From Syncephalis fuscata (Eukaryota > Zoopagomycota > Zoopagomycetes > Zoopagales > Piptocephalidaceae), in assembly GCA_025786725.1 (NCBI GenBank), contig JAHLTZ010000008.1:186001-250000 (forward strand): a DNA stretch of 64,000 bases, read 5' to 3'. A program made the translations under genes and the position numbers. This document shows, in pieces, positions 1 to 64,000 of this stretch (its first letter is position 1; each line of letters starts with the position of its first letter). Under the pieces are notes generated by a model. That model saw only the letters and a program-made list of their open reading frames with translations. It was not told where the DNA came from and made no database searches.

Positions 1-2850
1 TGACGTATCACATCATCATCATCCATAACTATTTGGCTGTTTTAATACATTCACTATTTACTAACAACACGTTCTATGATGATGAGTATTTTGGTGCCAA
101 ATAACTTTTATTCTTTTAATTAATCTTTTATTATATTCGCTATTATACTGAATATATGTTCTATGATAATGAGTAGTTTTAGTATTAAATGATGTTGTTG
201 TTTTAATTTAAATACAATCTACGTCATCATTCTTTCCCTTTCTCTTTCTTCACGCTTAATAGTATATATTCATAGCATATACTTGTACACACCATATATG
301 CTACATAGATAGGGTAAGTAGTTAGCTGACTACTATTCAAGTACAAACACCTTTTACACTACGTCCTTGCATTGCTTTTTTGTAATCTTAAATTTTTATA
401 AATAATATTATACTAATGAACAATGTTAATCTGCATTATTGTCGCAGCTATATAGCATTTAAAACGTTGTATTTTAATGACTAATGTCACTCACTGCCTA
501 GTTCATGTTTAATGAAACAAATTTTTAGTTTAATACAATAAGTATTACTAAACTTAGTCATTTGATCTCTCTCCCCCTCAAGTTATGCTATAGTAATAAT
601 AAATTGCTCATAAAAACAGTTTAAATTAATAATGTTAAAATGAATAATTTAGGTGTAATTGTATTGAATATAACTGTTTGCAATAAATCTGTAAATGTGC
701 ATGTATAATACCATTGTTGTGTTATAGATTGCAATGCCATATTTTGTTTGTCATTGATATAAGATGGCACGCAGAATGTAATAAATGTAGAAAAAACAAC
801 CTGACATTTCAAATTGCAAGAATATTGGGATACAGAGATAAATATGTATAGTTTAAAGATAGAACAATACTTTTAAAAAGAAGTTATAAGAACAGACGGT
901 TATGGTGTCAAATTTTTGTGCGAAAAACAAAGCGACAACATTTGATTAAACTAGCACCATTACAAAGAAGAATTCAAGACATACATAGTCGAGTAAAAAG
1001 GTATCAATGGGATTTATAAAATAATGCCTACTGGTATGTAAAATATGCTTTTAATGAGTCTACCAATAAACAGTAATGCTTGTAAACATATTGTTATTAT
1101 TCTAATATTCTAGACAGGGTCTTGTAAAATATGGCCTAAAACATATTGTGCAATTAAGCAACATATTAAAATTAGATATGAAAGATCGTAACAATAACAC
1201 ATGTATATATATTAGATATTAGCACTAATTACTAGTAACAAACGATTATCACGAAGACACAATGACTAATTATTTGTTGTTTGTAAATATATTATTAATA
1301 AATATCAGAACTTAACACTACAGGAAAAATTCAAAATAATATATTGCTTGGTCATTTAAGTTGTAATTTCTTTAATTAGAAACGTAGCGATATACATTTT
1401 TATATAGGAGTTTCAAAACATAACGGAGGAATTTATCATTGTGCGATTTAAATTTAAAACCGTTTATTTTTAAAAAAAGTAAATCGTGTTTCAAGCAATT
1501 TGCTTTGCCTTGAAACGCCGTTTGCTTCAGTTTACTGTAAAGAAGGTGAAATTGTTATAAACTAATATTCGCTATGGCCTACATGTAAAGTAGATCTCAA
1601 CGGTGCTAATTGAGCTGTCTATTCCTTATTAACATAGATAAAAGCGTCTGTCTATCTATTCTATTGGATACAGCAATAGCGAAAAAGTCGAGCCCCTTTG
1701 CACATCATACATAAGATTTTAAAAATAGCTTTTAATTAATAGGAGCATTAGAATGCCGAAAAATAGCCAGGCAATCTACGGAAGTGGATAAAGTTGCGCA
1801 CAGACAGGCTACAAGGTAATATTGTAGACTATTGGTTAAATACCAGTAAACATTGACATTTGCAGCCAAGCACACTACACGATCCTGCTGAGAATTGGAC
1901 TTGAGTTACTGCATTCCACTTTGCTTGTGTAACATCATTTTGCGTCGGCGCAGAACATGCCCCCATTAAATGTACTGAGCGGATTGGCTTGCATGCCTAT
2001 AGCCTTAGATTGTTAATAAAACCCATTATTTAGCTAGACTATGGGCCCAGACACCTAGATTAATCATAAATGGGCACGACTAGAAGCTTCGACGTTTGCT
2101 AAATGTATTTTAATTGGCTCTATTAAAATTAGAAATCATAAACAGAACGCAAGCCCTATGCTACGGTTATTACAAGACGGTGAACCAGTCCTGGTTGAAG
2201 AACGAATATAGCGACGAGCAATGCCGAGTAGTCAATTAACACTCGCTGTTTTCGACACTTCCTCGACACATGTTTGGCTGCATTTAGCCATGTTCGCTGC
2301 AAATCCAACTAATGCAGAAACATGGATATGATACTTTTGACCGAATCACTGTCAGACGCGGCCTGCCTAATAGGGACAGATTTTAATTTACTCTAGAATG
2401 AACTAGCTAATGAGTTGACTAATCACAGTCCGTCATTGTGGCATGAATAGCATAGAAATAGAAATCATAGTCACTATGAACGATCGCTTCATATTCTACA
2501 CCGCGTGCACCACTATGAAAATAAAAATAAAAATATACGAGCAGCAATGCCACGACTTGTTGCTGGTAAAAAACTTGTTTATTATTCATATGAGAACATT
2601 AATGAACTGCACGCATCACAAACAAGTAAATATTCAATTTGTGCCATTTTTCACCATTTCATTAAATGATAATAACTAAGCTACAGTCTTAGTCTATCTG
2701 CCTTACCATTAATAACGATATCGCTGCATGATTCAAATTTCCGGTCACATCAGCAAGGATGTATGATAAAAGACGCAACTATGACCAATGAATGACTTTC
2801 ACCAGAATAAACGATAAGCAATCAAGGGCACACAAGCCTCGGTCGTTTTC
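1..2850. other. AT-rich stretch, no gene recognised
   Basis: I see no convincing gene here. Open frames are short, AT-driven and lack recognisable motifs. There is an imperfect local duplication at about 72-105 and 160-192 (both start ttctatgat-atgagta). A segment at about 487-565 resembles 40208-40285, sharing a 'catgtttaat-aaacaaat' core. These look like old repeat remnants. Confidence 0.5.
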
Positions 2851-5800
2851 AATCAAATGCTGCCCACTCTATCTCCCACTATCTTTCTCTTAATCTGTCC
2901 ATCTGGTCTATCTTATTTGCTGGCGCATCGCTTAACCTATTTCTCTAGGGAGCTTGCGTGCGTTGCTGTTTTGGTTCAAGGGTCTCCAAATCAACTCAAT
3001 ATACTGTCATCCATTCTCCGCAATGAGCTTGGTTCATCCCGAGTGGCTCGTAACCATTTTGGGCAAAGATTCGCGCATGCTAAACCCATGTGTTTTGGAT
3101 CAAATAGGTATGCTCGCCCTGTTTGGTCGACTCCAAGCACGGTCAGCCTATGCCGTACGATACGTTGCGCCTCCTCGCAACAGCCGGAAGAAACAGCAGA
3201 AACAACCTTCACTAGCCTTTACCATTACAGCAGTAGTACTGGGTGCCATCAATAACAATAGCAATAACAATGATGCTGATAATAACAATAAACATTTATT
3301 ACAACAATGCCGATGATGATTGAATAAAAATGCCATGGCACTAGCTTACATCTACATAATTAATAGCCAGCCAACCAGCAGCCAACGCGGCAGCATATTA
3401 CTTTGTAAAGCAAAGCAGTCCACGCATGTGGCGTCGTGTGCAAGAATGTTGCAGCTCTAATTATGCGCAAACATGTTAGGCAAAAGTTGTGACGAGTGGG
3501 TGCCCAAGCAGCTTGCAATTGTCATCAAACAAACATTAATGTAGCGGTGACACACGGATAACCATTCCATAAAGTTGGCCTTCTACTTCTCTTCTCTCCT
3601 CGCCTCTTTTCACCTCTGGCTCTCCTCGTACTATTGCGCTCACTCGCTCATTACATACTCTCATATTACCTTGTCCTTACTCCTTCTTCGCTCTTATTCT
3701 CGCTCTTTCTCGCGCTTACTCGCCCACTCACTCGTTCGCTCTCGGTCTTTACTCACTTGCTTAAACTGTCCCATTGGTTCTATATTTACGGCCTTTTGCG
3801 CGCCTTCAGCCAAGCTTGTTGCATTCCTCATTTCCACCAAAAAAAGTCGTTATTATAAGTTTCCCCTTTGGAACATATTCACTGCGGAGCTTTTCTTGTT
3901 AGCCATAATTAATTTGCAGGCAATTCAAACTCAATAACTTTTAAAGCCGTGGCCAAGCCATAAACCACCATCACCATATTTACCGAACCTCTTATTGAAC
4001 TATATCCGTGCCCTTGCTACGCTTTCCAAATACTGCCAATTTTACCAATTTGCCCCGCTATTAATATCACTACTATTGCTTTTATCACTGATAGGAGTAA
4101 TAGCATTAAAAGTATTAGTAGTAGATTATTGGTACAATATAAAGGCACCGAACGTGATCTTTACGGTTTACTCGCTTATTTTTCTTTATTTCCTAGACAA
4201 GCCGTAAGCATAAAAGCTCAGATTGTTCTTTTTACACTTTTTTAGCACTTTAACACTAACATTTTATCGCATCGTCATCATTATTGGCTATTCTAAACCA
4301 TAGTGCTATCACTTTTTTATTTTGCTCTGCTTATTTTTCATAAATTTGCTTGCTACACTTTTTCAACGCTTTGTTTCCGCCTTTCTGCCTGATAACTTTG
4401 AACGTCTCGGTTTGACAACGACAACGCTCGTATTGATTGAAGATCTAGTATAACTGACTATTAGTACTATTAATAGTATTATTAGTAATCATCAGTATCA
4501 TTAATATATCATTAGTACCACCACCAATATTGCGGGCATCATTACTTGGTAAGTTTATAATTATCATTTTGTTATTGTAGCTTGTGTGTTTTGCATATGT
4601 TTCAAGTCATCAGTATCCACTAGCAATGACTCATTGCTGCTATTTTTTCGTGTTTGCGTCGCATTCTTCTTTACACGAATATAACTTTATCCAATTTGCG
4701 GTATCCGATGTTACATTATGTCTACGATGATGACATTGTGGAAGGCCTGTAGCTTGCCAAACTTGAAAAACATAATGTTCCACGTTAGCGTTCTCTTAAC
4801 CTGTGTTTCAAGTCGATTCAGTATGACTTCTATGAATTTGGCCTTTTCTTTCCAATGAACCGTATGATAGTGAGCGCTTTTTCTATTGGTAAACACCAAG
4901 GTATACTATCGTTTTTCCATAGTTTCATAGTCAACACATGTTGTTATTTCCTCATGCAATATTCCTGTTTCCGCCATTTCACATGAGTTTTTAATCCAGT
5001 CTTTCTTTCCTATGATTGGAAAACCTGGGCTTTTTCATAAAACCGAGCTCGCCTATTGGCAACTACAACTCAAACATTAAACATGGGCGATCTTTACTAC
5101 TGTTTTCATTTATGGCAAATTCGGCAGACAAACCGGTATTTATCTGAGTAACATGCTGACTATGTACATTCGGCATGGCACAAATCATGCTTGCCGTCTA
5201 TTGGCACACACATCCCTCCCTCCATTACTATCATTAAACTATGCATGTGCATGTGGATAGGCGAATAGGATGAATGAATGAACAGTGGACGGATGGATGG
5301 GTCACGGTACTACTATAATGACTACAACTCGTTTATTAAGTGCCATTTCCACACACACAGTCATTTCGGCAATGGTGACTGCCATGCAATACTAAGCATG
5401 TCGTCTAATAATGCTATACACTTGTTAAGCTATTTTTAAACCATTGTTATGCATGCGTTGGTACATGTGTTGCCTTTGCAATCATTTTAACGAGCAAGCG
5501 AGCAATGTCGGCATATGGTTCATCGCGCTTGTCAAGCAAGCTAGTGCCTGTGTACATGTACATGTGGGTGTGTAGTGGTGTGCGGTGTGCTTATGTGCGT
5601 GCGTTTACTTGTAACCGCCTGTGCAAGGTTGGTCACAAGTAAAAGCGGAGAAAGGACAAAATATGTACACACATTATTATGATAGAGACGGAAATAGAAA
5701 ATACGACAACAAATTGCCTGTTCGGTTTCATCAATTCCCAAGCATATCACGTTCTGTGATGCTTGGACGTAAACGTGCGTGTGTGTGTACACGCCGACTT

Positions 5801-6987
5801 TTAATTCCGTTGACCAGACTGTAGGCTACACAAACATTTCCTCTGTCCCTCTTTGCCTACCATACTTCACCCTCACTCTGATTAATCACGACCGGCAAGT
5901 GGTACGTACGCGAGAATGTAATTTGCCGAAATTTTCATCCCTGTGATATTTTCCTTATATTGCCCGTTATTTTGGACATTGGTCAAGATGTTAATTATCG
6001 CTTTTGTCTATAAACAACATTGATTGCTTGCGTATTTTTTAAGTGACTGTGCTTTCTTTATCTTTGCTCTATTCACTGCTATTACTCTATTCATTTGTCG
6101 TCTAGTTTAGTGTCATCTATCTATCCATCTCTCTCTCTCTCTCACACATCGCAACTGAGTTCCAATTGATTATTCATCTCATCGATTTACACTTTTTATA
6201 CCTCCGATAACAGCACCTGACCTGCGGTCATTGTGTACAAATTGTTGCGTTGAATTTGCGCGCACGTTCATTTCCTTTTTCTAATTCCTTCCTTTCTTCA
6301 CATACGCAGATCGACATTGCATTCAACGAAGAAAGCTACTACTACCCATCATATAACAGTAGTAGTATAGCTATAGTGGGCCGTTCTAAATTATCGTCTA
6401 CTTTCTCATCTGATTTGTTATTAGTCACTACATCATTATTACCATACTCTGTTATCGTCAGTAGTTCGTCATTATTGAACACCATTTTACCACATCACAT
6501 CCTTCATTTTACTGCTCACCTTCTACCATTGTTCTAGTGCAGTGGCCGGTAACCTGCATCTCTATCGCAGATTGTATTCTTTTTTACTTGGCAACTGCAA
6601 GCTCAGTAACAGCTTTTATTTGTGACTCTGTCGTATAGCACAGGCCTTGTTCGGCAAAAACGCTTACACGTGACTGCGTACTTGCATAATTATTATCGTT
6701 CGGTATTTTCGAGCAATATAACTGCTATAAAGCACGCATACAAGTCGACAAAGATTGGCTGCGGTTTATTTGATAACAGCAGCAACTATCTGTCGTTTAA
6801 GTGTCTTCATCTGCTTAACTTTGGCACGCATTTACATCTTGTAATTACCTTTAAATTCGTGGCCAATTTTATTTTTTTCTTGTATACACTACATTTTTTG
6901 AAGCATCGTTGCTTCTGCTTGTACACCTAACGGCATTTGTACTTACTATATTGATTCCTTCGTGTGTGCTACCATTTACTATTACTA
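2851..6987. other. Intergenic region upstream of the homeobox gene
   Basis: No gene is supported with confidence. The 2857-3316 part is richer in GC and open in two overlapping frames (132 and 120 codons). Neither frame shows a domain, and the two frames compete, so I do not call a gene. The rest is pyrimidine-rich low-complexity DNA with (CT)n and (TG)n tracts, for example around 6125-6145 and 5555-5600. Long pyrimidine-rich leaders are common upstream of fungal developmental regulators, so part of 5.9-6.98 kb may be 5' UTR or promoter; that is inference. Confidence 0.4.
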
Positions 6988-8804
6988 ATGGATACTGCCA
7001 TTTCTATTCGCCCTTTACCAGCAGATATTAAGCCCATTCCATCGTCGATTATTGTCTCTATCAACAATAATAACAATAGTAGCAGCCGTATTCACAGTAT
7101 GTCGTCGAATCTGTCCGCTTTATTACCAAAAACAACACCTATTCTACCATTGCCACAGTCTGCTTCTATGGTGTCAGCATCAATGATGAACGACGGCAAC
7201 GGCACCGACCACGACGTATCCATGGCCGACGACGATTCATCCTTGCGTCGTCGTCGTATTAGCCCGGCACAGCTGGCTGTTCTCCGGCGCGTTTACAATG
7301 AACGTACAAAGTATCCAGTCGTGGCACTACGCAATGAACTAGCTGAAAAACTCGGCTTACGTCCTCGTATGGTACAAGTATGGTTTCAGAATCAACGACA
7401 GCAAGAAGCAACAAAACGTCGAGAGCAAGAACGTGACCGCGAGCGACGCGTGTTTGAACGTGAACATGCACGCATGCATCAATTGAACATCAACGCAAAT
7501 CACGCGGCCTCTCGTCTACCATTGCCACACCCCATCTACACTGCTCGTCCCATGTCGCATCCAATGGCGGTTGTTGCACCAGCTGTAGCATCAATGCCAC
7601 TTGAACGAGTACCTACCACGCCTGCGGACCATGTTATCACACACTGTGATGGCTCGCGTCATCCACCACCGCTAGCGCGTACAGCTGATGGTCGTATTAT
7701 TCGCGGCTTCCCCGTACCCGTTGGCTTTGTGCCTTCCGATGTTTTCCGCCCCTGGTCATATGAATCTGCTCCCAGCTGGCGTAACTCAGAACCACCAACG
7801 GCCAAGAATTCGCGCCGTCGCCGTCGAGTAACCGTTTCAGGCGGCGATACCCCGATGTCACCTATCCAGCCGATGATGGGAACAACCCATATCATGCGTA
7901 CTCGCACGGCTGAGCGGCCACTACTTGAAGATACACCGATTGGTTTGATGAATGCAGGTATTCGACGTCGTCCACGTCGGTCCAGCGGTCCAGCTCGTCC
8001 ACCTTGGGTTGACCACTTGCCTGGAGATGCTCGTATCTCGACACTAACTGCATCACTTGCTCCACCTGTAGCACATCATCAGCTACAACAGCAGCAGCAT
8101 CAACGTCCCACTTCAATGTCAACGGCTTACATGTCGCCATCCAGTACATCTCCATTGCAACGCCATTCGTTATCTGCATCATCCGATAGATCATCACAAT
8201 CTATTCACACCGCTATGGTGTACCAGTTGACAATACAGCATCCGCCTGTACCGATCCCTATTGTCGTTCTTGCCCGCCTAAACCAGCATCAGCTGCATCT
8301 TCTTTTGCATCACCGATGCAGTATCATCAGCAACAGCAGCGATCACAACATCATCCAAGTACATGCCAAGGTCCTTGCTGTCATCCATCAAGATATGCTA
8401 GAGTGAATGCTCATCCATCGCCGCCCTATGGTGCCCTCCCACCGCCACCAACATCGTCGTCATCGTCGGCATTTAGATCACATTCATCCCCTCACGCCTA
8501 CTCGGCTATGAACAATGGCAACTCATTTGGTAGACCAGTACCACCACCATCCACTGCTGTCAATACTAACATGTCCATTCGATCCTCTATGCCTATGCCA
8601 CCCACTGCAATGCATTCATCACGCTCCAATTCAATCTCTTCTGGACCATTGCCTATCCATAGATTGAATCAACAGCAACAGCAACAGCAACGCCACTATC
8701 AGCATCATCCAGCCCATTCTATAACGCATGGTCAATCTTGTCTTGCTGTGATAACACCTACCCAATGGATGGTGTTACCACTGCCTATTAATAACATCGC
8801 TTGA
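6988..8804 (+). CDS. Homeodomain transcription factor
   Basis: A probable nuclear DNA-binding regulator of about 600 residues. The homeodomain lies at about residues 87-146 counted from the ATG at 6988. It starts in an arginine cluster (LRRRR) and carries the recognition-helix motif VQVWFQNQRQQ, with Trp48, Phe49, Gln50 and Asn51 of the canonical numbering. Position 52 is Gln, where Arg is usual. A basic, Arg/Glu-rich helix follows. The rest is low complexity: Pro-, Ser-, His- and Gln-rich with arginine patches (SRRRRR near 7810-7830), as in fungal homeobox regulators. An upstream GTG extends the frame but the ATG is preferred. The frame breaks once at 8187-8213: the downstream frame, with a Cys/Pro-rich stretch then poly-Gln, continues the protein to 8804. 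This is equivalent to one missing base. An intron there would need a weak donor. Target genes cannot be inferred. Confidence 0.85.
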
Positions 8805-9342
8805 TGTTAAACTAATTGCTGTGGTACATCAATACGTACAGGATACGCTATAGTGTATAGGCGATGTTCACGCTGGCGTGATTAGTCTCTCGCGCACTCT
8901 CCTTCATCTAACAAATGCATTGAAGATTATACTTGTTTTTCTTTTCTTGTCCCAGCTAGCTCTATAAGCTATTTTTATAGAACTATACCCATACCAATCT
9001 GTATACGCATGTATTTATATTTATACTATATGCTATATACTATATTATAATATACATAGTATACTATTGGATGGGCCTTTCCTTTATTCCTTTTATCCCG
9101 CCTACTCTATTATCATTGGATCTTAGTATCTTCTTTTATATTACGATTATATGCGGTTTATATTACTTTTATTTGCTTTATTGTTGTGCCGCCTTTTTGA
9201 CTTTTACTATTGTTATAATTCTTTACTGCGTCAGTATACCTCGTTATTTGTCTGTATAAACGTATTCGACGTAGCAAGCCTCAATCATCTTTGATGACTT
9301 GTATATCGTTTACTACACTAATTAATATCATTAAATTTCGGA
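8805..9342. other. Intergenic: homeobox 3' flank
   Basis: AT-rich, no gene seen. The short open frame at 9071-9259 is hydrophobic and AT-driven and is not supported. It probably contains the 3' UTR of the homeobox gene. Confidence 0.4.
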
Positions 9343-10170
9343 GCTACTGTACTTTGACTCCCACATTTTTATTTACTTATTTCACCATCTTATCGCTATT
9401 TTATTGTTCTATTTGATAATATATTATATAATAATGTTGAATATGACAATATAAATAGCATGCGTATTTGAACATCAATAAAAACACTATTCAATCCCTA
9501 GTCTTTATTTCTCTTATTTTACATTAACACTTGTTCAAGTAGCCTCAGCGGCATGCCATATATTCTGGTTACAACTGTCGCCACAAGATGTTTCTGGGAA
9601 TACACTTAACCTATCATTTTGCATATGGTGGAGGCCATTTGCTTCATCGATGATCGGTAAATAAACTGCACCTATTAAGTTGATATTAAGAATGCTTAAA
9701 AGAATGGTAAACATCAGAAACGCTAGTCTCCTATCTTTTTGTCATCATAGACAAGTATTTTACATCGCAAATATGCCCAAATGCAACAGTAGAAGATTGG
9801 AAAATAAAAAAGATCATTCAAACGCAAAGAAACCACACTGTACATAGTAACAACAATAACAACTGCGAAATGACATGGAATCGTAATCAATGGTTTCTAT
9901 TAATAGTCAATCAATCTTTCTACGCATGGCCAACAACAATAATCAACCAAATATTTCAATAAAATCAAATGGAATGTTACATTATTTATTTAAATGCATA
10001 ATATTATTACTAATGCAATGCTCTGTTACAATCAATTTTATTTTATAACAACGATAATGTTATATTACATTAATATTTATTGTAAATGATCATTTAAACA
10101 CAATTTAATCTAATCAACTCATTACAATTAATTGCGTAAAATGGTTTGCTGCTTTGGAAGGAGAGGAGGA
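9343..10170 (+). repeat. Dispersed repeat, copy A
   Basis: Two blocks (about 9343-9690 and 9935-10170) match 31836-32430 closely and in the same orientation and order. Shared landmarks are 'ctttgactcccacattttta', 'tagcatgcgtatttgaacat', 'acaagatgtttctgggaata' and 'aactgcacctattaagttga'. Copy A carries about 245 bp (9690-9935) that copy B lacks. The unit includes a polyadenylation-like aataaaa near 9477 and ends in a short open frame starting M-V-C-C-F-G at 10141. No transposase or terminal repeat is visible, so it may be a segmental duplication or a non-autonomous element. Confidence 0.75.
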
Positions 10171-10297
10171 ATTAAAGTAGACATCAATCAAAATTAATTC
10201 ATTGCAATCAACTAATCACACTCTGCTTTCTACCGAATACTCGCTGCCACCACTCTTTGTCTATTCTACTTGTTTGTCTTAACAATTTAATATCACC

Positions 10298-10435
10298 ATG
10301 AAACTTTCTATTGCCGTCATTTGCACTATCCTCGTGGCTCTTGTGGCCACTACAGCCATGGTGGATGCTGACCAGCCAACTCTAACCCGTCGCGATTCTC
10401 TTGCTACTGTTAGTCCATCTCCTCCTATTGAATAA
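10298..10435 (+). CDS. Small secreted peptide precursor (intronless paralogue)
   Basis: An uninterrupted 45-codon frame starting MKLSIAVICTILVAL, an obvious signal peptide with likely cleavage after ...MVDA. A short mature part follows, starting DQPTLTRRD and ending PSPPIE. It is paralogous to the multi-intron peptide gene at 22402-23125 (shared pattern MKxxxAxICT...ALV....VDA, lengths 45 and 44). Its 3' flank, from the stop codon to about 10680, is homologous to the last exon and 3' flank of the array at 39675-40160. It therefore looks like an intron-less, perhaps reverse-transcribed, member of the same family. The function is unknown; secretion is inferred from the signal peptide. An RR pair in the mature region could be a Kex2-type processing site. 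Confidence 0.6.
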   Translation: MKLSIAVICTILVALVATTAMVDADQPTLTRRDSLATVSPSPPIE

Positions 10436-10690
10436 CCAATACTTTCAAGACAACAGCAGTGGTAATCTAATTGAACTACTAGTTCAACAAACTTTAGGTA
10501 TATATTCGGCAAAAGCAAGACCCTTCGACAGCTGCCGTTTAGCCCATTTATACATCAAGTTTCAGCCAATGCTTCAGCTTATTCGCCATTTAAGTGATGG
10601 CATCATCATATTATTAACAAGTTTGCAATTAGTCGTTTCTATTCAGCTATGCAAAATTGTAGTAATAAAACATGTTTCCATTTAAAAAAC
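10436..10690 (+). other. Probable 3' UTR of the 10.3-kb peptide gene
   Basis: Matches 39914-40160 along its length, for example 'actttaggtata', 'ctgccgtttag', 'ttca-ctatgcaaa' and a terminal aataaa-type signal (10665-10672). An open frame runs across it in both copies, but the frames are offset by an indel near the stop codon. UTR is the simpler reading. Confidence 0.45.
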
Positions 10691-10745
10691 TATTTCCGTC
10701 TTTTTAACTAATAAATCTATTACACTTTTCCGTTTATTTGTTATT

Positions 10746-11758
10746 ATGTCTACACCGTCGGGTTCACGGCCTAGAGGCAAACGTAATACTCGAGATTCCC
10801 CCGAGGTACGTCTCTCCAAAGCCTTATCATATGTACTGCGACATGGTGCGATAAAAGAGGGAATATCTATACGACCTGATGGCTTTGTTGCAATCAGTGA
10901 AATAGTAAGTAGCTAGTATATATATATATATATAGTACTTGTTTAACCAGTACGGTACTATTAGCTATCATTACCGAAATTCAGATCCTATACAATAACA
11001 GATATTCGGAATGTAGTTGTAAACAATAGTAAACAGCGATTTACACTATGCCGTCTATCAGATATTGATACTACAATAAACAGTGAACCAACAGTACCAA
11101 TAAATAGTAAAGAAGAGGAAGATGCTATTGATAATATAGCTATATGGTGGATTCGTGCGAATCAAGGCCATTCACTAGCCAGTATCGATAAACTTATCTT
11201 ACACCGATGACCGATCCAACTGAATTAGCCACTATCGTTCATGGTACATATTATCGATTCTGGCCTTCTATTGGTAAGTAACTAGATGATTATAACAATA
11301 CACTGTTATACTATATTTATACTGACTATTGGCTAGCTCGGAAGGACTACGCCGAATGGCACGTAATCATATTCATTTAGCCATTGGATTGCCGGGTAAA
11401 AATGACGTTATTAGTGGTAAGTTATTTAGTATAATTATATATTACAGGTATTTATTAATATTGCTGTATTATCATTCCATAGGTATGCGTACTACTTCAC
11501 AGCTCTATATTTACATTGATGCTGCCAAAGCAATGGCTGGTTAGTAACTATAATTTATACAATATACTGTTTCTAATGCTATCAGCAGAGGGTATCCAAT
11601 TCTTACGTTCATCTAATCAAGTTATTCTTACAACAGGTGAAGGAGACACGGGCACTATACCTATCCGCTATTTCTCCCGTGTTGAAGATAAAGAAGGCAA
11701 TGTGCTTATGCAAGATGGCCAATTACTGGTTGAATTGAATGAAAAGTTATCTGATTAA
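10746..11758 (+). CDS. TPT1: tRNA 2'-phosphotransferase
   Basis: Removes the 2'-phosphate left at the splice junction of ligated tRNAs, transferring it to NAD+; the last step of fungal tRNA splicing. Five exons fit: 10746-10904, 10965-11273, 11337-11416, 11483-11539 and 11589-11758. Family blocks appear in order: LSKALSYVLRHGA with DGFV (exon 1); RANQGHS and TIVHGTYYRFWPSI (exon 2); RNHIHLAIGLPGK (exon 3); QLYIYIDAAKAMA (exon 4); FLRSSNQVILTTGEGDTG (exon 5). The catalytic Arg-His-Arg-Arg set expected for Tpt1/KptA is consistent with these blocks. Two irregularities: a -1 frame break between RANQGHS and IVHGT (11188-11210, next to an AAA run), and a one-base phase mismatch at the exon 2/3 junction (GG|gtaag, 11273). 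Both are repaired by one extra base. The fourth donor is gttagt. Identification is secure; whether the copy is intact depends on sequence quality. Confidence 0.88.
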
Positions 11759-12021
11759 TCTATAAATGTATTGAATACAATCTATGCTACAATATGTCCA
11801 TCGATGTGTGGTGTGATCAAATGAATGAGCCAATCATCACTGATGAATAATTACAATTTCATATACCAATAGTATTGTTTTTTTGTCTTGACATGTTATT
11901 CATTCCTTTCTTTTAACAGTGACCTCTCTCTTTCTTTAACTCTTTCACTCTATCTATCTATCTATTTGCCTATTGATTTATATAGTTTAAAGGCAAAGAA
12001 TTAAATCAAATTGATTGCAGT

Positions 12022-13047
12022 ATGGAGTATGTATTGCATTATAGCGATGTACTATTCTTCGATCATGTCTATGGCGCGGCTGTCAATGCACTCCGATATG
12101 GCGCGGCTTTAGCTACTGGCCTAGAATTAAATTGTGCTTCAGCTACTGAAGGTGTCGTCAATACCACGGCCGGTACTATTGGCACACTATTTAACGGTGG
12201 CTGTCCCGCTAATTACATGCCCGAATCCACTCTACTGCTTACACAACTATTACCAACAAGTCTACACTCGACTATTCCGTATTTACCAGACTTTACATCT
12301 CGCGATAATACTTATCGTCAAATCATATCACTCTATTTAATTACAGTGACATTTGGCCATTTACTTTACTACTCGGTGGCCTCTTTGTCTTTTCGATTCA
12401 TTTACGACAAGAACCAATTGCACCATCCACGATTTCTTCAAAATCAAATAGAATTGGAGAAAGGTGTGGCCCATAAAGCAATGGGGCCTATGGCCTGGGT
12501 GACTGTGCCGTGGTTCTACTTTCAACTACATGGCCATAGTAAGTTATACGATCGTGTAGATGATTACGGCTGGACCTGGCTACTATTTAGCATGGCCTTC
12601 TTTATCTTTTTCACTGATATGATGATCTACTGGATTCATCGTGGACTACACCATCGATGGGCCTATACTCCTCTTCACAAACTACACCATAAATGGATTG
12701 TGCCAACACCATTTGCCTCGCATGCTTTTTATTTCATGGATGGCTATCTACAATCTATTCCTTATCATCTATTTGTCTATCTATTTCCACTGCAGAAACT
12801 CGTCTATCTTGGTCTATTTGGCTTTGTTAACGTTTGGACGATTCTTATTCATGACGGCGAATACTTTACCGATAACCCGGTCATTAATGGTGCGGCACAT
12901 CATACTGTGCACCATGAACAGTTTAACTATAACTATGGCCAATACTTCACACTATGGGACCGTATTGGTGGCACATACCGTGCTCCAGAAGAGTCAGTAT
13001 TTAATCGCAAGGAAATGCTTAAGAAAATGCTGGCAAAAAACACGTAA
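12022..13047 (+). CDS. ERG3: C-5 sterol desaturase
   Basis: Introduces the C5-C6 double bond into episterol in late ergosterol synthesis; an integral ER membrane di-iron enzyme using O2 and cytochrome b5. The frame is a single 341-residue exon. The three histidine clusters of the fatty-acid-hydroxylase superfamily are present: HRGLHH (206-211), HKLHH (219-223) and HHTVHH (293-298), the last followed by FNYNYGQYFTLWDR, characteristic of Erg3. Several hydrophobic segments flank them (about 100-122, 184-205, 248-275). The N-terminus (MEYVLHYSDVLFFD) resembles fungal Erg3 starts, which supports the chosen ATG. Length is slightly short of yeast Erg3 (about 365). It is tail to tail with the SNARE gene at 13170. 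The pathway partner CYP51 lies 24 kb downstream. Confidence 0.93.
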   Translation: MEYVLHYSDVLFFDHVYGAAVNALRYGAALATGLELNCASATEGVVNTTAGTIGTLFNGGCPANYMPESTLLLTQLLPTSLHSTIPYLPDFTSRDNTYRQIISLYLITVTFGHLLYYSVASLSFRFIYDKNQLHHPRFLQNQIELEKGVAHKAMGPMAWVTVPWFYFQLHGHSKLYDRVDDYGWTWLLFSMAFFIFFTDMMIYWIHRGLHHRWAYTPLHKLHHKWIVPTPFASHAFYFMDGYLQSIPYHLFVYLFPLQKLVYLGLFGFVNVWTILIHDGEYFTDNPVINGAAHHTVHHEQFNYNYGQYFTLWDRIGGTYRAPEESVFNRKEMLKKMLAKNT

Positions 13048-13169
13048 TAGATGTGAACAACAACAATAATATAAATATTGTATGAAGGAATAGTTTTAAC
13101 CATATTTTACTTAATCACAATCATAATAAAATCAGCTTATGCTTACAAATGTATTCTTTTTGTTCAACT

Positions 13170-13855
13170 CTAATTGACTATTTTTTCATCTATTGGTGGT
13201 GTCGATGGTGCAGATATCGGCGTTGATGATGCTGATGAAGACCATAAACGAATTATCCAATAGATTATAAAGAATGCCATTACGGCTATTAATGACAATT
13301 GGCATGTGCGTCGATGTCTACCAGATGCTGTTGTTATGAGTCGTCCTAAACGTCGTCGCGTACCGCCCAAAGCATTGCCAAAACGGCTAAATACTGAACT
13401 CTATAAATAATAACATTATTACTATGCCTCTATCCTTATACATTTACTTACACTGGTATCAAGTGCCCTATTCTGTTCATTGACCTCATCATGGATACCA
13501 ATGGTGATCTAATAGAGTTGATAGTTAATAGTTAGTAATTATATATATAATACATAGCAATAGTAATTATATCGTACACGATGAAGTGTAGATACACGAT
13601 TGGCCAATAGATCCAGTTGTGTATCATTCTGTCGTTCTAGCAGCGTATCCTGTTCATATTCTTCGTTGCCTAGTTCACTTTCAAACTTTGAACGCTGTCG
13701 TGATGACGGTAGACTGGTCTCCGGACGATCAGAATTACCACCAAACAGTAGATTGCGTGACGTAGTGTCATTCCTGCCGTTGAATACGAATAACAAACAA
13801 TTCCACTGGTTAAATAGATTAATATATGAATAATAAGCAGTTACCAGGTTGTCAT
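13170..13855 (-). CDS. Bet1/Sft1-type Golgi SNARE
   Basis: A tail-anchored Qc-SNARE for ER-Golgi or intra-Golgi membrane fusion. Four exons splice cleanly on the minus strand: 13855-13845 (ATG), 13773-13578, 13508-13452 and 13400-13170, giving 164 residues (yeast Bet1 is 142). The SNARE motif runs over two exons: LLERQNDTQLDLLANRVSTL, then ITIGIHDEVNEQNRALDTS. A basic linker follows (RFGNALGGTRRRLGRL), then one C-terminal membrane segment LSLIAVMAFFIIYWIIRLW and a short Ser/Pro tail. I cannot decide between Bet1 and Sft1 by eye, so no symbol is given. The short tail beyond the membrane helix is unusual for Bet1, which ends soon after it. The start is 129 bp from the divergent HAUS3-like gene. 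Confidence 0.85.
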
Positions 13856-13984
13856 TATCAATAATAATGAGTAGTTGGTAGAATACAGAAGAGAATCAAT
13901 ATAGAAAGAGGTTGTATTGTTTTGTAAACAATTTTAATGCACTGGCTTTCTTTTCTTTAAATCTGCCCTTAAACACTTGTTAAT
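13856..13984. promoter_or_regulatory. Putative bidirectional promoter (SNARE / HAUS3-like)
   Basis: Only 129 bp separate the divergent start codons at 13855 (minus) and 13985 (plus), so both promoters must overlap here or extend into introns. Pyrimidine-rich tracts (tttcttttc at 13950-13958) sit close to the plus-strand start. No specific factor site is claimed. Confidence 0.5.
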
Positions 13985-16597
13985 ATGGCCAATGTTACAA
14001 AAGCGGCTGAATCCCTTATTTATCTACTTAAAGAGACCAACTATGCAGGTGTTGATGAATTGAAGGCTAGCACGTTAGAGTGGGCATTTGTTGGAGCAGA
14101 GGAATCTGAATCTGCAGGAGCCATTCTTAATTGGCTGACCTATTCACTAGACGCAGAAGAGAATGCACTAACAGACGAGGAAATAGACTGGTAAGTTGAC
14201 AGTTGATTGTTAATAGGCTATATATATATATATTGATTATGCATAGTTATCGGCAACTGTTAGAGGATGGTCTAGTAGACGAAGTAGGTGTTTGATGATA
14301 AAATTAAAAACGCGTATTAACTATTAAATGTAGCGAGAATTAACGGCAGTAGAAGTGGCTGAAGTATTTGGTACATCATTAAATGAGAAAAAGTAAAATA
14401 GATTTTACGTAAATACAAATATAAATATAAATAATAATATTGCTTAGAAAACACATTAAACAAGTAGAGGAAACGATTAAACGCTATGAAAAACACGAGA
14501 ATCGACTTGGACGACAATATACAGCAATGACGTAAATATGATATGATGTTGCTAGATTGTTATTTGACCTTTGTACATAGAAAAACACTTGAAGACTTGA
14601 AATTACGCGAAGATGAGTTACAAAAGCAATTACACCAATTGGAGCAGGAATTAGAGCGTCAAGAGGATGTTGCAATAGACAGTGCATCACTTTGGGTAAT
14701 TTATTGCTGCTTATTTATATGCAATTATAATAACTTACTGTTAACAAATAGTTTGATACAACACTTGAAGAGTCGGTCAAAGTAACGCAAAATCGACTAA
14801 AGGATATGGCACCTAGTGGTAGGATAATTCTTTAGTTGGCTATTGATAACTTACTTTAAATAGATACCAATAAACAGTATTTGTTCCATTGCCGAGAGGA
14901 ACTTGGACGAGTAGCCAAGGTGAATGAAAGATTTACAGGTCGAATTGAACAACTATTACAGCGCCAATTTACAAAAGTAAACTTTTATAGATGGTTAGAT
15001 AATTAGCTAATTAAATGACATTAAAGGTTACAAAAGACAGTGAGGAAGCGATATGTCATATTGCAGCAACACCGGAAACGGAAGTACTTGGTAAGAATGA
15101 CTTAATAGTAGTCTAGCTTTGTTTAAGCTATTAATGTTGAGTAATAGGCCCTACTTTGGAACAGAGGGCTTTAATGGATAATATAGTTAATGAATTAATG
15201 GATGCGTAAGTTTAAATCTATTATTAATTGTATAGTTGACATAAAATCACCTGTTAGCTATCCAAAAACACTACGTGCTTTTATAATAGCAGAAATAGAA
15301 AAAGAACAGCTACAAGGTCGTTGGGATGCATTACAAGTGGAGCTAGGTCGATTGGATACTGCATGGTCTGAGAATAACACAAACCTACGGTAGATAAAAT
15401 GTATGACTAGTTTATGATTTGTAATTAACCATGATATAGACATGTACTTGAACAGAGTTGTGAACGGAAAGAGAAACTACAAACGAAGGTTGCTGGACAC
15501 ACCTCAGATACAAATTTAAAACTTGGTGATTATCTTGGGCAGATAACACAGCAACGTATATACCAACCAATAGTTGCTTGTGCAAATGCTTGGTCTCTGC
15601 GTCAAAAACAGCACCGAATTGAACGTCTTGATATTGTATGTAGTTTATTTTTTATAATCATTAGATAGTATACTAATGAAATTTATTAGATAATAGATTT
15701 ACTATTAGAACAACATATACTCCATCAATTGCTAACCACAACATTCGATCTGGAACAGAAATATTGTATGAAATGTCAGAAAACTATTTTGCATTTATGT
15801 ACACGATTAGAACAGTGGTCAACAGTACACCAACAGCGAATGGTAAGTAGAAAATATAAATAGTATTGGTAATAAATAAATAACTAATGACTTGTAGAAT
15901 AAAATGAAGCATCCATTCTACTCAACTGGCATATCTCTAGAGGATAAACATAATGAAAAGGATAATGAATCGATGTTATCGGTGGACCAGCTTTTAAACC
16001 AAATAATCAGTTCTATTGGTGTAGAAGGAAAGGAAGGCGAAACTTTGGACGAAGATATAATTACTAAATCAATCTACTCGCCTCGTAATACAACATGTTC
16101 TATGGCATTGTCTCTAATGCATGAATTAAAGGAAACAAATAGACAGTTATCACAAGTATCGACTGAACGAAATGGACAGCTACACGATTTGTAAGTTAAA
16201 ATATTTAAAGTATAAAATACTAATGGCATTATAGACGACAAGCAAAAAACACAATTCATGAAATATTACAGCGTTTTTCATCAACCCACGACACACTCAA
16301 TTATCCTAAAGTAAGTTTTAAAACATATTAACATTAATACCATTTATTTGTTTATTTACTATGTAACGTTTAGGATGAGCTGGACCAAGCAGTAATACTT
16401 CGACAAAAGATTAACAAGCTACGGCCTTGTTTGGCCGAGATTGCCAAGGTAATTTCGCTTTATAATATCATCCAATCTACTTACTTCATTAACTATTATA
16501 ACAGAATCAGCAAGCTTCTAGTCTATTAACAGCTAAACGTGATATGTTTTGTGAATTTCTATTAAATTCAGATCAATTTATCGGTAATCGGTCATAG
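13985..16597 (+). CDS. HAUS3: HAUS augmin-like complex subunit 3 homologue
   Basis: Augmin recruits gamma-tubulin to existing microtubules for branching nucleation in the spindle; HAUS3 is one of its long coiled-coil subunits. Exon 1 (13985-14190) encodes a HAUS3-like N-terminus: LIYLLKETNYAGVDELKAST, then LEWAFVGAEESESAGAILNW and LTDEEIDWY. The human pattern is similar: an N-terminal helix, a D-W-L-F-E-G-V-E-type motif and L-S-E-R-E-L-E-A. More than a dozen short exons follow, rich in heptad-like Leu/Glu/Lys/Gln sequence, for example KQVEETIKRYEKHENRLG and LQKQLHQLEQELERQED, ending DQFIGNRS at 16597. Introns are about 45-60 nt. The start is the first in-frame ATG and lies 129 bp from the divergent SNARE gene. 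Fungal augmin is described in Aspergillus and is absent from yeasts. Family call rests mainly on the N-terminus. Confidence 0.72.
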
Positions 16598-16745
16598 TAA
16601 TTATGTTAATAAAATAAATCAACTAGTAAAAACTTGATATTCACGACATTTAACACTTTTCGTTCTTTTCTATTGCTCCACCTTTTTGGTATAGTTATAT
16701 CACTACTGGCACTACTACCATTACCACGATAGTATTATTGTTGTC

Positions 16746-17104
16746 ATGTCATCAGAACCGGTAAATAGCGACACGAACTGCATAGTTTGGGATACACGTC
16801 ATCTAACTGATGGTTTATGCTGCAGATTCCTTTCCAGCCTCTATTTAAACCCGACTCGTTCGCGTTTTTGGCTATCATCACACTAATATTGGGTGCTCTA
16901 CTGTCATCGGCATTCAGCATGTATCCTTTTCAATAGATTAATAGCAATGCAGATAATATATTTTATACTTAACCATGTGTTCTACCTTCTAGTTCTTCGA
17001 AAACAAGCGGTGTAGCCAATCAAATGGCGTTGGCAGTTGGCGCTTCAACATTCCTAGGCGTTGGCGTGGTGTTTGCCTTTTCGGCGGTCGGCATTTACGT
17101 GTAG
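16746..17104 (+). CDS. OST5: Oligosaccharyltransferase subunit, OST5/TMEM258 family
   Basis: A small two-helix ER membrane subunit of the complex that transfers glycans to Asn during N-glycosylation. Three exons: 16746-16760 (MSSEP), 16826-16920 and 16993-17104, giving 73 residues (human TMEM258 has 79). The first membrane helix is in FAFLAIITLILGALLSSAF. The second is in ALAVGASTFLGVGVVFAFS, followed by the diagnostic C-terminus VGIYV, identical to the TMEM258 ending. Splice sites are canonical (gtaaat, gtatcc; ctgcag, ttctag). The first exon is only 15 nt, which is why the gene is easily missed. It ends about 180 bp before the convergent secreted-protein gene. Confidence 0.85.
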
Positions 17105-17286
17105 ACGTCAGTTCTGAAATGCCTGTTGCATTACTAACGCTTTGACCAGTGCTAGTTTTGCTAAAACTACTTTAAAATAACACTGTTGTTAAATATCACA
17201 TTAATGTCAATACTAGTATAATCATCGCAATAGTGTTTAAGTAGTCATAAATGAAGCGTGCAAATAGATATGTGCAATGCCAGTGT

Positions 17287-17828
17287 TTATTGTGGTTTTG
17301 AAAAACTAGCTGCAATACAAGTGTAGTCATTATAGTCAAAGTCTAATTTGACATCCAAAACGATCGCCCATTTCTTGCTATCGTTAGCCTGAAGCCAATT
17401 GGCTTTCTTGCTACGTTCGACAAACAATACACGACAACTGACTTGCCATAATACCATCCAAATAGCTTGGCTTGTCCTTTGTTGATTCGCCATATGCCTT
17501 CAACGCTCAGTCCACTTATGCCTAAATCACTTTTTTGTGTGGGAAGTTTAGTGAAGTCTTTAGTGGATTCAGCGATTGTAATTGCAGTGGGCGTTGCTGT
17601 TGCCAATGCTTTAAGTGGATCTGGTACTGTAGGAGATGGCTCTGACTTATCAAGCTTGTCAATCTTATTGAGTAAGAAAAATGGCATTGCATTGTCAGCT
17701 AAAATGCCTTGAATAGTATTGTCTGTAAAAGCGTTTTGGTCTGGAATAATTTGCTTTGCTAAAGCGCCAGCACTTAGAACTAGCAAGCAGACGCTCAAGG
17801 TAATACCAAAAATCGTTTTACGCATCAT
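17287..17828 (-). CDS. Small secreted protein of unknown function
   Basis: I do not recognise the family. The frame starts MMRKTIFG with a clear signal peptide (hydrophobic core LSVCLLVLSAGALA). A linker rich in Pro, Thr and Ala follows, then a C-terminal part rich in Trp and Lys. The frame breaks at about 17440-17465: the first frame ends at 17343 in a stretch that looks out of frame, while the neighbouring frame continues with VLFVERSKKANWLQANDSKK and DFDYNDYTCIAASFSKPQ to a stop at 17287. The residue composition strongly favours the second frame. One missing base explains it. The corrected protein is about 180 residues. Confidence 0.55.
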
Positions 17829-18128
17829 AAAATGTTTGTTAAAGGTTTCTATTGAAGGTTCGAGGTTAAATTGAAGCCAAAAGAAAGAAAGATACTAGAC
17901 GAACAGACACATTACAAAATAACTTGCTAAATAAGTGCAAGAACACGGAATGTAGCATCTAAATGCGGCAATATCCTATTGCGGACACGGAGTTCAAATA
18001 ATGTATTAACGTTTCAATTTTAACAGGGTATTTTACACAAGTAAATAATTTGTATATTTATAGCTGTAAGATATATAGTCTATGGTAAAGAAAAGTAATA
18101 AAGCTGTAGCGGTGTAAAAGTGCTGCGT

Positions 18129-18913
18129 TTAAGCAGTTCTTTTTTGCACAGTGACATTCATCATACTATCCTTAGGACGAATGATGAATCGATGCCAGGG
18201 AGACATGTTAGCTCCAGGCACAAAAGTGAGATTAAAACGGCGCACGATGACAGCCAGTGAAACACGCAGCTCCACCCAAGCCAGACTAAAATGGAATGTG
18301 TTAATAAGAAAAGCGATTTAGACAACAGTTCCAAGTACCTGCGACCGACACATGCACGAACACCAATCGAAAAAGGCATAAAGTTCTGCTTCATTGCTTG
18401 TACGTTCTCCGGAGTTGTTAGCCATCGTTCGGGGATAAATTCCTCCGCTTTATCCCAATACTTCTCCGAGCGATGAATAAAATACGTTTGCGGAACAATA
18501 GTAGTCTATAAATGGCGATTAGTCTTGCGACCAAATAATAGAATAATCCATACTCACTCCTCCTGGAATAAACTGTCCACAAATCTCGGCACCTTCAGGT
18601 GGCACTACGCGATACGCATCACCAGAGGCTATTGAATGTAAACGAAGACCCTCATCACAGACAGCGTTAAGATAAGGCAGCTCCTTTACCGCAGCATGAT
18701 TTATGTAAGCATTAATGTCAGGGAACACTTCATCCAGCTCTTGTTGCAGCTTCTTCATGCAGGCTGCATTTTGAACTAGACTATATAATATCCTGTAATA
18801 TAGTTTGATTAATAAATTGTAAAAATACATTTAAACTAAATTACCATGTGAGAGCGGCAGATGTGGTATCCGTGCCAGCAATACTATACAATCCATATAA
18901 TAGCATTAATGTT

Positions 18914-18953
<40 letters not shown>

Positions 18954-20189
18954 GCATTGAAATAATAAACGTACATTTGAAGTACAAGCTCGGTAGCAAT
19001 TTGTCTGTCCTCAAGTTTATGATTTGTTTCCTCATCATAGGCATCAAGTAGTCTTTGTAGCGAATCTGCACGAGACGATCCTTGTTGTCTGCGTTGAACT
19101 GATTCTAGAGCAAACTTTATACAAATATTAGAAATGATTTTTTAGCTGCAAGTAACTTACATCAATAAGCTTTTTTTCACTTTCTCGATTTTTGTTGAAT
19201 AAAGAGGTATTGCTTATTGATCCTAATGCAGTTTTCTGTACCAGTATTAGAACAAATCAATTAAGACTATCCATTTAGCTTACATAAATTCCAAGCATTA
19301 GTGTATCATGAATCCAATCAAGAATTGGATGGCTGTCATCTTGAAGTAGCCCAAATGCTTTGCCAAACATGATTTCTCCCATAACATCCTACTTGGAATT
19401 AAAATCGAGCAAGTTTTTTTTCAAAACATACTACTTACAAACGTCATGTACGAAAAAAGATTAAACATATTTAACACTTCTTTTTGCTCTACACCTTTCT
19501 CTAAACGCTCAGCAAGAGCATAGACACCAGCATCAAGTACAATGTTTTCCATTTCATTTACTGCGCTAATAGTAAAGGCAGGAGCCACTAAGCGACGCTG
19601 TATCGAACAATTTAGCTAATACTATGTAAACAATGTTTCCCACTTACTCTTGTCTTAAAAAATTCTGGTTTTCTATAATTTTAAATAATATTAATGTATT
19701 AGTACTGATAATTATGGTACAAAGTCATAACTACCTTGTGGAAAAAAGATTATCTTCATTACCGAATTTAAATCCGTCGTAAATGGCACCTTTTTTAAAC
19801 CGATGGGTGCTTAGAATAGCGCGTAAAGCATCCGGGTCGGCAACACTGACAATATTAGGCGCTATTTATGAATTAGAACACTATTAAGCGTAAGAGTCGC
19901 GTTAAACTTACTAAGACGCATCACCGGGCCGTATTCCTCATGCAAGTCTTTCGCAACAAAGAGCTGAACGCCCTTCGCCAAATTGAAATTATACCAAAAA
20001 CCATTTACTCCTGTATACCATGGACCGGGAATATTTTTTAGTGGCGCGGTAGTTTTGCTGACCACATACTATTTCAGCATAGATAAGTATCCACGCTGCA
20101 GCCAAGGCAAAAACACTTACAGAATATGCCACATATGCAGCCACCGTCACCAGCAGCGTCTCGGTAGAAAGCAGAGTATCAAATATCAT
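18129..20189 (-). CDS. Cytochrome P450 monooxygenase (microsomal type)
   Basis: A haem-thiolate monooxygenase anchored in the ER. Exon 1 (ATG at 20189) encodes a short membrane anchor ending YVAYS. A 50-nt intron follows, then YVVSKTTAPLKNIPGPWYTG with the Pro-rich hinge. Further exons encode RRLVAPAFTISAV (C-helix region), LAGTDTTSAALTW (I-helix, oxygen-activating Thr), the ExxR motif in DEGLRLHSIA, PERW, and the haem loop PFSIGVRACVGRN with the Cys ligand; it ends NVTVQKRTA at 18129. About ten introns. One intron holds an (AAT)n microsatellite. It is not CYP51, which lies at 36.5 kb. The I-helix, hinge and haem motifs are complete, so it is probably functional. I cannot name family or substrate. 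No biosynthetic cluster is visible around it. Confidence 0.85.
18918..18954. repeat. (AAT)n microsatellite in a P450 intron
   Basis: About 12-13 uninterrupted AAT units inside the intron after the I-helix exon. Likely length-polymorphic. Confidence 0.9.
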
Positions 20190-22401
20190 GACTATAATAA
20201 TAGAAATCAATGGCAGAAAATTGGCTTACTTGGTAAGGTTCTTAATGCTTGGACCATTTTATAAAAAGGCCCGCAACTACTTGTGGCACATGTTAGAACA
20301 CGGAAAAGGCGACTAAACATCAACATTTCCGCATATGGCAATCCACAGGTTAGGCCAGATGAAAGACCAGTACTATTGCAGATAGAAACTCGTAGACAAA
20401 GAACACATTTGAACGGCCACATGCATACGAAACCTCACAAGCCAACGTTGCTATAATACACGTTTTTCGGGAAAAGATTTTTGTAAATTACAGCAGGCTA
20501 AGGAGTTTACAAGTTGCAGACTTGAGGCAGATACGTTTGTGCATCACCCAGTAAAGAACAAGTCATCAGCTTAACTAATTTGGAAGTGTTGCAAGTTTAG
20601 CGGTATAGGCCCCATGCAAGTACTGGGCCCATGATACTATATTGGCCGCATAGCAAATACTAAATAGTAGTTATAGTATACAAATTGTTTCAGTACTTTT
20701 TTAGCCTCCATGTGGCTCGAACGTCCTACGCCGAGTATAAGCTTGGACATATATATAAAGACGTTCAAGTTATTGGTCCAAAATTGGGAACTGTGACGTT
20801 GCACTGGCGCCGATCATAAAAGTTATAGCAACATCCCATTCTAATTAGGAAAGCGTTACAAAAGCAATAACTATTATTGTGGCCGAGCAATCGACAAACG
20901 ATAACGTGCACGGATTTATGTATTTGTATGCGTACGTATATTTTTGTGTGTACATGTGTGTATATTTATTATTACGCTACTGTACATCGATTTAGCCATA
21001 AGTATAATATTTACTGCTAATTGGCACGAGTGCTAATAATGTTTATATATTTTTATATATTGTAGATACAAGGAAATATCTTTGATTTCAACGTAAATAA
21101 AACAAAGCTAGTTGATTCACTGTAATAAATGTGTGCTATATTATTCTTTCATTAATAATACTCTAGTCGATTGTTTATAAGTGCCATTGAATACGGTATA
21201 AATACGCTGTAGCAGAGGCTGGCGGCACTTATACAGTGAAACATCAGGGCATCAGTATGTTGCAGATATTGACATTCTATGTGGAGAATGCCAATAACCG
21301 GTTCAAACGGATAAAGCATGTGGGCTGCATTGCATGATTGATTTTTAACGCCATAAAAATATATGAAGTAAACAGCCCTTAACCACGCAGTTTGATTTTA
21401 TATGTAATACAAAAACATTGTTTTTATTGTAATGTCATAATATAGCAATATGCAGAATATTGTCCAAAGGCCTTCTATTAGGTAATACTAATTTGATTAA
21501 GCAAAGTAATACATAACGCTGTGTTTACAAACTATTCTATATTTTAACCATATAGCATTATTTTATGTTTATTATTCTGCTTAATAATAGCACACTAGTA
21601 GATAGATGCGCGTATAAAGCATGACCTTTATATGTGTTCCAAAAACACAAGCCAGTACCTGCTTCAATAGTATGCGCGAATAAATCTGCCATTGATGCGA
21701 CGGTCACACGCCACTCGGCTGCATAAAAATTATTGCAAACTTTGCGATAAGTAGCCTGCTATTGTAAGGATACGCCATAGTTTGGCGCAGACATTTGGTA
21801 GTAAAAACAAAGTCCGCTGCAGCTATTCCGCTACAAATCGATGGAGATAATTGCAGTATTAGTGCTACAGCCTGACTAGACAAAGAAGGGACTCAAGCAT
21901 GATGCTATTTTTAGCACATAATAATGGCTATTCAAGCAGGTACTTCTATGCCTGTTGCATTTTGATACAGGACTGCTTCTGATTTCACCGAACGAATATA
22001 CATTGGTTTGTTATTAACGTGCAATTTGATTGGGGAAAACAACAGTGTGATGCTGTCGTGTGGTATGGCCGTAAATGTGGTCAAAAACTATTTGGTGTAA
22101 CCGTTATGTTTTCATCAATGGAAAGGGCAACAACATGTTTGTTGATTGGTTAATTATATTGCCATTGAGCATCGTAAGATGCATAACTATTGTTGCATGA
22201 CATTTCACGCAATGACTATTATAGCATGCTATTCAAACACTATTGCAGTCGTGGGTTTAAATAGAGACCAGTTTAGGCTGAACTGACATTTTTACAGCAT
22301 ATTTCTTTTAACATCTTTACATCATACCACTTCTAACACTTGTCTGCTACTTTTACTAGCTACACAGCTTCTATCGTTTGCTTACTCATTTCGTTATCAA
22401 A
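20190..22401. other. Intergenic region between P450 and microexon peptide gene
   Basis: No gene recognised. The open frame at 20207-20422 (minus) lies in the probable P450 5' leader and has no recognisable motif. The last 150 bp carry the likely promoter of the peptide gene: a tttaaatag TATA-like element at about 22257-22264, followed by pyrimidine-rich sequence up to the ATG at 22402. Confidence 0.45.
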
Positions 22402-23125
22402 ATGAAGGCATTCTCTGCTACTATCTGCATGTTATCATGGCCCTCGTAATGAGCATCGCCACAGTAGATGCTAAGCCAGCATTACAACCCGCAGGTAAGG
22501 TTCAGTTTATAAGTGCTGCTTTTGGCTAACAGCTTCGATATCTTTTGTTACATTACATTAATAGGCAGTAAGTAGGCATTAGTACCTAATATATAATGCT
22601 AACTACATCTTGTACAATAACCAACGTTACAGTCGGTAAGACAAAGTTTTAATGCAAATCCAAGACTTGAATGTATTTTATTTACTCATATCATTATGGC
22701 CAATCAAAATTAATAGGGCGTAAGTTAAAGTTTTGTTTAATCAGCATATAAATAACTAATGCTATTTTTTGCAATTTAACATCCATAGAATGTAAGTTGA
22801 AGTCTTAAATATCCAATTGGAACATCTACTTACTTTTACTTTTATTAAATTCGAACTACATATAAATAGCCTGTAGGTTTAATACTGAATAATGTCTAGT
22901 ATTAAAACACTAACTAATTATACCAATATTACTTTTATTTAATGTTGCTAGTTGGTAGGTCTAGTTTTAATTATCTTATGCAAAGCACTAATGTTTATCT
23001 TCTATTCATTGAATGGACCATCATTGATAGCTGGTAAGTTTTAATGAATTGTTATTTTACTATTTAATAGCGCTTATTTCTTTTTCTTAAATCCACTGTT
23101 AATAGCCAAAAAAGCGCCTAAATAA
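22402..23125 (+). CDS. Secreted peptide precursor built from seven 3-nt microexons
   Basis: Exon 1 (22402-22494) encodes a signal peptide starting MKAFSATIC and ending ...TVDAKPALQPA plus one base. It needs one extra base near 22430 to stay open, restoring the ICT motif of the 10.3-kb paralogue. Seven consecutive 3-nt exons follow, each flanked by ...ag and gtaag/gtagg: 22565-22567 GCA, 22633-22635 TCG, 22717-22719 GGC, 22789-22791 AAT, 22870-22872 CCT, 22952-22954 TTG and 23031-23033 CTG. The last exon, 23106-23125, ends in TAA. All junctions are phase 1 and introns are 65-81 nt. Spliced, the tail reads GIGQSFAAKKAPK and the precursor has 44 residues, against 45 for the intronless paralogue. 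The mature part is short and cationic. The function is unknown; a secreted signal or antimicrobial-type peptide is only a guess. Splicing itself is predicted, not shown. Confidence 0.6.
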
Positions 23126-23775
23126 TCAACTCAAGATATTAATCATTTAAATATTGATTAATGCTAGCCACCTCAGATGATCAACACCGGTACACAGCAA
23201 ATTGTTTCCTTTTGAATAAACAATCAACTGTTAGTTTTAGAATATCGTCTTAATATTTTGTCTATAATATTACTTTAATACTCCTATTGATTTTTACAAT
23301 GTATTTAACAATATCAAATACTACATATTGCTATCTAAAAACAATGATTGATTAAAATTAAACCAACTAGTTAGCTAGAAACTGCAGCACAAATTAATAT
23401 AAATACGCCAACTAATGTAGCCATAATCTGCAATGCCATCAATTTAGCTCGTATAGAATGTCTAATTAAAATTCTAGTAACAAATCATTGCTTCACACAC
23501 AAACTTAATACATGTCATTTTAACAACTCATTGCAGCATTTCATTGACATAATATATTGTAAGTGTTATTAATATGTGATAAGAGATATCTATATGCATA
23601 CGAACAATGAAGAAAGAAAAGTCGTTAAAAGCATACGCTTGTTTAAAAATCGTAATAATTCGAGTAATGAGACCGGTCCGGCCGTTAGATTGTTGTAGCA
23701 CGCAAGCTGTACCAAAATGTCAACCGTTTTGCAACGCTGGTTTATCAAAAATTGGTTGGCTGCAGAGACGATGGC
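23126..23775. other. Intergenic: 3' flank of the peptide gene
   Basis: AT-rich. No gene seen in 23126-23600. A short frame at 23607-23912 (plus) overlaps the minus-strand gene and is its shadow. Confidence 0.4.
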
Positions 23776-24414
23776 TTATAGCCAGCTCATGTTGTACATT
23801 TCGCTGCAGCGAATCTCACTGGCCGCTAAAGTCATGCGTTGTCGACCGCGACCAGTTCTACCTGTTGCATCTTGTCTCTGCTGGTATTCTGCATCCATTT
23901 TTCGCTGAATAGCAATATCGTCGCCATGTACGTACTTGCTCGCTGTGGGTGAGTTGTACTGCACCATGGCATTCTTACGCTCTCCCGGTACGCCGTACAT
24001 ACTGCCGCGATAATAGCCACTTGCCTCCACGCTTGGTGTAGTAGGTCCGTTTTCGATGGCTAAACGTGGAGTATCATCAGGAATGGTCTCCCACGACTTT
24101 GGTGTGGCAGGAAGTCCATAGCTGTCTTCATCGTCGTCATCGCCAAATCGCCAGCTACATCCATTATTTGACGCCGACGACTCGCTTGTTTGGCGTGGAA
24201 ATTTCGTTGTTTTGCTATGCAGCTGGATGTCATAGCTCATGTGCTTTCGCTGGATTTCCTGATGTAGATACTCGCCATCGCAGTAGTAACGTTCGTAGAA
24301 TTCGGCTGGTTTTTGGTCAAACTCAGAAACAAGCGCACGGCGGCGTTTGGTATAGCGGCCAACTTTCCAGTTGGTGTAAAAGTAGGACGACTTGATACGA
24401 TCAATTAAACCCAT
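23776..24414 (-). CDS. Hypothetical protein, 212 residues
   Basis: I do not recognise the family. The frame starts with a good ATG (MGLIDRIKSSYFYTNWKVG), then a basic patch (KRRRAL) and a segment rich in Tyr and Phe (EFYERYYCDGEYLHQEI). The middle is acidic and Ser-rich (GDDDDEDSYG), followed by Pro/Thr-rich sequence. The C-terminal part is polar, rich in Gln and Arg, and ends MYNMSWL. There is no membrane segment or signal peptide. Composition and codon use resemble the neighbouring genes, so a real intracellular protein is likely. The MG start could in principle be N-myristoylated, though this is not predicted with confidence. Confidence 0.6.
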   Translation of the reverse strand: MGLIDRIKSSYFYTNWKVGRYTKRRRALVSEFDQKPAEFYERYYCDGEYLHQEIQRKHMSYDIQLHSKTTKFPRQTSESSASNNGCSWRFGDDDDEDSYGLPATPKSWETIPDDTPRLAIENGPTTPSVEASGYYRGSMYGVPGERKNAMVQYNSPTASKYVHGDDIAIQRKMDAEYQQRQDATGRTGRGRQRMTLAASEIRCSEMYNMSWL

Positions 24415-26071
24415 ACTGAAAGTAGTATCTATTAAAAAAGAGCTATTTTCAAATAAAGATACATATGGTTAGTCGATATGTAAAGTCTATTAAGTAAGGC
24501 CACTGCTTGTATGCAGCAATAACAGATATGCAAGGCGGTAAGTCACACTACAGCTAGCTGACCAAGGTAATTTACACCATATGACACTGTCACATGCCAA
24601 TCATGCCACATACTAGTCAGCAGTCTATAAATCAATCACCGCTTAGTCGCTTACCTTGGATGATTTTACTGTCGACAAAGAAGAATGGAAGGAAATACCG
24701 ACAGAATTGTATATAATCGAGTAATGGAATAGCTGTAGTGACGGTGACAAAAGTAGCAGTGATTTGGGCGCGGAAAAGACGAGAGAGGTGTTTGTAGGCT
24801 GTAAGTACGAATATTATTAAGACGGGATCGGTATTAAGGAATAAAGATAAAAATTAAAAGAGAAAAGCAAGAGTAAGAACAAAAGAGTAAAAAATAGGTT
24901 GTACTTAAAAATAGTAATTAAATAAAACGGAATAAATGGATTGCTATTTCAGCAAAGTAAATACTAAAAAGGCATCGAAACGAACGAAAGAGGGGAGTTC
25001 CCATCAAGGCCTGGCAAATAGCCTTGCTTTGTGTCTTGCAGGGCTAGCAATGAGTTGTGCTCAATTTAGCAGGTCAAACTGGAAAGCAATAGCGCACTGA
25101 AGAATAACCAGTTATGTAAGTGTGATCACCCCAGCAATCATGCTTTGCATGTACATGTGACCCAAGTAGCTGTTGATTCTATATGCCAAGGTAGTGTCGA
25201 TGGCCGTGATGTCATTGACAGCTTCGATGGAGCTAGCAAAGAACTACAGGCCTTGAAGTATATGACGATGTCATGTACAACCACGTTTGTCATAACTTTG
25301 TTGAATAAATCGGTAATTATAGCATCCACCCTTATACAGGTAGTAATGTAGACTATTTATTATTGATGTGGCACAGAGGACAGTCTATAAGCAATACACA
25401 ACTGTAAAATTTACAATGAAATAACATAGCATTTGTTTACTTAGCTTTAGCTAATCATCTCCGCGTATTTGCGCAATTTTAATTGTAACTAAGTACCGAT
25501 TGCTGGAAATGAATTAAATTCAGAAGCGCTAGTTATGGTAGTTGAATTAACAAATATTACATTGAAAGAGTAAATAAGAGAATTGAAATATTTGATATCT
25601 ATCATAATACCATTCTATACTGAAATAAATATAATAGGTGTGTTTATAAAAGTGTTTATTAATATGTGCATCAAGTAGATCGATTAGCAACTAATTTACG
25701 TATTCCAACTAGTCTATTACTTAAACACTTACTACTTTAACGTATACAGTTTATTATAATATGCAATACATTTAATTAATTATTAATAAAAAATAGGCCA
25801 ACATAATCATAGTAATAATGAGTTTACATACAATGACGTTAATTAATCACGACATATCAAGGATAATTAAGCAACAAGCTTGGCCGATCATTTACTAGCA
25901 TGTCAATCATAAACAGTGCATAGCAAGTTCGTGCATGTTTGATCGGCTGTAGATTGTTTTTGTTATACTTGATACAATGCAATAATCATGGAATAATAAA
26001 TTTAACTTTGAATTTATTAAATTTGAGATATAAAAAGCTATTGTTTATGTATAATATCTCATAGCACGTCA
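24415..26071. other. Intergenic region
   Basis: No gene supported. The first 500 bp form the upstream region of the 24414 gene (minus), purine-rich near 24840-24990. A 68-codon plus-strand frame at 25145-25351 (HVTQVAVDSICQGSVDG...) has slightly protein-like composition but no start context, motif or splice continuation. The rest is AT-rich. Confidence 0.4.
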
Positions 26072-28068
26072 TTATGTAGCAGATACTGCTGCTTCTTGAG
26101 GTGCTGGTGTTTCCGCAGGAGCAGTTACCTCGGTGGCTACTGCCACTTCAGTAGCAGATGCCTCAGTAGCGGCAGGTGCAGGTGCAGTTTCAGCAGCAGC
26201 AGGTGCAGCAACAGCAGGAGCAGGAGCAGTAGACTCAACAGCAACAACCGGTTCGGCAGTAGTAGCTACAGGGGCCACACTATCAGCATCGGCCGCTGGT
26301 GTAACGGCAGTAGCTTCCACAGCAGGCGCAGTAGGTGACTGTGGCGACTCGCTTTTATCGAGTGCTGCCGCTGTTGTGGCACCCTTTGCTCTACCGAATG
26401 AACCACCCAGTCGAGCAAACATACTGCTGCGTTTATTTACCGTACCCGAATCACCATCCGTAGTGCTACGGCGATCGGCCATTGTACCCGGTGCACTAGC
26501 CATACCGCTAGCTGATCCTGCGGTAGATGCTTGGACTAAAGTACTCTGCGCATGCTTTGACAGCTCTTGCCACCAAGAAAGCATGTCATCTCGAGTTGAT
26601 GCACGAATCTGGTAGCGATGGTGTGATTTACGGAATAAACCACCACCATCAACGGCCTTTTCGGTAATTTCAAACGAGTTATCGGCTGCGCCATCAACAG
26701 AGTGTGCCCCAACTGTACACTGAGCAAGATAGATGCTCACGTCAGGTGATGGATTTTGCGATAAATCGGTCTGTTGATCAGTACCAATCCCCGAGCTAAT
26801 AGGGAAGCAGTGCAAGTAGCCGGCAGCCGTCAATACAGCTCGACACTCCTTCCAAGTGTTAAGTAGGCCACCTTTACGCTCCAAACGGCCAATGCGTAAC
26901 GTGGTCGCCGATGCATGTTCAAGACATGGATAGGCAGCGGCTGTTGCCGAATTGGTCAAACTACGCAGAGGCGTGTCGACATTTGGCAAATGCATCGCAT
27001 GCTTGTTATAGAAATAAACTGATTCGGCATCACGATCTTGCCGTTCAGCCGTTGAATGTACAGTGCGTAGCAATGCAACTTGCGCTTCAATATCCTTTAA
27101 GCGACGGTCGTTGTAATGATTAATCGTCAAGAGATGGACTGAACAGCAGATGTTTCGAATGCTGTCAGTGATTGCTGGTAAGCAATTAGTGCCTGCTGAT
27201 AGCGATTTTCCTTAGCAAATTGTTTTTCCAAACTACGCTGTACCTCTATAATAAATTATACAGTTTTCATTAGTATTTGATGCAACAATATCAATTAATC
27301 GATCAATATTAAATTATTACTTACCAAGTTTAATAAGCCATGGATCGTTAGGAAGACTGCGTTCCTCTTGACCAACCTTACGAGAGATTTGCAATTCGCG
27401 CTGCTCTTCGCAAGACTTTTCTAATGCTACAAGCTGTGATTTTGTATTATCACCGGCTTTTGACGCCTTTTGCTTTACATTAGCAAGTTCTTTGGCCACT
27501 TCACGACCACGACGCTTACACTCTAATCGCAATCGATTTAATTCTTTAATTGTTTGGTCGCTAATAGCTCGAGCCGATCGTTCTCGTTGCTCGCTCGCAT
27601 CTTTAGCCGCCACATAAAGCGTATGAATCAATCTGCAATAGCGGTGGGTGCTGGCGCTGCCTCTGTTTCCGCAGCGGGCACTGCTTCTTTATTCTCCTCG
27701 GCTGGTGCGTCAACAGGTGTTGCCGATGCCTCTGTAGTAGCGGCCAACTCATCACCACTGCCACTGCCACTATCAACAAGTACACCAGGTCGAAACGCGT
27801 GCAACTGACGCCAGGGTGGACGTACAACTGCTGCTGCACGCGCGTATCCTTTCGCCGAGGCAAGTTCCTGTTGGCGGATCTCTTCGTAGTAGGCAATCAA
27901 TTGCTTCGACAATGCCTTCCAGCTACGTAGTCGTTCAGAAAATAATCGAATTGGATCTGTATCATCGTCGCCTGATAGGAAAGTTGCATTTGCACCTTCA
28001 TCATCCGATGAAAGTACCGATGTATCGGCAACTTCAGCCTCAACTGCAGGTGCGGTATCGGTAGTCAT
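26072..28068 (-). CDS. BAR-like and PH domain protein, Slm1/Ask10 type
   Basis: Plasma-membrane phosphoinositide-binding proteins of this type work in TORC2, eisosome and actin signalling in yeast. The N-terminus (ATG at 28068) is acidic, followed by DPIRLFSERLRSWKALSKQL and IAYYEEIRQQELASAKGYA, resembling the F-BAR-like start of Slm1 proteins. A Lys/Glu-rich coiled coil follows (RLECKRRGREVAKELANV). A PH domain begins near LRIGRLERKGGLLNTWKECR and includes AVLTAAGYLHCFPI and SWWQELSKHAQ. The C-terminal about 100 residues are a low-complexity Ala/Pro/Thr/Glu tail. One intron is clear at 27260-27325. Two -1 frame breaks (about 27632 and about 27125) interrupt an otherwise continuous protein; each is repaired by one base. 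The function is inferred from domain order; no symbol is assigned. Confidence 0.75.
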
Positions 28069-29061
28069 GGTTGGTTTTCTTGCAGTATATATGAAAAAAC
28101 AAGTAGTCAGCTAATAAGATAAATGTGAAGGTGTGTGTGAATGGGTCGTATCGACTAAATACTGAATGAGTGAATAACTAAAATGGTATAGTCGCACATG
28201 TACGTGGATTTATAAAACATATGAGGCCGTCTTGTTTTCGGACCGTCGCCTTAACACCTGCGTGCCATTCCATCCACATGCAGACAGAAACCGCATGGTA
28301 ACTATGCACACGCCCCATTCTTCAAAAATGAGCTGGCAACGTCATCATTTCATATATTTTGTTTCTCCTTAACACTGTATCGCACAACATTGTCGATACT
28401 GTGCGGGATGTAGAGATAGCATGGGAATGAGTCATTTGATAACTGGATTTATAACCAGCTGCTTTACTAATTGTATTTGTACACCGCCACTATTTTAGAT
28501 GCAAGTAGATAGTTAAACAGGTTATAACAACAACAAAATAAAAAGTTGGCTACCTGCCAAGCACTATCCAGATATATGATGACAACAATAATAACAGAGT
28601 AGATAATAGATAATTATACGTCACCTTTACGAATAAAATACAACAAACTTTGTTCTATATTTAAATGACGTATATTTATTTCATCTATTTCATTAACGGA
28701 GTGAGCAAATATTCCCTCGTGTTTCAGTCAACTAAATGTACTAGTTACGTCAATGGCTAAATATTCATTCAAGTGAATGATTAAACTAAACGGTTATAAT
28801 TACATACAGCTTATAATATTGTTGTATATTATGGTTTTTATTAATTAACATCGGTTGTTTATATGCATAATAAAATATAATAAAATATAATAAAATAAAA
28901 AATATACTTAAACACGATAGTATCATAAATAATACAAATAGTAATAAACTCACATTGTTACATATCTATCATTTATTGGCGTAAGCAGTGCAATTTTACA
29001 AATCCTCTTTGTATCATTGTTATTATGATTGTTGGCAGTATTATCAGTATTACTGTTGCCG
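28069..29061. other. Intergenic region
   Basis: About 1 kb with no gene seen. It contains the upstream region of the BAR/PH gene (28069-28300) and very AT-rich sequence with a short tandem of 'aataaaatat' near 28870-28900 close to the TFIIF alpha 3' end. Confidence 0.45.
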
Positions 29062-31586
29062 CTATTGTGACTGTGGTTTTTTACGTAAAATTAATTTGCC
29101 ATCTTTTGTTTGTGCCACGGATAGAATAATCGACTTGAGCCGTTTAGCCCGTTCTGGTGTCCTTGAATACGAGAACGGAATACCGAAATGATTTGCTTAA
29201 TATCGTAACCACCACGACTAATGAGCGCAATCACTTCTTGCTCTTGTATATCTCCTTGACCAGCAGAAGAGGATGAAGTTGCTGCTGGTGGCGTAGATGT
29301 CGAGATTTGGGTCGATGCGATGGCTGTGCTGCTCTTACAGCACCGCCATTACTTGATCCATGCGCTGTTCCTGACGAAGATGATGGTGGTGCAGGACGAG
29401 GCCGTTTAATTTGCTGCTGGCTATTGCTATTAATCGTAGAAGAAGCACGGCTATTACTATCCGAATCAGATGAATCTTCATCCATACTCTGTAATAATTA
29501 TTAATATTTAATGGTACTAATAGGTGTATTATACTACTCACATCTAGGCGTCGTTTGCCTGATTTATCGGCTGTAGAGCTACCACTCACATTCTTGACTC
29601 GTTTACCACTATTACTACTTGGTGAACTGGCACCTTTACGTTTACTTGCCGCCGCACTTGATTGTGATCCTGCCTCTGCCTGATTTGCATTCTTATTCTT
29701 TTCCGCTTCTGCTTCTGAATTGGCACCTTCCGCCTTTTCATCTTCCTAATATACATTATTATATTAATAATTAGTCGTTGCAAGTCCTTTACTTCACTTT
29801 TACTTACACTATCAGCATATGGATCTCTTTCGTTATCGGACTCATAAACTGCATCCTGCTCAATGCCTCGTACAATCTTACGCATTTCCTATAGCCATTT
29901 ATTAGCTACTACACTTATATTAATAGCCAACTGTTTTACTTTGCCAGCTGAGGTTAGCTTTTCCATATTTTTATCTTTGCCTGATTCTTCTAAATCATCA
30001 GCTTCTTCTTCTAAATCGCTTTGTTCTGCTAAACGGTAGTTATCTTTTTGTCGACGCTATATAGACTATATTAATTACTATTATTACATAGTTTATAGCT
30101 CAACTTACCGTTGCCTCTTTTATTTCATCATCTTGCTGTTCCAAGTCCTGTGTTCCTTCCTCATCATCTTGGAAGTCTTGATCAATATCAAAATCTAATT
30201 CGTCTATATCACCTCTCTAATGTTATGTTTATAGTTAAATAATCCATTATAATACATACACCTATTTACTTACCTGGCTTTGTTTCTTGCGCTTATAGTT
30301 GTCGTCATCTTCGTCGTCGGTAAATAACGAGCTATCGTTATAATATACTAATAAATAAACTGTACATAATCCAGCTACTATCTATTATATACCTTTCACC
30401 ACGATCAACTGTGCGGAATCCACGCCGATTTGGTTCACGTCGACCTCCACCAGCACCACTGCGCCATGATGGCGTGCCATTGGCCGTCTTTCCTTCTGGC
30501 TCACCGCTTCCTTCTTCGCCTTCATCCTCTTTCTTACCAAAGCGATGCATTAACCAACGATCGCTTTCTTTTTTCTTTTGTTGCTGCAACTAAACATTAA
30601 TTAGAAATAGTTAGTTTACCAATAATATATATATATATAACTCCATTGATTATTTACAAATTCTTCGGCTTCCTCGGCTGTGAGAATTCGATGTTTTGGC
30701 TTGGGCGTAAATCGATACCATTTATCGGCCATGACTACGCGGAACCCATCCTCCTATATATCAATAATGCCATAATAAACATTCATTCATTTAACAACTA
30801 TTTACACCACATATTGTTACTTACCGAAAAGAAAAATAGCGCATATTTAGCCGTTGTCCCTTGACTGCCCATAAGATCGCCTGTAAATGAATGCGATCCA
30901 TCAAAATCTTCCAAACACCACGGATAATTATCGCGTCTACGCTCTTCGCGCACCTCTGTCGACTCCTTACTAAGAAATACTTGCCGTGTTTTCTTTTTAA
31001 ATAGATTACGTCGATTTGCAGCCGCACCACCATACGGAGCAATGACTGATGTATCGATAGAATCACCTGGTCGCATTTTCTTCTTGCGCTGACCTGCTTT
31101 ACCGCCCTTACCATCCCCTGATGGATCATCGGCCTCTGTAGCCATGACAGCATCTTCACCGGCGGCGGCGGCGGCAGCGGCTGCTGCTGCTGCTGCTTCC
31201 TTTTCTGCCTTGACACGAATGGCTTCCCAAATCACCGATCGTGGATCTTTTCTATACATGCGCACTGGCGGCACTAGATCGCGTACTTCAACCTGTTCGC
31301 GCGAAAATATACGCATGACATGCTGGTGACTATCGGCACTTGCTGGTACGCCACTTTTTAAACGATAGTCGCTGTACTGGGGCGCAGCAGCTGTTGCCGC
31401 TGCTGCCGCGGCAGCTGCTGCCTGCTGTCGCTGTAATTGCTGCTGTAGCTGTTGTTGTTGCTGCTGCTGCCGTTGTTGTTGTTGCTGCTGTTGCTGCTGC
31501 ACGGTAGCTGCCGCCCTAGCTGCAATCGCCGCTACTTGCTGTGCACTTAGCGGCATATTTTTAGATGGTGTACCTGGTTGGCTCAT
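29062..31586 (-). CDS. TFG1: Transcription initiation factor IIF, alpha subunit
   Basis: Large subunit of TFIIF, which accompanies RNA polymerase II in initiation and elongation. The N-terminal half has poly-Gln and poly-Ala tracts, then IFSREQVEVRDLVPPVRMYR. The dimerisation region includes NYPWCLEDFDGSHSFTG and KYALFFF, continuing through GFRVVMADKWYRFTPKPKHR and WLMHRFGKK, all typical of RAP74/Tfg1. The middle is highly charged. The C-terminal winged helix reads QEVIALISRGGYDIKQIISV then, after a -1 frame break at about 29157-29170, PERAKRLKSIILSVAQTKDG and LILRKK, stopping at 29062. In the uncorrected frame the protein stops early without the end of the winged helix. About seven introns. 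It is divergent from the glutaredoxin gene. Confidence 0.88.
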
Positions 31587-31835
31587 ACTGGTTGATCTAT
31601 TCAAATCTTGCTCAAAACAAAACAAAACGCAGTGTCCGCCAAGCTACGCTAATAAACACTTGGACTGCCTATAAACACAGCAATCTAACACAGTATGTTA
31701 GTTGCGCGTCGCGTACGTGTCGTGTATGCTGGTATTTAGCAACAAACACTATTGTCTCAAATCAGATGAGGCAAAGAGTTAAACAGCAAACGAATAATTA
31801 TCCAGTGCCATTTAATGAGTACAATTAGTCATCCG

Positions 31836-32430
31836 AGAGCTACTGCACTTTGACTCCCACATTTTTATTTACTCATTTCACCATCTTTTTCTTATTATTA
31901 TCTTATTGTTCTATTTGATAATATATTATATAATATTGAATATAACAATATAAATAGCATGCGTATTTGAACATCAATAAAAACATATTCAATCCCTAGT
32001 CTTTATTTCTATTATTTTACATTAACACTGTTCAATAACCTCACGGCATGTCGTATATTCTGGTTACAACTGTCGCCACAAGATGTTTCTGGGAATACAC
32101 TTAACCTATCATAATTGCATATGGGGGGCCATTTGCTTCATCCATGGTCGGTAAATAAACTGCACCTATTAAGTTGACACCAAGCAATGATCAACTTTAA
32201 TGTTTCAATAAAATAAAATAGCATATTACATTGTTTATTTAAATATTTAAATTATTATTAATACAATGTTTTGTTACATTTAATTATATTCTATGGAAAT
32301 GATTATATTATTACACTACATTAATATTTATTATAAATAATGATTTGAACACAAATTAATCCAATCAACTCGTCAACTATTTAAATTACTACAATTGATT
32401 GTGTAAAATGAGTTGCTGCTTTGGAGACTT
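31836..32430 (+). repeat. Dispersed repeat, copy B
   Basis: Direct copy of 9343-10170 without the 245-bp middle block. It ends in a short open frame at 32408 starting MSCCFGDFKCGG, the counterpart of M-V-C-C-F-G in copy A. It sits directly upstream of the glutaredoxin gene, as copy A sits upstream of the peptide gene, so it may supply promoter or leader sequence. Confidence 0.75.
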
Positions 32431-32506
32431 CAAATGTGGGGGTCAAAGTACGTTCTCTGCCAACGCCTTTCTTACGTTTACCCCTTTGTATTCAGTAACT
32501 TGCTAG
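32408..32506 (+). CDS. Short Cys-rich open frame upstream of glutaredoxin
   Basis: A 32-codon frame starting MSCCFGDFKCGGQS, beginning inside repeat copy B and ending 13 bp before the glutaredoxin ATG. The related frame in copy A (10141) shares only its first residues. It could be an upstream ORF in the glutaredoxin leader, or chance. No function is proposed. Confidence 0.25.
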   Translation: MSCCFGDFKCGGQSTFSANAFLTFTPLYSVTC

Positions 32507-32519
32507 TATCCACGTCATC

Positions 32520-32843
32520 ATGTTGTCAGCACAAGATATTGTCAAGCAGTATATCAAGGACCACGATGTTATGGTCTTCTCAAAGACCTACTGTCCATAC
32601 TGCACTCGTGCAAAGGCTATTCTTAATGAAATAGTTACGCAACTTGGCGTGTCATCCAAGATCTTTATACTTGAGCTGGACGTTGAAGCAAACGGTGCCG
32701 AGTTGCAGAAGGCATTGGAGGAATTAACTGGACAGCGCACCGTACCAAACGTTTTTATTCGTGGCCAGCATATTGGCGGCTGTGACAATACAATCCAGTT
32801 ACAAAAGGACGTTGAACGCCAAAAGGAATTGTTTGGCATTTAG
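32520..32843 (+). CDS. Dithiol glutaredoxin
   Basis: A glutathione-dependent thiol oxidoreductase of 107 residues in one exon. The active site is CPYC at residues 25-28 within VMVFSKTYCPYCTRAK. The cis-Pro loop TVPNVF starts at residue 74, and the glutathione-binding GG-C-D motif (HIGGCDN) at 84-90. Length and order match class I glutaredoxins such as yeast Grx1/Grx2. There is no targeting sequence, so it is probably cytosolic. Repeat copy B lies immediately upstream. It is convergent with the SMARCD gene (269 bp between stop codons). Confidence 0.93.
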   Translation: MLSAQDIVKQYIKDHDVMVFSKTYCPYCTRAKAILNEIVTQLGVSSKIFILELDVEANGAELQKALEELTGQRTVPNVFIRGQHIGGCDNTIQLQKDVERQKELFGI

Positions 32844-33112
32844 GCCCGGATAGACCACCATGTTAAATATACATTGGCACAGGCCAGTATATACTAAATA
32901 AATGGCTTATCATACCAGACTACGCATTAAAACCAGTACCAATAATAGCATTGTATTATACAAAATAAGCAGCTTTTACATTAATAATGATTCTATTCAT
33001 TAACAAATGGTTCTTTATGGATATAAATGAAAATAGCAATGTAATAGCGAAGTCAATTCACCTCAGTACTAATGATCGCGTATGTGTGTGTATGTGTGTG
33101 TGTCCCTTCTTA

Positions 33113-35579
33113 CTATTCCACGCCAGGTATCGATAGACGTGCATTTAAATAGTGAGTAATAGCTTCTTGTACCCAAGGCTTTTCAAAGAAATCGGCTCGT
33201 CGACGTTCTTCCAAATTAACATGACTCTCACCAAGAATCACCTCAAGATCACGATTCTGAGATGCAATCCATCGATGAATAAATTCACCTGGTGAAGTAG
33301 AGAATTCTTGTAAAAAGTCACGTTTAGTTTTGGCATTATTAATTGCTTGAACATATTGTGTGATCTTTGTTTAATAAAAGTGTCAGTTGGTCATTTGTTA
33401 ATTCCATTAAGTAAATTACCTTTTCATCTAATGACGTAATATCCTTTTGAGCCGCAGTATTGGTCAGCAAGGCTCGTAAACGTGACGACCCGATTCATCA
33501 GGTAATTCAACCTCAATATCAAATGCATACGGTGATTGGTGATAGTGCTTATCCACGCTAATCAAATTTTATTATTATAATGGCAAATGGCCATATAATG
33601 CACTTACCGTATCGTATATTCAATAATGACCGGATCCATCGGTAGCAATAATGGTGCTAGTAGTTCAGGAATTTGTGGAAACATAAGTACTGGCACACCA
33701 AATACCTAATCAACCAAATTAGTAACTAATTAGTTAGTTAATTAATTAATATTCATCATTACTTTTTCTAATGCATCATCGTTTGTAATACGGCGTTTTT
33801 CTTCAGCATCGGCCAGATTGTTTTGCTAATAATTGTCACAATCAACATTTATAGTACATATAAACGTGCTTTATTCGTTTACCTTAATATATTCCCATAA
33901 TGCGACAATTACTTCAGATCGAGTAGCGGCAGACATGCCCAATACTTGAGCCAATGGCTCAGCTAGCTTGTATCGTTCACGTGCTTGAGTTAAGTGAATG
34001 ATGATCTTGGCATTGCACTCGGTATCGCCCATCCGTTTTACTTCAAACCCATCTACTTCTCGGGCATCGGCACCTACAGGTGCATGCCACTATAACAATA
34101 AACAATAAATTAATACAATATATAAATATAATACTCACTAAACTACAATAACTATTAATTTACCTCGATCAAATTGCCATCAGGATGCAATGCAGAATCA
34201 CGGTCAAGTTCAATAACCAATTTTTTTACAAATGTGGAAAATGCACGAGGAGGCAAACGTCTTCCTCCTACAACTGGCAGAGTGTCCTATAATATTATTA
34301 TCATTATTAATTAACCAATATCGTCTACTTCATTTCACTCTACTTACATCTAATAAACGTCCCTCGACACGTAATGTCCAACTGGGTGCCTTAAGTGTAC
34401 CTGAATCATCAACATCTTGCATATCTTGATCGCCAAGTTGTGCGGTTGATCAGAAGCAAGATTAGATACAAAGATACGCAATGTACGCTTGGCCTATCAA
34501 ATAGGTTGTATAATGAATGATTGTGATTGCATAGCTAAATGAATATACATACTGTTACTGGTTTATTAACTGCATCTTGAATATCCATTCGTTTACGCAT
34601 AATAAGTGCGTCTAATCGACGCTCCGTTGATTGTAGTTGTGTATACATATTAGATTCAGGAACAATTTGCTCCAACTAGATGATGATCGTCCATTTAATA
34701 CTTGATTAATGTTATCTAAGCCACTTACATGAGCCGGCAGTTGTCGTTCAATAGGTTTGCGTTTTCTATAGATTAAAGATAAGAAACGTACTAATATATA
34801 TTATCTACCTACTTTGAATGTCTATTTGAAGGTGGATCTGGAATACGACGGCGTGCCTGCATGCCACCTGGTGCCAAATATTGTTGCTGTTGCTGCTGCT
34901 GCTGTGTTGTGTTGCTGTTGTTGTTGTTGTTGCTGTTGTTGTTGTTGTTGTTGTGCTGCTGCTGCTGCTGTAACTGTTGTAGCTGCTGTTGTTGTGCCAT
35001 AGCCAGTGCATTATTCTGCATTTGATGTTGTTGCTGCTGTTGCATTTGTCGCTGCTGTGCCGCAACCATAGCAGCAGCATTCATTTGACTTGGTGCAATA
35101 CGGCCACCCATAGCTGCTAATTGAGCTGGTGTCAATGGCGGTACAAAAGATCCCTATAATACATATTTTCCAATATTCATTAATAATCAAACTTTACGAT
35201 ATAATACATAAAACAAAACCAAAATAATAATATTTTTATATATTACATATATACTGTATTTATCTTTTAGATCATCGTAGTCATTTCTCACCTACACCTT
35301 AATCATCACACTTACATGCATACCCTGCATAACTTGAGGTTGTTGTTGTTGTTGCTGTTGTTGCTGTTGCTGCTGTTGCTGCGCGTTACGCAAAGCTGCT
35401 AGCTGTTGTAACTGAGCAGGGGTCATGCCAGCCATCGCCGCTCCTTGTAATGTCGCGGCCAAACTATTAGGCGTCATATTTATTGGCATACCTGGTCGGA
35501 ATCCACCACCTAATATAGGTGTGGCAGGTTGCTGTCCCATAGGCACATTCTGTCTTGGAGTATTTGGCGGCTGACTCAT
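33113..35579 (-). CDS. SWI/SNF complex subunit, SMARCD/Swp73 (SWIB domain)
   Basis: A core subunit of SWI/SNF-type chromatin remodellers (yeast Snf12 or Rsc6; S. pombe Ssr3). The N-terminal third is Gln/Asn-rich and low complexity. The conserved part starts with VPESNMYTQLQSTERRLDAL and IMRKRMDIQDAVNKPV, then KRTLRIFVSNLA and APSWTLRVEGRLLD. The SWIB domain includes EVIVALWEYIKQNNLADAEE, and the C-terminus DFLQEFSTSPGEFIHRWIAS is typical of the family. It stops at 33113. Two -1 frame breaks (about 34440 and 33489-33491, the latter in a CCC run on the plus strand) are each repaired by one base. About nine introns. Fungi often have two paralogues, so the specific complex cannot be named. Confidence 0.88.
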
Positions 35580-36513
35580 TGATGTAGGCACGCGCGCGCG
35601 TTTGTGCTTATGTGGTGTAGGTGCGTGTAGACGATGAGAATTGGTGGAAAAATCAACGTTGTAAGAAAACAAAAATCAGTACAATTTGAATTTGAATTTA
35701 TTAGCTTAAGTGAGACAACGGTCCGTAGGACCTAACCGCGCATTTGCAGCATTTGTCTGCCACCCTAGGAGAATAGGCGGTTCATCGAACTATCCGCGCA
35801 CGCAGAACTCATCTACAATGAAAGTTGGTCTTCACGTTGAATATGACATTCTTACGGAAATATCACGCATTGAAAAAATTCGAATAGAAAAATACTAAAA
35901 CGTGAGTAGCAACAAAAATCAGTACAATTATTCTTCAAATTAATATTGTAGATATTTACACATTAACAATTAGTATTTAGTATTTAGTATTTAGTGTTCA
36001 GCATTTGTGTTTGTATTTACATCTTTAAAGTTAATCATGTTTAAACAATTATTATTTATCATTTAGTATTTAATTATCAGTCAACTGACTAAAGTCGTTA
36101 TAAGATTGTTTTTACATAGAATGCAACTACAGTACATGACAGTGTTACCGTTTCACAATCAATACTATCTAGTTGCAAAATTAACACGTATACCTACGCT
36201 TTAATTGCTTGCTACCACTTTAAATGGGCGTGGCATAATATTATACATAGACCATCATTATTTGATTGACCATCTAGTAGCTGGCTTTGTTTGTTCATGG
36301 CGTGACAATATTTATCTACCCAATCAAATCAAAAGCGATAGAATAGGACACTGATTGGTTGTTCTGATACAAGCAAAACATCAGGCCACCATTATAATCT
36401 GCTGTAACTTATAAAGAACGCGTACTGACACAAGTTGTGGTCATTACCCTCTTCCAACAACTCTATTACCAGTATATTGTGTGCGAAAGTACGTTTTACT
36501 TGCTATTTTAATT
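35580..36513. other. Intergenic, divergent SMARCD / CYP51 promoters
   Basis: It contains a 19-bp direct repeat at 35668-35686 and 35911-35929 (aacaaaaatcagtacaatt) around a GC-richer block of about 225 bp, and an ATTTAGT-type short tandem near 35970-36000. The 200 bp before CYP51 contain attggt/ccaat-like motifs (36352-36358) and no gene. Confidence 0.5.
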
Positions 36514-38353
36514 ATGGAACAGATATACACTGCTGCTGGTGGGTTACCGTCCACTCAGCTGTTTGCAGTATCATGGCCGGTAGCTCTATTTACTGCTGTA
36601 GTAGGCTGGCTGCTTGCCGGCTATGCCTATCGTGCAGTAAGTTGTACCGAATCTATAAACAAGCCCAAACTTTGCTAAATAGCTGATTAAATAGCTTAAA
36701 AAACCAAATGCGTCCGAACCGCCTATGGTCAACTACTGGATTCCATTTATTGGCTCTATGGTGTCGTTTGGTATTAATCCTGTACAATTTCTTCATAAAA
36801 ACCGCGAAATTTATGGCGATTATTACACTTTTTTAATGTTTGGTCGCCGCATGACCTATTGCTTGGGTGTCGATGGCAATAACACATTTTTTAATGCAAA
36901 ATTGGCCGATGCTAATGCAGAAGAAGCATACGCCTCATTGACTGTACCAGTATTCGGCGAAGGCGTTGTCTACGCTGTACCTAACCACGTACTTATGGAT
37001 CAGAAACGATTTGCCAAAAGTGGGCTCACGCCAGATGCATTCCGAACCTATGTACCGATTATTGTTAAAGAAGTAGAAGACTATTTTGCGTAAGTGATTA
37101 ATAGCTAATTAAGTAAACGAAAATACTTACACACTTGTGTGTGCCATTAGACGTTGGAACAAGCCAGATGGCGGTGTAGGAGATATCCACGACACAATGG
37201 CCCAATGTATTGTAAATACAGCCACTCACTGTCTCATGGGACGCGAAATCCGTTCAATGATGGATGAGACAGTCGCCAAACTCTACGAGGACATGGATAA
37301 AGGCTTTACGCCATTAAACTTTTTATTCCCCTCATTGCCTCTGCCATCATATCGTCGCCGTGATCGGGCTCACGCTAAAATGTCGATGCTTTTCCGATCC
37401 ATCATTGAGGCGCGCCGATCATCAGATAGCCCACCACCCGATGATATGATGACTGTGCTAATGAATTCCTACTATAAAGATGGTCGTCGTATGAGCGAAA
37501 CAGAAGTAACCAATTTGTTGATTGCCATGTTAATGGCTGGTCAGCATACAAGTTCCACCACCACCACATGGGCCATTTTATACTTGGCAGAAAATCCAGC
37601 AATTGTGTAAGTATTAACGACGCTAATGGATATGTACCATTTATATATGTATTAATGCGACTGTCTATTTGCAGCGAGGATTTACTAGAGGAACAGCGTA
37701 AACTACTTGGTAATGATCTAGCAACGCCTATGTGCTATGAACATTTGCGTGATATGAAGCTACTAGATTCGGTTGTAAGAGAAACACTTCGTCTTCGTCC
37801 ACCAATCATTACGGCTATGCGTAAAGTACAACGACCAATGACCATAGCTGGTGGTAAATACGTTGTGCCCGCGGGTAATTATATTGGTTCATCGCCGGCA
37901 CTTACTCAATTGGATGCGGCCTACTTTAAAGAACCACTAAAGTTTGAACCAACTCGCTGGCTTAATAGCAGCCATCTTGAAGACGATGAATCTAATGGCG
38001 CTTTTAATGCTAATGATGATAAATCCGGTGATACGGTTGATTACGGCTTTGGCAATATCAAATTAAGTGGCGCTCGTAATCCTTATTTGCCATTTGGTGC
38101 CGGTAAGCAGTTAAATAGATACAATTGTGTTAATACTAATTTATATTTATATTTTATATTTTATTAATCAATTATAGGTCGTCATCGTTGTATTGGTGAA
38201 TCATTTGCTTATGTGCAAATTAAAACCATTCTTGCTACAATGTTACGTTATTTGAATTGGCACCCGGTCCTAAAGGCTTCCCTGACATGGATTTCACCAG
38301 TCTTGTTGTGCTGCCTACAAAGCCAGCTCAAGTTACTTATCGTCGTCGATAAA
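36514..38353 (+). CDS. CYP51: Lanosterol/eburicol 14-alpha demethylase
   Basis: The ER P450 (Erg11) that removes the 14-alpha methyl group in ergosterol synthesis and is the azole target. Five exons with canonical sites: 36514-36636, 36695-37089, 37151-37606, 37675-38102 and 38178-38353. Exon 1 is a membrane anchor. Diagnostic CYP51 sequences follow: [20 protein letters not shown] (B-C region), [15 protein letters not shown] (I-helix), the ExxR in RETLRLRPP, and the haem loop [20 protein letters not shown]. The last exon carries a -1 break at 38251-38256 (TTT run): with one extra T the ending is [18 protein letters not shown] then VTYRRR and stop at 38353. About 525 residues, normal for the family. 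It is tail to tail with HIS3. Confidence 0.94.
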
Positions 38354-38553
38354 TATTTGATCACCCACGACTATATACCATTTTTTTGTTTTCCTTTACT
38401 GCCAATAATAAGCCATTAAAGATGATTATTTATGATCAGATTAAAGTAATTTCATTATTATTATTACAACACAATTACTATTTACACATTACATGAATAA
38501 ATTTAAGCTATTTGTTATTAAAGGTGCAACTATTGATGGCAAACACAGTTATT

Positions 38554-39354
38554 TTATAGCACGCCTTTAGTACTTGGCACGTCTGAACTACCGGTGCGCT
38601 CCAATGCCTGTCGAATAGCCACAGCCAACGCTTTAAAGGCAGACTCGGCTCTATTCAATTGTTATTGTTATAGATTATACCAGTGGTTATTACAATTTCT
38701 ATTACAAACTAGTAAAAAAACAACTTACCGATGATGGTCATTAGTACCCTTAAGTACATCGACGTGAAGTGTAATACCAGCTGAGGTAGCCAATGAAGCA
38801 AGTACGTGAGGGATCATTTCGCATGAAAGCGTGCCGATCATTTCACGCTTCAAACCAAGCTGGATATCGGCAAATCCACGTCCAGAGATATCAACAACGG
38901 CACGCGACAATGCCTATCAACAACAATCATAGAATACTATGTAAACAAATAGAAAATACCATCTACAACTTACCTCGTCAAGGGGGGCATATGCATGACC
39001 AAATCGGCGAATACCACGCTTTTCACCCATAGCTTCAGCAATAGCCTGGCCAAGAGCAATAGCGGTATCTTCAGCCGTATGATGGTCGTCGATGTGCAAG
39101 TCACCATCACAGTGCAGCGTTAGTGACCACCGTGCGTGTTTGGCCAGTGCATGGTACATCTATCTGGCTATTAGTTGCGCTATATCAAGCGTAGACGGCA
39201 TGGGCAAAGGTATGTCACCGCTTACATGGTCTAGAAATCCAATACCCGTCTTAATATCAAACTGTTGGGCGTCCAGTGGCGCGTCCAGACTTAGCGAAAT
39301 ATATATCGTTGTTTCATTTGTCTTGCGTTTTACTTCAGCGGTACGAGCGGCCAT
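38554..39354 (-). CDS. HIS3: Imidazoleglycerol-phosphate dehydratase
   Basis: Dehydrates imidazole-glycerol phosphate to imidazole-acetol phosphate in histidine synthesis; a Mn-dependent 24-mer. Four exons: 39354-39226, 39159-38974, 38913-38729 and 38650-38554, giving 198 residues. The metal-binding sequences are intact: [34 protein letters not shown], and [18 protein letters not shown]. It ends [11 protein letters not shown]. The ATG at 39354 gives [15 protein letters not shown], a normal start. It is the monofunctional fungal form, not fused to HisB phosphatase. No frame break. The two-His metal motifs and length fit an active enzyme. Confidence 0.95.
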
Positions 39355-39674
39355 AATGAACAAAAATGCGATTACTTTAAAGTAAAGGAGAAAATAAAAA
39401 GCGAGTAACTGAACAAGAAATATAAAATCTGTTGATTAATAAACTCCGATCTATCAAGATTATTTTAACCATCTGGCAGTTACACATTGTCGTTTTTCAT
39501 CCATAACTAAAATGTTTATTAATGGCTAGAAACTTACGAATGCACTTTGAGTAAATAAAGCTTTTTATTTAATATATTTTGATTATATTTGAAATGTAGC
39601 TATAAGCTAGTATATCAGTTAGCTGTACACCAACTATATGTTTACTATGCATATTAATGGTTTAATATTAATAG
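39355..39674. other. Intergenic upstream of HIS3 and of the second microexon array
   Basis: AT-rich. No signal-peptide exon could be found for the array that follows, so the array appears to lack its 5' end. Confidence 0.4.
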
Positions 39675-40160
39675 GTCGTAAGTGGCATTACATACGAGCT
39701 AGCTATGCACTAATTATATACTATTTACTGCATATCCCAACGACTTAATATTAATAGCTGGTAAGTTGTGTTGTGTAATAATTGACTATGTACTAATTAT
39801 ATGATTGCTACGTGTATCAATAACTTTACATTAACAGTTGGTAAGCGGAATTACCTATTAATTAGTTATATACTAATTGCATGCTATTTATTGTACTTGT
39901 AAAAACAGTTCAATCGAATATTTCAAGCCATTGGCATGATAATACAATTGGACTAATAGTCCAATATACTTTAGGTATACACTTGGCAAAAAGCAAGACT
40001 ATTCAGCAACTGCCGTTTAGTTCATTCATTTATCAAAATTCTGCCAATATTTCGGTTTATCTATCTTTTAATCAATGGAATCATTATATTGCCAACAAGT
40101 TTGAATTTGGTTAAATTTATTCAACTATGCAAACTTATAATAATAAACATATGATTTCAT
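39675..40160 (+). pseudogene. 5'-truncated second microexon array (peptide family)
   Basis: Three 3-nt exon candidates in series: 39675-39677 GTC, 39758-39760 CTG and 39838-39840 TTG. Each is bounded by ...ttaatag or ttaacag and gtaag. A last exon begins at 39909 after aaaacag. The units repeat every 77-83 bp, and each intron carries an actaatt(a/g) motif, so they look like tandem duplicates. In phase 1 they read CCT-GTT-GTT-CAA, aligning with CCT-ATT-GAA-TAA of the intronless paralogue at 10425-10435. The 3' flank is homologous to 10436-10680. No signal-peptide exon is visible upstream, and the stop is replaced by CAA, so I call it a truncated copy; a distant first exon is possible. Confidence 0.5.
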
Positions 40161-40631
40161 TTTGATGAGGACGATGATGATTTATCCGTGATTCGACGAT
40201 TTAAATATTGATACACCACTCATTTTCATGTTTAATAAAACAAATATTAGTTTAATTGAGAAATATTATTTAGTTACTTAATTTGTAAATCGCAACAAAT
40301 GGTTAATAGATTGTTTAATAATACTCAATGGCACAAAATACGCTATATAATTAAAATGATTGGCAAATATTTGCCAGCTCTTGTAGGCCTACTCTACTCT
40401 CCTCCACCAATACCAAGTTATCTGCAAATACTCCGTACGTGACATATATCCGAATAATAGCTCCTTGCTACTTTTACACTTTATAGCCATACTGTGATTT
40501 GCTTAAATTGGCGAGTAGTAACTAACGTTATTCATTTAACAGAAAGTTCCGTAAAAGTTGTTTTTTATTACAGAGACGCTAACAAAAACTAGTAAAAAAC
40601 ACTCGTTATTAAATAACTTATGTGATTAAAA
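40161..40631. other. Intergenic region
   Basis: AT-rich. The 40208-40285 part resembles 487-565. No gene seen. Confidence 0.4.
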
Positions 40632-43600
40632 TTAAAATGCTCCCAGTTCTGTATCGTCGTTCGACATGTCCATGGTTCGCATACCACCGACACCATTTGG
40701 ATCTTGTTGCTTTTTAAATAGCTCCAGAGTAACAGCACTAAGAAATGCCGGAATAGACCCACGTTCCACAACCCATGTACGAATGAATCGATCCAAGCTA
40801 CGAGCAAATCCATCGTTGCCGCTATTAACGAGCTGCATCGTACCATGATCGTGTTCATCGCTATGAAATACAAACGAATGATCATCACGGCTTGAATAGG
40901 CCGAGGTAAGTCTAACCCGCCCATTGGCCAATAGCTCAAATTTATATCCTAAAAGACTGTAGACGGCCTCGCGTAATTCTCTTCCTTTTGCAGAAAATAT
41001 CTATACAGAAATGCCCACTTTAGTTTAAGCATATCTACCCTCTATATTTTCATCTCAACTTACCTCTTTTAATCGTTGCATTCGTTTTTCTTTAGTAACT
41101 AACTCGGCTTCAAGTCGTTCCTTTTCCGCTTGCACATTTAATAAACTCTGTAGCGGCACATTATTCATTACATCTGCCGTTATCGTTCTTGTTTCACCTT
41201 CAATGTCCATTGATGATGTATAAGGTTCCAGCTGATTAAGCAATTGCTGGTTCTCCCGCCGAAGTGCAGCCAATGTTGACTCTCTTATGGCAAAATCTCG
41301 TGCTGCCAGATTATTAGTCAATTGTAACACCTGTTTATACGACAATATTCGTATTATTATTATTATTATTACAATATAAAACATATATTTATACATACTC
41401 GCGTTGTAGTACGGTCATAGTCACCATGACCAGTGGCTTGTTCCAATCGAGTTACTTGATCATCCAATGAAGACACTTGTCGTAAAAGCGATTGATTCTC
41501 CGTTGTAAGTTGATCGATCTTTTCAAGTAACGATGGATTGTCCGGTTGTCTATTTCCTGTATCATTTTGTTCTTGTTGATATTCATCAAGCAATTTCTCT
41601 AGCATTTCAATACGTTCCGTCTTTTGATGATCATACCGATCGCCGTTCTGTATCGCATCTTCAATATCATATGATTTCTATTATCATAGCCATTAATATA
41701 ATTATTGTTAACTTCATCATTAAAGCCACGTCATTACTAGTATATTACCACTTGTTCTCTTAAAAACGCCACCTCTTTTTGAGCTAGTACTTGTTTACGC
41801 TGATACCGTTTTAATTCGCGTTGATCAGCTTCACGGTCCAATACTAATGCTTGGCACTTTTGCTCGCCACTAAGAATCTATTAGCCAATATTAACATATT
41901 ACCATTAATGTTATTGTTATCACTACTATAGTAAACTCTACTTACTTGCTGATGGGCATCGGCTAAATCGCTTTCCAATCGACGCATTTTGACTTGTAAT
42001 TCGCCATGCTGTTCTGTAAGTGCCACCAACTCAATTCGTTGATTCATTAATGTAGAACTCATTTTGTATGGTGAAGTCATAACCGAGTCATTAGATTGCC
42101 CCTCAAGAAAACCCGCCCTAATCATTGTTATTATTATGCATATCATTTTACTTTACTATTGTATTACCATTCAGCTTTCTCTTTACGTAAAATTGCACAC
42201 TCTGCTTCAATTTCATCACACTTTAATCTATACTCTTCGGCTTGTTCGGCCCGAGCCACTAATCGCTTTTTCTCCTCTTCAAGTAGACCAGTATTTCGCT
42301 GCATTGTACGATAATAATCAAGCTCTTTATACTGTGCTTTATTCTGAGCTTCTAATTCTTGTATTTTAACGGCTTGATCTATTATCATGTCAGTACTCTG
42401 TTTGTATCTCATCATCACTATCCCTTTTACATACTTTGTAATCGTTTTGCATTAACTGCACTAGCTAGTGATGAATCACCCGTTGATTGTAATTGCTGCA
42501 ATGTCAATTCTGCCTTCGATAACGCTTCGTGTGTTTGTTGCAATTGTTCTTGCCGGTTACGTGCCAATTCAGTTTGTTCCGTCAGCTAATCCATTATCAG
42601 TAGTCATAATAATATATTAATACATGTTATGTTTATTCACCTGTGATTGCAATAGTTCTAAAGATTGCTCAAGTCCTTGATTCTTAACCTGAAGAATTTG
42701 CATTTGATGGAGTGAGCCGCTTTTATCTGATCGAATAGTTTCACGCAAAGTAGCTAGTTCATTTTGCATTTGTATTTCATTTGTCTTAAGCTTTGATATT
42801 TCGTTTTCTTTTTCTCTCTATATAATAATTATAATTATAACTAAATGATAGTAATGATAACCTATTGGTCTACCTGATATCGCTCATGTGTTTCTTTTAA
42901 TTCCTCAAATTTTGCTTTTGTATTATTATCAATAGCGTATAAATACCGGCGATCCTCTTCTAATTTCTGTTTAATGTTATAACTATTCAGTCATACTATA
43001 ATTACACCACTATACTTGCCTCTACTCGTTGAATTCGTTCCTTGAGCTGCTGTTGCAGTCGTTGGGCAAATGTCGCCGCTTCTAATAGCTTTCGCTCTGT
43101 TTCTGTGCGTTGTGCTGACAGTTGATAAACTAGTTCTCCAATCTTTTGTTTGGCTTCAACAGACTCCAGCATTGCTGTACAATATTTCTAATCAATACTG
43201 GCAATAAATTAACATCGTTTCTTTACATACCATATTCATCAAACCGCAACGGAAGCGGTAATTTACGCTCCTGTTTCTTAGCACCTTCCATCAATCTGCC
43301 CTCTGTCTCCTCATCCTCCTCTTCTTCTTCCTCTTCTTCTTCAAGCACAATAGCTGATGTAGATACTAAACGATCTTCTAATGTAGTCTGACCTGTGCTA
43401 GATTCTCCCTTTGTTGTTGCAGTTGACGTACCAGTGGCCTAGTTAATGTCAATGTATAGATTGTCATTATAAAGTCCACATTTTATCCATATACATATTA
43501 TATGTCACTCTAGAATAAATCGATTACTTACCGCGTCTAACCAACGATTAATCCGTGCTGAATCCAATAGATCCGGTGCAATAGCATTCCTGGTGGCCCG

Positions 43601-44026
43601 TGCCGGTGTAGGTTCAACCGAGTAATAACCGGGTATTTTTGCTCGACGTACTGTGGTGGGATAGCCGGCCATGGCCGATACACCTCCTGTAGTGCTGGTT
43701 ATGGTCGTTGCCAGCGTTCTACTTCCGGTGGGTCGCGCTGCTGTATACAAAAGCCCTGGCCTACCGGCTATAGCTCCTAGACCAGTAGACTGTGCAGTTG
43801 CGTCAGTCGTGGCTGCGGTTGTGGTCGTTGGCCGTAAAGCACGCGTTCGACTAGCCGTGTAGTTGGCAAGTGAAACTGTAGGTGGTGCATTCTCATCACT
43901 TTCAACATTACGTCTTGCACGCGATGGTTGAGCCGGTGTAGCTACTAGAAATGGATTATCCGTTGCCGTGTCGTGTACAACATCCGACTCATTAGCCTTG
44001 CGTTGTCGCTTAGACGGTGGATTCAT
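40632..44026 (-). CDS. MAD1: Spindle assembly checkpoint protein Mad1
   Basis: Mad1 tethers Mad2 at unattached kinetochores. The ATG at 44026 starts MNPPSKRQRKANESDV, a basic nuclear-localisation-type N-terminus, followed by a Thr/Ala/Arg-rich region. A long coiled-coil region over many exons follows (for example LEEEKKRLVARAEQAEE and KMRRLESDLADAHQQ). Near the end is the RLK motif that contacts Bub1 (KRMQRLKE, then FSAKGRELREAVYSLLGYKF). The globular C-terminal domain then reads VRLTSAYSSRDDHSFVF and RGSIPAFLSAVTLELFKKQQ, very close to the human S-I-P-A-F-L-S and T-L-E-L-F signature. More than a dozen introns. No frame break noticed in the C-terminal domain. It is divergent from the WW-domain gene. 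Confidence 0.9.
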
Positions 44027-45077
44027 TGTAAAAGAAAGAATGCGACTAGTGGAGAAAAATGTGTTTTATTTATTCGCTATTATATACGCCATGTGATATA
44101 ATAGACCACTTAATTAATTACCAATGCACATTCTAATACGATTATTGTCATTATTCTGCTAGTGTGTATATAATGCAAGTCATTCTTTACAATCTTATCA
44201 ATATTTGGATATAAAAATTATTATTTTTTGAAGAATGTAGTTATGTTTTGATATGATCGTTGGTGGAGACTTGGCCCATATAAAATACGCGCTCGATTCG
44301 ACACCACTTCGTTTATTTCATATTTGTACTAAAAATGTAATTGTAAATAATATATACAGCATTATTACACTCAAGATATATAGTAAAAGTTATTGCATTC
44401 AAAAATAAATACTTCAATCATTCATACGACAAATATAACTTTTCTATTTCTTGCTGATATCATCAGATTCATTTGTCGTATTTCATGGTTTATACAAGGT
44501 AACATACAATACAATTACTTTAATATTTATGAGGGTGCGGCATATTTATTACTATTCTTTGCTGATCCATCATTAACTTGTCAAGTATATGATTGGCAAT
44601 AGATTTGGCTATTTGTAAATAAATATTTAATTATTAGCACTATACAAACTGTTTAAGGTGCATGATGCTGGTTTGGCACAATACAATTACTAGACTAGTA
44701 TAATATATATATAATACTATGTAGATTATAAAATACAAAAAAGGATAAACAACACTACAGCATGGACCAGATAGTACGTCAATAGGTTGTTGCAACACGT
44801 GTATATTTTGATCAAGGCATGGAAGAATAATATCATTTAAACCAAAGCCAAGCTTGAAAGAACCGTGATTATTGGTGCCCCTGTAAATCTATTTTTATCT
44901 CATATCGATGTAAAGATGCAGGATGTGACGATTGTGATAGTGATGTCGACGTGGTACTGCCGCCGCCTTATTAAAGCAGCAGCCTCCGTTACCGCCGATA
45001 GCTTGTATCTACATCTTTCTTTCCTGCCTCTTTTTTCGTCTTGTTCTATTGTTTGAGTTTTTATTTCAGTTTCTATC
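44027..45077. other. Intergenic, divergent MAD1 / WW-protein upstream region
   Basis: AT-rich, with an AT-repeat at 44702-44716. No gene seen. The pyrimidine-rich 45020-45077 stretch directly precedes the WW-protein ATG. Confidence 0.4.
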
Positions 45078-45569
45078 ATGGAAAGCCGCCCATTGCCACC
45101 CGACTGGACCAGTCAGTACGACGACCGTGAACAGCGTCTTTTCTTCACCAATACACTTACACAGTACCGCACTTGGGAAGACCCGCGTCCCGCTTTCTAT
45201 GCCCAAAAAGAACAGGGCTATCAGCAAGGCTACCCTTCTCATCCGCCACCAGCACCACATCAACACCAAGACTATGGAACTCCATCGCATCAAAACCAAT
45301 CCAACGTACCACAAAATATGTCGGACCCACCACCAGCAAACAACAGCTATACCAATAGCGGCTATAGCGGCTATAGCGAAGAGACCATTTACGTCCAGAA
45401 GCAGGAAGAGGAGGAGAAACACTCGTCGGGTCTTGGTGTAGGTAGTGCGGTTGCCATGGCTGCAGGCGTCGGTCTATTGGGCGCAGTAGCCGGTGGTATG
45501 ATTGCCAATCACCAAAATCACAAGCAAGATGAAAAACACCATAAGAATAATACAGGCAAACATTACTAA
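45078..45569 (+). CDS. WW-domain protein with glycine-zipper segment
   Basis: 163 residues, one exon. The N-terminal WW domain (about residues 5-38) has the expected LPPDW (Trp10), FFTN and TWEDPRP (Trp33, Pro36), so it should bind proline-rich ligands. A Gln/Pro/His/Tyr-rich linker follows (about 40-105), then an acidic EEEEK stretch. A Gly/Ala-rich hydrophobic segment at about 118-143 (LGVGSAVAMAAGVGLLGAVA, GGMIA) has small residues spaced as in glycine-zipper segments. The tail is His/Lys-rich and hydrophilic. No signal peptide. A protein-protein adaptor that may associate with membranes is plausible; the role is unknown. Similar WW plus Gly-zipper proteins occur in filamentous fungi, but I cannot name this one. 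Confidence 0.75.
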   Translation: MESRPLPPDWTSQYDDREQRLFFTNTLTQYRTWEDPRPAFYAQKEQGYQQGYPSHPPPAPHQHQDYGTPSHQNQSNVPQNMSDPPPANNSYTNSGYSGYSEETIYVQKQEEEEKHSSGLGVGSAVAMAAGVGLLGAVAGGMIANHQNHKQDEKHHKNNTGKHY

Positions 45570-45748
45570 GCTTTTGCTAGCATGAAATAAACACTGTGTT
45601 AATCATGTAATTATATTATTGGAAATGTAATGTATAAATAATCAAATCACTGTATATTATCTATCATAAAAAAAGCATGAAATACTTTGCAATCATTCAA
45701 ATGTAAAAACAAAATACACGAACATTAACATTAGAATTGTAAGCAATA

Positions 45749-47050
45749 TCGAATATAATGTGCTATAATTGTTGGTATTTACATCACAACGATATATGGC
45801 CCATGCCATGAGTCTATGCAAAGAAGTTTACAAATCGCTGTTACATCGTATACACTCGGTTGATGGTGAAGCTCTTGCAATGGTTTTACGTAATTACGTT
45901 GACAGCATTGTTGCAAATTTACCACTATTTAAAGTGGTGCGACAACAACCGGTAAGTGAATAGCAGCTGATAACTGGATAAAAATAATTAATCCAACCAT
46001 TTGCCGGTACCCTATGAAGACTACAGCAAAGATACAATTACATTTATAGAAACGCTAAACATTAACAATCAGCAAAGATCTTTGATTGGCATTGGACATC
46101 CTGCCAGTGCAACAGGACTCTGAGTAGTACAAATAGCTTGAAAGCATATGACTTATTTCTTTGAATAGACCATTGGCTGAAGCAGCTTGCCCAAGCACAT
46201 TCAGCGCAATTGTTGCCATTGATCCTATTATGTCCACAGTCGACTGGTATAACAAGCAGACAATATCACCAGGCCCCAATATGGTTGGAATGGTCGATAG
46301 CTTGCAGCAACAATTAGAAGCGTCGTGATACTTAGCCTAACCGGTAAGCAGCGCAACTACGTATAGTCATGAATTTTAATTATGTTTATATTAGAGAGAT
46401 AGCCCGCGAGCACATTGCTGGTCGTGGCATGTATGCTGGCCGGCACAATGCTCTGCTAGATGTATATATTGTGTGTAACCAATTATAACTAGCCTCACAA
46501 TACACTAGCAATAATGATCAACAACCATTAGCAATATGGATTGCGCGAAATTGGTTCAGAAGCACCTGTTAATCTTAAAATGCCCCCAGACGCTGAAGCA
46601 GTAAGTAGCAAAAAGCCATGCAGCTTAATAGCACTGCTACCTGTCTTGGATGTATTTCCCGGTGACAAGCATTTGCTATATATCAATTTTAACATTTATC
46701 TAAAGTTAAGGTACCAGTATTAATTATGGGTGCTACCAATTCCAAAACCAAGTAAGTTTTAGCTGCAGCACGGCAACAGTACTAACGATCACTCTATAGT
46801 ACGCCAAATAACATTTATGATATGACCAAACGATGTGCCAATGGTAAAGCTGTTGTGCTAAAGGGATTGGGACACATAATGGTACATGAAAAGCCAGATA
46901 CAGTTGGTAGGCGTATATTTATGCACATTGACTAACCAATACTAATCTATATTTATAATAGTTGCGGAAATTAATCAGTTTATAGCTTTACTTGCTATTC
47001 CATCCCGCGACTTATTTATTTGCAATAGGCTATATGTGCAGCACAAGTGA
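45749..47050 (+). pseudogene. Degenerate alpha/beta hydrolase
   Basis: Remnant of a multi-exon alpha/beta-hydrolase gene. Readable pieces in order: HAMSLCKEVYKSLLHRI and VANLPLFKVVRQQP; FAGTLYEDYSKDTITFIETL; the elbow RSLIGIGHPASATG, where a nucleophile Ser is expected after GH but Pro is found; FSAIVAIDPIM; REIAREHIAGRGMYAGRHNA; QYGLREIGSEAPVNLKMPPD; VPVLIMGAT; and GLGHIMVHEKPD with the catalytic His. Lesions: the first beta strands and oxyanion loop are missing; a frame change and an in-frame stop lie near 46110; and the KRRDT-x-PNR segment near 46330 has TAG where Trp is usual. Several independent defects support a pseudogene, although single-base assembly errors could explain some. Confidence 0.65.
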
Positions 47051-48031
47051 ATTAAGCTGTTAATTTATTGCTTATAGTTTCATCGTTCTATTCCTTTATT
47101 ATATAGTTTGCATATATTACAGTAACATTACCTATTAGCACTTATTAAAATAGCGTGGATGATGATTGTTATTAAATAATATATTACTATACAATCTTTT
47201 TATTAGCAATTCATTAGCACTTATGTAATTGGTGTCAAACAACTACTTTAATAGCATTGCGCAATTAAACTAACACTCAATCTATTGAACATAATGATAA
47301 ATGATGAATGACATCAATAATCAAATACCCATCATTGTAAATTTATTATCCAGTATGCATATATCATTACAGTATGTGTTATTACTATTTATATCCGCTA
47401 CTTGATTAACATTAAAACCATAACTAACTAACACGACCTAGTTTATTTATAAATAATCTTAATAAAACAATTCAATTCATATTCATATTATTTGTTCTTC
47501 CAATATAATTCAATGAACAAACTAAGTGCGATAAGTCAATTTTTATTAATAAAAAATTTGAAACCATACCAACAACGGTTATAGACAGCATATAGCCAAT
47601 ATATAATAAAATAATAAACGTTATAATGAATACACAATATTGAACGAGATTAGCAATGTTCAAGTTGTTGAGTATATATGCATGAGCAATGACCAGCATT
47701 AGTCGAACTTTCTTAATAATAAAGCTAGAACAAAAAGGACAACTGCAATAGCTAGCGCGTATATACTAGACGATAAAACAATAAAGAATATAAAGCATAC
47801 GCGGTGCAAAGTGACGATTAGCAGTGTTAGAGCTAATGAGCATATATGCATGATCAATGAGCGGAATTAGTCGACATTTATTAATAATAATGCTAAAACA
47901 AAAATAAAAATAGTATTGGATAAAGGAAGGCTAGGAGAGTATAGAATGATATAGAATAGAATAAACATATAATGAAAAGAGTATGATAAGTGGTGTTGAG
48001 GTTATAGTGCATATAACGTAATGAGGAAAAT
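47051..48031. other. Repeat-rich AT region
   Basis: No gene. At 47285-47390 is a copy of the 'gatgaatgacatcaat-atcaaata' repeat family also found at 48310-48410, 48900-48970 (inverted) and 53255-53340. The paired segments at 47640-47720 and 47835-47900 (shared 'catatatgcatga-caatga-c' and 'tagtcgaactttctt/tagtcgacattta') are also diverged duplicates. Confidence 0.5.
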
Positions 48032-48265
48032 AAGCATTATGTGCCAACATTTGCGCTAAGCATTATGTGCCAACATTTGCGCTAAGCATTATGTGTCAGC
48101 ATTTGCGCTAAGCATTATGTGTCAGCATTTGCGCTAAGCATTATGTGTCAGCATTTGCGCTAAGCATTATGTGTCAGCATTTGCGCTAAGCATTATGTGT
48201 CAGCATTTGCGCTAAGCATTATGTGTCAGCATTTGCGCTAAGCATTATGTGCCAGCATTTGCGCT
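48032..48265 (+). repeat. 26-bp tandem repeat, nine copies
   Basis: Nine head-to-tail 26-bp units containing 'aagcattatg' and 'catttgcgct', plus a partial tenth. Units 1-2 read gtgccaac, units 3-8 gtgtcagc and unit 9 gtgccagc at the variable core, so the central units are the youngest. No open frame is maintained (26 is not a multiple of three). Confidence 0.97.
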
Positions 48266-49218
48266 AAGCATTTGCTTTTTTAACAACATTCGCGTAAATA
48301 ATTACATATCCGCTTTATTGAACATGAAACTAAATGCTGAATAGTATCGATCATTAAAATATTCATTATTGTATGTTCATTATCTAGTACGCATATATCA
48401 TCATTACAATACTATGTTATTACTGTTTACGCTGTTTTATTTCTAGCTTTCTTCTCTATTTGCATACTCATTAATCCATCATGTTTCTATTTTGCTTGAA
48501 CTTGTTATTACTGTGGATATCCATTGATCTGCCCTACTAGCATCAAAGTCATAGCCACATAGCCAATTTGCATTAACTGATTTGTTTATCAAATAATAGC
48601 ACGGTACATATATGCATGAGCAAATAAACGTAATGATTCAAATTTATTAGTAACCAAGCTAGTATTAAACAAATAACAATTTCAAATAACTTGTTGATAC
48701 TATACAATATAATGATATGAAGCAGAATAAATGTACGATAGACAGGTATAAATAACGCTGTTGAAACTATAACACAAATAATGCAATGAGTGGAATGAGT
48801 AGAGTGTATTGGAACATATAAACAATAGGATGTGTCCAGTGTAATATAGAATGATATATAGTGGTGTGGAATAGAATGGGAATGATATAGATAAGTCGTG
48901 GATATATGCATACTGGATAACGAATCTATGATGACGAGTATTTGATGATTGATGTCATTCACCGCCCATCATCATGTTCAATAGGTTGGATGTTATTAGC
49001 TGTTAGTCATTTGATCACCAAAAAAGCAATAAGTGTGATGATGTGACGATTAAATGAAACTCACCACTTGTCCCCATGTTCAATAGATTGAATGTGCAGT
49101 GCAATGCGCGAATGTTATTAAATCTAGTCATATGGCCATTAAATCATATAAATGTTAATGAATTGTGGATAGAAAATAAATAAATAAAATATTTTTATTA
49201 CAATTCGCAATTGCCAAT
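48266..49218. other. Repeat-family copies, no gene
   Basis: Contains a plus-oriented copy (48310-48410) and an inverted copy (about 48570-48990) of the dispersed family. The minus-strand frame 48573-48962 begins NDINHQILVIIDSLSSMHIS and the plus-strand frame at 53260 begins with NDINHQILVIVDFLSSIYIS. The likeness is at DNA level and the frames are AT-driven, so I treat them as repeat rather than genes. Confidence 0.5.
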
Positions 49219-50805
49219 TCAAACAAGTTTGTTCATAGTCCAAATAGCAATGTCCTTGTTAGATACCTTGACCAGCGTGTTCATATTTACTCTAACTTCG
49301 CCAGAAGTATCTTCTGCAGCAATCCAGCCAAACTCAGAAGTATTGTCTAGATTAACTGTATAGAATCCACCAGAAGGATGCTGAGCAATCCAGAATTGGT
49401 TAAGAACATATCCTGTATGAATCAAAGCACTTGCAACTCTGGTATTAAATATTGTTTGTTTTGTTTCCATATTAATTAGCGTTAGGTTAGTATCATCAAG
49501 AGTAACAATACAGTTATTTCTTATCGAAACAGTAGGTAGTTCATTGGAAAAAGTGCCCGAATAATGAACATATGATGAATATATATCATGAATAAAAAAC
49601 ACATTTTTCTGTTTAGCGCTATGGCTTTTGTTACTTTGTCCAAAAGAAAATTTGCGTATTCCGGAAGCATTGCTATTATTAGTTGTATTCAGTAATGCAT
49701 TGTTTTCTGTATGATTTGTTTTCATGGATAAGGCCACTTGCCAGACCATTATAAAACTTTCGGTTAAAAAGCGCGATTGACGTGCACTGTATTTGCTAGT
49801 TTCCAGTGGTATGGATACATGTCTTTGTTCATTAATGGTACGTACATCAAGTATACTCGATTGTAGTATATCCCAGCTATGAGATGCAGATCCAAACTGC
49901 GTGCCAACACATAACGTACCCGCATACACTTGGCATGTAGTCTTGGTTGTATTGATAATTGAATAAGTATTCCACGCTGCCTCAGTTTTCACCGGTATTG
50001 GTATATTTTGTTCGAGATTTAATACATTAATTGAATATGATTCGGTGGATACTACAGGCTCTTTCAATAGCAACCATTGATCGTGCAAGTCTACAATTTC
50101 TGTTGCGCCCTGATTGTACAAGAGCTCTTTTTTCTCTATTTGGCTAGGCTGTGTGAAATCCCAGTAGAACATAAAATCTTTAGCTACATCGGTGTTGTTG
50201 CTGCTAGCCGATCTTCCAGGGCCAGTTATTACAATAAATTTTCTGTTTAGCATACCCTTAATTAAACTATGTGTTTGTTGTGAAAAATTAGCAGACAAAT
50301 CTGATATTAATAAAAGTTTTGGTGTGGGCCAATGTGCAGCAAAGTAGAGTGTATTTGTATTAGTTAAAATAAGTGTTCCCCATATATTACTGTCAAGAAT
50401 ACGGGTAGTTATTTGTAGATCATCATAACCTGAAGCATCTAAGATACTAAGTGTTGTACAATTGCTAATGCCATACTGCCAATTCTTTGCCAAACTAAAT
50501 TGAGCAATATAGTGCTTTAGCCAATTGCTATTATTTTGTAGATTAGCAATACTATAGTCTGATACATTCTTCTTCTTCTTTTCTAAAACGTTGTTATGCC
50601 ACTCTATCCAGTCGCGTGTCTCAGTGCCATTGTAGAACCGGCTATAGAACCAGCGTTTCCAATCAATGTCTTTTTCTTCAGCAGCACTGAAGATATTATA
50701 AAAAGCAGTAAGAAAAGGAAGCAGTGATTCATCGTCCAAATAAAAGGCTACTTTCCAAAGTATCTTAGCAGGAAGACAGCATGTTGTAGAAAGTAAACGA
50801 GTCAT
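49219..50805 (-). CDS. F-box-like protein, 528 residues
   Basis: A single-exon frame. The N-terminus resembles an F-box: CCLPAKILWKVAFYLDDESL then LPFLTAFYNIF and DIDWKRWFYSRF (about residues 8-55), with the leading L-P-x-x-I-L and a Trp near the end. F-box proteins recruit targets to SCF ubiquitin ligases through Skp1. The remaining about 450 residues show repeated beta-strand-like segments (ILTNTNTLYFAAHWPTPKLL, VWQVALSMK, VTLDDTNLTLINMETKQTIF), perhaps a WD/Kelch-like propeller, but no clear repeat signature. It is intronless and AT-rich, and sits in the repeat-rich stretch. Lineage-expanded F-box families are common in fungi. Fold of the C-terminal part is inference. Confidence 0.6.
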   Translation of the reverse strand: MTRLLSTTCCLPAKILWKVAFYLDDESLLPFLTAFYNIFSAAEEKDIDWKRWFYSRFYNGTETRDWIEWHNNVLEKKKKNVSDYSIANLQNNSNWLKHYIAQFSLAKNWQYGISNCTTLSILDASGYDDLQITTRILDSNIWGTLILTNTNTLYFAAHWPTPKLLLISDLSANFSQQTHSLIKGMLNRKFIVITGPGRSASSNNTDVAKDFMFYWDFTQPSQIEKKELLYNQGATEIVDLHDQWLLLKEPVVSTESYSINVLNLEQNIPIPVKTEAAWNTYSIINTTKTTCQVYAGTLCVGTQFGSASHSWDILQSSILDVRTINEQRHVSIPLETSKYSARQSRFLTESFIMVWQVALSMKTNHTENNALLNTTNNSNASGIRKFSFGQSNKSHSAKQKNVFFIHDIYSSYVHYSGTFSNELPTVSIRNNCIVTLDDTNLTLINMETKQTIFNTRVASALIHTGYVLNQFWIAQHPSGGFYTVNLDNTSEFGWIAAEDTSGEVRVNMNTLVKVSNKDIAIWTMNKLV

Positions 50806-51169
50806 TTTAACAAAAAATGAATAAGCACAAGGAACGATAGAATTGTAATTTAATGCTCAAATTTTTTTAATTATTTTTATAAAAAATTGATTGTGTACCA
50901 GAAAGGCCTTTCAGTTTCACTTATTATTGCCCTATTTGGCACTATGATTGATTTGACCGTATTGATTATAGCACATGCCCACGCAAAACGGGTATTCTTT
51001 TACTCGATAGCTTTAGTCAAAATGGATAACAAGCCTTTAATCTAATGCTATCAAATTGGTATATACACACAAAACAAGCTAGAAATGACACATAATATAA
51101 AAGTAGTGTTTTATTTACAATGCAATAACATCGTTGCAACGTATTTTATAATATTAGATGTTTATTGTA
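50806..51169. other. Intergenic region
   Basis: Upstream of the F-box-like gene; AT-rich, nothing recognised. Confidence 0.4.
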
Positions 51170-51368
51170 CTAATGACTACAACCATAAATCCACATACCA
51201 TCAGTTTTATCGCATGCTCCGTTAAACTCCATTTGCCTTTTATTATATGGGACCTTCTTAACTTCACGCAGTAATTTGCCATTAGCATCTTCAAGAAACA
51301 TGAAATAGCAACAGGTGCGTAGCATAGCTAAAATATCGCCACGGCGAACATCATCAAGAATAACTTGC
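51170..51368 (-). CDS. Last exon of an unrecognised small protein
   Basis: An exon beginning after an acceptor (atgcag, 51374-51369) reads QVILDDVRRGDILAML, CCYFMFLEDANGKLLREV, KKVPYNKRQMEFNGACDKTD and GMWIYGCSH, then a stop at 51170. The composition is protein-like and Cys-containing. An upstream exon near 51454-51420 (VKCHVYTVYPAK) would join in sense but with a one-base phase conflict at the donor gtaacg, like the other frame breaks in the window. The family is not recognised. It may be a real small gene or a fragment. Confidence 0.4.
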
Positions 51369-52511
51369 CTGCATAACTAATAGTGCAAGTATATCTATTT
51401 TAAATTATTTGATTCGTTACTTATTTGGCCGGATAAACGGTATACACATGGCATTTCACGCTATTCATTTCAGAAATTCAAGTGTTTATGTGCTATACAA
51501 GTATATCTAGACCATTGCCCAAGTAAGGCTGTTCTATGATATACTCGAATTTCGATTGGTATGTACATCGAGTACAATGTGAAGCAGAAACAAGAAATTC
51601 TAATATTAACGATAAATCCTGCACTGGAAATCCTGAATGATGAGTCTGGTCAACCTGTTTTTCAACCTGCTTTCATTGTTTATCCGAATGTCTTAAAACA
51701 ATCTACTTACCTTGGTTGTGGTTTATTCCTGTACCTATTCAAACTTGGGGCCAACCAATGTGTAACTATGATATCACCTTAATGTTCCTTATAGATAACT
51801 AGAATGCAGATCTTACTTAAAATAAACTGGTAATAGCATGATTGAGATTGAAACTGATCGGTTTGTTCAGACCCATCATGACATATCATTATTTAATCTT
51901 ATAATATTAATAACATATTGCAATTATTTATATTTAATAACAGTAACTATTAATTAGCCACTCCGACGTTTGATATAAAACTAGTGTAATAATAGAAATC
52001 AGTTACTCTGGGTACATGTATGATTGGCTTTTACTTGTTACAACAAGTTAGGTGTGCGTACTTTCGTCGCTAGGCCTTAGTTATGATGAATTTATTTATT
52101 TTGGGTGTATGTACGTTTGGTTTATTTGTCACAATAAATTAGGCAACATGCCATTTATCACTAGGCCTTATCTATGATGAATCCAGAATGCCATTTGTAG
52201 TAATGACACATAGGCCTACCATCTCAGCTATACATAGTTTACATTCAAGCCTTTTAGATACAATACCACGGATTGGAATATTGCTTAATGTTTAACCGGC
52301 TAATGCTAAAACAATCAAGGCGACAGACTAGCTACCTATTAGTAAAATAGATGTTAAGGTATAGCAAAGATGTATAAAAGGCGCGTTGAAATTCATATTT
52401 GCATTCCAACATTACAACACAACAACATCAGCTTCATCAACATCTAAACGCCTGCTCAGACAATAGCATTCAAATTAATCCCTACTCATTTATAAATCAA
52501 ATTTATTCATT
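51369..52511. other. Intergenic region
   Basis: The plus-strand frame at 51561-51782 is not supported. A diverged direct duplication lies at about 52015-52095 and 52105-52190 (shared 'gtatg', 'acttgttacaacaagttagg/atttgtcacaataaattagg' and 'cgctaggccttagttatgatgaa/cactaggccttatctatgatgaa' patterns). The last 150 bp, with gtataaaagg at 52371-52380, are the likely promoter (TATA box) of the secreted-protein gene. Confidence 0.5.
52371..52380 (+). promoter_or_regulatory. TATA box of the secreted protein gene
   Basis: gtataaaagg lies 132 bp upstream of the ATG at 52512. A CA-rich leader (acaacacaacaacatc) follows, as in strongly expressed fungal genes. Confidence 0.6.
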
Positions 52512-53060
52512 ATGAAATTCTCATTACCACTTACTGCTGTCTTACTGGCTTCCGCTGCTAGTCTTGTTCAGTCTGCTCCCGGTATCACCCAGCCAAGAAA
52601 TATACGTTTGTGGTGGGCCAAGAAAAGCAACCAATGCTTACAAGTAATTGGAAAGGACCCAAAACTTTATTACAATCTTGCAAGTGGATGCAATGATTCA
52701 TACTGGACTCAAACGCCGATTCCTGCCGAAAATCCAGTTCCAACTCGTAGATACTACACACTTAAAGAACGCTTTAGCAAGAGATGCTTGGCATACGATC
52801 CAAAGCCAGGTGTTGGTGGCTATGGAACTATAACCACTGCTATTTGCAATCCAAACGCGAAAAATCAGCACTGGGAATTGCCTCAAATCAATCTTGATGA
52901 CAAAACCAAAGGTGAATATAAGCTAGTGCCAAGAATTCCACGATATGGTACCGAGAAGGCTTGCGTTGGGCCTATTAGGTTTGCATTCAACGGAGCCATT
53001 GAATACAAACAATGTAACCATACTGATAGAAACGAATACTATCGTCTTGAAGTTGCTTAA
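52512..53060 (+). CDS. Secreted protein, probable beta-trefoil (ricin-B-lectin-like) fold
   Basis: 182 residues, one exon. It has a textbook signal peptide MKFSLPLTAVLLASAASLVQ with cleavage near SA|PG. The mature part has six cysteines in an approximately threefold pattern: NQCLQVIG...SGCNDSYW, KRCLAYD...AICNPNAKNQHWEL, and KACVGP...KQCNHTDRNEYYRL. Each unit has a Cys-Leu/Val start and an aromatic-Leu end, resembling the beta/gamma subdomains and the QxW motif of ricin-type trefoils. Carbohydrate binding is inferred, not seen. It has its own TATA box and leader and sits between copies of a dispersed repeat family. Confidence 0.65.
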   Translation: MKFSLPLTAVLLASAASLVQSAPGITQPRNIRLWWAKKSNQCLQVIGKDPKLYYNLASGCNDSYWTQTPIPAENPVPTRRYYTLKERFSKRCLAYDPKPGVGGYGTITTAICNPNAKNQHWELPQINLDDKTKGEYKLVPRIPRYGTEKACVGPIRFAFNGAIEYKQCNHTDRNEYYRLEVA

Positions 53061-54336
53061 TAAATGCCACTATTAATTGTTATTTTTAAACTACGTCTAC
53101 AACAAATGTACATAAATGAGACTATAAAAGTAATGAATATGCGATAAATAATAATATATTGTTTTAATTACTATTGCTATCAGTAATATTAAACCAATTC
53201 AATGCAATTGGAGATCAAATAAGCCAACTTAATAGCATACGTTCTATTGAACATGGCACTTGGCGGTGAATGACATTAACCATCAAATACTTGTTATCGT
53301 AGATTTCTTATCCAGTATTTATATATCCTCTGCCCAACTATATCATCGCTATTGTATACATATACTAATAAATATTATTATACGATGTATTAACCATATT
53401 TCATTTACATATACTATGGCGTGCTTCATTTACTCCACTTTGCGCCATATTCTCTATAACTTCAACACTACTATTTGCACTCTCCTTGCCATGTAGTCAT
53501 TCTAATATTTAGTATACCATAGTATTATACAATAGCCACATACCACCTAGCAAAGCTAGCGCCAGTGCAATGATAGTGATGATATTTCCACTCATCTCTA
53601 CATAGCACAGACTATATGCACCACACTTACTCATATTCTAGTACTTTCATTACTTTACCCACTACACTTTTCTTTCTATTTCTTATTTACTTGCAATCTG
53701 TATTCTTTATTCTTTACAATCCACAAATAATTATAATGGTAAGTAGACCCCACTATATGCACGTCACGCTTGAGTCTGTCTTTTCTTTCTTTCATATTGC
53801 TTGTTTGTTGTTTTGCTGTAATCCCAGTGAATACTATCTCATTATTTACAGTATACAGTCTGTATGTATGCTAGTCATCTATACTGTATGCATTCTTATT
53901 GTTGCCTATGTATGTCTCCTAATACAATGCATTGCTCTATTACCTGCTACAGCATTGAATAACAATATGTATACATGCACAATATATGCATATGCTATTT
54001 TTACTATTGGGTAGTATTCATATTCTATAGCGGTATGTAGACTGCGCCACACTACTCGCCAATGTTCTTATTGCTATATGCTGACTCATTGCTATGGATC
54101 TTTTATTGCATTGTGTTGATATTGGTAGTAACTATAATAGCAACAGCTATACTGGTAGATTACATCTATCTGTTTATATGTACATTATCTATGCTTGTTG
54201 TTATTGTTATGTGTATGCATTTTATTTGGTGTGTGGTGGGATATTTGGGACGTATATGTGGCCAAACGGCAACATTTGTAGTATATTTTACGTAAATTAA
54301 AATTACGAATGACTTGTAAACAACTGCCTCCACTCT
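53061..54336. other. Repeat-family copy and AT-rich region
   Basis: 53225-53500 is a plus-oriented copy of the family also present at 47.3, 48.3 and 48.6-49.0 kb. The long hydrophobic frames at 53616-54014 and 54062-54295 are Ile/Tyr/Leu/Cys-rich translations of AT-rich DNA with no motif, and are not called as genes. Confidence 0.5.
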
Positions 54337-54454
54337 AACTACGTTCATTGCGCCTAGAAAGCACCGGATCCCGTCCGATCTCCGAAGTTAAGTTAGGCCG
54401 CGCTTCTGTAGTACTGCGGTGGGGGACCACGCGGGAATGAGAAGTAATGTAGTT
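54337..54454 (+). rRNA. 5S ribosomal RNA
   Basis: Recognised from the conserved core 'gaaagcaccggatcccgtcc' followed by 'gatctccgaagttaag', then 'gtagtactgcggtgggggac' and 'ccacgcgggaat'. The ends form helix I: aactacgtt at 54337 pairs with aatgtagtt at 54446-54454. The length of 118 nt is normal. The internal control region (A box around agttaag, C box around gtagtac...gcgggaat) is intact. It is a lone, dispersed 5S gene on the plus strand with no strong T-run terminator directly after it. Confidence 0.93.
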
Positions 54455-54460
54455 TCAGTA

Positions 54461-54533
54461 TGCGTAGTTGGTTTAGTGGTATAATTACCGCCTGCCACGC
54501 GGTAGACCGGGGTTCGATTCCCCGACTACGCAA
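54461..54533 (+). tRNA. tRNA-Gly (anticodon GCC)
   Basis: A full cloverleaf. The acceptor stem is tgcgtag/ctacgca with discriminator A. The A box is in gttggtttagtggtataatt. The anticodon loop is cctGCCacg in the stem taccg/cggta. The B box is ggttcgattcc in the T arm. No intron, no encoded CCA. It starts 6 nt after the 5S rRNA gene. Two short T-runs (cctttt, gctttt) follow within 15 nt and probably terminate Pol III. Confidence 0.96.
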
Positions 54534-54881
54534 TCCTTTTGCTTTTGCTGCGCCTGGAAGGTCACGTGACCTATTTAGTAAAAACTGCATACGCGAGCTA
54601 TATACGATGCTTGGTGTTGTTTTTACTATGTTCAGTAGCGATAATTGGTGAGTAGACAAAAGTACAATATTTATTTGACTAAATTGTCATAATTGATTGT
54701 ATAAAAAAGTAACAGATATTTGATTAATTTTATTTGTATGTATATTATTATTACAATAAATATGCTGTTTCAAGTGCATTATAGAAAGTAAATAAAATCA
54801 TTTGGTTTAAATATATAACATACACATTAATCCAATATATGACTATGTAAATTGTTTTAATTAGTGTTCAAAACAATAGTT
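54534..54881. other. Intergenic region after tRNA-Gly
   Basis: Contains the probable Pol III terminator just after the tRNA, an imperfect palindrome (ggtcacgtgacc, 54558-54569) and the AT-rich 3' flank of the acyl-CoA dehydrogenase gene. No gene. Confidence 0.45.
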
Positions 54882-56975
54882 CTATTTTGAACCAAACTCT
54901 TTGTTAAATTCACGGCCAATCAGCATACGACGGATCTCACTGGTACCAGCACCGATCTCATACAGCTTAGCATCGCGTAAAATGCGGCCGGTATCAAAAT
55001 CATTAATGTAGCCATTACCACCTAAAGAATTATATAAGTATAGTATACAGACGTGATAAATAGACCTACCTAAACATTGGATAGCATCTAGTGCAACTTC
55101 AGTGGCACGTTCAGCAGCATATAAAATGGCACCGGCACAATCCTAATTTATATAAAATTGTAAATTATTGTTATTATTGTTGTCCATTACACTGGTATGT
55201 ATATACCTTATTGCTAATGTGGCCATTATCACAGGCACGGGCAACTGCGTATGTATAGGCTCGTGATGCACTTAGCTTGTATACATGTCTGCAAGCTTTC
55301 CTTGCAATAGCTAACCAAATGATAAAAGTCAACTAACTATCAATAATATATTACTAAACATACCTGGAATTCGCCAATGGCTTGACCAAACTGTTTACGC
55401 TCGTGTACATATTTGACTGTAATATCAAGGCTAGACTGCATTAGACTAGTTGTATCCAATAAAAATGTTAGCTGTGCCCTTCAAATAACATATGCGCTTA
55501 CCCAATTGGTCCGGCCGACAACACCAAACGTTCTAGATCCAGTCCGCTCATCAATACGTACACGCCCTTTCCTTCTTGGCCAAGTATGTTTTCAGCTAAT
55601 TAAGTATATAGCCAATTAGCAAGTGATTAGTCCGTGTATTTTGTAACTTACCAGGCACTACACAATTCTCAAACACCAATTCGCAAGTATTGGAGCCTCG
55701 CATTCCAAGTTTATCAAGTTTCTGAGATGTACTAAAGCCTTTCATGCCCTATTAATGTCAATCAATTGATACGTCTATAGTTATCAGTGCCAAACTGCTA
55801 ACCTTTTCTACAAGGAAAGCTGTAATACCACGTGGGCCAGCACTTGGATCAGTCTTGGCATAAACTACAAGCACATCGGCATCTGGGCCATTGGTAATCC
55901 ACATCTTTGTACCATTTAATATGTAATTGTCACCTATAATAATAATAATAATAATGATAATAATATTAATAATGTCAGTCGACAATATTATAATATACAA
56001 ATAGTTATTAATAATTACCATCACGCTTTGCCTTTAATCGCATAGAGACAACATCAGAGCCAGATGTAGCCTCGCTCATTGCTAGTGCACCAACATGTTC
56101 ACCAGTAATCAACTTCAAATGTATTAATAATAGTTAATAAATTACAAATCTAACTACCTTTGGTAAATACTTTCCTTTTGTGCATCATTGGCATTACGAA
56201 CAATTTGATTGACACACAGATTCGAGTGTGCACCATAACTAAGTCCAACTGATCCAGAGGCACGAGACAACTCTTCCATGGCAATGACATGATACATGTA
56301 TCCCATGCCCATACCACCATATTTCTCTAATAATATGAAGTAATGAATACACGTGGCATCATTAAGTCATATAGCCATAAAGATGGATGATTAACTTACC
56401 TGGTGCAGTAATACCAAGTAAGCCCATATCACCCATTTTACGCCACATATCCTATTATTATCATTGTTATGGTTGGAAGGTATTTAATCATGCACAATCT
56501 ACGACTAAACAATTACCATAGGAAATTGGTTCTCCTTATCAATAGCTAAGGCGCGTGGTGCTAATTCACGCTGAGCAAATGCGTTCACTGCCGTTTGAAA
56601 CTAACAGAGAGAGATATATATACATATCAATATGTTGATATGTTAGTATTAAATACAGTAAGGTATTGTGTATTTGTAACTTACATCAGACTGTTCCTCA
56701 GTAAGACCAGCCACATAAGCATTATATGTGCTTGTTGCCATAGTGGCGCGGAACGATGACTAGTCCATTAAGTAATAAGTATATAATGGCGTAATTGCCT
56801 AGTTTAATAACAACGCCTACCTGTACAGCCAGTCGGCGAAGAATAGAAGGTGACGGCCGAAGATACGTGCTAGAGACATTGCTAGAGCTTGTTGGCTTGG
56901 TTAAAAGTTGATTGAACAAACGAGGTGTGGGAAAAAGAAACAAGGCCTACTTGTTGACAACATTAATAAAGCCAT
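54882..56975 (-). CDS. IVD: Isovaleryl-CoA dehydrogenase, mitochondrial
   Basis: An FAD enzyme of leucine breakdown that oxidises isovaleryl-CoA to 3-methylcrotonyl-CoA. The N-terminus is an Arg/Ser/Leu-rich presequence without acidic residues ([27 protein letters not shown]). Domain markers in order: [40 protein letters not shown] and [17 protein letters not shown], which is the IVD signature; the catalytic-Glu segment [14 protein letters not shown]; and the end [20 protein letters not shown] then EFNKEFGSK. About twelve short introns. The likely ATG (56975) and presequence are linked by a -1 break in an A5 run (56932-56936 on the plus strand). Catalytic Glu and FAD-binding segments are intact. 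Confidence 0.9.
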
Positions 56976-57247
56976 GCTTGCTAACAATAAAACTGCAACA
57001 TTAAATTACTATATAAATAATAATATTATATGTATAAGATTTATAATATTGTACAAGTTATCTTTCAATACATCAAGTATTTCAGGCAAGTAACGTTTTA
57101 ATTAATTAATTAGTTGTTATTAATAAATAGTGTTAAATACTAATAGATTTAATCACTTTTATCATTATTATTAATTAATAAACGTAATTAATAAACAATT
57201 AAGTAATCTACAGTTGCTTTAATGTTAGCTTTTATTTATTAAAGTGT

Positions 57248-58041
57248 TTAAAGCTCGTCTCTAGCTTCATCTTCATCTTCAACTTCCTTCTCTTCTTCCT
57301 CTTCCTTCTCTTCATCTTCCTTTTCGATATCAGCCTCGGCCACTGGCGTATCATCTGATTTCTCAGCATCAGCATCAGCATCCAAATCTTCAGCTGCTGT
57401 CTTGTCATCCTGAGGCTTATTACCAGCCTCGGCAAATCCTTTGTACATTTCCTCGGCCATATCTCTTGGGAACATGGCAAAGATCTTTTCAATATCTTCC
57501 TTATTAAGATTGGCAGTTGATTCATCTTTTGGCAATGAATCAGCAATTTGTGCATACATTTCATCTGTAAGCTTAAATGGCTCTTCATCAGCCTTGGGTG
57601 CTTCTGTATTTATATCATTTGTAGATTCATCTTCTGTCTCTTTCTCTTCGTCTTCAGCTTCCTTCTCTTCCTTCTCTTCTGTCTTCACATCTTTTTCTTC
57701 TTCCTCTTTAGTTTCTTCCTCTTCTTCTTTGTCTCTCCCTTTACGGGTACATCTGCATTTTCCAATACAGTATCAATAAAATCTCTCTTTTCGGCACAGC
57801 CTAGACAATTAACATCGCGTTCTGTCAAAAACTGTTTTAGCTTTTTAATTGGCCATTTTGACACTTCTTCTTGCGTAAGAGAAGCAGTTGGTTTGGTTTC
57901 GGTCTCTAATCATTCAAAAACACCAATAAACAAGTTAGCACTAGTTGCAAACACAGTCTAGCACTTCTTACCTGTTGCCGACGCAGTAGACAGCACAAAA
58001 GCGGCTGCTACAAGTGTAATGATTAACGTGCGCTTTAGCAT
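57248..58041 (-). CDS. ER-resident MANF/SAP-like protein with RDEL signal
   Basis: Exon 1 (58041 to about 57972) encodes a signal peptide MLKRTLIITLVAAAFVLSTA. After a 66-nt intron comes SLTQEEVSKWPIKKLKQFLT and ERDVNCLGCAEKRDFIDTVL. This helix-loop-helix with a CxxC matches the C-terminal SAP-like domain of MANF/CDNF (animal pattern K-x-L-x-x-x-L-x-x-x-x-x-x-C-x-x-C-x-E-K). The rest is a long Glu/Lys/Asp-rich tail that may bind Ca2+. The C-terminus is EARDEL, a clear ER-retrieval signal. A -1 frame break at about 57715-57735 (poly-purine run) separates the domain from the tail. ER folding or stress role is inferred from family and location signals. Confidence 0.7.
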
Positions 58042-59118
58042 AATTGTTTATATAGTGTATATCAACTAAAGTTTCTTTAGTTGGAAATAGCCAGGCTAGC
58101 TTAGTAGATGGGAATGAAGTTAGAGCTGATGAATAAAGATGAGCTTGGATGAGCTAGCTATCAATAAAAACTCTCATAGTTATAACTTTTAGTGCCGCTT
58201 TAGGCTTCTGGCTTTTATTTTACTTTGCACACCCCATTCAGCAAATCATTTTACGCAATCGATCGTAATAAATTGAATAATTTATTTGTGTTTAAATCAT
58301 CATTCAAATAAATATTAACGTAATGTTATTGTCCATTATTATTTCCATAAAATAGAATTGATTAAATGTAATTGAAAATCGTATTAGTAACTGTTATTCT
58401 AAACATTTAAATAACAATGTAACATACCATTTGATTTCTTTAAAACATTTAAAATTGCTTATTATTATTATCCATGTGTAGAAAGATTGATTAAACATTA
58501 ATAGAAGTAACATGATTGCAATTCCATATCATTCTGCATTTGTTGTTATTGCATCTATGTACATCTTATATTATTGCATCTGAATAATATTTTCTATTTT
58601 CTAATATTGTACTATTGCATTTTAGGCATATTTGCGATATAAATTAATATTAATATAATTAGTATAAAGTCGTTTATTAAACAGCTACTTTCCCTATAGC
58701 TAATCTGACTAAATAAATGGCATTTGAACAATTAAATTCATAATGACAATATACATATCAAAGCAATAATAAAGATAACTAATTAATTACATTATTGTAT
58801 TGATAATTACATATAAATTAATTAATGTTGGATGTAATATTATACATGTTATAGCGATGAATAAGTGTTTAATTGTATTTAAAAGTATTAAGAAAAAGGT
58901 GATGAAATGGATAAATAAAAATGTGAGAGTACAATAGCCCCAAATTTCTAAACTACATCGGCTCAGTTCGCGTTTTTTTTACTTGCTGTCAATTCATTTT
59001 TTCATATGCCTTTTTGGGAATCGTCGCTTGTAATTCCTATATTTTTATGCAATACGATCTACTTATGAAGACGGTGGTATAAGTGCTGTTTAAATACCAG
59101 CCTCTACTACAAGTTGTT
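58042..59118. other. Intergenic, divergent upstream regions
   Basis: About 1.1 kb, very AT-rich, between the RDEL protein and the Mus7-like gene. No gene recognised. Confidence 0.45.
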
Positions 59119-62100
59119 ATGGTGGTGCCAACAGCAGTAGAAGACAAGCAGGCTTTATTAAATACAATGCGAAAAAGCACGACCAGAGAAGGAGAACGGG
59201 TGAGTCGTGAGCGCGTAAATCGATTTCGCGCGCAATTTCTTCAATATGACGCGCCTCCGCCGCGTATTACAGCACCGTTAACTGAAACTATTACGCGACC
59301 TGCATCGCCAACCTTTGACGTAGCTTCAGTTGATAAACTATCAAATAGTATTGGTAAGTAATAATTGGTTACTATTCATAGCTTTTACTAATATTTGTAT
59401 TCATAGTGACGGAATCACCAACTAAGAAACGACTACCATCTACATCGTCATTTCTACCATGTTATATTTTAAACGACGAACAGTCAATACCATGGCCATT
59501 AAAATCAGATACAATTGAATCTAACAATAAAATGGCACTCATTGAAGAATTCCCCCCAATAGAAGATATCCTATTAGGTGACCAGTTACATGAATGGACT
59601 ACAACAATGTCACAACGACCATCAAATGATATTAGTGGCTCAAATACTCATATTAATACAAATCCAAATTCAACTATAAATACTATTGAGTTAATAGAAG
59701 ATTCCATGTCAACTATTATTTCTACTGAACATCTATCGTCTCAAGAATATGCTCAAGCTATGATAGCTTCACCATCCACATCTAATGGCGCAGTATCATC
59801 GGCTATTCAAGAAAGACATCAATATCCACTCCGTCAAAGAAAAGCCATATCTCTATTTCCATACACGCTCAACACATGGACCCGACATGATAATATACCA
59901 GTAGAACATACTGTTGATACAAGTATATTATATGAACCAATGCAGGATAACACTGAAGAAGCGGCTAATTATCATGAATTAGAACACAACTTTATGCCAC
60001 ATGATAGTGAAACAGATACTATAGAACATTTACCATCAATACAAAGTTCTTCTAATCGTCGACCAAAAACAAGACGACAACCAACATCGGGCGTATTAAT
60101 GGATAATTCCATTGATGAACAAGAGAATATACCATTAATGGAATTAATTGCTCGTCGTCTTGTAGAACGAGCACAACAACAACAACAAGTAACAAAAAAT
60201 TTATTACTAAATACTACTATAACAAAGACCAATAGTACATCTATGTCACCAACACTATCGACACTATCACCATCACCATCACCATCTTCTAATGTACACT
60301 TTAGTAATGTTATTACGGTCTTATCAAGCGATGAAGAAGAATCTACAACAGCCAATTCAAATAATCGTCGAACAAAACGACGTATTCTTGAATCAAGTGA
60401 ATCAGAAAACGAATTATTTGTATCAGACCAAGAAGAACAAATAGCAGTGCCTATTCGCTATAAAGTACCACGTAAAGTAACTGCTGGAGATCTTCGAGGA
60501 AAATTACCTGCTTCATTTATTAAAGTTAATCAATTAGATCAATGGCATCGACGATCTACACCTGCTATGACATCTTTACACTCTAATAGAATAACACCGG
60601 TCAATACTTTTAATGAATCTGGATCTGAATTAATGCCACACACCTCACCAGTACTTCTTCCAATGGATGCACTTGATACTGTACATGAAGATGTATTTGC
60701 TAGAGATGAACCATTATCAGATCCTATTACAGCTCATCTTTCAATATCTAATAATAACGAACATGATAACATGTCGTTAGATGAATCAATTGATCTATTA
60801 GATGATATGGAACAGCCATTGGATGATGTATCATCAAGTGATATGGAAGACAATACCTTCCATCCTGGTTATTTTCCATTTAATAGCTCAATTACACGTA
60901 AATACACATTAAATACCAATAATAAGACTACAAGACCTTCATCTCAGCCCAAACCATTAAATACACGACTTTTATCGCATTCTAAACAGCAATCAAATAC
61001 ACGACCACTTTGTAAATCAACTGTAAAATATCCATCATATCAACGTAAAAATACCACAAGTCATGTATCAACCAACAGAGCACGTAAAACATTTACTAGT
61101 AATCCAGTTCAATCACGACTTCGTTCTTCAATATCTGTAAATCCGTTTTTACGTAATTATCATCAATATATAGTACAGTATAAACAACATAATGCATCTA
61201 GACGCTCTTTATCACCCCCTCAATTCCTTACTATTGCTCATCGACAACTATGCCGTCCATTATCAACCAATGTTACCGCTTATTACGATGTTCCACGTCA
61301 AAAGCTAATATCCATACAAGAACCAGCGATGAAACGACACGCAGCTAGAAAAAGACTATTATTGTAAGTAGTTGATAATTACATATTTGCTATTTATACT
61401 AAATGATCTACTATCTAGTAAATCAGCACCAAGTAGTGGTCGATCCATTAATGACAATATGAATCAACAGCTATCACCAAATGTTGATACTACAACGAAT
61501 CATATTACATTAAATGATCTACCTTGTCCGACAAATAGTAATTATAATAGAGTGATTAGACTAACTATCAAGGATGCCTTTAATTATTATAAAAATGCTG
61601 GAGACGATAGAGATGCCATAGCACGGGAATGGCAGTGCTTTAATCATTCTATTAGTCTATTATCTGATAGAACAACGCTATTACAGCTGATACCATTTCA
61701 ATTAACTTGTATTATAGACTATTTACGTAGTCTATTACTTGTATCGGATACTCAACCATACAGCGGATCTAATAAGGAAGAGACTTGTCGACAAGTATTC
61801 GATATGATTAATTTATTTATTCGGAAACAGTTTATTCATCCACAAATACTACCGCCTTCTTTAGAGGAAACTGCATCTTTTGTATCATTGCTAGAACAGT
61901 TCTTTTATCAACTTGTTCCACTAATGGATACATTAACTGATGTAACTATTGATAGACCAGGCATATCGTTACTTGTAGAAACAAAAAGTGCTACTATCCA
62001 ATGGCTTAGTCTATTAGGGATGCCTGTTTTGTGGCAATCTCAACCCATAGATGATCATTCTAGTCCATCAGATGTAGCATATCAAGCAGCTAGTCTATCG

Positions 62101-64000
62101 TCACAAGTAGCAGTGCAACTATTGCCACTACTCTATCAATTAACAAATACACCTATTATTGCTATATTAAAGACTATGTATACAGGCGATTATGGCATCC
62201 TCCAATTAAAGATCAATGGCTTGTTGAAGCGTGGTGTGTCATTATACGACTACTTGGACCTGACGATTTCTGGCGCGAATTTAATATTCTACTTTGTCGT
62301 TCACTTGGTCATCAGGAAGTACGGCATTTACCAATCACTAATTGGTCATTGTTATCGGATCGTATCTCTTCTAATGATCGTGACAATTACGTCAATGGAT
62401 TATTGTGGGTGCTCATTTAGAAAGATTGGCCTTTAAGAGTGAACAAGATAATTACCCTACAGCACTGCATCGTATTAAATATTATGAGCGTGATACGAAT
62501 TGGACACTCTTACATTTACTTATTAAAGCAGCCATTGAGCAAGGAACACCACGTATTATTGAAGCATTATTTACGACAAGTTGGCAGTGTGTCACTTGGT
62601 TTGAATGGACAGCAAGTATACCATTAATTAAACTCGCTTATCAATACTTTGATCAGCAGCAATTTATGGATAGTCAATATCCAGCCGTATTTTCATCGTT
62701 TCTTGAACTGATTCGAACGAGTATAACATCGATGGTGGAACAGTAAGTATTGGCTGGATAGTATATTAACCATGTTATCTAATTATATTATAATATTCTA
62801 GTATCAATACACGTAATGATGTGGATCGTACACATGAATTGCGTCTATTATCGGGTCTAGTATCGCGTCTTATTCCAACCCGTATTATAAGATTTTCTTC
62901 TAATTTAAATGATCCTTCGTTATCTCGTGTATTGTCACAGCGACATGGGCAATTATACAATCATTGTATGCTTATTCTAACACTGGCCGATGCCACCTTA
63001 TCCATTATTGATAGACCATTTGCCGATTTGCTATTTCAATTTCTGCCACCAGATACTACAGATATTGCAGCCAAGCGTATCTGTCTTGATCAATGTAGTC
63101 AATTGGTGCATATCTATTATCGCCATGAACGTGTACCTATTGATGTATTGGCTGTATTGTCACATCAATTACAATTGCCTATAACGACTATAATTCATCA
63201 TCAACAGTTATAGATCAATCAAATTTGAGTACATTATGGAGGGCAAAACAGACGGCCAAGGAACAATGGATTGAATCAATACTGATGCAGTATACACGGA
63301 TATTAACGGGTATTGCACGTCAGTTTAGTAGTAATCTAAATGCTTTATCGCCATTATTACTTGATCAAGGTAAATGGTTTGTACTATTTGATTAACTAGT
63401 TAATTAACCTAATTTCCTTCTACTATGATATAGCTTGGTATCAAGTTGTTACGGCAACGAATCAAAGATTTCCAGCACAAATTCGTAAATGCGCACTTCA
63501 ATTGGCTCAAAAAATCTTAGATGCTTGGGTATCTTTACCAATAATAACCACGACTATGACTGAACCATGTAAGTTGGAATTGATAGAATAATAGTGCATA
63601 TGTAGTAATATAATTACAGATGATATAGAAATGCAAATACAAAAGGTAATTAATTAATTAATTATAGATAATAGAGTATAGAGTATAGACTAATTAAAGC
63701 TATTAAAAGACTATAGATCAGTATTTACTTGTACCATTACACCAGCTTATTCTACGCGGATCTATTCACAGTGGGTATTAATAAAACATAGAAATTAGAT
63801 ATTGATATAATATAATACTAGATTTACTACCATTAGGAGAAGAGAAAACAGTCAAGGATGCAATATTTGTACAATTCATTGAACTATTTGCTCATTGTAC
63901 ATGGGCCATGGTACGACGTCGTGCAAAGGTAATGACTATTCAAATAGTGAATATGCATAATTAAACAACCATTGCTATTATTTAGTCATGGGAAAGTTTT
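59119..64000 (+). CDS. Mus7/Mms22-like genome-stability protein, 3' end beyond window
   Basis: Mms22 (Mus7 in S. pombe) acts with the Rtt101 cullin ligase at damaged replication forks. Exons: 59119-59353, 59407-61363, 61419-62742, 62797 onward and several short ones to the window edge. The N-terminal 750 residues are low complexity with acidic SSDEEES and SESENELFVSDQEE blocks, then KVTAGDLRGKLPASFIKVNQ, resembling the L-P-A-S-W/F-x-x-x-D motif of Mus7. The C-terminal part is helical (EAWCVIIRLLGPDDFWREFN, TLWRAKQTAKEQWIESILMQ, FPAQIRKCALQLAQKIL). Three -1 breaks occur: 62172-62180 (AAA), 62406-62412 (GGG) and about 63205, each repaired by one base. Family assignment is by motif memory and moderately sure. 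Confidence 0.6.

Follow-up and report, generated by a model that had tools for sequence, protein, structure and literature searches.

A probable single-codon exon array and its surroundings

The window, by which we mean the whole stretch of 64,000 nucleotides of Syncephalis fuscata DNA that was analysed, contains seven units of the form AG-NNN-GTARG in a row at positions 22495-23105, preceded by a signal-peptide exon and followed by a short last exon (Table 1). The eight introns of this array are, in order, 70, 65, 81, 69, 78, 79, 76 and 72 nt long, and their donors are GTAAG or GTAGG. When the window was scanned for (C/T)AG-NNN-GTARG, the longest chain had seven units on the plus strand and one on the minus strand. 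No chain exceeded two units in 300 order-1 Markov simulations of the window, and a chance run was rejected on this ground as the source of the array. The original prediction of seven consecutive 3-nt units, with introns of 65-81 nt and these donors, was confirmed in the sequence. Exon lengths from 1 to 30 were scanned on both strands of the window, and chains of at least three units were found for length 3 alone.

Table 1. Features of the window and of array genes elsewhere in the genome
Feature	Position	Strand	Remarks
Intronless family member	10298..10435	+	45 aa + stop; nr model P0004 ends differently
Conserved family 3' region	10427..10686	+	73-77% to spliced array genes
Exon 1, diverged family signal-peptide exon	22402..22494	+	Sequence, family signal-peptide match
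Intron 1	22495..22564	+	70 nt, GTAAGG...TTAATAG
Microexon GCA	22565..22567	+	Unit scan
Microexon TCG	22633..22635	+	Acceptor ...TTACAG; unit scan; passed over by the splice-site model
Microexon GGC	22717..22719	+	Unit scan
Microexon AAT	22789..22791	+	Unit scan
Microexon CCT	22870..22872	+	Unit scan
Microexon TTG	22952..22954	+	Unit scan
Microexon CTG	23031..23033	+	Unit scan
Last exon	23106..23125	+	20 nt including the TAA stop at 23123-23125
Array-gene relic	39610..39840	+	Units GTC 39675, CTG 39758, TTG 39838; introns like those of L062
Conserved family 3' region of the relic	39912..40166	+	74-78%
5S rRNA gene, tRNA-Gly gene directly after	54337-54533
L062, full-form array gene	C2:225.3-228.7 kb
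L083, intact array gene	C157, from 314.9 kb
L097, 6-nt (two-codon) microexons	C242:93900-97000	minus	18 in unit chains, 15 in the splice model

In phase 1 the array tail reads GIGQSFAAKKAPK and ends at the TAA stop 20 nt into the last exon, as had been proposed. The branch-like motifs noted earlier in several introns were also found, with CTRAY present in 5 of the 8. The predicted product contains no cysteine. The proposed precursor of 44 residues did not hold, as the first ATG opens a frame that closes within exon 1. ATG 22402 reads MKAFSATICMLSWPS, its frame is closed by the stop at 22447-22449, and it reaches the donor in a phase other than 1. The ATG at 22437 is in frame with the array, and its reading, MALVMSIATVDAKPALQPA, together with 13 residues from the array and tail makes 32 aa. 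The family signal peptide described below matches the window at 22431-22484 (67% over 18 aa, E 0.001) and at 10298-10396 (76%, E 2e-11), which supports the suggested paralogy between the array and the intronless gene at 10298.

The introns of the relic at 39610-39840 matched those of L062 by up to 81% over 80 nt; a signal exon was not found at the relic. For the introns of the window array, comparison with L062, the sole array used in the window scan, gave no detectable similarity, and a search of the S. fuscata genome with the DNA of the window copy and with its 19-residue exon-1 peptide returned the copy itself and no relative. From these two results, the window copy is probably an old and short family member with a damaged exon 1. 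The array is very probably a small, diverged member of a large S. fuscata signal-peptide family, and it may be degraded, since the frame of ATG 22402 closes in exon 1. For the view that it is a pseudogene, with function confined to other family members, the chances seem evenly balanced. The frame closed from the family's start position, the lack of a genomic relative by its own DNA or exon-1 peptide, and the presence of an array relic 17 kb away agree with a pseudogene, but all seven units, the phase and the final stop are intact, an in-frame ATG is present at 22437, and the closed frame may be an assembly error.

Array genes across the genome

One ORF of the window is identical to a part of an S. 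fuscata protein. The S. fuscata assembly (28.95 Mb, 299 contigs) was scanned with the pattern ATAG-NNN-GTARG, 48-78 nt, AG-NNN-GTARG, and the reversed pattern was used as the control. Adjacent pairs of 3-nt units numbered 3,232 (1,436 + 1,796) versus 1 in the control, and triples numbered 2,640 versus 0. The corresponding scans gave 0 matches for 4-nt units (control 14), 6 for 6-nt units (control 0) and 1 for 9-nt units (control 1). Five of the six 6-nt matches came from a single locus, L097, which is a family member with 6-nt exons. When its exons were joined, one frame was open for 36 codons and the other two had 4 stops each; by eye, its exon 1 contains a stop. Exon lengths other than 3 were rejected as a general rule by these genome scans together with the window scan of lengths 1-30.

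The family signal peptide was searched at 317 candidates, and all 150 scored places matched, each with E < 5e-7, a number that includes intronless and possibly broken genes. Each of the 150 encodes a conserved hydrophobic N-terminus resembling MKLSIAVVCT...VDA, a putative signal peptide. The modelled genes begin with a signal-peptide exon ending in phase 1, which is followed by up to 41 exons that are nearly all 3 nt long, a few being 6 nt; the last exon is short, and the 3' UTR is conserved. In the full-form gene L062, the signal exon is MKLSIAVVCTIVVAIMASTAMVDANPAIVRRD plus one base, the internal exons number 41 (40 of 3 nt and one of 6 nt), and the last exon ends in SPFPL; the array exons occupy about 4% of the stretch that they span. 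Of 11 modelled arrays, nine carry 27-41 exons, each 3 or 6 nt long, and the other two carry 21 and 15. Models in which other exon lengths were permitted under a penalty still gave 3 or 6 nt for nearly all exons.

Splice sites were profiled from 600 unique units. GTAAGT predominates at the donor and TTAATAG at the acceptor, profiles that were partly imposed, as the scan required TAG or CAG and GTR and the exons were 3 nt by design; the intron lengths of these units cluster at 73-80 nt. CTRAY occurs in 538 of 659 introns, versus 158 in shuffled introns. The introns resemble each other within and between arrays, and they have the characters of U2-type introns, namely GT-AG or GC-AG ends, a GTAAGT-like donor and a branch-like motif. 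GC donors (GCAAGT or GCGAGT) were observed at single microexons in L002, L031, L083, L086, L091 and L092, among others.

The frame is open through the array to the last exon in models including L031, L062, L083, L091, L092, L096, L099 and L101. Six family loci were fetched later, and only L099 and L101 of these give open, typical 6-Cys peptides. The models of L045/L046, L089/L090 and L098 contain stops, and exons of odd length are present in L085, L086, L094 and L102 (2 or 4 nt) and in L056 (1 nt). L103 has no usable donor, and the product of L100 is open and without cysteine.

Coding properties of the joined units

For 590 unique pairs of adjacent units, the codons formed across the junction in phase 1 included 6 stops, compared with 34.7 +/- 4.5 (minimum 17) in shuffles, and 90 Cys, compared with 46.5 +/- 4.9 (maximum 62). 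In phase 2, unique adjacent pairs gave 37 stops and 16 Cys. Phase 0 gave 0 stops and 4 Cys in 625 triplets, where about 9 stops were expected by a hand estimate from composition. Phase 0 as the reading frame is opposed by the exon-1 donors, for which phase-1 candidates alone had been retained, by the number of Cys (4 versus 90), and by the intronless copies.

The dependence on exon order was examined in the 11 models that contain 15 or more exons and no exon length other than 3 or 6 nt; they comprise 323 exons with none dropped inside. This sample excludes L002, L085, L086, L094 and L102, which have odd exons, and every model with fewer than 15 exons, including the stop-containing L045/L046, L089/L090 and L098. 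Splicing was modelled from site scores and lengths, without regard to stops but with a preference for an exon length of 3. Joined in their genomic order in phase 1, the 11 arrays contained 0 stops, 56 Cys, 30 CX2-3C motifs and 12 CX2-3CX2-3C motifs, and the corresponding means from 500 shuffles of exon order were 21.6, 31.6, 4.0 and 0.5. The observed values were never reached in the shuffles, in which the fewest stops were 11 and the most CX2-3C motifs were 11. An earlier order test, in which odd exons were dropped, gave the same picture.

These order-dependent properties and the alignments with intronless relatives given below lead us to conclude that the units are, almost certainly, exons of one codon each, which encode mostly cysteine-rich peptides with predicted signal peptides. 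The single-codon, phase-1 exons placed behind a signal-peptide exon in the original prediction therefore received support, as the architecture of a large gene family and not of one odd locus.

Intronless relatives

Thirteen distinct family peptides were obtained from loci without an array. Of 15 intronless loci, L082 was set aside, as its stretch ends 96 bases after the ATG, and the 14 usable loci were compared with eight array transcripts spliced in silico. In 10 of the 14, a single alignment of more than 500 nt at 68-82% identity covered both UTRs and the coding region (L060, L067-L070 and L078 at 73-82%; L072, L074, L075 and L076 at 68%). Among the best six matches of each locus, L032, L063 and L065 give fragmented alignments, and L071 matches at the 5' end only. 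In long array genes, the part aligned over more than 500 nt spans more than 2 kb of the genome. P0006 and P0007, which were used as intronless members, are contiguous in the genome at 100%; P0002 was also used, as a presumed intronless peptide. At the peptide level, local alignment of 11 spliced against eight intronless peptides gave a summed score of 469, compared with 308 +/- 18 (maximum 367) in shuffles; individual arrays differ in score, and L062 by itself does not exceed its own shuffles. At the level of sequence, the statistics and the intronless copies show the identity, phase and order of the units and their full inclusion in the predicted product.

A noncoding origin was also considered, in which an approximately 80-nt tandem repeat (minisatellite) carries a variable triplet, the AG-NNN-GT form arises incidentally, and the block either is noncoding or is excised in one piece. 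The units do lie in tandem and resemble each other, and gaps of 79 and 82 nt, each about one unit long, distinguish two gene copies. However, stop absence and cysteine spacing both depend on order, intronless copies match the spliced product, and the donor and acceptor profiles extend beyond the bases required by the scan. A noncoding minisatellite explains neither the order effects, the intronless copies nor the splice-site profiles; it was rejected, and we regard it as highly improbable.

In the family tree, which is midpoint-rooted and built on a short alignment with moderate supports, the intronless loci L060, L069 and L078 lie inside a clade of 18 whose other members are array genes (support 0.89), and the nodes beside them have supports of 0.80, 0.71 and 0.87, with one of 0.31. 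This placement suggests, from sequence relationships, repeated intron loss through back-copying of spliced RNA. Outside the clade of 18 lie further intronless groups, some of them on deep branches. The deep branches, and the likeness of introns within and between arrays, would also suit an intronless ancestor in which introner-like introns were gained between all codons. We consider this history unlikely: insertion in phase 1 at every codon needs an extreme site preference, and the nesting of L060, L069 and L078 among array genes fits repeated loss.

Predicted peptides and public gene models

Most intact products are cysteine-rich predicted mature peptides with the pattern CX2-3CX3C ... CX3C. 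The CX3C ... CX3C motif, as in the helical hairpin of alpha-hairpinin-like cysteine peptides, occurs in several products, but structure prediction for the intronless L069 gave a mean pLDDT of 63.5 and a pTM of 0.29, and Pfam matched single members only, with a best E of 0.0011. A profile search of nr found 15 family members, all from S. fuscata, and by eye none of the 15 looks like a microexon model. Two of them, P0012 and P0014, seem by eye to run past the first units into intron sequence. P0006 and P0007 are the nr members that were mapped back to the genome.

Probable full inclusion of the microexons

In the most likely mechanism, the ordinary spliceosome would remove every array intron by intron definition. 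Each strong donor (GTAAGT, sometimes GCAAGT) would pair with the next acceptor (mostly TTAATAG), so that all microexons would be joined in order into one peptide. RNA production, splicing of this kind and the order of intron removal are presumed in this mechanism, and the peptides would be secreted and work extracellularly, possibly on the host fungus. We hold this account with high confidence as a whole, including the array family, the single-codon exons, splicing by intron definition and full inclusion.

It had been suggested that alternative skipping of real microexons could produce a combinatorial set of peptides from one gene. Units of 3 nt preserve the frame, mispairing of donors and acceptors seems easy among such similar introns, and 287 of 308 single skips in the modelled arrays leave the product without a stop. 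The remaining 21 skips create a stop, and 82 of the 308 lose a cysteine. At one-unit skip junctions, however, stops are not depleted (39 of 556; shuffle 29.2 +/- 4.1), and the 34 Cys show no enrichment over the shuffle (40.9 +/- 4.6). In addition, the mature peptides of the arrays and of the Cys-rich intronless genes are alike in length and in cysteine scaffold. Combinatorial splicing is thus unsupported and appears improbable to us. Because the skip junctions have neither stop depletion nor Cys excess, the array sequences look to have been shaped by one full-inclusion product; rare skipping may nevertheless occur.

Relation to known microexon genes

A search of the open-access literature, with subscription papers mostly outside its scope, found no arrays of one-codon exons, and no microexon paper was found within this set for Syncephalis. 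As far as the excerpts of the sources extend, the micro-exon genes (MEGs) of Schistosoma appear to be the nearest known kind, followed by the bicycle genes of aphids. The 35 Schistosoma MEGs encode secreted proteins, have short exons that are mostly a multiple of three, and are hard to annotate automatically; there are 10-20 of these exons per gene, of 6-81 bp in the text (3-81 in the abstract) and mostly 15 bp, with introns of 0.1-5 kb and alternative splicing of the central exons (PMC10526429). As in these genes, short internal exons whose lengths are divisible by three make up most of the mature coding region of the S. fuscata arrays. The S. fuscata internal exons differ in that nearly all have the length of a single codon, with as many as 41 in a row; the introns are alike and mostly 73-80 nt, and the organism is a fungus. 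Aphid bicycle effector genes encode putative effectors and have many small internal exons of one phase, and a related gene has more than 100 microexons; their internal exons are almost all in phase 2, in contrast to those of S. fuscata, and are not described as single codons in the excerpted part of the source (PMC9168663).

Exons this small are also found elsewhere. Plant microexons of 1 nt are spliced, as confirmed by RNA-seq and RT-PCR (PMC8831610), and the fungal lipS gene has two 3-nt exons (PMC5639578); intronless copies are likewise inferred there from RT-mediated intron loss (PMC8831610, PMC5639578). P450 microexons of 2-10 aa occur in P. chrysosporium (PMC1184071). In the excerpts of these sources, the tiny exons of plants and lipS are single or paired per gene, and those of the fungal cases are few, whereas the S. 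fuscata arrays would encode the whole mature peptide.

Should RNA confirm the arrays, they would represent an extreme form of split gene, with thousands of one-codon exons in a 29-Mb genome and a spliceosome that joins about 40 three-base exons in order, and a possible route to vary a peptide residue by residue. They would then inform the question of exon versus intron definition, the steric limits on very small exons, and the means by which a donor finds its proper acceptor when dozens of introns are alike. Since the public models that were inspected seem to miss the arrays, similar families may go unnoticed in other organisms.

Codon variation between array units

Pairs of units were grouped by the divergence of their flanks into bins of 20 pairs at 2.9%, 26 at 5.8% and 438 at 10.6%, and 276 of the 778 pairs, with 11 flank differences, lay outside the bins. 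Per site, the codons differed 4.7, 7.1 and 6.5 times as much as the flanks in the respective bins. The most variable 3-nt blocks of the introns had values of 0.10, 0.13 and 0.31, versus 0.13, 0.41 and 0.69 for the codons. Among differing pairs with at most 6 flank differences, all three bases had changed in 7 of 18 by hand count; among pairs with at most one flank difference, the codon differed in 0 of 18. The test is not a clean one, because the introns may be homogenised, and the codon excess fits either diversifying selection with recombination of units or intron homogenisation.

Tentatively, and with somewhat less than even confidence, we propose that the codons behave as cassettes. Recombination between the approximately 80-nt introns would add, delete, swap and reorder codons with the frame kept, and the peptide would evolve residue by residue. 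The codon excess of 4.7-7 times agrees with this proposal, as do the gaps of 82 and 79 nt between two copies on contig 1, which equal the length of an intron together with 6 or 3 exon bases. Against it, none of the 18 closest pairs differs in its codon, and homogenised introns could mimic the pattern. No description of a diversity-generating architecture of this kind was found in the literature searched. If confirmed by RNA, the S. fuscata arrays would offer a testable way in which introns may aid peptide evolution.

Small gaps of 1-6 nt within the array and one long insertion also distinguish the two contig 1 copies. When L058 (C1:477.5-478.1 kb) was compared with L055/L031 (C1:531 kb), one copy of an inverted gene pair was found to carry an insertion that interrupts the array, and by eye this insertion looks partly tRNA-like.
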